Shown here one piece after another: positions 1-64,000 of a stretch of DNA of 64,000 bases. Position 1 is the stretch's first letter. Every line of letters starts with the position of its first letter. Origin of the DNA: Parietichytrium sp. I65-24A (Eukaryota; Sar; Bigyra; Thraustochytrida; Thraustochytriidae); assembly GCA_012862575.1 (NCBI GenBank), contig BLSF01000016.1, positions 186,001 through 250,000 on the forward strand. Reading direction: 5' to 3'. Position numbers and translations under genes: made by a program. The notes under the pieces were generated by a model that was given only the letters and a program-made list of their open reading frames with translations, made no database searches and was not told where the DNA came from.

Positions 1-100
1 AGAATTCGCCCTGATGGAGGATTGGGACTTCGAGCCACGGCATGCCACGGCCATGGACAGCACAATTAAGAAGTTGGTTCTGAAAGCTACTAGTACGTAG
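1..100 (+). CDS. 3' end of an unidentified gene (partial)
   Basis: An open frame enters from the window edge (codons in phase from base 2) and ends at TAG 98-100, giving 32 residues that include MEDWDFEPRHATAMD and end in KKLVLKATST. The reading is open from the edge and has a protein-like composition, but it is too short to identify. The next gene starts about 290 bases downstream on the same strand. Confidence 0.45.
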   Translation, partial: EFALMEDWDFEPRHATAMDSTIKKLVLKATST

Positions 101-391
101 CGCAACTCAGGGCAACTGGGCTAGCGACGGGTACACGTACAACGTCTACAATAAATTTGGCTAGCTAAAGTTAGTGTAGTAGAGCACCAGTAGGGTGGCA
201 AAGCCTTAGTCACCCAGTCTGCCAGTCACCTCTCGTCAGTCTCGTTGCGCACGGCAAGGTGCGGGGTGAGCCGTTTCCAGTCAAGGTTGTGTTGCTCTTT
301 TTACTCGGCGCTTCGCAGCGGCAAACTGCCCTTCACGCCATTCACTCTCTATGGCCCGCGCTAGACACCTTTCGTGAGGCGATCAAGCACG

Positions 392-1309
392 ATGAACGAG
401 GATTTGGGGCAAGTCATCAGTGCCGCAATATCTGGGGATGACTCGAAAGACCACATTCCGTTGCTATCAAGTCTATTGCTTGAAAGGTTTGGTGTTGTGG
501 CAAAACCAAACGAAGGCATCAACGCGGCAGACCTTGCCTTACTCTTCTGTCATTGTATTGCCCAGAACAGTGAGCAGAGCACCCATTTTGATCATCTAGA
601 CCACAGCGACCCATCGCCGGGGCAACAGTACCAAGCAAAAACAGAGATTTCTCAAATTGCTTCCATGGATCTGGATGATTTATGTAGCGCAGTCGTTGAC
701 GAAATCGGCCTACTTCGGTCAAGTTTGAGGAATCTAAACGCAAATGCTGCGCACTACATCACTTGCGCCGGAAAACTTGGCGAATTTGGATCTGACGTTC
801 ACCCTTTGGACTCCCACTTGTTCTTCAGCAACCAAACCGCGGAGCAAGGAGGCGGAGTGAAGTCCACCACAGAGAGACTACAACGCCTTTGCGAGCAAGC
901 CAATGAGGAGATAGAATTTTGGCGAGATCTTATTAAAATCACCAAGTCTCGAGCCGCAAAGCTTGGGCCCTCGAAGAGCGAATTTGAATTGGTACAGTTT
1001 CCATCAGACGAGTACATGCAAGGCGTTGAGACAGCCTTGGCTCGGTTCAAAACACCTTTAGAGAACGTCAAAGCGGCGTGGTCCTCTGGAAGGAGTGAAT
1101 TGAAGAAGCAAACCTACTCAAAGTTGATGAGCACTGACTTCAAATCGAGGGCTAGAGACGTGAGCAATACCTTTCGAAAAACCCTAGCACACAGTGAAAC
1201 TCAAGAAGAAATACTTGAGCAGAAGCTCAAACAGGTAGATAAGGGGCTGGTACAGCTTCTGACTAGCACAATAGGAACTGGATCGGAGCTGAACGCCATA
1301 CTACATTAG
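392..1309 (+). CDS. Unrecognised 305-residue helical protein
   Basis: The frame is open from a GTG at 374, but the first ATG is at 392 (MNEDLGQV...), so I start there. The product is acidic and mostly helical, with a heptad-like C-terminal third (QEEILEQKLKQVDKGL). I see no signal peptide, membrane segment or catalytic motif and cannot assign a family. It is followed by another coiled-coil gene of unknown function on the same strand. A structural or adaptor protein is possible, but that is a guess. The sequence looks genuinely coding: one long uninterrupted frame with mixed composition. Confidence 0.65.
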   Translation: MNEDLGQVISAAISGDDSKDHIPLLSSLLLERFGVVAKPNEGINAADLALLFCHCIAQNSEQSTHFDHLDHSDPSPGQQYQAKTEISQIASMDLDDLCSAVVDEIGLLRSSLRNLNANAAHYITCAGKLGEFGSDVHPLDSHLFFSNQTAEQGGGVKSTTERLQRLCEQANEEIEFWRDLIKITKSRAAKLGPSKSEFELVQFPSDEYMQGVETALARFKTPLENVKAAWSSGRSELKKQTYSKLMSTDFKSRARDVSNTFRKTLAHSETQEEILEQKLKQVDKGLVQLLTSTIGTGSELNAILH

Positions 1310-2136
1310 TCATCAACATTATACCAGGACCCCGACTGATCTCAATCATGTTGAGGCCGGGGTCGCTTACCGCGAATGGCATCTCAGGCATTCTCAGGCT
1401 CCTCAGGCACGATTAAGAGTGATTGTAGCGCTCAAACTCAGTTCCAAAGATTTTGTATCGCCGAAAAATAAGAGAACTTTGCGTGGAGCGAAGCCTCAGC
1501 TAAAAAGCAGCGAGATCGTGGATCCTGGCATTGTAGTCAAAATCCGGTCATTTACCGCCCTAGACGTGGGAAGTCACTGGCAAAATGTGGATCATGCTTT
1601 TCTAAATATTGCCAGTACAGTGAGACCACCCGCAACTTTTCGCAGGCTATTATCTTGGGATCTCGGAATTGATTGTCTTTCACGGAGAATATTCAGATTA
1701 GACAGAGAATTGCCGTATTGACCCGGCATCCATTTTTAAGGTCATTGCACTTCGAACTTTAAAAGAACAGTAGACGGTTTTGATCTCTGGGATCAACCAA
1801 GCAGGTATATTTAAATCTTCGTGAGACGTTTTTCGTGACTACGTGACATCATTACTAATACCTATTAGGTAGTGGTAACCCCCGCCATAATTGCAGTTAC
1901 AGTTGAACCTGAACATTCTATTCAATTGATGTCCAGGCACACAAGCGCGGCAAGACACTGTGCGTTATCGCCTCTTGTTGAAACGAGACGAGCAAAGCCG
2001 GTTCGGTAGCGCCCGAAGACCGCAGTGACGAAGTTGTCTGGTGGCTGAGAGAGCGAGACATACCTGGCCAGTTCGAGAGTGGTTGCATATTGGAGGCAGG
2101 GGATTCAGAGGAGAGGGAGAAGTGGAAAAAGACAAG
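1310..2136. other. Intergenic, with a strong hairpin just after the upstream gene
   Basis: No convincing gene. A hairpin lies 18 bases past the preceding stop: GACCCCG (1328-1334) pairs with CGGGGTC (1358-1364) and inside it CTCAA (1341-1345) pairs with TTGAG (1351-1355). It would sit in the 3' UTR. The 100-codon frame at 1419-1721 does not start at ATG and has no recognisable content. Confidence 0.5.
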
Positions 2137-3148
2137 ATGAGTAGCGTCGGGCAGAAGTCTCACCTGCTCTTCCACACAATCAAGGACTTGAGTGAAAATG
2201 CCTCCAAATTCGAGAAGAAACAGGAGCACTTGCGGAAGGCAATTGACATTCAAAAGAATTACCAATTTGTGCAATCTGAAACCCCAAGTCTAAGCTCACA
2301 AGGAGCTCTGTACCCCGAAGTTTTGGTCAAGAGAGAGTATCCTGCAGTCTTGGAAAGTCAGATAAAAGCAAGAATGGAGGCAATTTTGCAGGATATCAGA
2401 AATCAGATCGAGTTCTTGGCCAGTAATGGAGTGGAAGAAAAGGTCCCGACGCGAGAAGAGGTGATGGAGTCAGTTGAGGCAGACAAACAGCTAGAGGAGA
2501 GTGTGAAGGAGCTGTCCGCTGACCTTGCTAGCAAAGATGCGATTATAAATGAGTTGCGGACATCAATTCAAGAGGCGGATGAGAAGGTGATGGACATAGA
2601 GACAGAGATTTTGGTAAGATTGCGTGATCCAAGCTTTTGTATGCTTTTCAAGCTTTACAATGTTATATACTGACAACAGTATTTTGTTTTCAAGGACGCA
2701 AGGCGAAAGCAGCGCTTGCCGTCATTGAATCCGAAGCCATCGTCAATGGCAAACAGCAACGCATTCGAGCTGACCGTGAAAGCAGAGAAGCTCGAGCGCC
2801 AGCTCAAGCTGTTGGAGACGGAATGCGCCTCTCCAGAAATGCAGAACGCAGATCCATCCTCCGCAGCGATGGAAGAGGTAAGTCGCGTTGGTTGACGTAG
2901 TCATTGAACGGTTTGTGTTGCTTTGCTAACAGCGGGGCGAAATGAAGATTGAGGCTGCAATCAAGGAGATCACTCGACGGATTCGGAGCGAAAAACTGGA
3001 AATAGACGACTTGACCTCGCAGCTAGAAGATTTGTTTCCGAGGATGAAGAGCCTCGCGACCTGTTGTGCTCCACTAGCAGAGCGAAATATAGAAATTTCG
3101 GCTATGAACGCGATGGCGCTTCAAGGTGGCTTTCCCGCGACTTTATAG
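2137..3148 (+). CDS. Coiled-coil protein, three exons
   Basis: Three exons join in phase 0: 2137-2613, 2695-2877 and 2933-3148. The introns (2614-2694 and 2878-2932) have GTAAGA/CAAG and GTAAGT/ACAG ends. The result is a 291-residue protein rich in Glu/Lys with coiled-coil segments (about residues 10-40, 120-200 and 215-265). An alternative acceptor at 2679 would add five codons in frame. The longer frame back to 2041 starts at GTG, so the first ATG at 2137 is preferred. Family not recognised. Its stop lies only 43 bases from the stop of the convergent SWIM/RING gene, so the 3' UTRs probably overlap. Confidence 0.7.
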
Positions 3149-3191
3149 GCTCTGCGGGCTTGACGACACAGCTTCAAATATCTGTCGTTCA

Positions 3192-5138
3192 TCATATACC
3201 AAGACCGGAGACCTGTAAGCCAATTCCTTCCCCAGACGAATTCTCGCGCGAATTACGTACCGACTGTGATGGAAGCCTTCTTACCGCAAGTTTTCCAGCT
3301 TGCTTCAGCGCTGCTCGCACGGGGTGCTTCTGAAAGACATCAAGTCTTTCCCTAGTTCGGTCAGAATTATATCCGATGCTGGCTCGATAGCCTTTCGTGC
3401 TTATCGCGTTTCCAGTACTGCAAAGAGAAATTCCTTTAAGTTTTCGAGCGGAGGATCCTATCTCCGTTTCTTGACGCGAATCCAATTCCAATTCTGCGGA
3501 ACATGCAAACGCTAAGGAGCATATTTTTTTGGAAGACCCAACCCCACTCGGTAGCTCTAGTCCACTTCCTGAGAGCTTCGAACCTGCAACTGAGAACTCT
3601 AAATTGTTACTATTTTCAAGACACGCGTTTCCAAGCCTTGATTTTCTGATATCTTGCGCCATTCTCCGTGTTTGCTGTTTTCGTGGCCGAATGTGGCCAG
3701 CCTTCATTTGCTCTTCAACAGGCAACTTTGCAAGCTCCGGACCGCTCGCGTCGGGAGTTAGTCCCGGAAACAGCGCCCGCGAACAAATCGTGCACGGAGT
3801 GTATGCGGACTCGTTTAAGCCTGCTATTTTCTGGGCACAAACTTCATGAACCACACTGCTGCAACAAGGGAGTACTTTTCTTGCTGCTTGGTTCTCCTCA
3901 AATTCTTGATTACAATATGGACAACCTGCACCGCTAGCTACACTGGAGGAAGGTTGTTTCATGTACTTTAAGAGCAGTTCTGGAAGAGTCCTGGCTTGTA
4001 CAGAGACTCTGTGTTTGGAAAAAGGATCGTCAAGACTGAGTAAGAGCTCGTAGTCATTGGCAGTCAGTTCTCTGGTACCAAGGGATTGAATAAAATCCTG
4101 CTCGAATTCAGGTTGACCGGTCTCCGAACTTTTGAGTGGCCTAGCGGAGCGCCAGGCACTATGAGAGTCTGATTTCACCACGAATGGGTGCCTATTTGAT
4201 TTACAACTTGAACCTCCCTGCTCCAAATTATAGCATCTTGAACATAGATTGATATGGCGTGTTGCTGGGCACACCAAACAACGATATCGTTCTCCAACGA
4301 TCGAATTGATTCGGCATGACGTGCAGGCGGTCCCTCGGTGTGTTCTTTGTTTCCGTTGCTCTGCAGCCTCATGAATCTTGACCTGCGTATCTCGTTGCGA
4401 GAGTATCGCAAGTGCTTTCCCACCCCAGTCGACACGGCACAACGGGCACCGCACCTGATTGCCAATCTGAGACTGATGGTCCGCCCATATCTTCATGCAT
4501 TTTACGTGCATAGAGTTGCCACATCCGACGCTGCAATGGGTTAGCGAAGTGTTGATCTCAGCCTCGGCGACCGGGAGATCCTCTTGACAAATTGGGCACA
4601 CGTCACCCTCCTCGACAGGCTTTTGGGCAACGCTATTTGCATTGGGATCGTCCACTGCTTCTCTATCAAACGAAGAATCGCAAATTGCGCTGCCTGGCAG
4701 CACGAGTCCCAGCCTTCTCTCTCCCGTACGCTTACGAAGAAAGTTGGTGCGTGTGTTTGTTGTCACTCTTGCTCTGCTACTTGAAAGACGGGTCTGGCGC
4801 TCTAGTTGAATGCGCAGGATGTCCTCGACCTCCCTCTCTGTCAGTCCTGTTTGCCAGCAGACATGGCTTCCCCTTGGCACGCGCAGGATTCGCAGGAGTA
4901 CAAACACTATATGCTCGCAAGTCCCAAGTTCTTTTGAGGTTGTACAGGAGCACCGGTTCGGGTCGCCCAGCAAAACCTTGTATGTAGACTCACTCTCTTC
5001 TCCCTTCAAAACGTAGCTTGTCGGACCCGAGTTGTTGAGGAGATAGAATTTCCGCGTACCCTCGCCGACTTGCGAGAGGATCGCTTGTACTTCTTCGCCC
5101 GGAACTGACACGAACGGCACCGACCTAGCTAAAGCCAT
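3192..5138 (-). CDS. SWIM-RING-ZZ-RING zinc-finger protein, ZSWIM2-like E3 ubiquitin ligase
   Basis: 648 residues. Order of domains: a SWIM finger (CSCTTSKELGTCEHI, about residues 83-97), a RING finger (CPICQEDL ... CGNSMHVKCMKIW ... CPLC, about 180-240), a ZZ finger (CTSCR ... RCLVCP ... LCSRCY, about 270-320) and a second RING-like cluster (CPYCNQEF ... HEVC ... CTIC, about 405-455). This order is that of ZSWIM2/MEX, which in animals is a ubiquitin ligase that promotes its own degradation. The C-terminal 180 residues are basic, Ser-rich and probably disordered. ATG at 5138. Family-level assignment is strong; the true substrate is unknown. Confidence 0.85.
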   Translation of the reverse strand: MALARSVPFVSVPGEEVQAILSQVGEGTRKFYLLNNSGPTSYVLKGEESESTYKVLLGDPNRCSCTTSKELGTCEHIVFVLLRILRVPRGSHVCWQTGLTEREVEDILRIQLERQTRLSSSRARVTTNTRTNFLRKRTGERRLGLVLPGSAICDSSFDREAVDDPNANSVAQKPVEEGDVCPICQEDLPVAEAEINTSLTHCSVGCGNSMHVKCMKIWADHQSQIGNQVRCPLCRVDWGGKALAILSQRDTQVKIHEAAEQRKQRTHRGTACTSCRINSIVGERYRCLVCPATRHINLCSRCYNLEQGGSSCKSNRHPFVVKSDSHSAWRSARPLKSSETGQPEFEQDFIQSLGTRELTANDYELLLSLDDPFSKHRVSVQARTLPELLLKYMKQPSSSVASGAGCPYCNQEFEENQAARKVLPCCSSVVHEVCAQKIAGLNESAYTPCTICSRALFPGLTPDASGPELAKLPVEEQMKAGHIRPRKQQTRRMAQDIRKSRLGNACLENSNNLEFSVAGSKLSGSGLELPSGVGSSKKICSLAFACSAELELDSRQETEIGSSARKLKGISLCSTGNAISTKGYRASIGYNSDRTRERLDVFQKHPVRAALKQAGKLAVRRLPSQSVRNSRENSSGEGIGLQVSGLGI

Positions 5139-5746
5139 CTTCTGCCTGGCACCTCCTCATCGCGCGCAACCAACACGCCGCGATTGGCTTACAGTGTCCA
5201 CTCTGCAATGTGTTAGCTCGCCCATGATACACCTTACCAAGTTGTCTAATTGCAGTGTCAAGCAACGGATAGGAGGGCCTCGAAAAGTTTCATTTATTGG
5301 CGATGCAAAGCTTTCGTTGCATAGAAAAAGTCACCAATTATTGGCGAGTCAAGAATATTTCTCACCGAACCAAGAGTGTTGCTGACACACTGTGGGCTGA
5401 CACAAGAGATGGCACGAAGGCCATGCGAGACTTATTTAGGAACGGGTCTTGTTAGTCATGTTCTTTCTACTTCAAGAACGATTCGAGAAAAATGTCAGTC
5501 ACTTCCACAGTAGAATCGTGAACGGCAGTAGGAGTAGATGTGCTCAATCAATAATAAGGGTTACTTTCACCGTTCACGAACGTCTACTGCAAGAAAACAA
5601 CACAGATCCTTGAATGAGGATTGATTCGGGCTTCAGGCACCAGTGGTACAGACAGTGAGCAAAACCCGCCAGTGTACATTTGTTTGGAAATTTCAGGAAG
5701 TGATTAGACAAAAGGTATATTCAAATTATTTATATCAGCAACACAT
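5139..5746. other. Intergenic between two minus-strand genes
   Basis: No gene is supported. It contains a perfect 10-bp inverted repeat, TCGTGAACGG at 5516-5525 and CCGTTCACGA at 5570-5579, with a 44-base spacer. It also has a short hairpin, ATGCAA ... TTGCAT, near 5303-5322. Either could be part of the promoter of the SWIM/RING gene or the 3' flank of the kinase gene, which reads toward lower coordinates. Confidence 0.4.
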
Positions 5747-7627
5747 CTATAAATCTAAAAATTCACAGTCAATAAGTTTCCTGGCATGTTCCTCCAGGAC
5801 TGCTTTTGTAAACGGCTTGAAGACAACATCATCAAAGCCGGCTGCAAGCAGCTCTTCCGTGGACCCTCCGTTCCCAGTCGTTGCTATGAAAGGGCAGCTC
5901 CAACCAAGTTTCCTGAGGTTTTTGCACAAAACATCTCCATTCATTTCGCACATGACGATATCTAGGAAACAGATGTCTGGCGTCTTTCTACCACACGTTT
6001 CAGATGATTTTACGTAGCTCATGACGTCGAGTCCATCCGCGAACATGACAATATTAGCCTTCGAAAAGCCTATTTTGACCAGCATCCGTTCAAGTATGAC
6101 CCTATTTGAAGGCTCATCATCAGCACACAAGACTGTCATCTCTTTTATCGATTTTGAAGACGCCTTGAACTCTGCATTAGGTTGTTGCTCTGGAGACTCA
6201 CACTCGGGGTAATCAGGGGATTTCATCGCTTCAATTCCCAGATTTGGCGAGCTGCTCAAACATATTCCGTCCTCTGCTACAGGAGGCTCGGCCTGAGGAC
6301 TGCTACGCAGTTCCAGCCGCATTTCAAACTCGGAAACAACGTCATTCGAGTCCGAGATAATGAAACCCATATTCTGCTGAGATGCAAGGGAGCTGCATAC
6401 ATCTAAATGTTTGCAAGCAAACTTCATACCCCCGCGCTTGGATGCAGCTCGAGGTGGCCAGCCTGGCGATCGGACCACAACAAAGCAGCCGTTGCGGCTG
6501 GTGTTCTCTTCGATTGATACATCAACGACACGCGCAAGGGGTCCGGATTTATGATTACACTGTTGGAGGAGAGCCATTTTGTTTAAAGAAACAGGAGACG
6601 ACGGGGAGTTGAGCGAGTTTGCAAAGCAAGTGTGACAGTCGTTCTGGAACAATCCCTGGACTGCGACGGAGAGCATGTTTTCTAACAACAGTCGCAGTTT
6701 CAGCTTGTCGCCATTCACCATGAATGAGAGCAAATGTTGATTATCGAACGTTCCGGTTGACTGAACTTCTCGGGTTATACGGAGATTGAAGTCCACTCCA
6801 TGTATCTCACCCCGGTACCAATTCACGACGTCTCGCACCATAGCTGCAAGCGATACAACCTCGCACTGCGGTTCTTCCTCGAGAATATCATATTGATCCT
6901 GAACCACTAAGCTGTGCACGCAATCGAGTATGTCCGTGAAAGCCGACTCCAGGGAGCTCAGATGCGAGGAAAGGCACAAGCCTTGGTCCTCGCGGAGGGC
7001 CTCCATTCCATTGCTAAAAACGTGGAGGGGATTGCGCAACGCGTGCCCAAGGGAAATGATCCTCTGCCTCTCCCTCCGCTCGGTCCTCTCGATGCTCTCT
7101 CTGTGCATGTGCAGGAGGTCGACAATCATACCTGCCAGATCCATCAAGTTTTCTTTGTCTTCCACTGTGAACGGGGTTTCCCGCCTTTTATCGCTAATGA
7201 CGCACAAGGTGCCCGCCGCCAGACTCCCTTCATTGTTCAGAACGAGGGGGGCACCGGCATAAAAGCGAATGTTGGGGTGGCCCGCCACCAAATCGTTTTC
7301 CATAAACCTGGGGTCTTTGTCGGCATCGTTCACCACAAAAACTCCGCCGTGAGGGTCTGAGACAACGTAATTACAGAACGCCAAATGCCGAGGTGTTTCC
7401 CTGCAGTCAAGTCCGATGTGAGACTTGAACCACTGTCTCTCGTCATCAACCAAACTGACCAAAGAGATGTTGCAGCTGAACATGCGGCTCGCCAGGAGCG
7501 TGATGCGGTCAAAACTTGGAGATTCTGGTGTATCCAAGATATTGAGCCGCTTCAGGCTCTTTACTCGCTTCTGCTCCAAGGAAGCGTCTAGAGTCGGAAA
7601 GTTTCTCTTGCACACCCCTTCCCCCAT
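5747..7627 (-). CDS. GAF-domain hybrid histidine kinase with receiver domain
   Basis: 626 residues from the first ATG at 7627 (the longer frame starts at GTG). Residues about 25-175 form a GAF domain (FDRITLLASRMF ... SLVDDERQWF ... FYAGAPL). A HisKA-like segment carries the H-box ISLGHALRNPLHVF at about 192-205. The region where an ATPase domain should lie keeps an N-box-like LLLENML but lacks clear G boxes. A receiver domain occupies about 497-620, with the acidic pair in CADDEPSNR, phospho-acceptor Asp about 556 (CFLDIVM), Thr 583/584 and Lys about 604 (VFKPF). It would be a cytosolic phosphorelay sensor. The ligand is unknown, and the weak ATPase region makes autokinase activity uncertain. 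Confidence 0.85.
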   Translation of the reverse strand: MGEGVCKRNFPTLDASLEQKRVKSLKRLNILDTPESPSFDRITLLASRMFSCNISLVSLVDDERQWFKSHIGLDCRETPRHLAFCNYVVSDPHGGVFVVNDADKDPRFMENDLVAGHPNIRFYAGAPLVLNNEGSLAAGTLCVISDKRRETPFTVEDKENLMDLAGMIVDLLHMHRESIERTERRERQRIISLGHALRNPLHVFSNGMEALREDQGLCLSSHLSSLESAFTDILDCVHSLVVQDQYDILEEEPQCEVVSLAAMVRDVVNWYRGEIHGVDFNLRITREVQSTGTFDNQHLLSFMVNGDKLKLRLLLENMLSVAVQGLFQNDCHTCFANSLNSPSSPVSLNKMALLQQCNHKSGPLARVVDVSIEENTSRNGCFVVVRSPGWPPRAASKRGGMKFACKHLDVCSSLASQQNMGFIISDSNDVVSEFEMRLELRSSPQAEPPVAEDGICLSSSPNLGIEAMKSPDYPECESPEQQPNAEFKASSKSIKEMTVLCADDEPSNRVILERMLVKIGFSKANIVMFADGLDVMSYVKSSETCGRKTPDICFLDIVMCEMNGDVLCKNLRKLGWSCPFIATTGNGGSTEELLAAGFDDVVFKPFTKAVLEEHARKLIDCEFLDL

Positions 7628-9175
7628 CCTTCCTTCCTTCCTTCGAAAGTGCACTTAAGTCTCGAGACACTGTGACTTTCCAGTACCCACCAGCCTTGAA
7701 TTGTCGTCGCCTTGTCAACGCGCGCGCGACCGCAAGAGCGCGTTGGCACGTTCCAGCACCACGCACCACGCACCACGCACCGCGGAGAAACACTGCGGGG
7801 GACTGCTCGCAATTCGGGTTTTTCCGTGGTCTTGCATGTAAACTTGTTGACATTATAGACATTGTAGACATTGTAGACATGAATGAACATAAACATAAAC
7901 AAACTCACTTTACCACGTCGCCTTGTCCATTCTGCTTCAATGAACATACTGTACAGGTATGGCATATTGACTGCATATTAGTTGACGATAGACCAGTCTA
8001 TGTCACATAGACTCAACTCGACTGTAAATCCATGTAAATCCCTCACTCACTCTCCTTTTTCTTTCCGCAAACCAATAACCAACTCCAAAACAAGTAAACT
8101 TACGACAGTATTCCGTAATCAGTGCTTCTTATGTTGTTCTCGTACTGACCGTGCTACTGGCCTACACCACCTACACCCTTCCTTCCAACACCTTTACTTT
8201 TTTACCCTGATTCTCATATTAGTAAAAATGGTAACTCTCTATCGCAGTTTCTGGACTGATCGGAGGAGGATTACTAGTCACGGTAAGTACGGTAGGTCTA
8301 GTCTCCCACTCGCGAGGTAGCCCTGATGGAGGGGATAGGCACGATATGGCACGATAACCAGAATTCAGGAGGGGTGTTGTATGATCGTAGTGAAGGGACG
8401 GGTTTCTATCCAACATAGCTTTAAAGGTAGCTTGGGGCAAAAAAGCAGGAGCTTCTGCGAGCTCCACAGTTCTCGAAAAATGACCGAGAGAGTGTGGTGC
8501 GCTAGTCGTCATTCCTCCGAGTCAGCAGACTTCATCAGCGCATTCTTTCACCGTGACTGTCGATGTGACGTTCCTCATTCGTTGGCAGTTGACTTAGACT
8601 GCGCGACAAAAGTGTACTGGTTCACTGGTTCGGTTGCGATCATGCCAGCTAGTAAGCCATGAGCAAGTTCAGCAAGGCAGCAAACAACTTACCGTACTAG
8701 TACTGAGTACTTCATGTTTTTGAGAAAGATTTTTGATTTTTGTGAGACCCCCCGAGCCCTCTCGCGCTTGAGCAAGATTTACAAAACAGTAAAGCTATGT
8801 TTTTAAATGTGACGGTTCGGAATTCGGATCACAGAGGTTAGAATAGATTAAATCAGGAGGTATGAACCGAGTAAGCCTAAATAAGGGCAAAGGTGCTTTG
8901 GCTCGTTTTTCACGTGCTTGAAACCCTCCGTCGAACTTTTCTTTGGCTTCAAATACGTGGTTTCAAGCGATCGAAAAGTTCAAACGATCATCATCATGCG
9001 CGTTTACGACTTGGCTCTTTATTCAAATTGTACAATTTTGAAAAGTTTTTATAAGTTGTTGTTACCGGTGCTGGTTCTTTTTATTTAAGGTGTTTACAGC
9101 GTTTCCCATTAGTATACGCCTATGCAGAAGTGTACAACTTGAGGTTCCGGAATTGACACCCTCTCGTTACTGACC

Positions 9176-9234
9176 AAGTGAAGCCACGAAGTGAGAGCAA
9201 TGTGTGAGCGTAAACAAACCCTATCGGAAGGTGG
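9176..9234 (+). repeat. Dispersed repeat, copy A
   Basis: AAGTGAAGCCACGAAGTG (9176-9193), a 14-base spacer, then a 27-base block (9208-9234) containing AAACAAACCCTATCGG. The same two blocks occur in inverse orientation at 22722-22768 with only a 2-base spacer. The second block includes AAACCCTA, identical to the plant telo-box core, although that function is not shown here. Confidence 0.7.
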
Positions 9235-10015
9235 GGTGGGGGTTACTGACCTTTTCGCCTTTGTCCACTTCAGTCGTCTCCGCCTCTTCTGCTAGTAATT
9301 TTTGTCTGCACAGGTACTAGCTAGTAGTGCCGGTAAAGGATAGTTTTCCACGATTAGTAAATTTTCCGCGCACTTTCTTTTTGATCTCAGATCATTTTTA
9401 ATTAAAGATCAATCAATTTTGCACAGGAAACTAGAGTCCCTGTGTCCACGTATAAAGACTGACGGTTTCGGAATTGGGGAGAGGGGAGCCGGGGGTGTTT
9501 GTTGAGGAGCACGTGGGCGGCGCGGAAGGTTGCAATCTTCGCCACCAGAGCTTGGGGTGCTTGGGGTGCTTAGGTGCTTTGGGCAGGCAGGACCAGGCAA
9601 ACCGAATCGTTAGTAACCACTATGCGGCGTGTAGCGTTGCTGCATGCTATCAGAAAGCATGGGCATTGACTACGAACTAGTCCGCTCTTACGAGTGCCAG
9701 TCTTTACTCGGGAAGAAGCTCCTGTTGTTCCCTGAATCTGCTTAAAGTAAATCCTAATCTATCCCGGACTGAAAACGCTACCGAAAGGTGTAAGGATGCG
9801 AAAGGAAGAAAAGAGGGAAAAATTGACAAGAAAAAGGGAAAAATAAAAAGGAGAAAGAAAAAAGAAAACCTCTCTGTTGGTGGAAATCTCTCTCAAGCAA
9901 AGAGAAGATCCTCGGGCACCACGGCCACGGACAGGCGCGGACAGGCGAGGAGAAGAAGGGAGGCACAGGCACAGCGCAGGGGCGCAAGCATAGTCCAGAT
10001 AGGTAGACAAGCGGG

Positions 10016-10085
10016 CAGGCAACAGGCAACAGGCAACAGGCAACAGGCAACAGGCAACAGGCAACAGGCAACAGGCAACAGGCAG
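10016..10085. repeat. CAGGCAA heptamer minisatellite, ten copies
   Basis: Ten tandem copies of CAGGCAA, the last ending CAGGCAG, about 100 bases before the start codon of the Tudor-ankyrin gene. It is probably in the 5' UTR or core promoter. The minus-strand frames across it read as a repeated ACCLLPV peptide and are not treated as genes. Confidence 0.9.
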
Positions 10086-10187
10086 TGGGACAGGCAGGCG
10101 CGTAGTCTGTCTCTCTGTCTGTCTGTCTGTCTCTCTGGCAGGCAGACTGGGAGGCTGGCTGGCTGGCGACCAGAGGTTTTGGCAAGG

Positions 10188-13100
10188 ATGAGTGAAAGCG
10201 CAGTGCCCCCTTCATTGAAGGGCGATGAAGCGGTCGGAAAGCGCGTGCGCGTCTTCTGGGACGGCGAGAACGAGTATTTTTACGGAATTGTCGTCCACTA
10301 CTCCCCCAACCGGCAGCGGAAGCAGTATCAAGTGCGCTATGACGACGGGGAGAAGAGCTGGGAATACTACGACGGACTGGACTTCAACGTAGATCAGAGC
10401 CTCGCCGAAGACTTTGCGCAGAAACGAAAGCGGCCACGCACTCCACCCCCTCCCAATGGTGTGGAGGCCGAGGAGGAGTCCGACGGATCTAGCCGTCATC
10501 ATAGGAAACGCAAGAAAAAGCACAAGAAGTCTGGGCAAAACGAGGCAACTGTCCAGGCAAGCGCAGTAAATTCAGAAAAGCAGGGCGACTTGGACGGCGT
10601 CTCCAACATCGACCACACCGACCAGCCACCAAAGAAGAACGGTGGAGTGGCGGGCATCCCTCCTGCCAATCTTCCCACCGCGAACCATTCAGGCAATGGC
10701 GATGACGCGACTCAGCAGAATAAAGTAGCCGTACCGACGACAGAGGCACAGGGCTCATCAGATCCCGTACCAGTCTCAAAAACCAAGCCGCACACCACGG
10801 AAGGCGATGCTATCAAACCTTCTTCAAACAGCAGCGAGGAGCCTCGGCGGAAGAAGAAGCGAAAACTGGATATGGATCACCCCGCTATCGGTCGGCGGTG
10901 CAAGGTGTACTGGAATGGAGACAGGGAATACTTTTATGGCAAGATCACGAGCGTCAACGTGCTTCGAGCGGCTTATCGTGTCCAATACGATGACGGGGAT
11001 TTGGAGTGGGAGAACTTTTCGGACGTGATATTCGTGGGCGACGAGGACCGAGCCCATCGACGTGGAAGTGAGTCCAAATCTTCGAATGCGAATCAATCTT
11101 CAGGCACCTTTAGGAGTGAGCGCGGGGGGCATAAACGATCCCCAACATCGTCTCCAACTCCTGCAGAGGGAGGAAAGTCTAGTTCGCGGCCTCGTTCGCC
11201 TACTCCAGGATCAAAACCGACATCACCCGTCCCATCTCGAAGGGCGAGTGAGTCGAAAGAGCCCCATGCCCCTGTGACGAAAAGCGATGTCGAACCTCCA
11301 GCTCAAAGTGGCCCGCCTCCCACTCCTCGCCCTCCGCGCGCTCCAACGACCGCTTTTAAACTTGGTCAGCGAGTGGAATTTTATTCGACTCAGGCGAAAC
11401 AGATCTTTCCCGCAAACGAGAAGCAGAACGCGGAGATCATTGGCTTCGATGAAGCTACGCAAGTTGCTGCTGTGGCTTTGAGCGGAAAAACTAATTCTGT
11501 CTTGAAAGTTTACAAGCTTTGTCAGTCTGATACGACTGAGGACAGTATGGAAGGGTTCATTACAGCTTTCAAAGAGGAGTCTCCAAAAGACCTGTTACTT
11601 TTGGATCGCTTATCCAAGAGCGATGTTGCTAGCGTTGCTTCTCTACTGAAAGCAGACATGGTCAGCCTGGAGCCTTTGAAAGAGCTCGAAGTGGATCGTG
11701 AGCACTACTGCGTCTACAATCTGGTCCTGGAGGAGATCCAGCCAAGGGTGAGAACAGAGATGCTCAAGCTCTTGCTGAATTCAAAAGCTGAGGAGCTCTG
11801 CACCCCCGAAATGTGCATCACTCTTATACAGAGATCTGTGGATAGCTTCAAGGATCATATCTTAATGCAACTTGTTGTCGAAAGGACGCGAAATGCAAAG
11901 TTGTCCGACAAGCATTTGGATGAAGTTTACAAGTACTGTGCCGATTATGTGCTGCGTCTCAAGGCGGAGGAGCGTTTGGATAAGGTGGATCAAATGGTTG
12001 TGGACATCCTTTCCGATGCTGCTCTCGGATTTCGCTTCGACCGCCACGTCAAGCTTTCCCACGGCGGCTCCTCTGGGATCATGAGCTCTGGCGTCGGGCC
12101 GGCAGGGTATAAAACAAGCTCCGTGGTAGAGGGATCTCCACTGGCGCACGCCGTTGCGAAAGGTAATGTTTCGATGGCTATTCGTCTGATGGAGCTGGAG
12201 CTCGCCGACAAATCGAGGGACGGGGACCATCAGCTAGACCAAAGCATCGCGAAGACCGGGAACGGATCTTCCAGTCCCGGCCGTCTGTCGGCTGCGCATT
12301 GGCGATACTTGTTTAACGACCACTTTGCGTCGCAAGCTGAGGTATGGCATCTGCAGGGTTGTCCGATTCGTCTGGTCTTGTTTTCGTTTATCGTTGCAAA
12401 GACCATCAACACACCCCAGCAACTCAACAACATGCTTTCGGCACTACACCGCCTCGCTGCAATTGATTTGGATGGCCTAGTGGATGCATCTGGCGAAAAG
12501 GCAAAGACAAAGCCCCCGCTGATATTTTTGTGCACATTGCGAGAGAAGAAACAACAAGTTCGGATTCGTGAAGCTATCAATCAGCTGCTGGCCTCCGGGG
12601 CAAATGCTAATGTCATGGATGACGATGGGATGACCCCGTTGCTGGCTTGCGTACGGCACCGCACTCGATTCATTGACTTTCTCGTGCAGAATGGCAAAGC
12701 TGACGTTCAGCTCGGGTCGCCTCTTATCGAAGCTTGCAAGCTCGGGCATCAGGACGAGATGGAAGCTTTGATTAACTGTAAGGCCCAGTTGACACCCGAC
12801 GTCTTTTCGAAAGCTGAAAGCGGCTCCATAGCTCAAGTATTTGCTAACAAACAAGAGCTCCTAAGGGAGTTGTTCGGGCACATGTCAGAGAAGGTGAAGG
12901 ACGAAGTTGTGTCTCGCTTGCTGATTGACCTTTGCTACTGCAAAAATCCCGATTCCGCCATTGCCGACTTCTTGTTGACCAATGGCGCAGAAGTCGACAC
13001 CGCTGACGAACGAGGGAACACGGCCCTCATGGTGTGCGTGCTCAAAGGGCATCAAAAATTGCTGGAGCGAATCTTGCAGTATACGAAGGTTGACGTGAAT

Positions 13101-13928
13101 GGAGCCACGATTCCAAATACTGGTCAACCGCTCTTAGTTTGGGCATTCCAATCCGGCCTTGGAGAGCAGCCTTTGCTCAAAACGCTTCTTGATGCTGGAG
13201 GCTCGGGCTCGGCGGAGCAGCGAAACGACTCCTCTAACGCGGTGTCCAATCAGCAACCGGTACCTCACTCTCAGCATGGCTCCATGCATCACTTGACCCC
13301 CAAACCACAGAGTAGGCATTTCAGCTCTTCTGCTGGTAACAAATCGTTTTCTGATACACCCAAACACGCTGGAAGGCTTTCCGACCAAACTCAAAGGGGT
13401 GCTGCAGATTACCCACCAAAAGGGGACCAGGGAGGGATAGGAGTATCCAAGGGCACGAAAGTTCGCCCCCTTTTGAAGAAGCATCGGATGGTCAATTTGC
13501 GTGCAGTTGCGTCACAGAATGCCTTGATTGCAGCTTGCGAGAGTGGGAACCCTGCTCTTGTGGGGACATTTCTTTCCAGCGGGAGCGATTCCATAGACGT
13601 GAACTGCTCCATTCCTCCATATGGCTGGACTCCACTGCACCTTTCCAGTGCTCTTGGACTCTCTAAAATTATCGCGGTCCTATTGGAGCACGGGGCCGAT
13701 GTTTCAAAAGTCGACGAAAACAAGCAGACCGCGCTCTCTTGGGCGAGCATAGCAGGCTGCCCGGAAGCAATCAAAACACTGATAGAGATTGGGAAAAGTG
13801 ATGTTACCCATCCTGATATCAACGGCCAAAAGCCACTCGACTTGGCCATACGACATGGACACCATGAAGCAGCCGTGGAGCTTGTGCGACACGGGGCTGT
13901 GCTTTCATCGGTGAAATTGCTGCAATGA
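10188..13928 (+). CDS. Tudor-ankyrin repeat protein
   Basis: 1246 residues from the first ATG at 10188; the frame itself opens at a TTG nine bases earlier. Two Tudor-like beta-barrel modules are visible: residues about 16-67 (GKRVRVFWDGENEYFYG ... YQVRYDDGEKSWEYY) and about 230-283 (GRRCKVYWNGDREYFYG ... YRVQYDDGDLEWENF). They are separated and followed by long basic, Ser/Pro-rich linkers with KKKRK-type nuclear signals. A helical middle region leads into ankyrin repeats from about 800 to 1240 (DDDGMTPLLACV, DERGNTALMVCV, YGWTPLHLSSALG, NKQTALSWASIAG, NGQKPLDLAIRHG). Tudor modules of this kind bind methylated peptides or DNA, so a chromatin reader or scaffold is likely. The exact partner is unknown. 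Confidence 0.85.
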   Translation: MSESAVPPSLKGDEAVGKRVRVFWDGENEYFYGIVVHYSPNRQRKQYQVRYDDGEKSWEYYDGLDFNVDQSLAEDFAQKRKRPRTPPPPNGVEAEEESDGSSRHHRKRKKKHKKSGQNEATVQASAVNSEKQGDLDGVSNIDHTDQPPKKNGGVAGIPPANLPTANHSGNGDDATQQNKVAVPTTEAQGSSDPVPVSKTKPHTTEGDAIKPSSNSSEEPRRKKKRKLDMDHPAIGRRCKVYWNGDREYFYGKITSVNVLRAAYRVQYDDGDLEWENFSDVIFVGDEDRAHRRGSESKSSNANQSSGTFRSERGGHKRSPTSSPTPAEGGKSSSRPRSPTPGSKPTSPVPSRRASESKEPHAPVTKSDVEPPAQSGPPPTPRPPRAPTTAFKLGQRVEFYSTQAKQIFPANEKQNAEIIGFDEATQVAAVALSGKTNSVLKVYKLCQSDTTEDSMEGFITAFKEESPKDLLLLDRLSKSDVASVASLLKADMVSLEPLKELEVDREHYCVYNLVLEEIQPRVRTEMLKLLLNSKAEELCTPEMCITLIQRSVDSFKDHILMQLVVERTRNAKLSDKHLDEVYKYCADYVLRLKAEERLDKVDQMVVDILSDAALGFRFDRHVKLSHGGSSGIMSSGVGPAGYKTSSVVEGSPLAHAVAKGNVSMAIRLMELELADKSRDGDHQLDQSIAKTGNGSSSPGRLSAAHWRYLFNDHFASQAEVWHLQGCPIRLVLFSFIVAKTINTPQQLNNMLSALHRLAAIDLDGLVDASGEKAKTKPPLIFLCTLREKKQQVRIREAINQLLASGANANVMDDDGMTPLLACVRHRTRFIDFLVQNGKADVQLGSPLIEACKLGHQDEMEALINCKAQLTPDVFSKAESGSIAQVFANKQELLRELFGHMSEKVKDEVVSRLLIDLCYCKNPDSAIADFLLTNGAEVDTADERGNTALMVCVLKGHQKLLERILQYTKVDVNGATIPNTGQPLLVWAFQSGLGEQPLLKTLLDAGGSGSAEQRNDSSNAVSNQQPVPHSQHGSMHHLTPKPQSRHFSSSAGNKSFSDTPKHAGRLSDQTQRGAADYPPKGDQGGIGVSKGTKVRPLLKKHRMVNLRAVASQNALIAACESGNPALVGTFLSSGSDSIDVNCSIPPYGWTPLHLSSALGLSKIIAVLLEHGADVSKVDENKQTALSWASIAGCPEAIKTLIEIGKSDVTHPDINGQKPLDLAIRHGHHEAAVELVRHGAVLSSVKLLQ

Positions 13929-14408
13929 CTCTGAATTTTTGATACCGTCCAGTTTCGAAACTTATCTATTCATGATTGCCACAAGTCTGCTTTCCGGTGG
14001 GGCCGGGAAGTAGAGTGCTCGCTCGAATCTCCTTTTTTTTCGTGAAGTAGTCGATGTTGACGCACCACCTCGGCCGAAGTCAGTTTAATTCTTCTATCCC
14101 AAGTCGAGGAACAGACCAAACCTCTCAACACGAGAAGATGTGGGACCGCTTTTGCTTTCGACCCGCATGTTCAACGTTTACCTCTTAATTGCGGAGGAAG
14201 AGAAAGCTTGATTGTGATCAAATCATGTAAAGCACGTGTTTTTAAGAGTAACAATATTCCCATTCTAGGTCGTTGCTCTTGAGACAGCAATCTCATGTAT
14301 GTGGGGCGCGCGGCAACAAAATTAGGAAACAAGCAGTTGTGTTGCTGCCAGAACTTATTCATGAAACGATTTCGTGAACCCGAACCTATATATATATTAT
14401 GGTATCAT
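13929..14408. other. Intergenic between convergent genes
   Basis: 480 bases between two 3' ends. No open frame of note. It is AT-rich near 14388-14398 (TATATATATAT). Probably the two 3' UTRs and their polyadenylation signals. Confidence 0.4.
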
Positions 14409-17400
14409 CTATCTTACATTTAAGCGAGCTGCCAGAACTGCCGGCGTTTGGTTCAAAATTTTTTGAAATGCAGCTGAAAGGTCTTCCATGTTCTCGCTCT
14501 TGGAAGCTTGGGCTGTTGCGCTTTCCCCACACTCCTTGCTCTCAGTCTCTTCGTTCACTTCAGAGCTATCAGAGATCTTCGTTTGTCTGAATCGCGCAGC
14601 TCGAAACGCACTTCCCTGAGCGTGCTCCTTGGTAATCTTGGAATACAATGTGCACTCCTCAACAAACATGTTTAGCACCTCGTTTCTTGTCACACGACAT
14701 GCTTCTGAAACGCTTCGGTTATTCGCGCGAAGATATAGAGCCATCAACTTCATGCATGTTGACCTGGAGCTCAAACAAGGATGCTTTAGTCGGTCCAGCC
14801 CGATCAACTCCAAGCCTTCCACCAAAGTTGGCACGATGGTCTGATTCAGGTAGCCTACACAGTCTCCTGAAGCCAAAAGTGCTTCTGGGCTGAGGGGCAT
14901 GTCGCTTACTCGGCGTTTCAAAGCGTTTAACTCCGGCAAGAACCGGTCGGGATCTTTGCCAAACTCTAACATATTTTTGCGAGAGGCAAAGCCAAAATGC
15001 TTTCCATTGAGCAGCACAGAAAAGGGTAGGCTTAAGGGCACAAGCTCTCTTTGATCGGTGAACGATACTAGGCAGAACCCAGCACTTTCGCCTTTCGGGT
15101 CTGCGCTCAATGCGCCAATGGTTTCACGTGCACCAAGACGATGAATGCTTGTACCCCAACCCCTCCTTTCTGTCCAAAGTTCTTGTGGGTCCAGTTTCAA
15201 GCCATTGGAAGCGTCTGTCAGTAGCCTGACAGTAGAATTCAACCTGTTCTGAACTTGGCGGCTGTTGAACCATAGGGAGCCATCTGCATCTAAAATCAAA
15301 CAACGCGGAATTGAAGAGCAGTCGCGGCCCATTACGCGAGAAAGCTTACTTAAAGACGTGAGCGATGTCTCGCCAATGGCTTCAGCCAAACTTCGGCCAG
15401 TGCTGACAAGCGAGCCGAGTCTCTCGTTTAGCTGCGTTATCCTTTGCAAAGGTTGGATCATGACCACGGTCCCGGGTAGCATACCAGACTTCGCGAGGAG
15501 TAGATACTCCTGCTCGGTTTGTGGGAAGTTCTCCAATACAAAACCATTTCTGGCGCTCGCCATCACCGACTGCCGCGAGAGACACTGCACGATGACATTC
15601 TCAGGAATTTCAGTTCCGCAGGAAGCCACGAGCTCAGAAAGCGCGGTCATTTTCCCTGAGTACGGGTCTTTTTCGTTCAGAGCAAACGAGATTAAAGACT
15701 CGCGACTAAACATAGCGAGAGCATTTTCATCGGCAAGGTACTGTGCGAGCGTAGATTTCCCCACAAGAGGGCTTCCGACTACAGCACAGCGATGTGCAAC
15801 TCTACCACTCGTCAGCAAAACTTGTGCTTCATCAGAAGGAGAAACGTAGAGGTATGCGTTCGTTGTAAAATCGTCAACAAAACGAGGGGACACCGCGAAT
15901 ACCTGACCGTTGTAGACGAAAATGCAGCTTCCCAAGCGGAGGGTACGGTTCTCTTGAATGCTAACTGGGCAGTACGGGCCGAACGGAGCGTCAGAGATAA
16001 GGCCGGCATCAAGCATCGATCCCAGCATTTGTTCGCTCTCTACTCGAACGATACGATGACGATCGATGGTAGGTAGATTCACTGCGAGCAGAGACTTAGC
16101 CGAGGCTAAAATGATGCGGCGAGCTTGCTTCTCGCGGATCTTTTCACCGTCCATATCAAGCGTCAAAATGTTGTGACCCCCACTTCGCCACTCCCCAAGA
16201 CACTCTTCGATCAAAGCACATGTGGTGGCATACTTTTCCCGGCAGGTGTTTTCTGCATCCTCGTATGCCTGTGTACGGGCAGCTTCAATCTCCTCTGGAG
16301 TCATCTCGGTCGGAACTGGGCCTTCCTCGTCATCGGCGTCTCCGGCTTCTTCCTCTTGGTCTTGTGCTGCATCAACTGGCTGCGGGGGCGACCACGAAAA
16401 ACTTTTCATGGATCGCTGTACGCTACTTTCTTCACTCACACGCAAGTCGATTACAAGATCTGGGAAAACTCCACGGAGAGCAAGCATATTCACTTGCGTC
16501 GCCGAAAGTGTGATGCCCTTCACGAGGCACCCTGCCGAAACAGCACCCTCCATGCGCTCTTGCAAAAAGTCCACGATCTCTTCGTCGGTAGGAGGTGAGT
16601 TATCGAATTCTTCAGAGTCGTCTCTTTCTTCATTTTCAATTCCATCCTCAACTTCAGGTTCCTCCGCGGGAGGCTGCGTTTCACCTGGCACTTCTCCTTC
16701 TTCTGTTTTCTCTCCCTCGGTTCTTGTAGCTTCCTCGGCTTGGCGTTTCTTCTCTATTCGGGCAAGTCTCGCTTTTTCGCGAGATTCTTTGACATATGCA
16801 TCTAGATCAGCTTGTTCAATAAGTTGCAGTCGAAGGTTTGCTGTCACAGTGCTACACACGGTGGACCTGCCAGATTTAGCTGCACCCACGACAAATATGC
16901 GTGGATTGCATCTTACATCTTTTGAGCGCGAGTAGGCGCTTGGGTTCGCATCGAATTCCGATTTCGCTACTTCGGATACGAAGCGGTAGGTGCATTCGTT
17001 AAAGTAGGAAAAGAAATCCATTTTTCCGGGAACACGATGTCCTGACTTTTGAAGCGTCACTGGACAGAATTTTCCGCTCCAGCCAAGGTACTTCTCGATT
17101 GTGTCGGAGTCTAGCGTGTTCACAAAGAAAGCTTCAGCTTTGCGTACATTTTCGGAGCGTGAGTCGCACGCGAGCTCGGCTTCTCCTGCATCACTTGTAG
17201 CTGTAAATCGTGAACCAATCTCCTCGCAAACCCCTGAAAGCTCAGAAAGACCAGCATTGCTGGATTCAGGGGCAGGGTCGGATGCCTCGGTATCCTGCTC
17301 CTCGGCTGAGAGACTCTCAACTGCGTCCGTCATTGAGATGATTGATCTCGGCCTGGCCCTCACCTCGGAGAGCCGCTTAACTAGTATCGGAAGTTTAGGC

Positions 17401-19646
17401 ACCACATCGGTATTGCATGCAAGTACCCAATCGTTTGAATCTGATAGATTGCTGGTCGTGATAAACTCGTCAAGAGTTTCTTCACTGAGCGCGGAAGGCA
17501 CTGAAATGCACCGCCATCTCCGGCATCGCGAGATATCTTCAGCGGTTTGGTTTGCGAGCTTTCCTGCTATAATAATTCTCGCAGGTTGCCAAGCGAGCTG
17601 CTCGAAATAGAGTCGTGGCTTTGCGACAAAGTCTCGTAGAGCCTCTAGAGAAGAGCAAAAAATGACCTTTCCGCTGTACAGAGCTGCGAACTGGGCCTTC
17701 CCTTCTTCTTTCGCGACTGGGCAAGTAAACCCCCAGTCAGAAAGTCTTCGAAATGAATACATTGAAGGGACCTTCACCCGCGATGGCTCTTCTTGGTCTT
17801 CGGCATCATTCGCGTCCGCTACTTGGGTGCTCGGCACGGCCACATCGAACAACAGCTTGCTTCTTCCTTCGTGCTCCTCGTCAGAGATCGGTGTGCTCCA
17901 GTCCACAGCAGCCTCAATCTCATTTGATTGTTCTCCATTTCCTTCTTCGCTGTCGTCCGGAAGAGCGGCTTCATCCGCGGAGGTCTCAACATCGCTATTC
18001 TCTCCACCTTCGGCTCCGGTTCCAATAAGCAGGGAGGTGTCTAATGCTCGTGCGACACTGAAATGTGCATTAAAACGATTTCGCACAAGGTTTGAAGTGC
18101 CTGTGAGACCGTCAGCAAGGTGCAGAAAAGCCAAATTGCAGATTTCGTCGAGGCTTTGGATTACAGAAATAGTTGAGCACGTAGACCCCTCTGCAACAAA
18201 CCGATTACGAGTGTGCGAGACGCCTTCCAAACTATCCTCCACCTGGCGCATTGCCTCGCTCTCACTCTCTGTCGTGTAATCATCCGGAACGAAAGTACTT
18301 TTGCTTCCTTCCTCGTCTTCACCTTCTTCCTGATCAAATGCAGTGTCACCATTTTCATCTGAATTATCCTTTTCCTCGTCCTCGCCCTCGCCCTCGTCCT
18401 CGTTCTCGCCATCCTGAGTACTCTTTTTTCTTGCCTTCAAGGCAGCTTCTTGTTGGCGCGCATCATATTCCGCCACCAGCGCGTTCCATTCCGAGCCAAT
18501 GATTTGATCACCAGTCACCTTGTGAGTCCTCGTTGAAATGATACGCCTCACAAGGTCCGGCGCTTCGCCATCGAGAATGATGAGGTGAGATGGCCTCATC
18601 GTCGGCTCTTGTGCCAGGAGCGTCTGGAGGGCTAGATCGTGGTGGCCTCCATCAAGTACGTAGCTGCACTCAACGTCGACGGCTTGCTCAAACGCAGCGC
18701 GGTTCAATGGCTCTAAGCTGGAGCCGTTTAGGTAAACCACTCCGAACTTTGAGCTTAAGAACTTAGCAACAGTTGTTTTTCCAGATTTCGGACCTCCTAA
18801 AACCCATACACGAAGCGATGCGCATTTGTAAGCAGAGATCGGTACAGTGAAGTCGGGATTCGGATCCAAAGGATGGTCCACAACAGTTTCGTCGAAGTTG
18901 CCCCCAGAGTAAGACTTGCTTTGCGCGTCAAGAAACTCAGACTGGCAAAGGCTCGACTTTTTTGTCTGAGAATAAGCCGATGAGTATTTTGAGAAAAGTA
19001 GTTCTTCTAGGGACTTGTCGCGAATGAACTTTGGCGCACGATCTTTTGAATCCATTGAAACAACATCTTCAATATCCACCAAACATTCGTGGACGATACG
19101 GTGGAGCGCTTCCGCAGAGGTGCTCTCGAGTCGGCCAAAAACAAACTGGCGAGTGACTCCATCCTCCACTCTGCTCCTCGACATGCCTTCGGCAGGCACA
19201 ATTAAGCAGAAGTCTTCAGACAGTACTTGTGCCTGTGCCTCGAAATATGCCTTGTCTGATTGAAATGTTTGCGGATTGCTGCAGACCGAAAGTTGGCAAA
19301 CCTCTCCGCTCTCGTGAAGGACGTGAATTTGAGTCACGCACAGCTTGATAGCAATGAGAAAAGCGATGTGCTCCTCGGCATCATCTGTTTTGCAGTACAA
19401 GTGCGAAAGCTCGTTCATCAACACACAGAATTTGTTGAAGCTTACGAGCTCTATGGTCGACGAGCTCTCTGCTGCAATGCGGATTGCATCCTCATTTTGG
19501 CAGCCTTGTATCAGGCTCTTCGCGACAAGCGCAAGAAGCTTCTGATAGTCATGTTTGGACACAGCTCCGTCTTCGCGCTTTCGAATGACTCTCCAAATCT
19601 GCAGACAAGCCTGCTGAAAGCCCGCATTCCCCAAGATGTCCGCCAT
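14409..19646 (-). CDS. AK9: Multi-domain adenylate kinase, AK9-like
   Basis: 1745 residues, ATG at 19646. Three nucleotide-kinase P-loops are visible: GGPKSGKT (about 284-291), GAAKSGRST (about 922) and GSPLVGKST (about 1297). Between them are repeated modules beginning CPV, such as CPVAKEEGKAQFAALYSGKV and CPVSIQENRTLRLG, followed by a Tyr/Phe-rich stretch. This alternation is typical of AK9 (AKD1), the long adenylate kinase of cilia and flagella that balances AMP, ADP and ATP along the axoneme. The P-loops vary in sequence, so some domains may be inactive. Highly acidic linkers (about 400-450 and 990-1050) are low complexity. The N-terminal 270 residues match no family I recognise. Its presence suggests a flagellated stage. 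Confidence 0.8.
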   Translation of the reverse strand: MADILGNAGFQQACLQIWRVIRKREDGAVSKHDYQKLLALVAKSLIQGCQNEDAIRIAAESSSTIELVSFNKFCVLMNELSHLYCKTDDAEEHIAFLIAIKLCVTQIHVLHESGEVCQLSVCSNPQTFQSDKAYFEAQAQVLSEDFCLIVPAEGMSRSRVEDGVTRQFVFGRLESTSAEALHRIVHECLVDIEDVVSMDSKDRAPKFIRDKSLEELLFSKYSSAYSQTKKSSLCQSEFLDAQSKSYSGGNFDETVVDHPLDPNPDFTVPISAYKCASLRVWVLGGPKSGKTTVAKFLSSKFGVVYLNGSSLEPLNRAAFEQAVDVECSYVLDGGHHDLALQTLLAQEPTMRPSHLIILDGEAPDLVRRIISTRTHKVTGDQIIGSEWNALVAEYDARQQEAALKARKKSTQDGENEDEGEGEDEEKDNSDENGDTAFDQEEGEDEEGSKSTFVPDDYTTESESEAMRQVEDSLEGVSHTRNRFVAEGSTCSTISVIQSLDEICNLAFLHLADGLTGTSNLVRNRFNAHFSVARALDTSLLIGTGAEGGENSDVETSADEAALPDDSEEGNGEQSNEIEAAVDWSTPISDEEHEGRSKLLFDVAVPSTQVADANDAEDQEEPSRVKVPSMYSFRRLSDWGFTCPVAKEEGKAQFAALYSGKVIFCSSLEALRDFVAKPRLYFEQLAWQPARIIIAGKLANQTAEDISRCRRWRCISVPSALSEETLDEFITTSNLSDSNDWVLACNTDVVPKLPILVKRLSEVRARPRSIISMTDAVESLSAEEQDTEASDPAPESSNAGLSELSGVCEEIGSRFTATSDAGEAELACDSRSENVRKAEAFFVNTLDSDTIEKYLGWSGKFCPVTLQKSGHRVPGKMDFFSYFNECTYRFVSEVAKSEFDANPSAYSRSKDVRCNPRIFVVGAAKSGRSTVCSTVTANLRLQLIEQADLDAYVKESREKARLARIEKKRQAEEATRTEGEKTEEGEVPGETQPPAEEPEVEDGIENEERDDSEEFDNSPPTDEEIVDFLQERMEGAVSAGCLVKGITLSATQVNMLALRGVFPDLVIDLRVSEESSVQRSMKSFSWSPPQPVDAAQDQEEEAGDADDEEGPVPTEMTPEEIEAARTQAYEDAENTCREKYATTCALIEECLGEWRSGGHNILTLDMDGEKIREKQARRIILASAKSLLAVNLPTIDRHRIVRVESEQMLGSMLDAGLISDAPFGPYCPVSIQENRTLRLGSCIFVYNGQVFAVSPRFVDDFTTNAYLYVSPSDEAQVLLTSGRVAHRCAVVGSPLVGKSTLAQYLADENALAMFSRESLISFALNEKDPYSGKMTALSELVASCGTEIPENVIVQCLSRQSVMASARNGFVLENFPQTEQEYLLLAKSGMLPGTVVMIQPLQRITQLNERLGSLVSTGRSLAEAIGETSLTSLSKLSRVMGRDCSSIPRCLILDADGSLWFNSRQVQNRLNSTVRLLTDASNGLKLDPQELWTERRGWGTSIHRLGARETIGALSADPKGESAGFCLVSFTDQRELVPLSLPFSVLLNGKHFGFASRKNMLEFGKDPDRFLPELNALKRRVSDMPLSPEALLASGDCVGYLNQTIVPTLVEGLELIGLDRLKHPCLSSRSTCMKLMALYLRANNRSVSEACRVTRNEVLNMFVEECTLYSKITKEHAQGSAFRAARFRQTKISDSSEVNEETESKECGESATAQASKSENMEDLSAAFQKILNQTPAVLAARLNVR

Positions 19647-20653
19647 CGTCTTCTCGTGTCCCCAAGCAGCCGGCTATTGTTGTCGCGTCGCCCCAACTCT
19701 TCCTCTTGGCCACGCCCCCGATGCAGCTTGCAACCTGCGACCAACTTGCAGACCGTCGATTCGTGTGTGCAATGCTCAAGTCTTGTCATCAGACCAGTTT
19801 CGCACCACAATGGATCGATGACTATGATACGTCTATTTCATGTAGGTACACTGCAGAGCCGTGGCGAAAAGGCTATTACGGCGAGCGAGGAGCTCCTCTT
19901 GTCACTACTCTAAGACCTCGCCAACCTTGAGTAAGTTGAAACTCTGAGCGGATCTATCGGGCGTGTTGATCAGAGAAGGGCTCGACAACTGGTCTCCAGA
20001 GATTTGGGCTAGATAGAAAGTTCCGATACTTTTTATCTAAAATTGTAAAGATCTGATTAAAAAAAATTCATTCTCCAAACCGGAATTCTCTTTAGTTTGT
20101 TAATTTGGCTGCGGCCCGACGCACAGACGCACAGACGACGACCATACCGCGGGTAACGGACTTGTATACCAACCCTCTTGGAACTTGCTAGTCTCAATAT
20201 CTCAAAATTCACAATCAAAAAGAACGAAGAACAAGAAAATGTTGAACTGTGAGTGGGAATATGCGAAAGGGGTCGATGTTCCGTGATTGATTCTCTGACA
20301 CCTATCTTTCTGATTTCACTCAAGAGCTTGATTTCAAGTGAAAAGCACGGACAAGTACTGCGAGTAATGAGTGCTTCCCATCTGCTGCGGAATGCGCAAC
20401 TTTCGAAAGTTGTCTGTGTATATTCACTGTGGTGCGCCGCCGCGGCGGCCGCCGGCCACTGCAACAATAACGGATATATGTCTTATTGCCAACTTGTATC
20501 TGCACTACTCTAGGGTTGAGTTGAGAGACACTCGGGGTCCGATGAACAGTTCTCGAACCATGGTGTGTGCTCTTCTCTTTCTTGTTCCACCGAGTATACT
20601 CGCAACAGGTCCCAGGCGACGAGAAGCTCGGTCGGGGACCTCAATGATCTCAA
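19647..20653. other. Divergent promoter region
   Basis: About 1 kb between the starts of the AK9-like gene (minus) and the PH-domain gene (plus). It contains a GC-rich stretch, CCGCCGCGGCGGCCGCCGG, at 20438-20456. A frame with a signal-peptide-like start (ATG at 20542, MNSSRTMVCALLFLV) overlaps the PH gene start in another frame and is not supported as a gene. Confidence 0.4.
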
Positions 20654-21757
20654 ATGTTGAGCTCAGCCATGTTGCCCTTCAGCGCAGAGGATCTGATCAA
20701 CATGCGTCAGAAACTCGCTTGCGACGAGGTCCCCGTGTCTGTAACGAAAGATAGAAAGGAGCTTGAAGGTTCGAGTTCTCCTGGCTTGCTTCACAATCTC
20801 CAAAAGCCGGCACATTCGAACAATGCAGGGTTTATCGAGACTCGTGAAAGAACAATCACGGCGGAAAATGGCTCATCGAAACGCGACTCATCCGAACTTG
20901 GAAATGCTTCACAGACCTTCATTCAAGAGGCGAAAGAAGAGGTTGTGGGGTCCGAGGCACCGTATTATGTCAGTTGCGCGCGACGAATACTTGAGGAGAT
21001 GAAAGAGGATTGCGCAGGCAAATACATTACTGAAGTTGGAGACGAGGGCGAATCTCAGGCGGCGGTATCATGGAGTCAGGATGAGGTTGACAGCTGGAGC
21101 TTATCCCAGTCGCTTTCAAAAATTTGCAGTATGTGTAGGACTTGCATTCAGGAGCCTTGCGTGGGGCCAGGCACCTTCTGTTCCGAAGTTTGTGCAAAAT
21201 ACTTCGTAGCGACGCAGAAGCTTGGTCTTACGCTCTCTGAGGAAAGCGGCAAAGTCGAGCTGCTTCAAGATCACTCCCGGACAAATTATGCTGACGAAAG
21301 CTTAAAGTCACAACTAAACAGCGTTCAGATTCGATTACAAAGCACTCTGTTGCATCCTCGTCAACGTGTCACGCAAAATAGAGTTTCCCATCGTGTTTCC
21401 GGGACTCCAACTGCCCTGAAGCACTTTGGGAGCTCTGAAGCCATCATTCAAGGTTATTTGCGGAAGCGCGCAATATCAAATGCGTTGTCTTTCAAATGGC
21501 GAACGAGATTCTTTGTGCTGCAAGGCACAACCATCTCCTATTTTGATAAACGAGGAGACCTTTCTCCAAAGGGGAGAGGGACCGTGGTCAGCACGAGCAT
21601 CATTGAAGCCCACAAATCAATTCCTAACTCGATCGTACTGCGAGGCGTTGCGGGGTTTCAGAGGCCTCTAATTGTACAATGTGAAAACGAATCGGACCTG
21701 CAGCGTTGGCTTCAGGCCCTGCAAACTTGCAGGTGTGGCCGGCCCCCCGTGTACTAA
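20654..21757 (+). CDS. PH-domain protein
   Basis: 367 residues, ATG at 20654. The C-terminal 100 residues (about 262-362) are a pleckstrin-homology domain: IIQGYLRKRAISN opening strand, WRTRFFVLQGTTISYF, and the closing helix ESDLQRWLQALQTC with its invariant Trp. A Cys cluster (CSMCRTCIQEPC ... FCSEVCAKYF, about 155-182) precedes it and could bind zinc. The rest is acidic and probably disordered. The protein probably binds phosphoinositides or a small GTPase at membranes. An upstream ATG in the same phase is not seen, but a missed first exon cannot be excluded. Confidence 0.75.
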   Translation: MLSSAMLPFSAEDLINMRQKLACDEVPVSVTKDRKELEGSSSPGLLHNLQKPAHSNNAGFIETRERTITAENGSSKRDSSELGNASQTFIQEAKEEVVGSEAPYYVSCARRILEEMKEDCAGKYITEVGDEGESQAAVSWSQDEVDSWSLSQSLSKICSMCRTCIQEPCVGPGTFCSEVCAKYFVATQKLGLTLSEESGKVELLQDHSRTNYADESLKSQLNSVQIRLQSTLLHPRQRVTQNRVSHRVSGTPTALKHFGSSEAIIQGYLRKRAISNALSFKWRTRFFVLQGTTISYFDKRGDLSPKGRGTVVSTSIIEAHKSIPNSIVLRGVAGFQRPLIVQCENESDLQRWLQALQTCRCGRPPVY

Positions 21758-21878
21758 CTTTCAAAACCCCAGCGTCTGACATGTTTGCTACGAAAGAAAC
21801 GAGTTTCGTCACAGCAAAAGGACCTCCTCGGTTTTTTCAACCGGAATTCGGAAAAACATAAAAAGCAAAAAGTAGCGT

Positions 21879-21960
21879 CGACACGGAGGAGATTCGAACT
21901 CCTGCGGGGAAACCCCAGAAGATTTCGAATCTTCCGCCTTAACCACTCGGCCACCGTGCC
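21879..21960 (-). tRNA. tRNA-Ser(CGA)
   Basis: 82 nt, including discriminator G. Acceptor GGCACGG pairs with CCGTGTC (one G-U). The anticodon arm is GAAGA-TTCGAAA-TCTTC (anticodon CGA, bases 925-927 of this kilobase), with a long variable arm GGGGTTTCCCC typical of serine tRNA and T loop TTCGAAT. No intron, and normal 5'-to-3' order. Confidence 0.95.
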
Positions 21961-22019
21961 TATGTCCGCTTAATCCAACCTTACAATGAAAAAGTATATA
22001 TAATTTGGCAACACGTTTT

Positions 22020-22215
22020 GGCTGAAAATTTGCTTTTCAAATTTTTATAACTTTTCTATAGAGAGACGGTTCTACGAGCCCTTCAAACAAATTTTCAACT
22101 CAAACAAGCACAAGTGGCGCAGCCGACATGTGCAAGGCCGTAGGCAAATTGTGGATGTCAGTGAAAACATCCATCTCGCGGGTATAACCATCAACGCGAG
22201 TAGCCCACATGGAGC
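22020..22215 (-). mobile_element. Transposase relic, copy B (possibly piggyBac-like)
   Basis: On the minus strand this segment reads CKGSMWATRVDGYTREMDVF and on to a stop. It is about 80% identical to 33490-33700 on the plus strand. The GYTREMDVFTD stretch resembles the GY...DFEVYTG segment of piggyBac-type DDE transposases, but the match is short and this is a weak guess. It is a fragment only. It lies between two tRNA-Ser genes, as does the other copy. Confidence 0.4.
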
Positions 22216-22392
22216 CTTTGCACCGTAATGCAGGCTGTGAGAAAACCATAGAAAACCAAGCCAAAGAGTGATACGGTTGATACTATTGATACGATACAAA
22301 ATCGAAATAATTAATTCGACAGACCACGTGCGACAGACAACCAAATAATTGACTGTGAAAAGGAAGCAGAATCAAAAAAAGAATTCACAGCT

Positions 22393-22474
22393 CGACACGG
22401 AGGAGATTCGAACTCCTGCGGGGAAACCCCAGAAGATTTCTAATCTTCCGCCTTAACCACTCGGCCACCGTGCC
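22393..22474 (-). tRNA. tRNA-Ser(AGA)
   Basis: 82 nt with the same backbone as the neighbouring tRNA-Ser(CGA), but the anticodon loop is TTAGAAA, giving anticodon AGA (read as IGA for UCU/UCC). Minus-strand T7 terminator directly downstream (A-run at 22374-22380 on the plus strand). Confidence 0.95.
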
Positions 22475-22721
22475 TAGGAAACTTTAGCAACCGCTTAATG
22501 TCTAGTCGTCGCCTGGCACTTTTTGAAGCGCCCGTAATAGTGACTAGATTTCGGTTCGCCTAATCACTAGCATGGATAGTCTTCATCTTGCGCTAGCCGC
22601 TCTCTAGGTTCGCCCCGAGCTTCGCAGCAGAATCTCGTGCAGACCTTTCCAAGTGATGCGATACGTCAATTCAGTTGACGCGGACATGACGGCGGGACCA
22701 CACTCGATCTTGAGCCGCACT

Positions 22722-22768
22722 CCACCTTCCGATAGGGTTTGTTTACGCTGCACTTCGTGGCTTCACTT
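22722..22768 (-). repeat. Dispersed repeat, copy B
   Basis: On the minus strand this is the same pair of blocks as 9176-9234, but with a 2-base instead of a 14-base spacer. It lies about 95 bases upstream of the TATA box of the candidate structured RNA and might be an upstream promoter element of that gene. Confidence 0.7.
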
Positions 22769-22860
22769 AAATTAAATTGAGCCGATGATGTAATTTTTTA
22801 GGAACCAAGCGATCATCCCGGTTGTGGAAGCATGACTCCTCTGCGCGCGGTTTCAAGAGT

Positions 22861-22868
22861 TATAAAAA
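22861..22868 (+). promoter_or_regulatory. TATA box
   Basis: TATAAAAA at 22861-22868, about 25-30 bases before the probable 5' end of a T-run-terminated, hairpin-rich region. Fits an external (type 3) Pol III promoter, as in U6, RNase P or MRP RNA genes. Inference from spacing only. Confidence 0.45.
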
Positions 22869-22889
22869 GGTTGAGCTCTTGTCAACGGT

Positions 22890-23242
22890 CTCCAACAAAT
22901 CATACTCTTCAATTCACAAGCTCAAGATTGAAGACAGTTTGTAGATTGATTGTTTTCTGTTCAACAAGCCAAAGTGCGCCCGCCTTCGGCGGTCTTCTTC
23001 GTGCTTGAGAGTTGCGCCTGCCTCCAGCAGGCTTACTCGTTGCGTTCACAGTTCGGCAGTCGTACTCAATCGCCTAACGGGAGGATCGGATAAAACTGCC
23101 TTACGGCAGCTCTATTCCTCTCCGTAGAATGCGACGTGCAAAGCAGTAGATCGAAACGTGCATTCGCTACGCAGCTGCCGCTGCCTTTTCGCCGTTCAGT
23201 TCCCACTTGCTGGGGGATTAGCAAATCTGGTCCGATTTTTTT
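22890..23242 (+). ncRNA. Candidate structured Pol III RNA, family unknown
   Basis: About 350 bases with no useful open frame, preceded by a TATA box and ended by T7 at 23236-23242. Stable local hairpins: CCGCC-TTC-GGCGG (22980-22992), GCCTGC-CTCCA-GCAGGC (23016-23032), CTGCC-TTAC-GGCAG (23096-23109), and a longer stem joining GAATGC and GCATTC (about 23127-23165). The 5' CGGTCT (near 22886) may pair with TGGTCCG before the T-run. I tested it by eye for U1-U6, SRP, RNase P/MRP and U3 motifs and found no clear match. The size would suit RNase P, MRP or telomerase RNA. Confidence 0.4.
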
Positions 23243-23327
23243 AGATGTAGAAAAAAAAATTCAGTGAATCAAAAGAATCAAAAGAAAAAGAGGTGAAGCA
23301 AATTTACAAAATAAAAAATAAGACATT

Positions 23328-23409
23328 CGACACGGAGGAGATTCGAACTCCTGCGGGGAAACCCCAGAAGATTTCTAATCTTCCGCCTTAACCACTCGGC
23401 CACCGTGCC
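23328..23409 (-). tRNA. tRNA-Ser(AGA)
   Basis: 82 nt, same structure as at 22393-22474, anticodon loop TTAGAAA. It is the left copy of the gene that is cut by the N at 23962, as its downstream flank (CAACTTTGCTTAACC) matches that copy's flank. Confidence 0.95.
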
Positions 23410-23521
23410 ACAACTTTGCTTAACCACTTGGTTGATCGATGTTCCTCACAAGAATCTATAGACTAAAGCTGGTTTCCCTAGAGAAAATTTCTATTCGAAA
23501 CTAAAAGCCAAAAAGAATGAA

Positions 23522-23603
23522 CGACACGAAGGAGATTCGAACTCCTGCGGGGAAACCCCAGAAGATTTCGAATCTTCCGCCTTAACCACTCGGCCATCGT
23601 GCC
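23522..23603 (-). tRNA. tRNA-Ser(CGA), acceptor-stem variant
   Basis: 82 nt, anticodon CGA. The last acceptor pair is changed on both sides (GGCACGA with TCGTGTC instead of GGCACGG with CCGTGTC), a compensatory change that keeps the stem and argues the gene is functional. Confidence 0.95.
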
Positions 23604-23834
23604 AAACCTACCCGGTTGACGCCATGGAGGGATTAGTTGAATATAAACCTTGTGTTACAATGAAATCACTTTGTAGTCAGGGAGTATAAGAGAGTTTTTT
23701 TACCTTGGTCCGCCGAAATTACAAACTTGGATTCTTTGCTCTGATCGAGGTTCGTGCTCAGCGAAAGCCCGATTTCTAATTGCTCGCGAAGGACTCCACA
23801 CCAAAACTATGAATTGACTTGAATTGTTTTAGAT

Positions 23835-23961
23835 CTAGTTGCTAATTCCGTTCACATGATTTATTCCGCGAGACCAGTCGAGATTCCAGCAAAACACATT
23901 AATAGCATACTTGACACCACGAACAGGAGGACACCCGCCGTGCATGGACAGGCGGTCCACC
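23835..23961 (-). pseudogene. Truncated C-terminal copy of the prolyl-4-hydroxylase-like gene, cut by N
   Basis: The last 42 codons and stop of the gene at 24458-26140, with one synonymous change seen (GGG for GGA before the Cys codon of HGGCPP). The frame is intact up to N at 23962. It is better seen as the same gene on another haplotype than as a decayed copy. Confidence 0.75.
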
Positions 23962-23962
23962 N

Positions 23963-24022
23963 CCTGCGGGGAAACCCCAGAAGATTTCTAATCTTCCGCC
24001 TTAACCACTCGGCCACCGTGCC
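23963..24022 (-). tRNA. tRNA-Ser(AGA), 3' part missing at N
   Basis: The 5' 60 nt of tRNA-Ser(AGA), from acceptor 5' strand through the variable arm. The T arm and 3' acceptor strand are absent because the sequence breaks at N. Probably the same gene as 23328-23409 on the other haplotype. Confidence 0.85.
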
Positions 24023-24134
24023 ACAACCTTGCTTAACCACTTGGTTGAGTGAGAATCCTCACAAGAATCTATACCCTAAAGCTGGTTTCTCTAAAGAAAA
24101 TTTCTATTCGAAACTAAAAGCCAAAAAGAATGAA

Positions 24135-24216
24135 CGACACGAAGGAGATTCGAACTCCTGCGGGGAAACCCCAGAAGATTTCGAATCTTCCGCCTTAACC
24201 ACTCGGCCATCGTGCC
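24135..24216 (-). tRNA. tRNA-Ser(CGA), acceptor-stem variant
   Basis: Identical in sequence and acceptor variant (GGCACGA/TCGTGTC) to 23522-23603. Anticodon CGA. It lies 240 bases from the stop codon of the hydroxylase gene. Confidence 0.95.
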
Positions 24217-24457
24217 AAACCTACCCGGTTGACGCCATGCAGGGATTAGTTGAATATAAACCTTGTGTTACAATGAAATTACTTTGTAGTGAGAGAGTAT
24301 AGGAGAGTGTGTGGACATGTGTGGACCTTGGTCCGCCGAAATTACAAACTTGGATTCTTTGCTCTGATCGAGGTTCGTGCTCAGCGAAAGCCCGATTTCT
24401 AATTGCTCGCGAAGGACTCCACACCAAAACTATAAATTGACTTGAATTGTTTTAGAT

Positions 24458-26140
24458 CTAGTTGCTAATTCCGTTCACATGATTTATTCCGCGAGACCAG
24501 TCGAGATTCCAGCAAAACACATTAATAGCATACTTGACACCACGAACAGGAGGACATCCGCCGTGCATGGACAGGCGGTCCACCTTAGAGCCGTCGGCTG
24601 TGGTGTGATAAAAAATTGCAGCTGCTCTTGGGACTGGAGGCACGAAAACACCTCTTGAGCACTCCGACATGCCATTACGGGATATGTGCGACGAATCGCC
24701 AAATAGGCTCGCCCCACGAGCATAGGGGAAAACAGTTTCTCCACCCTCGTCAACCTTTGTCAAGTAAGGGAGCATGGTAACATGCCTATTTCTTTCCATA
24801 TCCACGTCTTCAGGTACCATTGGGTACTTGTCCTGGACTTGATCAAGTGCCTCGGCGGCAGCAATAACACATTCGTCAATGTCTGATCCACTCTTCGCAC
24901 AGAATGCTCCTTTCAGCCACTCAGTATGGACGTCTACGACATCCAAGGCGTTAAAAAACATAGCCTTATTCTGGAAACCCAGTCTTTGTGCCATGGAGAA
25001 GATGAACGCTCCGTTGCGAAGATCTGGGAACACAGTTGAGTTTGGGTGAGTGAATATTTTAGCTGCTTGCTGTTGGAACTTGGATGCCCCAGCCTTGGCG
25101 GCTCTCGCGTCTTGAAATGTTTTCCAGAGAAGGAAGCGCTGCTGTGCTGCCCATTGACTCAATAGCACTGGAATTTTGAACCAAAGAAACTCCTCGTCCT
25201 TTACAGACATGGTCCTGACATTGTGAAAAACATCATAGTGCTCTTTGTACCATTTTCCAGGCGTGTATCTCAGAAGTTGAAGCGGTTCCAGAAACTCCAG
25301 GTTTTCGAGGCGGAGAACTTGTTGTGCTAGCCTCCGTAAGTGTTTGGGGCTTGGTTCATTGTCGTCAAGGTTTGCTGTTTCACTGGTTCGGTAATTTGCG
25401 AACCTGTCATCTTTATCGTAGTGCTTCTCCGGCGAGCGGAAAAGGGTCTTTGACCCTGTCGCGATAATGCTTTCGACATCGGTCTCGGAAACCACATCCC
25501 TCGCCAACAACACTTTTGGGGAAAGCGAAACGGTTGTGAGCTCCACTCCGCTCACGTTGAAAGTGAAGCCGATTTCTACGCCGGGCCACTGCCAAGCTTG
25601 CCGGTCAAGCAAGATAAACACGATAAAATCAGAGCGGACAATGTCCTCCCATGTCGATACGGGGCGGCCAGTATTTGAATACAGCCGTTTTGGCTCAAAA
25701 CTGTCGGCACGCGGTGTCGGTCTAAGCGCCTCCAAGGCAGCTTCTGCGAGACTTGCCAGGCACCCTTCCTTTGTATCCTTAGAGGGAAGCTCAAGAAGGA
25801 CACCTTCGTTTTTCCCGTTCAGCGCCACAAACACCCTCTCTGGTGTGTTTGATGCAGCCACGTCAGCTTCGTGTGCAACAAATTGACTCGAGAGCTCTGC
25901 TAAGGCGGAAGTAACGCTGACAATCCTTCCCTGGTCCACGAGAACTACTGCCGAACAGTCTTGGACCGGTAAAGTGTCCTGAGCAAAGACGGGGTCCAGG
26001 TTGGTCCACTTGCCATCATCCCATGGAGACCACCACGCACACTCCTGGGAGGCCGCAGCGGAAACTACAGCCGTCCTCGAGCAGAAGAGGAGCGCTGCGG
26101 TGACTTGGGCAACCCGGCCAGCGAGGCCCGAAACACGCAT
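24458..26140 (-). CDS. Prolyl 4-hydroxylase-like 2-oxoglutarate/Fe(II) oxygenase, secretory
   Basis: 560 residues, ATG at 26140. An N-terminal signal peptide (hydrophobic, to about residue 28) sends it to the ER or outside. Iron ligands: His301 and Asp303 in KEHYDVFHN, and distal His526 in LSMHGGCPP, with Lys536 (GVKYAINVF) placed to bind 2-oxoglutarate. VDEGGETVFPYA and AAIFYH are typical core strands of the P4H alpha-subunit family, which hydroxylates proline in secreted proteins. The 220-residue gap between HxD and the distal His is far longer than the usual 50-70 and holds an insert of helical sequence. Divergent from the NSRP1-like gene with 604 bases between starts. Confidence 0.85.
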   Translation of the reverse strand: MRVSGLAGRVAQVTAALLFCSRTAVVSAAASQECAWWSPWDDGKWTNLDPVFAQDTLPVQDCSAVVLVDQGRIVSVTSALAELSSQFVAHEADVAASNTPERVFVALNGKNEGVLLELPSKDTKEGCLASLAEAALEALRPTPRADSFEPKRLYSNTGRPVSTWEDIVRSDFIVFILLDRQAWQWPGVEIGFTFNVSGVELTTVSLSPKVLLARDVVSETDVESIIATGSKTLFRSPEKHYDKDDRFANYRTSETANLDDNEPSPKHLRRLAQQVLRLENLEFLEPLQLLRYTPGKWYKEHYDVFHNVRTMSVKDEEFLWFKIPVLLSQWAAQQRFLLWKTFQDARAAKAGASKFQQQAAKIFTHPNSTVFPDLRNGAFIFSMAQRLGFQNKAMFFNALDVVDVHTEWLKGAFCAKSGSDIDECVIAAAEALDQVQDKYPMVPEDVDMERNRHVTMLPYLTKVDEGGETVFPYARGASLFGDSSHISRNGMSECSRGVFVPPVPRAAAIFYHTTADGSKVDRLSMHGGCPPVRGVKYAINVFCWNLDWSRGINHVNGISN

Positions 26141-26744
26141 GGCCCTTTCCGCCTAGCTCCCAACGGCAGAAGGCCTCTGACGGCTTTCTGACGGCTTCGT
26201 TCTTCCCCTTATCCTCTCGCTCGAATTCCAGGACTCGCGCTCAGCACGAGAGAGATTCCACCACAGGAAAGAAGAGCAAGCCAATTGCATTCGCACTCGC
26301 TCGCTGCACGTAAGCTCGGCCTTCGGGCAAAGCACGCACAAGTAGCACAAGCGGTACCATGGTACGTACTGACAGTACTGACTGTGAGTACAGAAGAGAA
26401 CGCAAGAAACAAGAAGCAAGAAGAAACGTGTACTAGTACTCACATCCAGCACTATACCCTCGATTAGCTGGAGTAATGGACTATGCCATCTTGATGTTCT
26501 GTGATGAGAGTGTGCTCATGCGCTCTTCGCGCATCTTCGCTCTTCGTGCACTCACTGACTGCGAGTGTACGCGAACTACTTACGTACGTATTGCGCGTAA
26601 TTAATAATCGAGCACCGTGACTGCGAGTGCGAGTACAGAGCCGCGCTTCCACAAACGGAACAGTGCGCGCAGCAGTTTCTAGAGCCGTCTACAGAAGCCG
26701 AAGGAGCTGAGGGAGCTGAGGGAGAGAAGGACGCAGACGGCAAG
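26141..26744. promoter_or_regulatory. Divergent promoter region with GTAC-rich motif
   Basis: Between the divergent starts of the hydroxylase and the NSRP1-like gene. It holds GTACTGACTGTGAGTAC (26375-26391) next to GGTACGTACTGACAG, a palindrome GTACTAGTAC (26430-26439), TACGTACGTA (26581-26590) and two GACTGCGAGTG elements. Closely related motifs recur in other intergenic regions of this window, so a regulatory role is plausible but unproven. Confidence 0.4.
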
Positions 26745-27605
26745 ATGCTGATTCTAAAGCGAGGTCGCAAGGGCAAGCGCGCGCTGCAGGATGGGTCAAG
26801 CAGCGAGGAGGAAGACCAAGCGCAAGGAGATGGTCAAGAGGTTCGCGGCTTCCGGCGACGACAGGCGGAGAAGGAAGAGGAGGTCGTGGTAGACGAGGAG
26901 ATGCAGAGGCTCGTGGACGGCGACGTTTCCGAAACCGGCGTGGCAACCCAAGCGCGGCAGCCAGAGAAGCAGGCGCAGTCGGAGCAGCGGAGCAAATATA
27001 TTGAGAATCTTTTGCACAGCGCTCGCGAGCGCGAAATGGAGAGAGAAGCAGCGGTAGAGCGCGCGAGGAGAGATGTGGTTGACGGAACAGAGGACGAAGT
27101 TTTCGTTACCAGGGCATACAAGAAACGGCTCGAGGAGCGCGAGGCTTGGCAGAGGGAGCGTGATAGAAGAGACCGCATCGATGACGAGAATGACGTTAGA
27201 GAAAAGGGGTTTTCTGCTTTTCAGAGCTCTCTGCTGGGTTTGAAAGAACCGCGTCAGCCTCTCGGCCAGATCGAAAGGGGAACAGGAGCAGAGATCTCTG
27301 CGGATTCACCGAGAGTTGCAGATTCAAGTATGACGGAAAGGGCGGATCCGGTCACGCAACCTCCTGACCAGGCCACGTCTTCTTCACCTCCTACAAATAA
27401 CCTCATGACGGTGAATTTGCGTCGCACCGAGTCAAGTTCCCCGAAAGCAGGAGCAGTATCTGAGATAGCTGTGGAAAAAGAGCATACGGCCAGAGTCTCT
27501 GCAAACTACATCAAATTAGCACGTGCAAGAGCAATTGAACGGGCCAAGTCCAAGGGCTTAGATGTGGAGAGTTGGCCAATAGGATCCGCGACATTGGTCG
27601 AATGA
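26745..27605 (+). CDS. NSRP1: NSRP1-like nuclear speckle splicing regulator
   Basis: 286 residues, ATG at 26745. The core is the conserved N-terminal block of NSRP1/CCDC55: KYIENLLHSAREREMERE followed by DEVFVTRAYKKRLEER (about residues 84-132), then Arg/Glu-rich coiled coil. The family acts in nuclear speckles on alternative splice-site choice. The N-terminus is basic with an acidic Ser-Glu patch (SSSEEEDQ), and the C-terminal half is Ser/Pro-rich and disordered. Shorter than the mammalian protein, which has a long RS-like tail. No intron. Confidence 0.8.
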   Translation: MLILKRGRKGKRALQDGSSSEEEDQAQGDGQEVRGFRRRQAEKEEEVVVDEEMQRLVDGDVSETGVATQARQPEKQAQSEQRSKYIENLLHSAREREMEREAAVERARRDVVDGTEDEVFVTRAYKKRLEEREAWQRERDRRDRIDDENDVREKGFSAFQSSLLGLKEPRQPLGQIERGTGAEISADSPRVADSSMTERADPVTQPPDQATSSSPPTNNLMTVNLRRTESSSPKAGAVSEIAVEKEHTARVSANYIKLARARAIERAKSKGLDVESWPIGSATLVE

Positions 27606-27932
27606 TTCTTGTCGTAGAAACCCTGCGCAACTTTGTTTACTCACCACGTGAACTTTTTTTATTATTTCGTGGGGCTGCACAACATTTGAATGTCATAGAG
27701 AGAGAGAGCTAAAGTGGAAGTTGGTATGTCAAAAATTGGGTTCAATGGGCTCTCGCTGAGAGTATTATTTTCTTCAGGTTGGTAAACAGCGTGCCATCAT
27801 TTCAATGATCTCTTCCGCCGCAAACGGCGCGAAAGCGCCTTCAGCTATATGCCAAGAATGCATACATCATGACCATGACGCAGCGAGGCTTGTGTTCAGT
27901 GTTTGTGATATGTCTCCGCAACGGAAAATTTT
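27606..27932. other. Intergenic between convergent genes
   Basis: About 330 bases of 3' flank. It contains GAGAGAGAGAG (27699-27709) and a GCGCGAAAGCGC hairpin-like stretch (27826-27838). No gene. A possible GTAAAT donor in the neighbouring minus-strand gene (near 27967) leaves open that its last exon lies here. Confidence 0.35.
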
Positions 27933-28778
27933 CTATGGGAACTTGGGCAAGAGCACACCAGTTGATTTACCTGCCTCAGGTCCATAAACTTTGTTGTAAC
28001 AGAGAGGAAACACCGTTGAACATTGGCAATCAGGATTGTCTGCCTTGTAGTAAAATGATTCTGGGGGGAAGTCATCATTGTTCACAGGTGCGCACTCTGC
28101 TTCTGTCGTTGCTTGCGCAATCTGGCAACCCATGCCCTCTTTTCTCAAAAGCTTGTCTTTCCTCGTGCCTGAGCAATAGATGCACTCAAAGACGTTGGGG
28201 ATCGAGGCGGCGGTGCACTTGGCTTCTGTGACCTTGCCATACCCTGGCATGCTGCAAGGGTTCCTATAGCACCCTTGTCCAGGAACTCTTGTTGAGGAGC
28301 CGATCGAGCGATAGTAAATGTTGACGTGCGTAACTTCTTCCGCTCCATACCACACGCAGAGACCACCGGTGTCTTGAATAGTGCAGTCTCCGGTGTTGAG
28401 CTGGTTGCAGGGATTCGCGACGCAACGAGTTGAGTGGCCTCCGACCATAACGCAGTACGCCCCAAGGACTTCGCTCGACTGATCCGAGTACGCCGATCGT
28501 TTGCTCCTGTAGTTGCACGCATCAGGATCGCCCTCGTAGACCTCACAGTATGTATCCATCTCCACCCATAAATCTCGCACCTGCTCTTCTTTGCGATCGG
28601 CCCACCATGTGTTCAAAACTTGGTAGCAAACAGCTTTGTCAGTGTCAGTTGGCCGCTGCGGTGGCCTTTTAGCTTTTTTGCCGAGCGACCTCCTGCCTGC
28701 CATGCCAAAGCTTTGCGCATGGCATCCAAGCAGCATGGACAGGGCACATGCTGCGAAAAGAGCGTAAGTGATTCGCAT
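27933..28778 (-). CDS. Secreted cysteine-rich protein, unknown function
   Basis: 281 residues, ATG at 28778, with a clear signal peptide (MRITYALFAACALSMLLGCHA). The mature part has about 20 cysteines in short repeated units, such as CVANPCNQLNTGDC, CYRNPCSMPGYG and CIYC, so a disulfide-rich extracellular protein is likely. A basic stretch (RRSLGKKAKRPPQR) follows the signal and could be a processing site. The C-terminus (KSTGVLLPKFP) may be read-through of an intron starting at GTAAAT near 27967, so the last dozen residues are uncertain. I do not recognise the family. Confidence 0.7.
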   Translation of the reverse strand: MRITYALFAACALSMLLGCHAQSFGMAGRRSLGKKAKRPPQRPTDTDKAVCYQVLNTWWADRKEEQVRDLWVEMDTYCEVYEGDPDACNYRSKRSAYSDQSSEVLGAYCVMVGGHSTRCVANPCNQLNTGDCTIQDTGGLCVWYGAEEVTHVNIYYRSIGSSTRVPGQGCYRNPCSMPGYGKVTEAKCTAASIPNVFECIYCSGTRKDKLLRKEGMGCQIAQATTEAECAPVNNDDFPPESFYYKADNPDCQCSTVFPLCYNKVYGPEAGKSTGVLLPKFP

Positions 28779-30612
28779 GACTTCAACTGATGAAACCTAT
28801 TCTGTTGTTGTGAATCTGCCTCGCGAAACAGTTGTGGTTTTGCTCGAAGTTGACGCGGACTCTTTGATGCCTTTGTTCCTGACGCCAGCCGGTTGCTATG
28901 GGGCGACTTTGTTCTCAGGAAAACATTTGCAGCTTGGGCCCTCCCCGACCATTCTATGGGCGGCCAGTGGCACCTTTGCGTGTGCTTCTTGCAGGGTAAT
29001 CACCTTAAGGCGAAATAACTTTACGAGGCAAAACCTCGTCCAAAGTTTGTTTGTTTTCAGTGGCAGCCCGCACGGTATTGTAGGCTTTCGACTGGGAAAG
29101 AACGAATACTGGACTCTTTTTGCAAAGCCAAGTGGGACCAAAACTCTTCCGCAGAATCGCGTAAAGGCTGGCGATAATCTGATTGATGTGGCAAGGTTGT
29201 GCAATTTTACAGATTCGACAACCTGGGAGTAGTAGTGTACCAAAGCCACGATTTTAAAAAGAGAGGAAAGAGTCTACTTCCGGTAGGCTTGCCGTTTTTA
29301 TACGTCTGTGCTTTTCATTTTCTCTTTCCTTTTTCGTTACGTTTTGATATTTGATATGTTCAATGAATCAAGATATATCAATTTTAATTTTCGTACGTTA
29401 AATTTTTGGGCCCAAGTAAATGTTTTGTTGCCCGCGTAATTCTCCTTCACGGAAGTCTGTGCCCTCGTTGTCCAATGGAGTCATGTGACAGGGTACAATG
29501 GGGTCATAGAAGCCCACGGAGCGTAGACATGAGGTGGGTCAATGAATTATGCAAGGCACCGTTTCTTTGCTTCGGAGTGATATTTGGTGCAAGGATATGA
29601 TTTATGCACATCGTTAATACGTGGTATTGCTTTTCAAACGAAGAAAAGTCGGACATTGGTTTCGCCAGGTGCATTGCTCAGCTCTACGTTTCTCTTCCAC
29701 TTTCAGCAGCTCCTCTAAGCTTTACTGTCAGGCCAAAACATACCGTCCCGATTATCCTTCATTTCTCAACCCTTCCATACGTTTCGTAGGGCGTCAATTG
29801 GTACTGACAGTGAGCACTTTGCCGGTGCCCATGGCAATACAACACAGGTCGTGTATTCAGTATCAGTACCTCGCTCACCATCAATTCTGTCCTGAAACTT
29901 TGATACTGCACTGGAGGCAGAACCAGGTCGATCGACACGTTATACGAGTTCTAGTATTCTCTAGACTGAGCAGTAATGTCGAGGTAGCTGAAGGGTAAAG
30001 GTTGGTCAAATTTGGAGTCGAACAGATCATTTATGGATTTGATTGACCCACTTGAAACTGTGGGATGGACGACTTCTCCGCCCTTCATCCAGCCCACTTT
30101 GCAAAGAACCTTGGAGACAGCAAACTTGCTCAACCTCTCGAAATAGTACTCGGCGCGAGTACTCATTACTCACTATGGGCCGAAGTCTCTTCACTGGTGA
30201 CCGTCCTGCTGAATAAAAATCATCATCGTGATCGTGATCCTCATGATCATAATGGTCGTCATGGTGGTGCCGCTACTCAGCGGTGTGAAGTTCGACGGTG
30301 CAGCCACCGCCGGGCCAACTGGCCCAAATTGCCCCATTGGCAATTGGCAATTGGCAGGCAATTGACACTGGCACTGGAACTATCTGGTGCCACTGGCACT
30401 GGCGGCAGTGTAGTGCTGTACCGGAACTTTGGGCCCTGCGCGGAGAATGACTCCTTTGTTCCTTGTTATTCCGCTCTTTCCCACGTAGGACGCCATAAGA
30501 GGCCGTAGGAGGCATTAGTTGGTCTCAAGTTGATTGGGAAATCTGGGAAACGAAGGTGAGGAAGTGCGCGCGGAGTCAGAGTCAGGTGGCGGAAGGCTAG
30601 TTCAGGATCAGA
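28779..30612. other. Intergenic, promoter side of two genes
   Basis: 1.8 kb. A 151-codon frame at 28777-29232 begins on the same CATG as the secreted protein gene but in the opposite direction, and has no recognisable domain; I do not call it. Also present: GTACTGACAGTGAGCAC (29801-29817), a GATC/CATGATC-rich stretch (30225-30260) and CAATTGGCAATTGGCAGG repeats (30340-30358). Confidence 0.4.
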
Positions 30613-31443
30613 ATGGAGCTCTCTCGCGATGCGCTCAGAATCGAGCGGATCGCCAACTGCGATGTCTTCGTCGGAAAGGGGATCAAAACTCCTTGGGAGA
30701 GGCTGTACGGGGGGCAGACCATCGCGCAGAGCCTGCTGGCTGCTTGTTTGACAGTGTCGGACTCACACCCTGTGCACTCGATGCATGCTTATTTCATCTT
30801 GGCTGGCGACTCTACGAAGGAGATACTGTTCAATGTGGAGAGGACCCGGAGCGGTGGCTCGTTCATGACTCGAACCATCAAGGCGATGCAGGACAACAAA
30901 ACAATTTGCCACACGCAGGCCTCGTTCCATCGTGACGAAGAAGGATTTGCGTATCAGAAGACCTTGCAAGAAATTCTTAAGGAGCATGGGATCAAAGAGC
31001 TCCCTCCCCCGGAAGCATTTGCTGGGCAAGCAACGGAGGATTTCTCCAATGACATTCTTCGGCATACCATAACATCTGGGAAGGACTGGAAACTTCTCTA
31101 TGTCAAACTATCCAGCTCGAATCTCATCAGGAAGGGCGATTGGAGAACCAATTGCTCGATGCTCACATTCATGAGCGACAGCGGAATGGTGAGCTCAGCG
31201 AGGCAACCACACGGCCCGGATGCGCAGTATAGCATGGCACTCTCACTTGACCACAGCATCCACTTTCACCGCCCTCGCGATATCTGTGTGGAGAATTGGA
31301 TGGTGCTTTATCAATACACAAAAGTTTCGCGTGGCGCACGGGGCCTTGCCACTGCGAATACTTTCAATCTTCAAGGGGACTTGCTGGCAACGTTCAATCA
31401 GGAGGCTCTCTTTAGGCCCCTTAAAAAGGATGCCAAGCTCTAA
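30613..31443 (+). CDS. Acyl-CoA thioesterase II (TesB/ACOT8 type)
   Basis: 276 residues, ATG at 30613. Double hotdog-fold thioesterase. The first domain has LYGGQTIAQSLLAA, VHSMHAYFILAGD and RTRSGGSFMTR. The second has MALSLDHSIHFHRP with the catalytic Asp, and RGLATANTFNLQGDLLATFNQEALFRP with the Gln of the Asp-Thr/Ser-Gln triad. It hydrolyses acyl-CoA to free acid and CoA, in eukaryotes usually in peroxisomes. The C-terminus is DAKL, which resembles a PTS1 peroxisome signal of the SKL type but is not canonical. Length is typical of the bacterial enzyme. Confidence 0.93.
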   Translation: MELSRDALRIERIANCDVFVGKGIKTPWERLYGGQTIAQSLLAACLTVSDSHPVHSMHAYFILAGDSTKEILFNVERTRSGGSFMTRTIKAMQDNKTICHTQASFHRDEEGFAYQKTLQEILKEHGIKELPPPEAFAGQATEDFSNDILRHTITSGKDWKLLYVKLSSSNLIRKGDWRTNCSMLTFMSDSGMVSSARQPHGPDAQYSMALSLDHSIHFHRPRDICVENWMVLYQYTKVSRGARGLATANTFNLQGDLLATFNQEALFRPLKKDAKL

Positions 31444-31835
31444 ACTTCCTTTAGATAGCCCTGGATGAGTTTTGCTGTCTCTCTGGTTGCAAGCACAAGG
31501 GCAATGACACAGGAGTAATCATGCAGCCGTCAAAGCCAACGACCTACAAAGCACGGCATTGGTGTTCCCTCTAAATTTTTCCACTGGACAACACAAAAAT
31601 CAATTGTTAAATAAGCCGCTCAGCACTTGAGAAAACAGAAAAGCTCATGCATTTTTGGGACATTTATCTTCTCTAGACTAGAGTAGAGTACTAGTTCGGA
31701 ACGAAATAAACACGAAGAATAGATAAGCGAAGAGCAAGAAAGACAGAATACACAACAAGGAATATGCGGAGATATGGAACAAGTTTCCGTTTGCTCGCAC
31801 AACAAGAAACGTTCACGTGCGAGATAGCTCCCAGC
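31444..31835. other. Intergenic between convergent genes
   Basis: About 390 bases, AT-rich, no gene seen. Presumably both 3' UTRs. Confidence 0.35.
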
Positions 31836-32207
31836 TTAAATGCCACTCTCTACATGAGGGACCCGAGGGACGAGAACGCCTTCTAAGCGCTCTGACCTTA
31901 TCCGCTGAGGCACGTTGCCGCCGCATACAAATCTGCTGAACAAGCCAAAGCGCTTCTTCTCTTCGTCCAGCCAAGCCACCTTTAGATCTTCCTCGTGCAC
32001 AGTCTCCACCACCTGTACAATGTCATCCTCCATTCCAAAAGCTACCGCATATTTGCGCTCGTTGCCATCCCCCGAGAGAACCTCCTTCACAATCCCGACG
32101 CTTCCTTGCTCTATGAGCTTTGTTGTCTGCGACGCTTGCCCAGTGAAGCACACAAAATCACCAATCCTGAACGACTTGCTCTTTCGCCCGGTCGACTTGC
32201 GCATCAT
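31836..32207 (-). CDS. Small protein with SH3-like fold, unknown function
   Basis: 123 residues, ATG at 32207 (a second ATG follows at once). A basic N-terminus (MMRKSTGRKSKSFRIGD) precedes a strand-rich core: IGDFVCFTGQ, GSVGIVKEVL, RKYAVAFG and VQVVETVHEEDLKVAW. This pattern of short strands with a central Gly is that of small SH3-like or KOW-like barrels that bind RNA or protein. No closer family is recognised. The coding signal is good for its length, as composition is mixed and the flanks are very different. Its 5' flank has CTTACTGTCAGCACCAC, a relative of the dispersed GTAC motif. Confidence 0.55.
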   Translation of the reverse strand: MMRKSTGRKSKSFRIGDFVCFTGQASQTTKLIEQGSVGIVKEVLSGDGNERKYAVAFGMEDDIVQVVETVHEEDLKVAWLDEEKKRFGLFSRFVCGGNVPQRIRSERLEGVLVPRVPHVESGI

Positions 32208-33066
32208 CGCTTCTTACTGTCAGCACCACGGCCCGGGCACTCTTCAAGAAGCCTCTCCCAGCGCAAGGGGCTGCACTGAGCAGCGTTTGGTCACGCGGGT
32301 GTGCCGCAAGTTCCACAAGAGCACGAGAAGCGCGAGAAGCACGAGACGCACGAGACGCGCGAGAGACACGAGAAGCACGAGAGACACGCGAGACACGAGA
32401 GGCGATGAATCGTTCAGGGATCATAGTTGGTTCAGTCACACTGTTCCTCCACACTAGCTCTTAGTTTTTGTCTCAGTACAGCTTAGGCGTCGCGAATTGG
32501 GCTGGTGTGGTTGGTCACCGAGGCTAGCCAGAGATAGCCAGAGGCCGAGCTACTCAGTACTCTAGCTACACTACCCCCCCCATACATACTTGGCGACTTT
32601 GGCGACTCTGCCTCTTGCAGTGTGCGCTCACTCTTACTGCGTGCACTGCGTGCGAGTCAGAGCACTAGAACCGGTTACTATTACTCCTATGGATACTAGT
32701 ACCGGTATCAAATCATGATGCCAGCGCCCCCCGCTACACACTGGAACGGGCATTAGTACTATGGGCAGTGCTCGACTCGGACTTGCGCAAAGCAAAAAGG
32801 GCTCGAGCAAAGATGTCTTTAGCAGCTCGAAGTTCTGATTCTGATGGCAGAGTTCTCAGTTCGTTGTGCGCCCAGTTTCCGAGTCTGACTAGTCTGACTT
32901 TAAAAATAAAAAAGGCGAGACGAGATTTAAAGCCCCAATTCGGACAGGCACAAATAAGAATAAGTAAGATAGGCACGTGAGGCACGTGTTGATTCTACGT
33001 TCACCGTAGCTTACTCTAAAACATTTGTTACATAATGTACCGCGTCAAGGTGTGGACCATCCAAAT
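32208..33066. other. Intergenic with degenerate ACGAGA minisatellite
   Basis: A degenerate array of ACGAGA/AGCACGAG units spans about 32319-32403. GTAC-rich palindromic motifs follow (TACTCAGTACTC at 32551-32562, TACTAGTACCGGTA at 32695-32708). No gene is supported; frames through the array are low complexity. Confidence 0.45.
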
Positions 33067-33148
33067 GGCACGGTGGCCGAGTGGTTAAGGCGGAAGATTA
33101 GAAATCTTCTGGGGTTTCCCCGCAGGAGTTCGAATCTCCTCCGTGTCG
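33067..33148 (+). tRNA. tRNA-Ser(AGA)
   Basis: 82 nt, same sequence as the minus-strand genes near 22-24 kb, anticodon AGA, discriminator G. Normal order, no intron. Confidence 0.95.
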
Positions 33149-33366
33149 TTCGACGATGTTTTTGTTAGTCGTCCAATTTTTCTTTTTCGGCACTTGGTTG
33201 ACACAAGCATAGGGAAGAATTGTGGCGCACTCTTATTACAAACCATTCCCAAATGCAATATTCTTTTTTGCGTTGCCGTCAATGCGTCCTTGCCATCGTT
33301 GCTGAGCACAATACCACAACTTAACCGGTACTTTTAAACGCCTGGTCCCCATGCTCTCTTGGTTCC

Positions 33367-33730
33367 ATGGTGAGGTATCTCCATGGAGGTTTTGGCCCTG
33401 AAGCTGAACGCTTCTTTGGCTTCGTCAAAGATGAACTCATACATCGTGGTCGTGTAAATCCTGCCTTAGAAACGGTTGCATGCGTTCACATCAAGGCTTC
33501 CATTGACGGCCATCAAAGGCGCCAAAAAGATTGCACTGCGGTGCAAAGGTTCCATGTGGGCCACTCCTGCTGATGGTTACACCCGTGAGATGGATGTTTT
33601 CACTGACGTCCACACTTTGCCTGCGGGCTTTTGCACATGTCGGCTGCGCCACTTGTGCTTGTTTAAGGGCTCGTAGATCCGTCTCTTTATAGATTAATTT
33701 TTAAGCAAATTTTCTCAAGTCAGAACTCAA
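33367..33730 (+). mobile_element. Transposase relic, copy A (possibly piggyBac-like)
   Basis: Frames here give FGFVKDELIHRGRVNPALE and, overlapping in another frame, KGAKKIALRCKGSMWAT then DGYTREMDVFTDV. The set resembles the DE...KGR and K...GY...VYTG blocks of piggyBac-type DDE transposases, but the match is by eye and weak. The frame changes between blocks, so the element is dead. The 3' 200 bases match 22020-22215. It lies between two tRNA-Ser(AGA) genes. Confidence 0.4.
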
Positions 33731-33817
33731 AAACAGCATGTAGGAGCTTCACTGGCATTGATTTCTTTCTAATCAACATATACAGCCGAGACCTCTAGGC
33801 AATCACCAAGTGGTGTA

Positions 33818-33899
33818 GGCACGGTGGCCGAGTGGTTAAGGCGGAAGATTAGAAATCTTCTGGGGTTTCCCCGCAGGAGTTCGAATCTCCTCCGTGTCG
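33818..33899 (+). tRNA. tRNA-Ser(AGA)
   Basis: 82 nt, identical in sequence to 33067-33148. A T-rich run (TTTCTTTTTTTG at about 33907-33918) follows as terminator. Confidence 0.95.
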
Positions 33900-34249
33900 A
33901 AAAGAAATTTCTTTTTTTGCAAAACTGTACACAACCTAACCCTACACATTGCAAGTTGTTGAGGCGCGCGCGATCGGTGCAAACAACAACACAACAGAGT
34001 GGATCTCCGGCAAACGACCAAGTGGCGAGAATTTTTTGGGGGGCTCAATTGTACAATCGGGTGCGGGAGAGCGATCATCTAGGACACGGACTCGAAAGAG
34101 GATAGAAAACTGGAAGAAAAGGAAATGAATTTGAATTTCTTTATCTGAGGAAGCAAGAGACAGCGAAAAAGAGCGGTCATATTGCGTGCGCTCCAAGGCT
34201 GCAGAGCGCAGATGCATTCGACAAGAGGCTGTGCAGAATCACCATCGAG

Positions 34250-35461
34250 TTAGTCGGAATCCTCGACCTCAGAAGAAGAAGCCGCGCACGAAGTTACCGA
34301 CGGGACCGGAGATGACGACTGGAACCCGCGAATGGCCTTGGCGTCATAGTCAGAGTCGTCCTCGCGGCTCGTGCAGTGGTAGACAGCCATTCGGCAAGCA
34401 TATTCGCTGCGAAAGCACGTAGTCGAGTGGGTCTCGCGATGGTACGTGGAAACATGTACTCTGTCCAATGCCAAAGAGTCGACCTCAGTTGGACACTGCT
34501 CGATATTGGCCAGAGCTGGCTCATCTGCAAAAAGAGTGATGACGAAGCGCTCAGGACGGAAAACCTGAAGAACCTGCTTGAGCAACTCAGTGTAGTCTGA
34601 GGCTGGAAGGTTGGTCTCGAAGCTCGCATATGAGAATGCTACCTCTGGGGTGATGTGCACGGTGTAGAACGTACTTCCGTCCATCCCATTCATGGAATAG
34701 CCACACGGTTCAAACATGCAATCGTCAATCACGGTATTGGGGCCACAAAGATCTCGAATGCCGGTCGTGTTGGTTGCCCGCGCAGCGTCCTCCTTAAGAG
34801 AGAGATCGTAATGTCTGTAGAACTGTTTGCAGACATCTGGGTCGAGACCATACATCATGATGTTGAGATTTCGCTCGTCCCCAGAGGCGGTGCTCTCCGG
34901 CCCAGAGTAGTCTGCGCAGAACACGTACCAATGGTCCCCCTGGATATCGCCAAGGATGTATGCGCCACCTTTGAGTGGCTCGCCGTGCGGTCCATGGCAC
35001 TTCTTGGTGTACTCGATTTCGTGGGCAAAGCAATTGTGCGGGAAAACTTGGACGTCCGGGAAGATGTAGTTCTTACGACTGTAACAAAGCCACTCCATCT
35101 GCTTGCCGATTTTCGTGGCCTCCTCGAGGAGCAAAGGGAGGCAACGCAAGAGAGTGGTGGTTCCGCAGGTCTTGATGAAAACTTTATTGTCATAAACGAA
35201 AAGACTACTTTCCGACAAGACGTACGCGTCAAAGCTCTCGTTGGAGGTCTTGCTTAGGATTTGGCAGCGAGCAAGATCGAGGATGCTGTCCCAGGATTTT
35301 CTCTCCAGGGCCCGCATGCTGCCTCCCACAGTTGCATTGAAGTCAATCTCGAGAATCTTCTCAGGTCCCTCAAAGCCGCCTTCTTCGCTGCTCATGCCAG
35401 CAGGAGACAGGATTCCACTGGAGAGCTTCTCCAAGAGCTTGACGGTGGTGGAGTCTTCCAT
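34250..35461 (-). CDS. AMD1: S-adenosylmethionine decarboxylase proenzyme
   Basis: 403 residues, ATG at 35461. It makes decarboxylated AdoMet, the aminopropyl donor for spermidine. FEGPEKILEI (residues 30-39) holds the two catalytic Glu (31, 34). YVLSESSLFVY (80-90) holds the self-cleavage site between Glu84 and Ser85, where Ser becomes the pyruvoyl group. CGTT (99-102) holds the proton-donor Cys. YSMNGMDGSTFYTVHITPE has the Ser and His that drive cleavage. All key residues of the eukaryotic class are present. A Ser/Asp-rich C-terminal tail of about 40 residues is extra. A 44-codon upstream ORF (35550-35684) precedes it, and this enzyme is often under uORF control. Confidence 0.95.
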   Translation of the reverse strand: MEDSTTVKLLEKLSSGILSPAGMSSEEGGFEGPEKILEIDFNATVGGSMRALERKSWDSILDLARCQILSKTSNESFDAYVLSESSLFVYDNKVFIKTCGTTTLLRCLPLLLEEATKIGKQMEWLCYSRKNYIFPDVQVFPHNCFAHEIEYTKKCHGPHGEPLKGGAYILGDIQGDHWYVFCADYSGPESTASGDERNLNIMMYGLDPDVCKQFYRHYDLSLKEDAARATNTTGIRDLCGPNTVIDDCMFEPCGYSMNGMDGSTFYTVHITPEVAFSYASFETNLPASDYTELLKQVLQVFRPERFVITLFADEPALANIEQCPTEVDSLALDRVHVSTYHRETHSTTCFRSEYACRMAVYHCTSREDDSDYDAKAIRGFQSSSPVPSVTSCAASSSEVEDSD

Positions 35462-35549
35462 GTTGGTCTCGGTGAATTGACAGCTTGGACGAAGACGTCT
35501 CTGGCCAAATTACAAGTGATGGATGTAGTAAAGTGCTCGTTGAAGGCCA

Positions 35550-35684
35550 CTAAGGGCTCTCGTACGGGTGCTCGGCTGGCTCGCAGGGGACCCAGAAGAG
35601 TGTGGTGTCTACAATGTCCGGAGGAGAGTCAATGGTCCAGGTGAGTTCGTAAGTGATCTTGGACACTGTGCAACGCGCCGACAT
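35550..35684 (-). promoter_or_regulatory. Upstream ORF in the AdoMetDC leader, 44 codons
   Basis: ATG at 35684 and TAG at 35550-35552, ending 88 bases before the AdoMetDC start. The peptide runs MSARCTVSKITYELTWT ... LFWVPCEPAEHPYESP: mixed composition, not low complexity. AdoMetDC mRNAs of plants and mammals carry polyamine-sensing uORFs, but this peptide does not match those I remember. It could also be a small independent gene or a missed exon. A function is inferred from position only. Confidence 0.45.
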
Positions 35685-35736
35685 CAACGCAATGCTCAGT
35701 TCGTGAAGGACTTGTTTCCTAGCTGCAGCGTGCACG

Positions 35737-37355
35737 TCTTGCGCTTCGACAGGTCGAAGGGCAAGAAGCCAGCGGCAGAGGAACTAAGTCCAAGAATGGG
35801 ACGGAATCCCAGAAAAGGGGGGTGTCCAGACCGAACCCCACCACTCCAAGTCACGCTGTATGCAGACGCAGACACGATTTCACTTGGCCAGCCCCACAGC
35901 GCTTCTCTCTTGTCTCGCTCTCTTGCCGCACGGTCTGCACGGTCCGCACAGTCGCACAGTCCGCGTCGACTGGTCACTCCCTCGCTGCCACCACAGACCA
36001 CAAGGGTTTCTCTATATGCGATCTATACCTCAGGAGGCTCTGTGAGGTGCTTGACTTGGTTGAGTGGCTGACTGCCACCACCAACTGTACCGACTGCTCA
36101 CTACTTCTGGTAGGCTTGCAGGCGCTTCATTACGCGGACTCTAAGGACTCACTTCTTGTTCTATCTACACCAGAGATAGTCTCACCGCTCCCATTGCTCC
36201 CACCATCCCTCACCACTCTCACTCTCTCTCTCACTCTCACCTCTCGCGCCCTCTCATTACTCATCATCTCTTAAAAGTTATATCATCTCTCACCGCTCGT
36301 TGTCTCTCTGGTGGAGGAGACTGGTCCCTACGATAGTCCCGCATAGGCCAGTTGTGGATAGCGCCGTGGATCTCTCTACTGTCGGAGACAATGTGTGGCT
36401 AAGAATATCGTGGGTGGCGGCTGTTGAACACTGCAAGTCACTTCTAGCTCCTGGGTACCATAACTTACCGTGTTCTAGCACGAGTGCATCTGAATGAGTA
36501 CTATTACTAAGCAGTACGCCAGCTACTTCTATCCCGGAGACGTGAGTGCAAGTCAGTGGCTACGGTGTGGACAATCTGATTCAGGGGGAGGGGTGGGAGG
36601 GGCATGAAAACAAAATCCCGAGAAACTAAACCCAAGAAACCCGAGGAGCTGGAAGGTTTCCCTTTTTCCAAGAAACAAAAACTTCTGTGAGTTTCCAGCC
36701 AGGGCGGGTTTTTCCCCTTGCTATTCTCTCCGTGCTCTGTCAATGGGCACGTGTAGGGATTGTGCCTAAATCCTACCTTTTGCAGTAGCCTCCAAGTGTG
36801 CGGCGCAAAAAGCATAGGGGAGGAAGATGAAGTCGTGAGAGTCGTCAGAGATCGATTGATTTCAAGATTGATTGATTGGCACTCTCTCAGAGTTCAGATT
36901 GGGCTTGAGCTTGAGCTCGCGAGAGCCTGACAAGATGGTGGAAGATGAAAGATGAAAGACTAGAGGCCCCAGAAGAACTGCGAGAACAATGCTGTTTCAT
37001 CGAGATAGGATCTGCAAGATCGTCATGAGGAGAGAACCTGTAACAGCACCAAGAGCCTCACCGTGGAAAAAGACACGAACAATATTTTTTCCCTTTTGGC
37101 CATCCTCAAAAAAGGAAGGTTTTGTCATTCTTTGTCATGCTTTGTCCGAGTCGCCTACATGCTGAGGCTGCGTGCCTCTGTGCGTACCAGTACTCACAGT
37201 CAGTACACTCAGGACCGCTACAACGTCTCCTGTTGTCATCTGTTGTCCCTCGTGACAACAGCACATCTACAGTGTCTCCAGAGACTGGGCCGCCGCATCT
37301 GCTAGTTGATTTGAGTAGGAGCGAGTAACTAGAGTACCAGTAACTACAAAAATTC
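35737..37355. other. Long intergenic region
   Basis: 1.6 kb without a credible gene. It has a pyrimidine-rich tract of CTCACTCTC units (36190-36260) and the motif GTACTCACAGTCAGTAC (37191-37207), the exact reverse complement of the 17-mer at 26375-26391. It ends at the terminator of the first permuted tRNA. Confidence 0.45.
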
Positions 37356-37363
37356 AAAAAAAA
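37356..37363 (-). terminator. Pol III T8 terminator, permuted tRNA copy 1
   Basis: Eight T on the minus strand, 12 bases past the 5' half. Confidence 0.85.
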
Positions 37364-37374
37364 CTGGTTTCACT

Positions 37375-37456
37375 TGACAGGCGGGGATACTTACCACTAT
37401 ACTATCGCGGATTAGAAGCTATTCCACGACCGGGAATTGAACCCGGGTCTCCCGCG
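37375..37456 (-). tRNA. Permuted tRNA-Asp(GTC), copy 1
   Basis: On the minus strand: 3' half (positions 38-72, bases 37456-37423), 11-base linker ATAGCTTCTAA, then 5' half (positions 1-37, bases 37411-37375). Rejoined at 37/38 it is a complete tRNA-Asp: acceptor TCCGCGA with TCGTGGA (one G-U), D arm GTAT/GTAT, anticodon arm CCCGC-CTGTCAC-GCGGG, T arm CCGGG-TTCAATT-CCCGG. Leader and trailer pair: trailer GTG with leader CGC next to the junction and, after a small internal loop, ACCAGTT with AACTGGT. Ends in T8. Confidence 0.9.
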
Positions 37457-37751
37457 CGCTTTGCGGCGTACCAGTTGGGGTTTCAGTCAGATATGGCTAC
37501 ATATCTTCTTTCGATTTCGAAAGTTTTTGATTTTGAATATTTTGAGAAAAACGCATTGAATGTTGAAAAATTATCCTTTCCCACCTTTCCCCCGAAGTCG
37601 CTCGGTGTAAAAATGTGAAAGGAAAAGCGTGTCGGCAGCTTGTTGAGCCACCCACTATAGCAGGGGTCACAGCTGCTCTCAGTCGTTCGCCTTCACTGGA
37701 ACTGTTGCAGAGCTGAGAAATGACTGCGAAATGACATTGCGACGCAATCGC

Positions 37752-37760
37752 AAAAAAAAA
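37752..37760 (-). terminator. Pol III T9 terminator, permuted tRNA copy 2
   Basis: Nine T on the minus strand, about 20 bases past the 5' half. Confidence 0.85.
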
Positions 37761-37781
37761 CAAGTCGGTCTCACCTTTGTT

Positions 37782-37863
37782 TGACAGGCGGGGATACTTA
37801 CCACTATACTATCGCGGAGAAGAACTTATTCCACGACCGGGAATTGAACCCGGGTCTCCCGCG
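37782..37863 (-). tRNA. Permuted tRNA-Asp(GTC), copy 2
   Basis: 3' half 37863-37830, linker ATAAGTTCTTC, 5' half 37818-37782; both halves are identical to copy 1. The leader-trailer helix is the clearest of the five: trailer ACAAAG pairs with leader CTTTGT (6 bp). It is set off from the anticodon stem by two 3-base bulges and a 4-base central helix, of which 3 positions pair or wobble, as in a bulge-helix-bulge. Confidence 0.92.
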
Positions 37864-37953
37864 CTCAATACAAAGTTCAGAAACCACTTGATGCCCACAT
37901 TAGACGAGACAACCCTTCTCAATCTCTGCTCTTCACAGGAAGAGATTTGGACG

Positions 37954-37961
37954 AAAAAAAA
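37954..37961 (-). terminator. Pol III T8 terminator, permuted tRNA copy 3
   Basis: Eight T on the minus strand, about 18 bases past the 5' half. Confidence 0.85.
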
Positions 37962-37979
37962 GGTGGCGTACGCGCTGCT

Positions 37980-38062
37980 TGACAGGCGGGGATACTTACC
38001 ACTATACTATCGCGGACATTTAGAACATTCCACGACCGGGAATTGAACCCGGGTCTCCCGCG
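37980..38062 (-). tRNA. Permuted tRNA-Asp(GTC), copy 3
   Basis: 3' half 38062-38029, 12-base linker ATGTTCTAAATG, 5' half 38016-37980. The central 4-bp helix pairs fully (C-G, T-G, G-T, T-A). The outer helix is trailer GCAG with leader TTGC, extended further out by CCAC with GTGG. Confidence 0.9.
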
Positions 38063-38275
38063 TTCCATGCAATTGCACGTACCACTTGATAGTTGGCATC
38101 TGAAAACGTTCCAAATGCTTTCTTTGCCGTGAATCTAACACCAAGAATGATACCAATTCGTGGCTGTGGCGACACGGACTAACGTGTGCAAAAAGCTACC
38201 AATGAAGACTAAAGAAGAAATAAAAAGGAGAAAAAATAAAAAACAAATAGAAGTAAAAGGAAAAGGAATTTATTT

Positions 38276-38281
38276 AAAAAA
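38276..38281 (-). terminator. Pol III T6 terminator, permuted tRNA copy 4
   Basis: Six T on the minus strand, 12 bases past the 5' half. Confidence 0.8.
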
Positions 38282-38293
38282 CAGAGGTGCGCT

Positions 38294-38375
38294 TGACAGG
38301 CGGGGATACTTACCACTATACTATCGCGGATTAGAAGCTATTCCACGACCGGGAATTGAACCCGGGTCTCCCGCG
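38294..38375 (-). tRNA. Permuted tRNA-Asp(GTC), copy 4
   Basis: 3' half 38375-38342, linker ATAGCTTCTAA (as copy 1), 5' half 38330-38294. Outer helix: trailer GCG with leader CGC, then CTCTGT with ACAGAG (6 bp). Confidence 0.9.
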
Positions 38376-38457
38376 CTCTTTGCGACATACCACTCTGTTG
38401 GAGATTGCTGAGTTGCATGCCATAATGAGTGATTAGAGGGCGGCGTAGGAGAAAGAG

Positions 38458-38464
38458 AAAAAAA
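38458..38464 (-). terminator. Pol III T7 terminator, permuted tRNA copy 5
   Basis: Seven T on the minus strand, 12 bases past the 5' half. Confidence 0.85.
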
Positions 38465-38476
38465 GATAGCTGCGCT

Positions 38477-38558
38477 TGACAGGCGGGGATACTTACCACT
38501 ATACTATCGCGGATTAGATACTATTCCACGACCGGGAATTGAACCCGGGTCTCCCGCG
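38477..38558 (-). tRNA. Permuted tRNA-Asp(GTC), copy 5
   Basis: 3' half 38558-38525, linker ATAGTATCTAA, 5' half 38513-38477. Outer helix: trailer GCGC with leader GCGC, then ATCT with AGAT. The central helix is weak here (one pair and one wobble). It is first in transcription order, so no 5' half lies upstream that could serve it in a linear gene. Confidence 0.88.
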
Positions 38559-39158
38559 ATCATCGCGCTTTACCATCTGGTTTCTCCCTTTGCTCAATAC
38601 CCTTGATATTGTTTTTGTCCCGATATCCCGATATTTTACCAGAGTGATGTGGGACCTGGACATGTGACACCAACAAACCACCAACAAAACACATCGTCCT
38701 TTCCTGCGACAAGATTTGCGAGGGATGTGGGCAGCCAGGACATACTTTCCTCCGCGGTCCGGTCAGTTTACAGCGAAATTGATATACAAGGGTCTCCCCG
38801 GAGCAACACCAGGTAATCAGCAAATCTGTGGCACTACTGATAAGGTTCGGGAAGCTGGAACATGCAAGTTAAAGTTCTGCGAAATGAAAGCGCTTGGTGA
38901 AGTGACCTAGGCAATTTCTTTACCATTCTGCTCGCTGCGCCTCTTAGTCTCTCAGAGGAGCACATTTTGAACTGCGCACATTATCAGAGCAACAATTACT
39001 TGCTGGATAGCGGTTCAAACGTGGGTTGGATTGAAACTTGTTAAAAGGAAAGAGTCTTAAAACTCTCGGATTCAAACAGCTTTACTATCATTACATTTTA
39101 TGTACAATCGCTCGATCGATCTGTTATTAACAATACAAAACATAGGGACCTGCTGTGC
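38559..39158. other. Intergenic between the tRNA array and the next gene
   Basis: 600 bases. It should contain the start region of permuted tRNA copy 5 (leader with GATGGTA at 38571-38577 read in reverse) and the 3' flank of the C5orf34-like gene. No open frame of note. Confidence 0.4.
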
Positions 39159-40634
39159 TTAGGTGGCCAAGTGACTGATATGAGAGATGGCCAGTTCGTT
39201 AAACATTTGCTGTCGACGACTGGCGGCAATAATACGTCGAATTCTCTCGGCCTGCGTAGCCTCTGGGTTCCGAAAGTAAGGAAAGCGCTTGCTTGAATCA
39301 CTGCTTGCCCATGCATGGAACTGTCTTGCGTAGTGAACATACTTTGACGCGTGGCATGGGTGGTCCAAGTGCACGCGTAAAAGACTAGCATCCTCCCCAA
39401 ATACAACCTCGAAATACTGCAAATCTGAATCAGAAGAAAGCAATGTTCGATCGCTGAACTCAATCCGGACACTGCCATCCGAAAGGTAGGTAAATCTGCC
39501 CAAGCCGGGAACAAACTCCTCCTCAACGATATGCAGATGACCACTCGTCGAGCGCAGGCTTATATTACCCATATTGCCCGACCCAGCCGCGATTTGTTCA
39601 AAAAGCAGTCGGCGTGAATGCTCTGCAATGTGTTCAAGCTCGTACCAATTACCAAAGTCAACCTGTATCACACGAGGAACTCCATCAGGTGCGTAGGTGG
39701 CTTCAGTGTGTCCCCCAATCTCGAATTTCTTCTTTCGCTCATGCTGAAAATAGCCATCTTTAGTCAAATTCAAGAGCGAGCCATCGGCCGCGATACTTGT
39801 CTGCACACAAACAATGCTGCCATCGGGACCTGTCTTAGCGCGGTATGTTGCTTCAGCCGCCCAATCAAACAGGATTGGGTCAACTTTACACACGCCATGA
39901 GTGCCATCTGCGCACAGAACCAGCAGAATGTCTTCGAGTACCTTGTTGCTGCTCCAAGACGGTTCGGAGGGAGCGCATCTCGGAGCACATTCGCTAAAGT
40001 AAGACAGGGATCCAAGATTCTTCCTCCGCGCGTGGCTTTTTCGTGGCGCCACTCTATTGAACACGACATCCAATGCGCGCTCATAACATTTTGGAGGTTG
40101 GTCTAGGAAGAAGGTTTGTAAGACCGTCTTGTACCTCATATCGTCTCTTCTTGGCGACAATGGGCACAAAACTTCGACACTAAAGGTTTGGCCATTGCTT
40201 GGAACGAACAGCACTGCAGACCCTTCCACAGAGTGTAAAGTAGCGTTGCCCTCATCATCTGTTTCAACCACGTCTTCTGCGGTCGGCCACCTGATGGAGG
40301 TTAGTCTGAAGTCGAGCTCCACGTCGGGTTCATGAAGCTCTTCCACCACATAAGGCTGCTCGCAAGTACGGTTCCGAAAGGCAACAAGGTCCTTCACCGC
40401 CTCAACGGTCCTCTTCCCCGCAAATCTTGTCATTTCCTTCCGAATCTGCCCATCACCTATGCAATAAGACATGCATTCTCCGGAACTCTCCAGCACAATT
40501 CCAAGGTCTTCCCCGCTTTCCTCGTCCTTGAAATATCCCGCGCAACGACCGCTGCCAAAGCGAACAAGTCTTTTGCACTGCCATGCGTGCTGGCTCACCG
40601 CCTCGCCACGTTTCGCCACGGCGTCCACCCGCAT
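39159..40634 (-). CDS. C5orf34-like protein, function unknown
   Basis: 491 residues from the first ATG at 40634; the frame opens earlier at GTG. The C-terminal block (GRFTYLSDGSVRIEFSDRT ... YVHYARQFHAWA, about 395-465) resembles the conserved C-terminal domain of C5orf34 proteins, which may be related to polo-box folds. An N-terminal strand-rich part (AGYFKDEESGEDLGIVLESS) could be the matching N-terminal domain. No catalytic motif, signal peptide or membrane segment. The assignment rests on memory of the family pattern and is moderate. No intron. Confidence 0.55.
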   Translation of the reverse strand: MRVDAVAKRGEAVSQHAWQCKRLVRFGSGRCAGYFKDEESGEDLGIVLESSGECMSYCIGDGQIRKEMTRFAGKRTVEAVKDLVAFRNRTCEQPYVVEELHEPDVELDFRLTSIRWPTAEDVVETDDEGNATLHSVEGSAVLFVPSNGQTFSVEVLCPLSPRRDDMRYKTVLQTFFLDQPPKCYERALDVVFNRVAPRKSHARRKNLGSLSYFSECAPRCAPSEPSWSSNKVLEDILLVLCADGTHGVCKVDPILFDWAAEATYRAKTGPDGSIVCVQTSIAADGSLLNLTKDGYFQHERKKKFEIGGHTEATYAPDGVPRVIQVDFGNWYELEHIAEHSRRLLFEQIAAGSGNMGNISLRSTSGHLHIVEEEFVPGLGRFTYLSDGSVRIEFSDRTLLSSDSDLQYFEVVFGEDASLLRVHLDHPCHASKYVHYARQFHAWASSDSSKRFPYFRNPEATQAERIRRIIAASRRQQMFNELAISHISHLAT

Positions 40635-43430
40635 CTCGCACAGCAGCACAGCAGCACTTGGCCGTAAAACTGCGCTATGCCGCTCTGGCTATGCCTCCAC
40701 CGCGCATAAACTTCGGCTCGCCGAGACGCCTTTCCTCTATTTTCTCTCCTTCCTCACCTTCCTCCCTATGGCCAAGGTCCTCGCGTACTTACAGTTAGTG
40801 AATGTACTGCATGCTGGCTCCACAATCTCGCCATGGTTGGAAATCGCAGGGGGGAAAAAAACAACTGCCACGACAAGCTGAGTAGGGGCGCCTTATCCGA
40901 AACGGCTAGCGCCACTGCAAGAATTTGAAAACCTTTACTTTTTTTTTTCCTCCGCCGATCAGTTCTGTGTTCCGCGGTCTTTACGCTGTGAAGATCTGTG
41001 AAGTCTGTGAAGAACCCAAAATACTCGTGGTGGCGCGAGGCTCCATGGAGATTATGGAGATTATGGAGATCCATGAGATCCATGGAGTATCATGGCGTGC
41101 TGAGTACATGGCGTCCGCGGCGCATCATGGCGATGCAGATGCCGTCGAGCTTTGCGAAGCAGAGCGCGAAAGGCATTGGATGCAAGTTCACAAGTTGAAG
41201 AAAGGAAATGCTTGCTGGTACTGAGTACTGTGCTGACTGTGCATCACACAGACTCGTTTTTGTTGCGCTGCTAGGAACCAATCCGAAGGGCAAATTCACG
41301 GTTCACTCATGTTCACTCTGCTCACCCTTCGCCCGGCACACATGAATTCTGCACTGGCACATGCATGAAGGAACAACTGGCCGAAAAGTTTGGAAAGCAC
41401 GAAAGCCTTCTTTGCAGGCTCATGAAGTTGCTCTCCACATCACTCCTTGCGAAGTAATCGAGAGTTTCATCATTCAATGAGTTCAAGGAGTAGGAGGCGG
41501 GGTCAAGCGGAGTCATGCGGAGTCACCTACGCAAGTCGCCTGTGTATGATTTGTGTGTCCCATTTCTACTCTTGCCGACTCCCGTGCTCATCCTTGACAG
41601 TCAATTGGTATTGCTGCTCTTCTGCAAAAGAGCACGCGTTCGTTTACAAATTTAGCCTGCCGGAATGATGGTGCCAAGCTTTCATCGTCTGCTCTGAAGA
41701 AAACCATCCGAATTCCGCAATTTTGAGGAAAGACAAGGTCCGGCCATGAGCCAGAGTGGATTTGAGATCGAAAAGGAGAATCAAATCTCAGGAGCGACTT
41801 CGCCTCCAGAGCAAAAGTGAAGCAAAGAACGAAGAATGACGTATGAAGAACGAAGCATGAAGAATGAAGAATGAATGAAGAAAGCGCTGTCAGGTCGCAC
41901 ACCCTCCCTCGAACATTGGAGAAAAGTTATGGGTAGTCAGGACTCACAGATTCGACCAAGTACCGGAGTAGAGCAAACGCAGTGCTGTGAGTGGCATTTG
42001 TGCGAAAATACGCGAAAATATGCGAGCATCTCTCTGACCACTCTGACCGGCCGGTGACCGTGAGAGAATACCCTGACCGTGCTATGCCGGTGGCTGGCGA
42101 AACTGGCCTCAGTCGCCACCAGTCAATCATTCGATGATCCGAGCCTGTCAAGCCAGTCTCGCCAGCCACCAATCCTCTCCACGATAATCACAATCAGATT
42201 CATAATCAAATCACAATCAGGCTCTGGATAACTCGGAAAGATCAGAAGTGATCATCAGTTCACATCAATCAACTCATTGAACCAAACGTCGTCAGTAGCT
42301 GCACCTCCTCTAGTCTTCTTATTACCTTCACAGAACCAAGAGTGACCAAGTGTTAAAATGAATCAAAATCGAAGAGGGTCAATTCTTTCCTTTTTTGCAC
42401 GTTTGCTCAGAATTTCCAGTAACAAACCGAAGAAGCTCACAAGCTCAAACTCGTGAGATCCTCACCAGCTGTAATCGAGCTCACGGAATGAATTCTCCAC
42501 ACCAGACCTTCCTTTCACGAATGCAAGACACAACACAACAACCCTGCCATCCACTCCGGCTGACGACAAAACCGCCGCTTCGACTGGTTACCACTTCACA
42601 CTGATCCTCCCTTTCACTACTAAGGCGGTACTCAGCCCCATACATTCAGTACCTGGTACTGAGGACTAGTGCCTTTTCACGTGCGTTTGCACTTCAGACA
42701 GCCGGGTCAGAACGGACAGCTGCATCAGTCCCATCTGTGAGAACTCGTACTAACACTGTTGAGTGCGTCCGGACGTTCGTGAAAGAAAGTGAAAGAAAGA
42801 ACAGTGCCTCGGCCCTCCGCCCCGCCAGCGGCGACTTGACGTGAGAGTCTGTGAGATTGCCAACTTTTACATGATTCAAGGTAAGAAATGGTCGTTGCAA
42901 TCACTTTCTTTCGAAAACGGTGGGAAGCATCGTTGTGAAGTTGCTCTTGCATTTCTCCACACGCACGACGGAGACGGGTGTGGTCAACGTCCGGAACTAA
43001 GAAGGATTTTAGCTCTGCCTTATTGCCTTATGGAGGTGTGCGATCCCTTATTCTCTGTGCAGAACATGGAAATGATGCACCAATGAAACTAATGAAACCC
43101 TTGAAACGCTTCCTTCTAACTCACTGTCAGAACGACTCACATACAAGTGCTCTTATTGACTGTGAGATCGATGCTCACAGTCAGTACTCAGTACCACGTA
43201 CTTGTTCCCGAGGCAAAGGAGTGATCGTTAACGAGCTGAGCGCCTGATGCGTGACCTCTTAGCACTTCGTCATGCTCAAAACATTTCTTTCTGTATATAT
43301 GTATATAATATAAGCTTACAATCACACAAGAGATCGACGGCAGACCCGAAACACTCAAGTTGCTGACTCTGCCTGGCAGCCCTCAGCTTGAATATTACCT
43401 TGGCCTCCGCGCTCCTTTCTTGTCGAAATC
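40635..43430. other. Long intergenic region, no gene recognised
   Basis: 2.8 kb. Imperfect repeats ATTATGGAG/ATCCATGAG (41045-41093) and GAAGAATGAA-type units (41828-41885). GTAC-rich motifs at 41217-41240, 42627-42670 and 43174-43203. Frames of 60-105 codons do not look coding. The last 170 bases (TATATATGTATATAATATAAG at 43293-43313) are probably the aquaporin promoter. Confidence 0.4.
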
Positions 43431-44566
43431 ATGGCTGTCGATAAGCACTTGCTTCGTGACGCCGCTCTGGAAATGCTCCAGATGGCTGTCTTCGTCTACT
43501 TCGGAACCGGGTCTGTACTCGCTACAGGTGAATTCCTTGGTGACAGCTCCTCCTTTGGGCAACGTGGTGTGTCGTCTATCTTGCCAATCTCTTTCACTTT
43601 TGGGCTGTGCATCACGGTTCTCGTTTACGCCTTCGGGCACATCACTGGCTCTCATATCAATCCTGCCGTCACTCTCGCTCTCGTTCTCGTCGGAGAATGT
43701 GAGCTTGCTCGAGGGCTGGCGTACTTTGTCGCACACCTCGTTGGCTCGGTCATTGGAAGCTTGCTTCTTTGGGGTAGCACTTCAGAGATGGGATTCACTT
43801 CAAACGGGACCGTAGTCTCCTATATTGGAAGTCCGCCTTTCAACCTCGGAGCAAACGAACTAAATACTGATATTGCCGTCGGGAACGGCTTCACCTTGGA
43901 GTTCATGGGATCCTTCCTGCTTGTGAGTTTTTTTATCTCGATTCAGCCCCGTGTCTCGTGAGTAATGGCCCTAACCTTTGTAACGATCACCGGCGTATAC
44001 AGTGCTCCGTAGTGCTGATGACCTGCAAGCACTCTGGAAACCTCACCGAGGGTTCTCCATCCGTCGCTCCTCTTGCAATCGGCTTGTCGGTGTTCCTTGC
44101 TCATTCTGTGCTCGTTCGTAAGTTTCTTATTCTCCCGCATGCATCTAAGCTATGCCGAAAAGCCTCGGAGAAACTAACGCTTTGTCGCGATTGACATTTT
44201 AATTGCGCGCAGCATTCACCGGTTGCGGTATCAACCCAGCAAGGAGCTTTGGTCCGGCGGTGGTCTGCTGTAAGTTACGAAGTCTTGACACAATCTAGGG
44301 TTGGCAGGAAAGACTTTGAGCTGACGAATTCATTCTCTGGTGAACTCGAATTTCCACTAGCCTTCGGAAACGTTAACACTTGGCACTCCTCCTATTGGAT
44401 CTATTGGATCGGTCCTTTCAGCGGGGCGCTCGTTTCCTCCGGTCTCTACCTTCTTCTTAAGCCATACGAAGTCAAGAAGCTACTCCCGTCCAACTCTGCA
44501 GTCCAAGGGCAGCAACAAGGCGTTCAGTCTGGGCAGAGCATCAACCTTGAGATTGAAAAATGCTAA
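43431..44566 (+). CDS. Aquaporin (MIP family), four exons
   Basis: Exons 43431-43922, 44003-44117, 44213-44269 and 44361-44566 join in frame to 289 residues; all three introns are GT-AG (80, 95 and 91 bases). Six membrane segments are expected. The first pore motif is GSHINPAVTLAL (exon 1), the second GCGINPARSFGPAVV (exon 3, split from LVP at the exon 2-3 junction), both intact NPA boxes. The Arg after the second NPA is the usual selectivity-filter Arg, which suits a water channel more than a glycerol channel. The N-terminus is short, and the C-terminal tail is Gln/Ser-rich. It is the most intron-rich gene of the window. Confidence 0.93.
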
Positions 44567-45355
44567 TGCTCTCGGACGTTTTGGCGCGGGGGCAGCAACT
44601 GCAGCAACCCTCAAACCCAGGTCCCACTCTTGCCGGTAACTGAACTCACAGACTATACATCAAGTTGATTTTTACACCACCCCATCCTTTGCAATCTCCT
44701 TCTCCCCCTCCTCGTGCGAGGCCAAAACATGACGACCAAAACACGACGACACACTTTCCTCGAGTCAAAGCAAAGCTACTTCCTCCAATATCTTCCTTCT
44801 CGGGTCATAGTTTGCGGCGCAACATCTTGCCGTGACGCTCGGCGCTCCAAGATCCATCCCCTGTGCCTTGTGTCCCTTGTTCTGTGCCCTGTGTCCAGAC
44901 CCAAGTGAGCCACTCCCGAGCCGCAAAGATCACTTGGTTGCCAGTAAGCGCTGACTCGCTGCCAAGACCTGCAAAATCTGCGATGTAATGTCATCTCTTG
45001 TGACGAGAACATTTTGAGATTGACGGAGAGTTCTGACAGTGAGATACTGTGAGTACACCACGTAGTTCTCACTTGTAAATTGCATGTGATGTGCTACTGC
45101 GCCACTACGCTTCTCTTAGCCTCCAGCGTAGGCGCTGAACAGATTTGAAATTTGAAAAGGCGGCCGCATGAGAAGCATGAGAAGCATGAGAAGCATAATC
45201 AGTGTGAGAGAGGACCTCGAGACGCAGGCAGTGGGAAGAGAACAGAGCACTGGAAGACGGAAGAGCAGTCCGTTTCGCGCAGTGTGTCGCAAGGCCATAG
45301 AAGGAAGGGCAGGACGGAGGGTCTTAGCAGCGTGTTGTGGCGTTCGGCCAGGCGG
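44567..45355. other. Intergenic and probable 5' UTR of the next gene
   Basis: 790 bases. A CTGTGTCCCTTGT/CCTGTGTCC repeat (44865-44895), the motif CTGACAGTGAGATACTGTGAGTAC (45034-45057, split by a few bases) and GAGAAGCAT repeats (45169-45195). The downstream frame is open from a TTG at 45152, but the first ATG is at 45356. Confidence 0.4.
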
Positions 45356-46612
45356 ATGGCGGGACACAAGAAGATCGTCGCTCCGCGCGGGGTGCTGCAG
45401 CTCAATGATCAGCAAAAGTGCAATGTAACAACGTTCGCACTGGTTGATAAAGAGATTCGGGCGATGGTGAAGAATGGCGCCTTTGTTTCGCAAGTGATCA
45501 GCCAAGCGGACCTGGAATCGTTCGTGCAGCCCGCAAGCTTGGACATTCCGATTGGAAACAGGTGCGTCCTTCTCCGTGACAAGGTCCTCCCGCTGCGCAA
45601 AAAGGTCGAGGCAGTCTTGAAAGAAGAAGACCTCATTCTTGAAGAACGCAAACTGGATATGGACGAGTCCATTACCCTCTTGAAAGGGCAGACTTATCTG
45701 TTTCCCTGTGGCCGAGTAAAATTACGATCCAACCAGTACGGCTCCCTTTCGCCAAAATCAAGCATCGGCCGGGTTGACCTCATGGTGCGAGGCGTCTTCG
45801 ATGAGTGCGGCTTGTACGACGTTGTCAACGGCGAAGGAGACCTCTGGATGGAAGTCAGCCCTCGGAGTTTCAACATCAGAGTGAAACCTGGCCAGCCATT
45901 ATCTCAGCTCATGATCTTCGAGAACAGGGATGTGGAGACTCCTTCTCCAAACCCGTTGGCAAGTGGGCATGGGAATTTCCAGCTTTCATATGACCATGCA
46001 GCTCAACACTTACCCCTACACGTCCACCGCGGCGCACTCGTGCTGAGCTTGAATCTTACACCTGGTGAGCCAGTGTACATACAGCAGGGAGAGAAACTTG
46101 CAGAGCATCACCTCGTTGGATACGAAGCACTGGCGACGAGCGCGATTGTGGACCTTAACAAAGTGCACGAGCATGACGCAAATCAGTATTTCCGCCCTCT
46201 GTACAAAAGCACGTCAAGGTCGAGTCTGACCTTGGAGAAGGACAGGTTCTACATCCTCTCAACTAAAGAGAGAGTGAGCATTCCACTGGAGCTTTCTGCT
46301 GAAATGGTCCCGTTTTCACAGCACGTTGGCGAATTACGCGCGCACTACGCCGGGTTTTTCGACCCGGGATTTGGATATGGGAAAGCCGGTGAGGTGAAAG
46401 GAACCATCGGAGTGTTGGAAGTGCGACCTCACGAAACCATAACAGTGTACGACGGTCAGCCAATTTGCTTGATGGAGTTTTTCAACAACTCCTCAATACC
46501 AGAGCGGCCATACGGTCACGCTGGCAACAATTACCAGACTCAAACCGGTCCTCAGCTTGCCAAATATTTTCGTCGTGGCCTCGAAGAAGAAAAAGGTGCG
46601 TCGAGGTCATAA
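45356..46612 (+). CDS. Two-domain dCTP deaminase, bacterial type
   Basis: 418 residues from the first ATG at 45356. It deaminates dCTP to dUTP, feeding dTTP synthesis. N-terminal domain: FVQPASLDIPIG, YGSLSPKSSIGRVDLMVRG and LWMEVSPRSFNIRVKPGQPLSQL. C-terminal domain: FYILSTKERVSIP, VGELRAHYAGFFDPGFGYG, and the closing NNYQTQTGPQLAKYFRRG. The doubled architecture and length match the dCTP deaminases of alphaproteobacteria. Most eukaryotes use dCMP deaminase instead, so transfer from bacteria is likely. GC and codon use are like the neighbours, so the transfer would be old. The Glu/Ser/Arg residues of the active site look kept. Confidence 0.9.
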   Translation: MAGHKKIVAPRGVLQLNDQQKCNVTTFALVDKEIRAMVKNGAFVSQVISQADLESFVQPASLDIPIGNRCVLLRDKVLPLRKKVEAVLKEEDLILEERKLDMDESITLLKGQTYLFPCGRVKLRSNQYGSLSPKSSIGRVDLMVRGVFDECGLYDVVNGEGDLWMEVSPRSFNIRVKPGQPLSQLMIFENRDVETPSPNPLASGHGNFQLSYDHAAQHLPLHVHRGALVLSLNLTPGEPVYIQQGEKLAEHHLVGYEALATSAIVDLNKVHEHDANQYFRPLYKSTSRSSLTLEKDRFYILSTKERVSIPLELSAEMVPFSQHVGELRAHYAGFFDPGFGYGKAGEVKGTIGVLEVRPHETITVYDGQPICLMEFFNNSSIPERPYGHAGNNYQTQTGPQLAKYFRRGLEEEKGASRS

Positions 46613-47682
46613 ATCCCTGTCCAATCCTTTGAATAACAAATCCAAATACTCTTCATTCATTCATCCCCCAAACACACCAAACTCTTTTATGCGCCTCGAT
46701 AATCCGTGGCTCGCAGAAGTGGGGCATGTTTGCTTCGCCACGCCCGCCTTGATGGTTCTTTCTCATGAGCCTTTGCCCATGAAACGCTTGCTCCTTTACA
46801 ATCTTTACACTCTTGACAATCGCCACTTGGCCACATTGCACGAGATCGCACGAGATTACCTTCGAAAGCTTGTTTCATGAACTCCTAATCCTTTCCCGCA
46901 CCAACACTGACAGCGAGCACCACACTACATCATACCCTCTCTACCTCGAATAGCTAGATATTAGTAGAGGGAAAGCAGGTAGGACAGGTGCATAGTTACC
47001 GGTTACCGGTGCCCATTTAGTTCCCAAGTAGTAGTAGTACTCAGTACTCGAGCCTCGGAGTAGGCAAGCAAACAGCAAACATAAGCAAACTGACTCAGAG
47101 CCTTTTGATTGAGCGTCTCTTGAACGTCTTGAGCGCTGTGAGCGCGAACAGGGAACACAGGGGTAGCACAGGGCACAGGGCACAGGGCACAGGGCACAGG
47201 GCACAGCGGCCTCTGAGAGAGGAGAGAGGAGAGGAACGCAATCGCGGGAGAGCCCTGCTTGGAAAGCTTTGCTCACTCTGCACACTCTGCACGGCAATCG
47301 CACATCCGCTCCCGACCAAGTAAAACCGCAGCGGAGCGTGTGTTCCTGTGTATTTTGTGAGAAGCAGTCTCGTTGAGCAGAAGCACTGCGATTCTCGAGC
47401 ACTTTGAAGGTCCGCACATCCGTGGAGTGGCGCAAACGTGCCTTGGGGCAGTCAGCTTGAAGTCTCTCTTTGTGGGGTCTCGGACCGCCAGCCAGGACCC
47501 AAAGTGCGCAAAGAGCCGACACCTACCACCGGAGTCCCTGCGTATGAGCCTCTGTGCGCGGCGGCTGGCGTGGGCGTACGTGTGAGCGCTCGGGCACACG
47601 TGAGCAGTTGGGGTTGTTTCCCACGCCGGGATACTTGGCAGACTTGCTAGAGTGAAGGCGACAGTGGTGAGTGAGCGGCAAA
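46613..47682. other. Intergenic with GGGCACA minisatellite
   Basis: 1.07 kb without a gene. GTACTCAGTACTC (47038-47050) and ACCGGTTACCGGT (46998-47010) are palindromic motifs. Five copies of GGGCACA lie at 47171-47205. GAGGAGAGAGGAGAGG follows at 47218-47233. The last part is presumably the promoter of the glycoprotein gene. Confidence 0.45.
47171..47205. repeat. GGGCACA heptamer minisatellite, five copies
   Basis: Five perfect tandem copies of GGGCACA. Same unit length as the CAGGCAA array before the Tudor-ankyrin gene. Confidence 0.9.
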
Positions 47683-50600
47683 ATGCGGGCAAGCCTTGCA
47701 CTGGCTGCGGCGGCCGCCTGGGTGGGGAGGCATTGGTGTCATGGCGCGGTGGTAACAGACGAAACCACGTGCTACCGAGTGGGTGCGCCAGAGAGCGATG
47801 ACGCGCTGGAGCTTCAAGGCTGTGCGTGGCACCGAAATGTGCTGGAAAACAGGCATTCGGGAAACAGTTCGTGCGAGCCGTCGCAGCAATGGCTGAATGC
47901 CAGCGGTTTGTTCACGTATCAGAACGTTTCCCTTGATCATGACGGATGCACAAATTTATCCAGCGACCAATGCATATACGACGATGACACCGCCTGCTTG
48001 GTGTCGCAAACGAGCGGAGACTGCTACATGCCGCCTCTTCAGCTGCTGCGAAACTACATGTTCAATCTTATCAACACGTTTCCGACGCTGTATTACTACG
48101 TGGAGGACCTTCCCAAGCAATGCGCCCTCATTCAGGACAATGTCACTTGCGCCCAGGTCCAGGGATGCGAGTGGAAGCCTACCAACCTGTCCAAAACCGA
48201 ACCCGGCTCAGAAGATGAAGTACAGCAAGTCTCTGTGATTCGAACAGTCACCCCAACGCCGCAGGTGCAAACGATTTCCTTGAGCGCAGTTAAGTACGAT
48301 ACCAAGATTGTGACTATCTCACTCATGTCCACGAATGTGGGCACGCTCGATCAGGAGCTTTCGTATTTTACTCTGGTGTATAAAAATGAAGTGACAGGTC
48401 CGATCGCCGTGAATGCATCCGCTCAGGATATCGAAGATGCATTGGTTGATTTAGAAGTCAGTGTGCCGCTCTTCTACGTTAACGTTGCTACAAGAACAGA
48501 CTCTGGACACGTCTTGTCATGGGAGATTCAATTCCCTGGGTCCACGGCCCAAGCAAATGACCTCAGTCTCGGAGGTTTCGATATCTCTCATTATGCCAAT
48601 GCTGACAAGAGCGACCAGTGGCCCGACCAATATGACCCAATCATGCTCACTCGACACAAACACAATGCTCAGCAACTGACGATCTGGGCTAACGAGTCCA
48701 TCACTGCGGGAGACTTTATACTTGTGTACCGAACGTTTGACTCGGTTAAATCCGCCGTGACAGAACGGGAAACGAAACTCCTGCCATTTGACGCCACCTC
48801 CGACGAGATTAGGGAAGCCCTTCTCGGTATTATCTCCTCAGGAACCCAGGCACTTTCTTTCGTGGCCGTAAGATTGCTAAATCTCACAGCAGTAACGGAC
48901 GACATGTTTATCTTCCGCAGTTGGCACATTGTATTCGTATCTGTCGTGGACACTCACGAAGTTGGGGAGCTGCTTCTCGTCCCGAAATACAAAAATGCGC
49001 CCGTCGGATTTGAATGCAAAGGTTGCTCCGCGTTTAAGTATGGAAATACCACAGCTCCTCTCGGTGCCTTCGAACTCACAGCGACCAGCATTGTCAAAGC
49101 TCCAAAGATCGCAGGCTACTTTCAAATGGAAATGTGCTCCTTTGACTCTGCGGCATCCGTCTTGGCGTACCCCGTGGATGGCTCGGCGGATGTTCCAATT
49201 TTTTCAATATCTGATGACTCTTTGAACGACACAGTTGTTGGGGCAAGCATTCGGATGGCTGGCTCTGTCTTTACAATCGAGGCTATCGCAGAGAACATGT
49301 GGACGCTCGACCGGGAATTTGATGGAGTCTTGCTTCCGCATACCGTTGACGGTGTCCATGTGTACGTCTGTGCCCCGTCGGTATCGACTCAGGACTTGGA
49401 ACTTTCGGCTCAGGCTACGGAGCAGGCTTTCCAGTCGTATTTGGGCACCCGATTCCCGAACATTGGGTTCAACGTCTCCATTGTGCAAAATGCCAATTAC
49501 CTCAACGAAATGGCCTGGAATGTGAGCCTCATTTTGCCCCCCAACTCCATGGATCCATTCACCTTTTCTGTGCCTGATGAGCTCGGTTGGGAGGCCAAAG
49601 TTGCGTCCTCGAGCCCGGGAGAAGCCACTGTGTCGGGGACCTTTCGTCTAGCCTTTTCTGGTTATGCCGGGAACGAGAGCGCTTATGAGAGTGCCTTTTT
49701 GAGACCAGATTACGATCCCTCCGCGCTGCCTGACGAACCTTTCAAGGTCTATCCCGTTAATGCAACGACTTCGAATTCCAGCGCGCTCGTTGAGGTAACG
49801 CGGCCAATCAAGTTCGACGCCTCTGCCCTAGAAGTGCGTACAGCGCTGGAAGAACTGGACAATATAGCCACCAATGGCATTACCGTGTCTCGGCACATTA
49901 TAGGACTTAGCTATCCAACGAAGGCAAACGAGACCATTAGCGGATATGCATGGTTAATCACCTTCTCCGCCCGCGCGATTGCTAATTATTACCCGCTAGA
50001 TAGACTTGACGATCTCTCTCCAGACGTACCGCAGCTTGCAATCGGGCAAGAGAAACTCCGTGGTACAGACGCTCAGGTGAGCATTGCGACTCGCGTCAAC
50101 GGATCCGGCAACCTAACACAAACAAACATCACGGAATATGTGCTGGAAGACGGCAAGTATAATTCTCCATGCGTCGCGGATGAATCTTACCGCGAAACAA
50201 ACATATTAGCCCTCAATATCGACTCCACCAAGCTGGAGGCCCTCTACGAACTTGACGCCAACATGAAACGCTGTGCAGGAGGCGTAGATCCGAACAAGGT
50301 GTGGAATGTCGAAGAGGAGTGTCGCTTAGTTTTGTTCTCCGCTGATACTGATCCAGACAACAGAAACGATATGTCCGAGGACGACGAGACGGAAGATTCC
50401 TTTTGTGTCTGGCGTAGTCCGGACACGTTGCTTGAAGATCTTCCCGACAACGTTGAACCCGATACTGTCATAAACTTTGCGTGGAATTCAGTATTATACG
50501 GCGGCACGAGCGGGCTGACACGCTTTTCAAATTGCACTGTTCCGCTGATCTACCAGAGCCAACAACTTCTCAAGCTATTTGGTCTCACGGAGGAATTCAT

Positions 50601-51090
50601 CGCGGAACTCCAGAAGAATGGCACTTTCAGCGATGAAACGATCGACATGTACAACAACACCAATATTACAGCACAGGTCAGCACCCTCATTGAGCAATTC
50701 AACACTTGTTTCGAGGACGTTCAGACTTACATTCAGCTACCGAACCCAACGTTCATCAAGCTGTGGCAAGAAATCGTGTTTTTCACTTGCTACACTGTAT
50801 CCCCATGGTACGGATTTGGCGGACTCCTTTTTGCGCATCGAACAAGGAAACTGGGAATATTTCACGTGAAGTCCATTCGGAATATGATTTTCTTGTCCAT
50901 GGGCGGAGCAATATTTGGCGCTGTGATTGGCTTTTTGCTTGGCTGCATCCCGGCAGCTATCATTGCGAACATCTATGCAGCCATCCCGCACAACCTGCCG
51001 GAGAGCTCTGCGCTATCTCTAGGTATTGGTCAAGGCGTCCTCATCATATACTTCGACATGGGAAGGGGCATGCGTACGTCCCTGGATTGA
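47683..51090 (+). CDS. Large secreted/membrane glycoprotein, unknown family
   Basis: 1135 residues from the first ATG at 47683 (MRASLALAAAAAWVG, a signal peptide). The ectodomain has many N-glycosylation sequons (NSS, NVS, NLS, NAS, NES, NGS and others) and Cys pairs near both ends, with three beta-rich modules of about 150-200 residues that include FILVYRTFDSV, FTLVYKNEVTG and TFRLAFSGYAGN. The C-terminus has two or three membrane spans (FGGLLFAHRT flank, MIFLSMGGAIFGAVIGFLLG, SLGIGQGVLIIYF). The frame stops at TGA 51088-51090, yet 29 more sense codons follow in the same frame to TAG at 51180 (see findings). No family recognised; a surface receptor or wall component is possible. Confidence 0.8.
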   Translation: MRASLALAAAAAWVGRHWCHGAVVTDETTCYRVGAPESDDALELQGCAWHRNVLENRHSGNSSCEPSQQWLNASGLFTYQNVSLDHDGCTNLSSDQCIYDDDTACLVSQTSGDCYMPPLQLLRNYMFNLINTFPTLYYYVEDLPKQCALIQDNVTCAQVQGCEWKPTNLSKTEPGSEDEVQQVSVIRTVTPTPQVQTISLSAVKYDTKIVTISLMSTNVGTLDQELSYFTLVYKNEVTGPIAVNASAQDIEDALVDLEVSVPLFYVNVATRTDSGHVLSWEIQFPGSTAQANDLSLGGFDISHYANADKSDQWPDQYDPIMLTRHKHNAQQLTIWANESITAGDFILVYRTFDSVKSAVTERETKLLPFDATSDEIREALLGIISSGTQALSFVAVRLLNLTAVTDDMFIFRSWHIVFVSVVDTHEVGELLLVPKYKNAPVGFECKGCSAFKYGNTTAPLGAFELTATSIVKAPKIAGYFQMEMCSFDSAASVLAYPVDGSADVPIFSISDDSLNDTVVGASIRMAGSVFTIEAIAENMWTLDREFDGVLLPHTVDGVHVYVCAPSVSTQDLELSAQATEQAFQSYLGTRFPNIGFNVSIVQNANYLNEMAWNVSLILPPNSMDPFTFSVPDELGWEAKVASSSPGEATVSGTFRLAFSGYAGNESAYESAFLRPDYDPSALPDEPFKVYPVNATTSNSSALVEVTRPIKFDASALEVRTALEELDNIATNGITVSRHIIGLSYPTKANETISGYAWLITFSARAIANYYPLDRLDDLSPDVPQLAIGQEKLRGTDAQVSIATRVNGSGNLTQTNITEYVLEDGKYNSPCVADESYRETNILALNIDSTKLEALYELDANMKRCAGGVDPNKVWNVEEECRLVLFSADTDPDNRNDMSEDDETEDSFCVWRSPDTLLEDLPDNVEPDTVINFAWNSVLYGGTSGLTRFSNCTVPLIYQSQQLLKLFGLTEEFIAELQKNGTFSDETIDMYNNTNITAQVSTLIEQFNTCFEDVQTYIQLPNPTFIKLWQEIVFFTCYTVSPWYGFGGLLFAHRTRKLGIFHVKSIRNMIFLSMGGAIFGAVIGFLLGCIPAAIIANIYAAIPHNLPESSALSLGIGQGVLIIYFDMGRGMRTSLD

Positions 51091-51307
51091 TTTCAGAACC
51101 AGGCCATGGTGTTCGAGAAAAACTTCAAGATTGGGTACTTCTTGTACGTGTGGCAGTCTAGGAAACAAAAGTTTGTTTAGTCATTTCCTCTTGCTGGGTA
51201 TGCTGCGAGTGCGCAAAGTGGCAAAATTACAATTTCTCGGATTGGAAACTAATCTTTTTGTTTATGTCACCGCCATGGCTGATATAGATATAGTAGCTTG
51301 GGGATTA

Positions 51308-53470
51308 TTACAAGGTGCGAGATTGCTTTCGCCCGCTCGGTCTGAGGGCGTCCTTCTTCCAATTGAGCTCTGCGCGCACTTGCTCCTTGTCAAGGCCAAA
51401 CGCTTCGAGATGGTATCGCAGGGCCAGCGCCCCTTTCCTGGTGGTGCTCGTTGACACGAGCTGCTCCACATCGACGTTAGGCAGGCCGATGAGATTCACG
51501 ATGTTTGACACAACATCCGTGGTGTTTTGCGCAAAGTCTTCAAACTCTACATGGGCGTCATAGGCTCCGAATTCACTCACCTCCCGCATCGCGATGTCAA
51601 GTCCTGCGCTGAACAATTGAACAATGGACTTGCCAAATGCGCGGAGGTCGAAGACATTGTGATTGCCACCCATGCCATATGCCACGATGGTCGCGAACGA
51701 CTCCAAAATCGGAACCATGTCGCGCGATGTCATGATGACCTTGGCATCTGGGAAAACCTTACGCAGCGCACCAATATTCACCATGTGCTGAGGGGACTTC
51801 ATTACTCTGACTGAGTCTGCTTCAATTTTTTCTCCCCTTTGAGCATCCATGATCTGATAAACTGCTTTGACGTACTCATATGCTGGGGTGTGGTCTGTTT
51901 CAAGATACCACTTTGTGTACTTTTTGCCAGAGTACCCAAAAACGAATTGCCAAGAGGACATCACATGGGCAGTGAGAAACAGTTCCTCAAATGGGACATC
52001 GTATGTCAGAGGGAACATGGTGGATAGAAGGGGTCGAATCCAGTGCTGGAAACCTGCGCCGAACTTTGCTGGCATCGCCCGAGGGTCTTTTTCCACTGGT
52101 AAGGTGGGTGTGACTGGAGAAACCGGCTCGAGAGTTTCGAAAAAACGAATACACCTTGTTTTTGGATGCGCGCAGAGCATCTGGTGCAAAGCTGTTGATC
52201 CGGTGCGAGGCATCCCTGCAAGGATGGCGATTTGGCCAAGGTCGCGTGTCAAAAGAGACGGGTCCGAGCGAAGAGCGTCGATGACTTTGAGCTGCGCGCA
52301 AAGACCAGAGATGATCTGTTGCCTAAAGACAATGCGTCCAAGCAAGGTTCGCTGTCCGGCAACCTCGGGATGATTGTTGTCCTCGAGAAGGAGGCGGAGT
52401 CCGTCCCGCCAATATGCCCCATACGAGGTGTTGAAGATGGCAGGGTCGTCTCCGAAAAACACGCGCAGTCCAGTTCGAGCTTGTGCTGTTTCGAGAAAGT
52501 CATCAAACTCGAACGGCACAAGCCATTGCTTGAGTGGCTCTCCGACAAAGTTGATCGCTTCCAGGATGAGTGGGAGTCGCGGGTGCTCCATTGTTTCATC
52601 CATCTGAACCTTCCCGCCGATCACGCGCTCTACCCGCCGTGGCGCAAACATGCATGCCCCCAGAGCCACCGCAATGGCAAGGACTCTGCGTTTGCAAGTC
52701 TTGGACGAAGTCGATTCATGGCCGTTGTGAACACCTTGCTCCCATTCGGGGGCGTCCTCACTTGCTGTTGATGATGGTCTGCGCCGAAATCCTTTCTCTC
52801 TGTATGTCCCGAAAAGCCTATCCCAGATCGTTGTCAAGCCTCCGTAGTTGAAGCTGTTCGGGCCACCGAAGCGATGATGCACAGCATGTTCCCCTGGGTT
52901 GGTGAATGGAGATATGTTGACCTTGGAATGCTTGGAATGGATGTGATTCCCCATCACCACGAGCAAGGCCACGTAGGCGATGATGGACTCAACTGGCAAG
53001 TTTGGCACCACGAGAAAAGGGACCATCACCATTCCAAATACGACAGTAACGAGTGCATCGATGATGCCGACAGCGTTTGTGGCTAAGGTAAACTGCGGTG
53101 TAAAAGAGTGGTGCTCTGCATGAAACCTGTAGAGTGCTGGGCAGTGGAAGAGGCGATGTAGAAAGTAGTAGGTTCCATCTCCAATCATAAGAAGAAATGC
53201 CAACTTGACGATAATTTCGATGGCATCTCCGCTTGGCCTCTCCAAACTTTTCTCGATCAGAGGAATCATGAACTCACGTGTAAAAATTGCGGTTGGGACA
53301 GACGTCTTGAAGGCTGTCAGAATGGAAAGTCGCAGGGCCCTCTTGGATCTGTTGGTGAAAGGCTCAGCTTTCCAGTAGCCAAGAGCCAGGGGGTACACCA
53401 CAGTCACAAGGATGTTACCAGCCAGGACGGCTGCTATCAAGCTTGGGCAGGGCAAAGACAAGTCGAACAT
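51308..53470 (-). CDS. Sterol desaturase/fatty acid hydroxylase fused to a sulfotransferase
   Basis: 720 residues from the first ATG at 53470; the longer frame opens at GTG. Residues about 1-225 are a membrane-bound di-iron hydroxylase of the ERG3 type, with His boxes HRLFH (105-109), HAEHH (117-121), HIHSKH (176-181) and HAVHH (195-199). Residues about 410-690 are a PAPS-dependent sulfotransferase: 5'-phosphosulfate loop AGMPRTGSTALHQ (418-430) and 3'-phosphate site TSRD ... S (581-591). A linker of about 190 residues includes a hydrophobic stretch (VLAIAVALGACMF). The fusion suggests one protein that oxidises a sterol or lipid and then sulfates it at the ER membrane. Substrate unknown. Confidence 0.88.
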   Translation of the reverse strand: MFDLSLPCPSLIAAVLAGNILVTVVYPLALGYWKAEPFTNRSKRALRLSILTAFKTSVPTAIFTREFMIPLIEKSLERPSGDAIEIIVKLAFLLMIGDGTYYFLHRLFHCPALYRFHAEHHSFTPQFTLATNAVGIIDALVTVVFGMVMVPFLVVPNLPVESIIAYVALLVVMGNHIHSKHSKVNISPFTNPGEHAVHHRFGGPNSFNYGGLTTIWDRLFGTYREKGFRRRPSSTASEDAPEWEQGVHNGHESTSSKTCKRRVLAIAVALGACMFAPRRVERVIGGKVQMDETMEHPRLPLILEAINFVGEPLKQWLVPFEFDDFLETAQARTGLRVFFGDDPAIFNTSYGAYWRDGLRLLLEDNNHPEVAGQRTLLGRIVFRQQIISGLCAQLKVIDALRSDPSLLTRDLGQIAILAGMPRTGSTALHQMLCAHPKTRCIRFFETLEPVSPVTPTLPVEKDPRAMPAKFGAGFQHWIRPLLSTMFPLTYDVPFEELFLTAHVMSSWQFVFGYSGKKYTKWYLETDHTPAYEYVKAVYQIMDAQRGEKIEADSVRVMKSPQHMVNIGALRKVFPDAKVIMTSRDMVPILESFATIVAYGMGGNHNVFDLRAFGKSIVQLFSAGLDIAMREVSEFGAYDAHVEFEDFAQNTTDVVSNIVNLIGLPNVDVEQLVSTSTTRKGALALRYHLEAFGLDKEQVRAELNWKKDALRPSGRKQSRTL

Positions 53471-55968
53471 TGTGGGATGTGGATGTCCGAGGAGTTTTTT
53501 TTTTTTTTTGGGGGGGGGGGGTTGCTTTTCGTCGTTTGGTTTGTGTTTGCTTCTTCTCGTTGAATCTTCAGCTGTGTTTGGGGTCTGCCGCCTCCGCAGT
53601 CTCAACACATCTGGTCACGACGCGCTTTGCTGCCTGTGTCTCGGGCATCAAGGTTTCTTGGTTTCCTCTCGCGAAACGCTCTTACAATCAACTTTCAGAG
53701 GGGGTTTCATGCAGAACTGAAGACGTGCTCTCGGCCACCGGGGCTACTTTCTTCTTGGTGCGCGGGCATTTCAGTCGTGGCGCTCTGAACTCTTGATTTA
53801 TTGATCAAACATGCGATTGAACATACCCTCTTTCTCGCTCATACGCATTGAGTCTTTCTTCAACATTTGCATTGTTGCACTCTCGGTTCGTGAGCTTGGA
53901 GGGAAGCTCAGGAAGTGGCGAATTGAGAGCCATGATGGGTGGATCTCGATTTGCTATCTTAGTTGTACACTGGTTTCAGTGTTTGCGTTGGAGCATGCAG
54001 TAAAGCTTTTCGAAAATCGTGGTTTCCCGAACATCCTCAGGCGAAATCTTTTGCGACCCAGGCAAGATGGCAGTAGATCCATATATTGTGCTGAGCTGCA
54101 AGAACTTACGAATGTGCTCCGGGCAAGTGTTGGGGAAAGATTTTTCGCGTTCTGAACACTTTCTTGCACGCTTCTATGCATGGCATGTCGAGAATTCTCA
54201 TTGCAGCCTGTGCCAAAAACACTGTTAATTCAGGTTCGATATTATTTTTGAATTTTGTCAAAGCTGCACTTGTTGAGATGGAATGAAGTACTTCTCTCGT
54301 TTGGCACTCTTTAAACTCTCGTGTTTCAGATTGTTTCTAAGCTCAGATTATGCCATCTGCTGAGTGAAATTGGATCGTGCTCCGAACACACAGTCTCATC
54401 CACATTTCAAGAGATTCGACTGTTCGTTTCGTCTAATCTTTGTACGAATGCATGTGATTCGAAGTCAGTTGGATCTATCAAGTTGCGGGACGCTTCACGA
54501 CATAAGAAGATTGACGGTGTCCACCTGGCTACTAGTAGTTGTAGCTAGTAATGAGCCCTTCAACACGGCAGGATGCAGATTGAGCCTGACGATTCACGGC
54601 AAAATGTAGTTTTTGCTCTGAATATTTTCACACGCACCTAAAGTTCTTCCACTCGTAAAAACTTCACAGTCTAGTGCTGCGATTCACACCGATTCAGTTC
54701 GTTCGCCTATCTCTCACAAAGTGTAGCGGGAGTTGAGGTCTTTGAAAATCGTCCGTGCCTCTGAGCTGTCACTCGGAGGTGCAGGAGGGAGCCGAAGCTG
54801 ATTTTACAAAGTAAATGGCCCAAGGCTATCAGAGTTCGTTCGCTCTAGAGTACACAAGTACTCAATAAGATAAGGCGGCGTGTCATCAGCTGCGCTCCTC
54901 ATGGGGCCACTTAATGTGGAGAAGTGTGCTACCCATGCTGTTTTTTTCACAACAAAGCGACGCTCAAAGAGCTAGGAAGCAATAGAGTGCCTCCTCCAAT
55001 TTGGAATTTGGATGTCTGCCACGTCTAGGTGCCACATCGAGTGTTAGGGCTTCGAGTTTACACCGGACAATCTATAAATCTCGAATGCCCACACTTGTCT
55101 AGACTCGTCACATCTGATCATCGAGACGAACAAGATCACCATGATCATCATGATCATCATGATGATGATCACGCAGTTTTCACCGGATCTAACAGTAAGT
55201 CGAGGCGCATAAGAGTGTCTTAGTGTTGGTGCATGCACTGTGCACGGGCCAGAAGCATTCCCAGCCATCAAGCGTTGGGGTTGGTTGAAACTTGAAGGCG
55301 ATTCCAGCGACACTTAAGTTATGAACCGCGAACTCTTCACAGCTGAAAGTGGACACGCAAAGTTGTTGAACTCTGTTTTATTTCTATGTCCGAACTTCCT
55401 TTCTTTGAAGGTCAGTTGCCTGTACAGCCAAGCCATTAGCTAATTACTAGACAGTGAAGACATTTCCCCAAAGGCTGAGATTCCATTTCCTTCTGTTCAG
55501 TGAGGTTAGGCTAAGCCTTTTGAACAAGACCACCGATTGCGAAGCGGTTCCCAGCAAAGTGTCGCTTCTGCCGGCACTAGTACCGGTACCCTCAAGATCA
55601 TGCTGCCCGTAGTTCCTGAACGTGATAATTCGGCAAATTTTATTCAGTGCACACGCTCTTATGGAACCGTACTCATGCACAGCTCCTGACATACTATTAA
55701 GCTCGCTATGGTAGTCGTACTGTTACTCTTGAAGATGTTTCACGGCGCTGAATCTGCCAATTTCCACTTTCCCATTTCCACTTTCTCTTCTTTCTTCTTT
55801 CGATTTCTATTTTGAGGCGATAGACTTTCGTTCACTTTGCGGCCCATTTGGCTTTGCCATTCTCGTCCGTGGAATCGAAAGCAAGAAAGGAACCCAGTAG
55901 ACACTCAACTTTCATCCTGCTCCGCGCACACATCCCACCGTATTCGAAAAACGTTCTTTCAAGTCAAA
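53471..55968. other. Long intergenic region, divergent promoters
   Basis: 2.5 kb between the divergent fusion gene and ABCG gene. It starts with T15 then G12 (53495-53521), 25 bases before the fusion gene's ATG and probably in its 5' UTR. ATGATCATC palindromic repeats at 55139-55170. A 114-codon frame (53811-54155) lacks any recognisable feature and is not called. ACTAGTACCGGTACC at 55577-55591 is a GTAC-rich palindrome. Confidence 0.45.
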
Positions 55969-57744
55969 ATGCTTCCCGAAGACGAATCCATCGTGGATAT
56001 CGAAATAGAGAACCCGCGATCTTGCTTGCAAGTTGTTGGATTCACGAAAGAGATCAAATGCAAGAGAGGGCACCAGAAGAAAATTTTAGATGATGTCTCC
56101 GTGTCGTTCCAGAGCGGCAAACTCAGCATGCTCGCGGGGCCAAGCGGAGCTGGGAAAACATCACTTCTCAATGTCTTGACAACCACCAGAAAAGACCCGC
56201 GAGTACTACTTAATGGCAATCCGGTCGCGCGTCGCGGCCTCGTGAGTCTATGTCCCCAAGATGATCTGTTGTATCCGGCGATGACCCCGAGACAGACTTT
56301 GACATACTGCGCGAGACTTCAGTTTTCAGGCTCTCTGACCAGCGAGGAGCTGCGCAAGCGGGTGGACGAAACCCTTACTGACTTGCACCTAATCGACCAG
56401 GCCGACACCACCATCGGCGACGCTGCCAGGCCAGTTCTATCTGGTGGTCAGAGGAAGCGGGTTTCCATTGGGATGGACTTGATTAGCGGCTCGAACGTGC
56501 TCGCACTGGATGAGCCAACCTCTGGACTGGACAGCACGCGGGCAGAAGACCTTGTTGAGTTGCTGGCTCATCTTGCGCACCACAAAGGGCTGCTGATCAT
56601 CTGCACCCTCCACCAGCCGTCGGCTCGCATCCTATCAAAGTTTGACCAGCTAGTGCTCATGCACAAAGGCAGGGTTCTTTATGCAGGCGATGTAGGTGAA
56701 CCTTGCGCAAATGTCTTTCGCAAAGCCGGCATCGAACCAGCAATCAATGAAAACCCTCTCGAGGCATACATTCGTGCAATCGAGCTCGATGAAAAAGCGG
56801 ACGAGGTTCTCGAAGCTTTCGTTGGAAGACGCAAGCCTGAAGAGATCTGCAAGGAAAACAACTATAGCGCTTCCGACGTGGCTTTGCTGACCGGCGGCGA
56901 TCAGGCCCCTCGCAAGTTGTCTTGGTTGTGGCAGTTCCGGACTCTTCTTGCACGATCCTTGTTCAATAGCTTCTTGGACAAGCGACTCATCATCGGTAGC
57001 GTCATTGCCAAGCTGTGTAGTACCATTTTGATTGGCCTAATTTACATCAATCAGGCCAGATCGACCTCTGAAGATTCTATCATGGCAACGCAAGCTGCTT
57101 TGTTTTTCCTTGCTTTGCAGCAGGAATTCAACACGCAGATTAAGGCAGTGACGCAACAACCCTTGGAAAGGAGTATTGTACGACGAGAGCTGAATAGCGG
57201 ATTGTTTGACTTTAGCCCGTACTATTGCGCAGTCACAGTCTCCACCTTGACCATCGAATTGTGCATCTGCACACTCAACGTCATTGCATACTTTCTGATC
57301 GGATTAGGCCCATCTGCAACTCAGTTCTTCACCTTTCTGGCTGCGATGCTACTTTTGACTGCAATTGGATCGACTGTTGGTCTCTTGATAGGCTCGACCG
57401 CCAAAGATGTCACTCGAGCGATCACACGTGCATTTCCCGTTCTCGTGCCCTTCGTGATGTTCTCTGGTTTTGCGATTCCGTTTTCGGTGATTCCCGTTGG
57501 TTGGTTGTGGATGTACTACTTGAGCTTTTTCCAATGGGCCTACAGCATTCTTCAGATTAACGAGTTTGGCCCTCGAACATTTACGTCCGGATCATACAAA
57601 ACAGGAACCGAGTTCTTGTCAAGCCAGGACCTTTCTCCGGACCAGCTGGGCCGGAATTTTGGGATTCTCATAGGATACCTTGCATTCCTTATCTTGGTGA
57701 CCTATTTCGCAATGCGTAGCTCTTACTACCGCAAACAACAATAA
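55969..57744 (+). CDS. ABCG (White-family) half-transporter
   Basis: 591 residues from the first ATG at 55969; the frame opens at an upstream TTG. An N-terminal nucleotide-binding domain has Walker A GPSGAGKTS (57-65), signature LSGGQRKRV (157-165), Walker B VLALDEP (177-183) followed by the D-loop SGLD, and H-loop His215 in TLHQPS. A C-terminal membrane domain of six spans starts about residue 340 and includes VPFVMFSGFAIPF and the last span ILIGYLAFLILVTYF. Half-transporters of this order (NBD then TMD) work as dimers and export sterols, lipids or xenobiotics. Its divergent neighbour is the sterol desaturase-sulfotransferase gene, so joint sterol handling is conceivable but unproven. Confidence 0.93.
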   Translation: MLPEDESIVDIEIENPRSCLQVVGFTKEIKCKRGHQKKILDDVSVSFQSGKLSMLAGPSGAGKTSLLNVLTTTRKDPRVLLNGNPVARRGLVSLCPQDDLLYPAMTPRQTLTYCARLQFSGSLTSEELRKRVDETLTDLHLIDQADTTIGDAARPVLSGGQRKRVSIGMDLISGSNVLALDEPTSGLDSTRAEDLVELLAHLAHHKGLLIICTLHQPSARILSKFDQLVLMHKGRVLYAGDVGEPCANVFRKAGIEPAINENPLEAYIRAIELDEKADEVLEAFVGRRKPEEICKENNYSASDVALLTGGDQAPRKLSWLWQFRTLLARSLFNSFLDKRLIIGSVIAKLCSTILIGLIYINQARSTSEDSIMATQAALFFLALQQEFNTQIKAVTQQPLERSIVRRELNSGLFDFSPYYCAVTVSTLTIELCICTLNVIAYFLIGLGPSATQFFTFLAAMLLLTAIGSTVGLLIGSTAKDVTRAITRAFPVLVPFVMFSGFAIPFSVIPVGWLWMYYLSFFQWAYSILQINEFGPRTFTSGSYKTGTEFLSSQDLSPDQLGRNFGILIGYLAFLILVTYFAMRSSYYRKQQ

Positions 57745-58853
57745 GCGCATCAAAACAAACAATTTTAACTTACAACTTTGAAAAGCAAGAGCTCCAACAG
57801 TGCTCGATTCCTGGCCTCAATGCTCGTCTATCATTTGTTCTGCGCACTAGTGATACAAGACAAGGGTTCGACGTTAGCGTCAGTTTAGTTCCACACAACC
57901 AGCCAGCCAGCCAGCCAGCCAGTCGCAATTCAAGACCCCATTCTGCCCCCCCCTTCGACCCTTCGTGCTTGCGTTCCTAGGTCTCTGCGTCAAGAGCATT
58001 TCCAGCCGCTTGAGATCAAATTGTCCCGAAGCAAGAACCGGGCGAAAAAGCGGGAACCGATATTGTGACATCGGCCAATCACTGGTCTACAAGTGTCTCC
58101 TGGTCAGAGCGCCAGAGCGGAAAATCGTCGAGTTCTCCACATGCGCACTTGTGCGCGAGCAACCCGGTTCTTCAGTTGTCGGATCTACGAGGGAGCGGGT
58201 CCAACTTGGAAAGAACCCACCCACCCACCAGGGAGTGATTGCATGCGTTGAGTTCTTTGACTCTGAAAATCTGCACCCCTCTCGTGGGCCTCGCCAGCAC
58301 CCCAGCTAAGCTCCATCGGACTACGCTCCGCCATAGTAAACTACTCGAGTACTCTTGATTACTAAATCCCACTAGTGTCTCTTCGGTTAGGGTTGGCCAC
58401 ATTGGGTCAGGGCCACTGCCCCTTTGGTTGCTAACTAGCCACCTCAGTAACTGCAATTAGTAGTCGCTCGGCCACGAGTTACAGCTAGCCGATTCGGTAT
58501 TACCTGCCATTACGCCCCTTCGCTACCAGCCACTAATTCCTTCTAACCCCGCGAGAGTAAGCTAGTCAGTCCTAACAAGAACGCGCTACCCTCTCCCTAG
58601 CGCAAAACGCTAGTGCTTGAGCGAAAAGAAGCCAAAAAAGCAAGGAAAAATAATAAAAAAAAGGCCGAAGAAAACCCAGGGAAAGGCCCCAGCGAGGCAA
58701 CCACAAACAAAAACAGAAAGTGTCCTCGCGCACACCCACGCCCACACCCACACCCACAAGCAGCGGTAGCAGTAGCAGTATCAAAGAGCAAGGTTTCGTC
58801 TTAAGCGTGTAGCGAGTAGCGAGTAGCGAGTAGCGTGTGGCTTGGTAGGCAAG
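57745..58853. other. Intergenic and 5' UTR of NDUFV1
   Basis: 1.1 kb, no gene. CAGC tetramer repeats (57899-57921), a CCCACAC tract (58734-58757), a GCAGTAGCA tract (58764-58775) and a GAGTAGC heptamer repeat (58814-58834) just before the start codon. Confidence 0.45.
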
Positions 58854-60344
58854 ATGATCGGCGGGAGCGCGAGGACCCTTGCGCGCAGGTGCGCGCAGTC
58901 TAGCGGCGGTCGGCGTCTTCTGTCGGATACTCCCCTGACGCGCACGTACGGCGGCCTGTCGGACCAGGACCGCATCTTCCAGAACCTGTACGGCGAGCAG
59001 GACTGGGCGCTGCGGGACGCGCAGAAGCGCGGGGACTGGTACAAGACCAAGGACCTTCTGTGGATGGGCCCCGACTGGATCGTGCAGGAGATCAAGGACT
59101 CCGGTCTGCGCGGGCGCGGCGGCGCAGGGTTCCCGTCGGGGCTCAAGTGGTCGTTCATGCCGAAGAAGAGCGACGGCAGACCGAGCTTCCTGCTGGTGAA
59201 CGCGGACGAGAGCGAGCCGGGCACGTGCAAGGACCGCGAGATCATGCGCAAGGAGCCGCACAAGCTGGTGGAAGGCTGCCTGGTGGCAGGGTTCGCGATG
59301 CGCGCCCGCGCGGCGTACATCTACATCCGCGGAGAGTTCTTCAACGAGGCCATCGTGCTGGACAAGGCCATCCACGAGGCGTACGAGGCTGGGCTGCTCG
59401 GCAAGAACGCGTGCGGCAGCGGCTACGACTTTGACGTGTACCTTCACCGCGGCGCTGGAGCGTACATCTGCGGCGAGGAAACCGCCACCATTGAGAGCCT
59501 CGAGGGCCGACCTGGCAAGCCGCGCCTGAAGCCGCCATTCCCAGCCGACACCGGCTTGTACGGGTGCCCGACCACCGTGACCAACGTGGAGACCGTGGCG
59601 GTGAGCCCAACGATCCTCAGGAGAGGCGCCGGGTGGTTCAGCGGCCTCGGCCGCAAGAATAACGCTGGTGTCAAGCTCTTCTGCATCTCTGGCCATGTCA
59701 ATAACCCAATCACTGTCGAGGAGGAGATGAGCATTCCGCTCAAGGACTTGATCGAGAAGCACTGCGGAGGAGTTCGCGGCGGCTGGAACAATCTGCAGGC
59801 CATTATCCCGGGCGGTTCCTCTGTGCCTCTCCTCAACAAGAAAGCTTGCGAGGAGGTCCTCATGGACTTTGACGACCTCAAGGCGCACGGCTCCGGTCTC
59901 GGAACTGCCGCAGTCACTGTATTCGACAAATCCATGGACATGGTCGCAGGAATTCGTCGCCTCGCCCACTTTTACCAGCACGAGTCCTGCGGACAGTGCA
60001 CTCCTTGCCGCGAGGGAACCCCTTGGCTGGAAGACGTGCTCAAGCGCATCGAGAACGGAAATGCAAACCGCCGCGAGATCCCTATGCTTGAGGAGATCAC
60101 CCGCCAGATCGAGGGCCACACCATTTGCGCTTTGGGAGATGCTGCTGCTTGGCCAGTCCAGGGACTGATCAAGGGATACATGGAGCATATGACCGAGCGC
60201 GCTGAGGCTGGTCCTGAGAACGCTCAGCGCATCGCCAAGGAGACCTTTCAGAAGAGCTGGACTGGTGCTCCACTGTCTAATACGGAGTGGATCCAGATGC
60301 ACGGCGAGGGCACCACATACAAGGCCTCAAAGGCATCTGCGTAA
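58854..60344 (+). CDS. NDUFV1: NADH dehydrogenase (complex I) 51-kDa flavoprotein subunit
   Basis: 496 residues from the first ATG at 58854. A mitochondrial presequence (Arg/Ser-rich, about residues 1-30) is followed by the FMN loop [13 protein letters not shown] (87-99), the NADH site [14 protein letters not shown] (116-129) and [12 protein letters not shown]. The 4Fe-4S N3 ligands lie in [14 protein letters not shown] plus the distal Cys of [13 protein letters not shown]. It is the NADH-oxidising entry point of complex I in the mitochondrial matrix. All ligands are present and length is standard. The first 600 bases are strongly GC3-rich compared with the 3' part, so codon bias changes along the gene. 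Confidence 0.97.
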
Positions 60345-61520
60345 ACGCTTTCAATTACGACCTCATCCCCCCACTCACCGGGCTCATGGCGCGGACCTGC
60401 TTTTTGTGGCATTCTGTTTGCCGCAAATCGCTTTCTTCTTTCATTTGCAGTCAATCATGTCCTTGGAAATACCACTTTTAAACTCAGTTTCATTCGGAAC
60501 AGCTAATACAAAAAATGCATAAACGTCAAGTTTAATTTTGAATGTGTTTGCCGTGTTGGCGCAAAAGTGTGTGTGATGCCACTCATCATGCGCTCCGCAT
60601 TCTCTTCTGCTCAAAAGCAGGAACACGAAAACCGACTGCCGACTGCCTGCTTCTCGGGGCGGTCTTTTGCTCCGGTCGCGGCATTAGCAGCTGGTCTTCT
60701 TCATCAGCAACAATGTCACGTTCATCTCGTTCGGTCGCGGCTCCATATGTCGTGGTTGCGAGTTCGTCCATGCATGGGAGTTTTCACATGTCAGAAGCGC
60801 TCTCTTCTCTTGGTGTTCAAATGAGCCTGCTGGCCCATGTCCCTGGACAGGCAGCTTCAATCTTCCCTGGGCCCCCTCGAGTCAGAGCAGCTCCAGCGAC
60901 GGAAACGTTTGGTCCCAGTGCCTATTTACTTACATTCGTGAGTATCAGTGAGTAGCAGTAGGACTATACAACTATGAATGAATGAATCAAAATTTGCAAA
61001 TTTTAGAATCGCTGAACCTCACTTCCGACCAATCCCACAGCTGTGAGTCTGATGGTGTGACACCAGTGTAAATGAGAAAGTACCGGTGACCAGACAAGCT
61101 GCCTGCCACTTGATGATTGCTATTTCGTGCTCCAATCTTCTCATCTTCATTCACATGTGAGCTGGAAAATCTTTCATCCAAAGTGTAAATTGAGTCGATT
61201 CAGCAATATTCACCAAAGTGTGCACTCCGATTTTGTGGGAACGATACCCAAGAGATTCTGGTGGGAAAGGAAAGATGAACTGACGCTTTGATTCGGTCTG
61301 GACACCAGAGGAGCGAAGGAAGTGCACAAGGAGGGCACGTATCACTGCAAGTTGCAGATTTTCACAGCGGTTTTCGAGGTGAGGTCGAAGGCTCGACATC
61401 TTTTCAGAATGCAGCAGACCCCAAACACAGACCCAAAGCATCAAACGCCAAACAAACAACAAGAACCAAACAAAAGCTCAACACCACAGCAATACCGATC
61501 GCTCCAATAGATTGTCAATC
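60345..61520. other. 3' flank of NDUFV1 and conserved upstream part of the duplicated unit
   Basis: From about 60770 this matches 62665-63438 in order and sequence (80-90%). On the minus strand both copies have short related frames, such as HVNEDEKIGARNSNH ... SGHRYFLIY ... LWDWSEVRFSDS at 60987-61181 and 62893-63087. These look like pieces of a once-coding minus-strand gene that no longer has one continuous frame, or exons of a gene I cannot join. The last 100 bases are an A/C-rich leader. Confidence 0.5.
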
Positions 61521-62114
61521 ATGAAGTCCATCTCAGCCGTTCTCGCTATCCTCGCCGTCGGAGCAGTTCGCGCGGCGCCGGGAGGCGACGTTCCTGTGCC
61601 ATCCATCAAGCCTGGCGACTTGGCGATTGCGGACAACCTGCGCGGGTCCAGAGTGCTCAACGACAGCAGCGACACATGGTGCACGTCGGGAACCACCATG
61701 ACTGTGGATGACATGACCGTGACCACGTCCAGCTCGAGCTATTACAAGAACTACGCCACTACTTGCTACACTTTCAACAGTGGAACGCACTACATGAAGT
61801 TCCAGCTCGATGACGACTCGGAGAACTATATGACCATCCTCGGAATCAAAGACCCAGAGGGAAGCAAATACTCGTGGGACGCTGCGTTCTACGGCGGCTG
61901 CACTGGTCCTTACAAGTTGGTCGTGGATGCCGATAGCGGTGACATTTCTCTATACCTGCTCCGCCAAACGTACTCTTACAAGGCTGGAAGCACAACATTC
62001 AGCTTCAGCTCAGGCGGAGACGACGTTTTGTCGTTCTTCGTATCATCGCAGAAATCTGGTGCAAAGGGAACCCTCCTCGAAGTCGGCGAAGGCGAGGGCG
62101 ACAGCACTTATTGA
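61521..62114 (+). CDS. Small secreted protein, copy 1
   Basis: 197 residues, ATG at 61521 (a TTG lies nine bases earlier). Signal peptide MKSISAVLAILAVGAVRAAP. The mature part is acidic and rich in Ser, Thr, Tyr and Gly (TTSSSSYYKNYATTCY, FSFSSGGDDVLSFF), with three Cys, and looks beta-rich. No family recognised; a wall or extracellular-matrix protein is possible. The 3' end is GEGEGDSTY. Confidence 0.8.
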   Translation: MKSISAVLAILAVGAVRAAPGGDVPVPSIKPGDLAIADNLRGSRVLNDSSDTWCTSGTTMTVDDMTVTTSSSSYYKNYATTCYTFNSGTHYMKFQLDDDSENYMTILGIKDPEGSKYSWDAAFYGGCTGPYKLVVDADSGDISLYLLRQTYSYKAGSTTFSFSSGGDDVLSFFVSSQKSGAKGTLLEVGEGEGDSTY

Positions 62115-63438
62115 GCAAAACATTGTGTATATCTCTTTATTTCGCGTGGCCTTATTTCGATTTTATCTTAAAAACAAAGCAATGAATACTTCAGCAAGTT
62201 AGCAAAACGAAGATTTTGTTTCATTTTTGGAAAGTCGTGCTCCTTGCTGCACGGAATATCTCCAGCGTGACCGATTCAAAGATGCAAAAGACTTTGGCCA
62301 TAGGAGTTGGATGCAATAAAGATTATCACCAAAAAACAAAAGAAAAAATAGAAGGGATTTTTCTAACAAAGTTGTATCATGTCTTTCACGTGTGAAAAAG
62401 TATTCGTGCGGAGAATAGAACGAGTGGAACATTCATCTCAAGAACGTAGTTCGGCTCCAGCAAAAATATTAATGCAAATTGTGCTTTATAAGCTTGTTTA
62501 ACTGATGCAGACCCAACCAGATGCCTTGCAAAGCGTCTTGAGGTACGCTTTGGGCAGTCCCGGCTGTATTTGTTGGCTCTCAGAGAGCAAGCAAAGGCTA
62601 TCTTCGAAGACGGTCTCAGCGAATTGTGGTTGCAAACTGATTGTCGAAAGTGTGCGTCAATTCGATGGGAAGTTGGATGTCGTCAGCCCTCTCTTCTCTC
62701 GGTGTCCAAATATCCCTGCTGACCCATATCCCTGGACAATCAATCCTCTTCGATTCCTCTTGGTCCTCCAGTGAGAACAGTTCCAACAATGGAAACATTG
62801 AGTGTGCGATGGCGTTCCATCACACAAACGGGTCCCAGTGACTACTTACGCTCGTGAATAGCAGCGAGGAGCAGTAGCACTACAACTACGACTCAGATTT
62901 TGCAAATTTGAGAATCGCTGAACCTCACTTCCGACCAATCCCACAGCTGAGAGTCTGATGGTGTGACACCAGCGTAAATGAGAAAGTACCGGTGACCAGA
63001 CAAGCTGCCTGGCACTCGATGATTGCTATTTCGTGCTCCAATCTTCTCATCTTCATTCACATGTGAGCTGGAAAAACTTTCATCCAAAGTGTCAATTTCG
63101 ACGATTCAGCGAGCTTCGTGAAGGTGTGCACTCGGATTTCGTGAGAACGATATTCAAGAGATTCTGGTGGGAAAGGAAAGATGAACTGACGCTTTGTTCG
63201 GTCTGAACACCAGAGGAGCGAAGGAAGTGCACAAGGAGAGCACGTATCACTGCAAGTTGCAGATTCTCACAGCGGTTTTCGAGGTCATGGAGACGATGAG
63301 GTCGAAGGCTCGACATCTTTTCAGAATGCAGCAGACCCCAAACACAGACTTAAAACATCGAACCTCAAACAAACAACAAGAACCAAACAAAAGCTCAACA
63401 CCTCAGCAAAAGCCCAACACCACAGCAAAATTTCAATT
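62115..63438. other. Spacer and conserved upstream part of duplicated unit 2
   Basis: 62115-62660 is AT-rich spacer with no gene. 62665-63438 repeats 60770-61520 with small indels, including the minus-strand frame pieces described there and a minus-strand CPGIWVSRDIWTPREER stretch near 62700-62745. Confidence 0.5.
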
Positions 63439-64000
63439 ATGAAGTCCATCTCAGCCGTTCTCGCTATCCTCGCTGTCGGAGCAGTTCGCGCGGCGCCGGG
63501 AGGCGATGTCCCTGTGCCATCTATCAAGCCTGGCGACTTGGCGATTGCGGACAACCTGCGCGGGTCCAGAGTGCTCGACGACAGCAGCGACACATGGTGC
63601 ACGTCAGGAACCACCATGACTGTGGATGACATGACCGTGACCACCTCCAGCTCGAGCTATTACAAGAACTACGCCACTACTTGCTACACTTTCAACAGTG
63701 GAACGCACTACATGAAGTTCCAGCTCGATGACGACTCGGAGAACTACATGACCATCCTCGGAATCAAAGACCCAGAGGGAAGCAAATACTCGTGGGACGC
63801 TGCGTTCTACGGCGGCTGCACTGGTCCTTACAAGTTGGTCGTGGATGCCGATAGCGGTGACATTTCTCTCTACCTGCTCCGCCAAACGTATTCGTACAAG
63901 GCTGGAAGCACAACATTCAGCTTCAGCTCAGGCGGAGACGACGTTTTGTCGTTCTTCGTATCATCGCAGAAATCTGGCGCAAAGGGAACCCTCCTCGAAG
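63439..64000 (+). CDS. Small secreted protein, copy 2 (cut by window end)
   Basis: 187 codons to the window edge, ATG at 63439. The protein is identical to copy 1 over the visible part except Asp for Asn in the VLNDSSDTW stretch. Nucleotide changes are few and mostly synonymous, fewer than in the shared upstream region, which points to gene conversion or strong constraint. Confidence 0.8.
   Translation, partial: MKSISAVLAILAVGAVRAAPGGDVPVPSIKPGDLAIADNLRGSRVLDDSSDTWCTSGTTMTVDDMTVTTSSSSYYKNYATTCYTFNSGTHYMKFQLDDDSENYMTILGIKDPEGSKYSWDAAFYGGCTGPYKLVVDADSGDISLYLLRQTYSYKAGSTTFSFSSGGDDVLSFFVSSQKSGAKGTLLE

Follow-up and report, generated by a model that had tools for sequence, protein, structure and literature searches.

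The DNA analysed, a window of 64 kb, contains five successive tRNA-Asp(GTC) units on the minus strand (37356–38578), in each of which the two halves of the tRNA are encoded in swapped order. We read the array as five tandem, separately transcribed, circularly permuted nuclear tRNA-Asp(GTC) genes of type II, i.e. with the junction between positions 37 and 38. This is an inference from sequence, made without RNA data and held with a probability of about 0.9, and the maturation of the transcripts is likewise inferred. The mechanism is that already known for type II permuted tRNA genes. The five-copy array of one anticodon, the Asp isotype and the A at position 73 are provisionally regarded as new.

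Organization of the array

The features of the array are itemized in Table 1. The units are numbered in the order of transcription, such that unit 1 is the first transcribed and has the highest coordinates; they are paralogues, and should not be counted as five independent events. All five begin with the 3′ half (C38–A72, 34 nt), and continue through a linker into the 5′ half (positions 1–37, 37 nt), a trailer and a T run. In an exact search five copies of each half alternate along the minus strand, bearing out the order of halves claimed in a first-pass annotation of this DNA, and neither half has another exact copy on either strand of the 64-kb window. The visible tRNA-Asp supply to which that annotation refers is the supply within this window alone. 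The two halves together (71 nt) are 100% identical in all five units, while sequences 31–60 nt away from the halves are 17–43% identical (means 0.26 and 0.28), which is near chance. When the halves of unit 1 are joined in the order 5′ then 3′ they give a complete tRNA-Asp(gtc) cloverleaf in ARAGORN.

The linkers are 11 or 12 nt long, as had been claimed, and contain no terminator, the longest T run within them being of two. Each of the 5′ halves is followed by a T run of the T6–T9 length assigned to the terminators in the first-pass annotation, starting 11–21 nt past A37. A run of at least six T starts within 25 nt of just 0.9% of minus-strand positions.

A pattern for Asp comprising the T-arm and acceptor, a gap of 4–34 nt, and the acceptor and D-arm matched five times in the window and not at all in 100 dinucleotide shuffles. 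A general scan of both strands for permuted acceptor stems gave seven matches, i.e. the five units plus two produced by adjacent tRNA-Ser genes of the ordinary kind, which are separated by 113 nt; the same scan of 20 shuffled windows (one strand each) gave none. A chance match as the origin of the array is rejected, because shuffled sequence generates no matches in either scan.

Table 1. Positions of the elements of the five tRNA-Asp(GTC) units within the window
Unit	Element	Positions	Strand	Basis	Motif
1	Leader strand of leader/trailer arm	38565..38578	-	fold and duplex	
1	3′ half, C38–A72	38525..38558	-	exact match	
1	Linker, 11 nt; first base A is discriminator N73	38514..38524	-	sequence	
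1	5′ half, positions 1–37	38477..38513	-	exact match	
1	Trailer (12 nt) and T7 terminator	38458..38476	-	T-run scan	
2	Leader strand of arm	38382..38399	-	fold and duplex	
2	3′ half	38342..38375	-	exact match	
2	Linker, 11 nt	38331..38341	-	sequence	
2	5′ half	38294..38330	-	exact match	
2	Trailer (12 nt) and T6	38276..38293	-	T-run scan	
3	Leader strand of arm	38069..38085	-	fold and duplex	CAAGTGGT at 38081–38088
3	3′ half	38029..38062	-	exact match	
3	Linker, 12 nt	38017..38028	-	sequence	
3	5′ half	37980..38016	-	exact match	
3	Trailer (18 nt) and T8	37954..37979	-	T-run scan	
4	Leader strand of arm, 18 leader–trailer pairs	37870..37890	-	fold and duplex	CAAGTGGT at 37883–37890
4	3′ half	37830..37863	-	exact match	
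4	Linker, 11 nt	37819..37829	-	sequence	
4	5′ half	37782..37818	-	exact match	
4	Trailer (21 nt) and T9	37752..37781	-	T-run scan	
5	Leader strand of arm	37463..37476	-	fold and duplex	
5	3′ half	37423..37456	-	exact match	
5	Linker, 11 nt	37412..37422	-	sequence	
5	5′ half	37375..37411	-	exact match	
5	Trailer (11 nt) and T8	37356..37374	-	T-run scan	

Pairing of leader and trailer

In the minimum-energy folds of the units the leader is paired with the trailer as an arm of 10–18 bp, with 11, 13, 14, 18 and 10 pairs in units 1–5 respectively. These folds may be taken as unconstrained, as the energies with and without a cloverleaf constraint are equal. The duplex energies of the leaders with their own trailers sum to −75.0 kcal/mol, ranking top among all 120 possible assignments of leaders to trailers. 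Dinucleotide shuffles matched the strength of the cognate duplex at frequencies of 5, 61, 26, 3 and 19 per 1000 for units 1–5, and random 34-mers taken from the window did so at 27, 118, 66, 3 and 24 per 2000. The duplex of unit 2 is thus weak in comparison with its shuffles. Fisher combination of the shuffle values gives p = 5e-6 on the assumption of independence between the units, which holds only in part because they are paralogues. Considered individually, leaders 2 and 5 bind the G+C-rich trailer 3 more strongly than their own trailers, and trailer 2 pairs more strongly with leader 1 than with its own leader. The same test applied to six distinct ordinary tRNA-Ser genes of the window revealed no cognate pairing, with 461 of 720 permutations as good.

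A single bulge-helix-bulge (BHB) register, cutting after A37 and before C38, is possible in all five units. Its h′ helix, formed between trailer bases 2–4 and leader bases −7 to −9, is paired in 15 of 15 cells, whereas alternative registers reach no more than 8 of 15. Two of the three pairs exhibit two-sided change, a count equalled in 66 of 500 column shuffles. The trailer and leader triplets listed in the first-pass annotation for the five units are correct, and all fit this one register. The triplets alone do not select the cognate partner, as non-cognate combinations are paired in 50 of 60 cells and 6 of 120 permutations are as good. In the central helix C32 can pair with G(−3) and U35 with the base at −6 in every unit; the former occupies the place of the anticodon–intron pair of eukaryotic tRNA introns. 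The helix is counted as relaxed because G34 and U33 are often unpaired (able to pair in two and three units respectively). Overall 15 of its 20 cells are paired, and as another register also achieves 15 of 20 the central helix is not diagnostic alone.

The outer arm is retained in all five minimum-energy folds. In units 1, 3 and 4 the anticodon bases are predicted to pair with the leader differently from the BHB register, and in unit 5 h′ is moved by three, such that the triplet pairs with −10 to −12. The triplet pairing proposed earlier is therefore possible in a common register, but in the minimum-energy fold of unit 5 the triplet pairs elsewhere. Similarly, the BHB described as near-ideal in copy 2 of the first-pass annotation (our unit 4) can form, but with three of four central pairs the description is generous, and in the minimum-energy fold the anticodon bases are paired otherwise. 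As judged from predicted pairing, the evidence is carried by the whole leader/trailer arm, and not by the BHB triplets or the central helix.

Detection by tRNA-finding programs

ARAGORN in default mode and Rfam detected none of the five tRNA-Asp units, finding only seven tRNA-Ser genes in the window. When chunks of sequence were joined to themselves, ARAGORN called units 1, 2, 4 and 5 as tRNA-Asp(gtc) with the break after position 37. Unit 3 was called as tRNA-Ser(gga), and there were single Glu, Gln and Gly calls; all of these are taken to be by-products of the joining of chunks. Permuted genes may be commoner than has been thought, because programs that search for linear genes miss them or call some of them as intron-containing.

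Genomic setting

The sequence of the window is eukaryotic and nuclear. It contains protein matches to adenosylmethionine decarboxylase, a C5orf34-like protein, an NSRP1-like protein and the complex I subunit NDUFV1/NuoF, together with an adenylate-kinase protein whose similarity to FAP206 lies below the Pfam cut-off. No confirmed relative of the NDUFV1 protein was found in a collection of viral contigs. A single open frame at 51308–53614 encodes both fatty-acid-hydroxylase and sulfotransferase domains, and a two-domain dCTP deaminase of bacterial type is located at 45149–46612 within this eukaryotic contig.

The seven ordinary tRNA-Ser genes (AGA and CGA) lie in two groups, at 21879–24216 and 33067–33899. 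Their region includes duplicated blocks (23343–23642 with 23956–24255, and 23702–23961 with 24325–24584). The only N in the window, at 23962, falls inside a truncated extra copy of tRNA-Ser, at the boundary of a duplicated block, and looks like an assembly join.

Alternative readings of the array

The same sequence could be parsed as four ordinary tandem tRNA-Asp genes with anticodon-loop introns of 101, 231, 116 and 325 nt, leaving one 3′ half and one 5′ half as orphans at the ends. ARAGORN, run with introns allowed on the untouched sequence, in fact returns two intron-containing tRNA-Asp genes (101 and 116 nt), and therefore this reading had to be met; moreover, eukaryotic tRNA introns usually sit at 37/38, according to the available part of PMC3978253. 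An ordinary intron-containing gene should have a terminator-free intron within one transcript, but there is a T6–T9 run near the start of each of the four would-be introns. The trailer of one unit pairs with the leader of the next with energies of only −9.2, −9.7, −8.2 and −10.0, about as strong as shuffled sequence (means −5.3 to −12.0), whereas the cognate set ranks first among the 120 assignments. The would-be orphans, namely the 3′ half of unit 1 and the 5′ half of unit 5, are 100% intact amid flanks of near-chance identity, and adjacent genes would be separated by a mere 11–12 nt with no terminator between them. The linear reading is rejected on the T runs, the cognate leader/trailer pairing, the intact outer halves and the short terminator-free linker, and we consider it very unlikely. 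The preference of the first-pass annotation for permuted genes over linear introns is supported by the pairing, the T runs and the outer halves, and by the common 37/38 register.

The units might instead be dead relics, or an intermediate of duplication and loss, with working tRNA-Asp genes elsewhere. A73 in place of G73 and the absence of a TATA element could mean that function has been lost. Against this, the 71 nt are the same in all five units despite flanks at near-chance identity, the leader/trailer pairing has been maintained despite changes of sequence, and every unit has its T run; loss of function is thus thought highly improbable. That the array is an artefact of assembly is scarcely credible. 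The N in the duplicated tRNA-Ser block indicates that the assembly is imperfect at that place, but the array and its vicinity are without any N, and no simple misjoin could create all five units because the spacers, leaders and trailers all differ.

Putative maturation pathway

The permuted reading leads to a pathway of which one part rests on the sequence, namely the order and identity of the halves, the T runs, the cognate pairing of leader and trailer and the shared splice register. The start of transcription, the cutting, the circle, the removal of the linker and the charging are inferred from the pathway known in algae. Transcription of each unit would start just upstream of the 3′ half and end at the T run past the 5′ half. 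The leader and trailer of the transcript would pair as an arm beside the anticodon stem, where the BHB can form, and the tRNA splicing endonuclease would cut at the 3′ side of A37 and at the 5′ side of C38. Ligation of the cut ends would generate a circle, from which RNase P and tRNase Z would excise the linker at the acceptor end. Maturation probably proceeds through such a circle, for which there is no RNA evidence.

Promoter signals and leader motifs

Permutation reverses the order of the A and B boxes, whose role is believed to be taken over in Cyanidioschyzon merolae by a TATA-like element; this element lies no more than ∼50 nt upstream in most of the C. merolae genes, whereas green algae have no more than ambiguous AT-rich regions (PMC3978253, available part). 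A TATA element at −65 to −25 is present in none of the five Asp units, compared with four of six distinct tRNA-Ser genes (background 4.7%). An upstream TATA promoter for the Asp units is disfavoured by this test, and with no TATA in any unit the promoter is therefore unproven. Five of eight matches resembling sigma-70 promoters overlie the 5′ halves of the five units on the plus strand, and were discounted as the complement of the identical tRNA sequence.

The leaders carry a motif close to AGTGGTA, which equals the right half of the A box of the same tRNA. It matches in 7, 7, 6, 6 and 5 of the seven letters in units 2, 3, 4, 5 and 1 respectively, at distances of 28, 33, 34, 28 and 28 nt upstream of the B box; the distance in the ordinary order is 33 nt. 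Four of the five Asp leaders match in at least six letters, the probability for a random 34-mer being 0.033 each, and two of the six distinct tRNA-Ser leaders also do so. That the leader motif restores the order of A and B boxes is an attractive inference from these matches, and has not been shown. The motif could alternatively reflect common descent of the leaders, or be a general upstream tRNA element.

There are six exact copies of CAAGTGGT in the window, of which two belong to Asp leaders and three precede tRNA-Ser copies, one of the latter being truncated. It is found exactly in only two of the five Asp leaders and two of the six distinct tRNA-Ser leaders. The copies starting at 23423, 24036, 33807, 37883 and 38081 each immediately precede a tRNA gene or unit of the same strand, and the element is common to ordinary tRNA-Ser and permuted tRNA-Asp.

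Discriminator base and identity elements

All five units have A as the discriminator N73 (38524, 38341, 38028, 37829 and 37422, minus strand), while G73 is a near-universal identity base for aspartate. The units do have the other eukaryotic Asp determinants, G10.U25, G34, U35 and C36, and also C38. In a functional tRNA-Asp A73 would not be expected, and it is unexplained; the synthetase may be adapted, charging may be weak, or the tRNA may be used otherwise.

Relation to known permuted tRNA genes

Permuted tRNA genes with the 37/38 junction are described for C. merolae, Ostreococcus, Micromonas and the Bigelowiella nucleomorph in the part of PMC3978253 that was available, with intervening sequences of 1–74 nt. 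The array resembles these genes in having the 3′ half first, a short intervening sequence, the 37/38 junction, a downstream T stretch and BHB-type pairing of the ends (PMC3978253, same part). Set against the features of type II, all five units have the 3′ half upstream on the same strand, a terminator-free intervening sequence of permitted length at the acceptor end, and an RNA polymerase III T stretch after the 5′ half. The junction with its BHB is met by the possible register (15/15 cells in h′ and 15/20 in the relaxed central helix), with the reservation that the minimum-energy folds differ. The exons form a normal eukaryotic cloverleaf in which A73 is atypical. The upstream TATA-like element is the feature not met, and is not defining outside C. 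merolae.

The array also differs from the known genes. The 34 genes tabulated in PMC3978253 include no tRNA-Asp, and the table has at most two permuted genes per anticodon per genome, the two-gene cases being Gly(CCC) in C. merolae and Ser(CGA) in O. tauri, where one is marked atypical. The available part of that paper describes no tandem array of permuted genes, and the TATA-like element that it reports in most C. merolae genes is absent here. It does describe tandem intron-containing genes for a single tRNA species in Ostreococcus lucimarinus and Chlamydomonas, which are proposed as an intermediate toward permuted genes; these are like our array in being tandem, but are in the ordinary order, whereas we read the present units as permuted, with intact outer halves. 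The same permuted order is found in Auxenochlorella, where the genes were noticed after tRNAscan-SE had given an incomplete set (PMC12636532, available part), and in the Amorphochlora nucleomorph, although there in two tRNA-Ser genes (PMC4494063, available part). Permuted tRNA genes are further reviewed in PMC4033280, also available only in part.

The accessible portions of PMC8450103, PMC4090602, PMC13353863, PMC4247016, PMC4156623 and PMC8975779 contain no permuted tRNA-Asp. A search of the open-licence literature by title and start of abstract, with subscription papers and supplements outside its scope, revealed no permuted tRNA-Asp, A73 or tandem permuted array. The permuted-Asp pattern has no match in the collections of viral contigs and genome contigs, and the pattern for the Asp 5′ half has none in the viral contigs.

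Implications

The five copies suggest that a permuted gene can multiply as a unit. With identical halves and diverged leaders and trailers, they constitute a natural covariation experiment on the needs of the splicing endonuclease and of RNA polymerase III, and the array makes an obligatory circular supply of a tRNA a testable question. A more extensive proposal is that the whole of the cytosolic tRNA-Asp comes from the permuted array, with the A-box-like element of the leader restoring the order of promoter boxes and the aspartyl-tRNA synthetase adapted to A73. This is speculative and on balance doubtful, and the sequence analysed covers only the 64-kb window. If it were true, each aspartate codon would be read by a tRNA that had gone through a circle.
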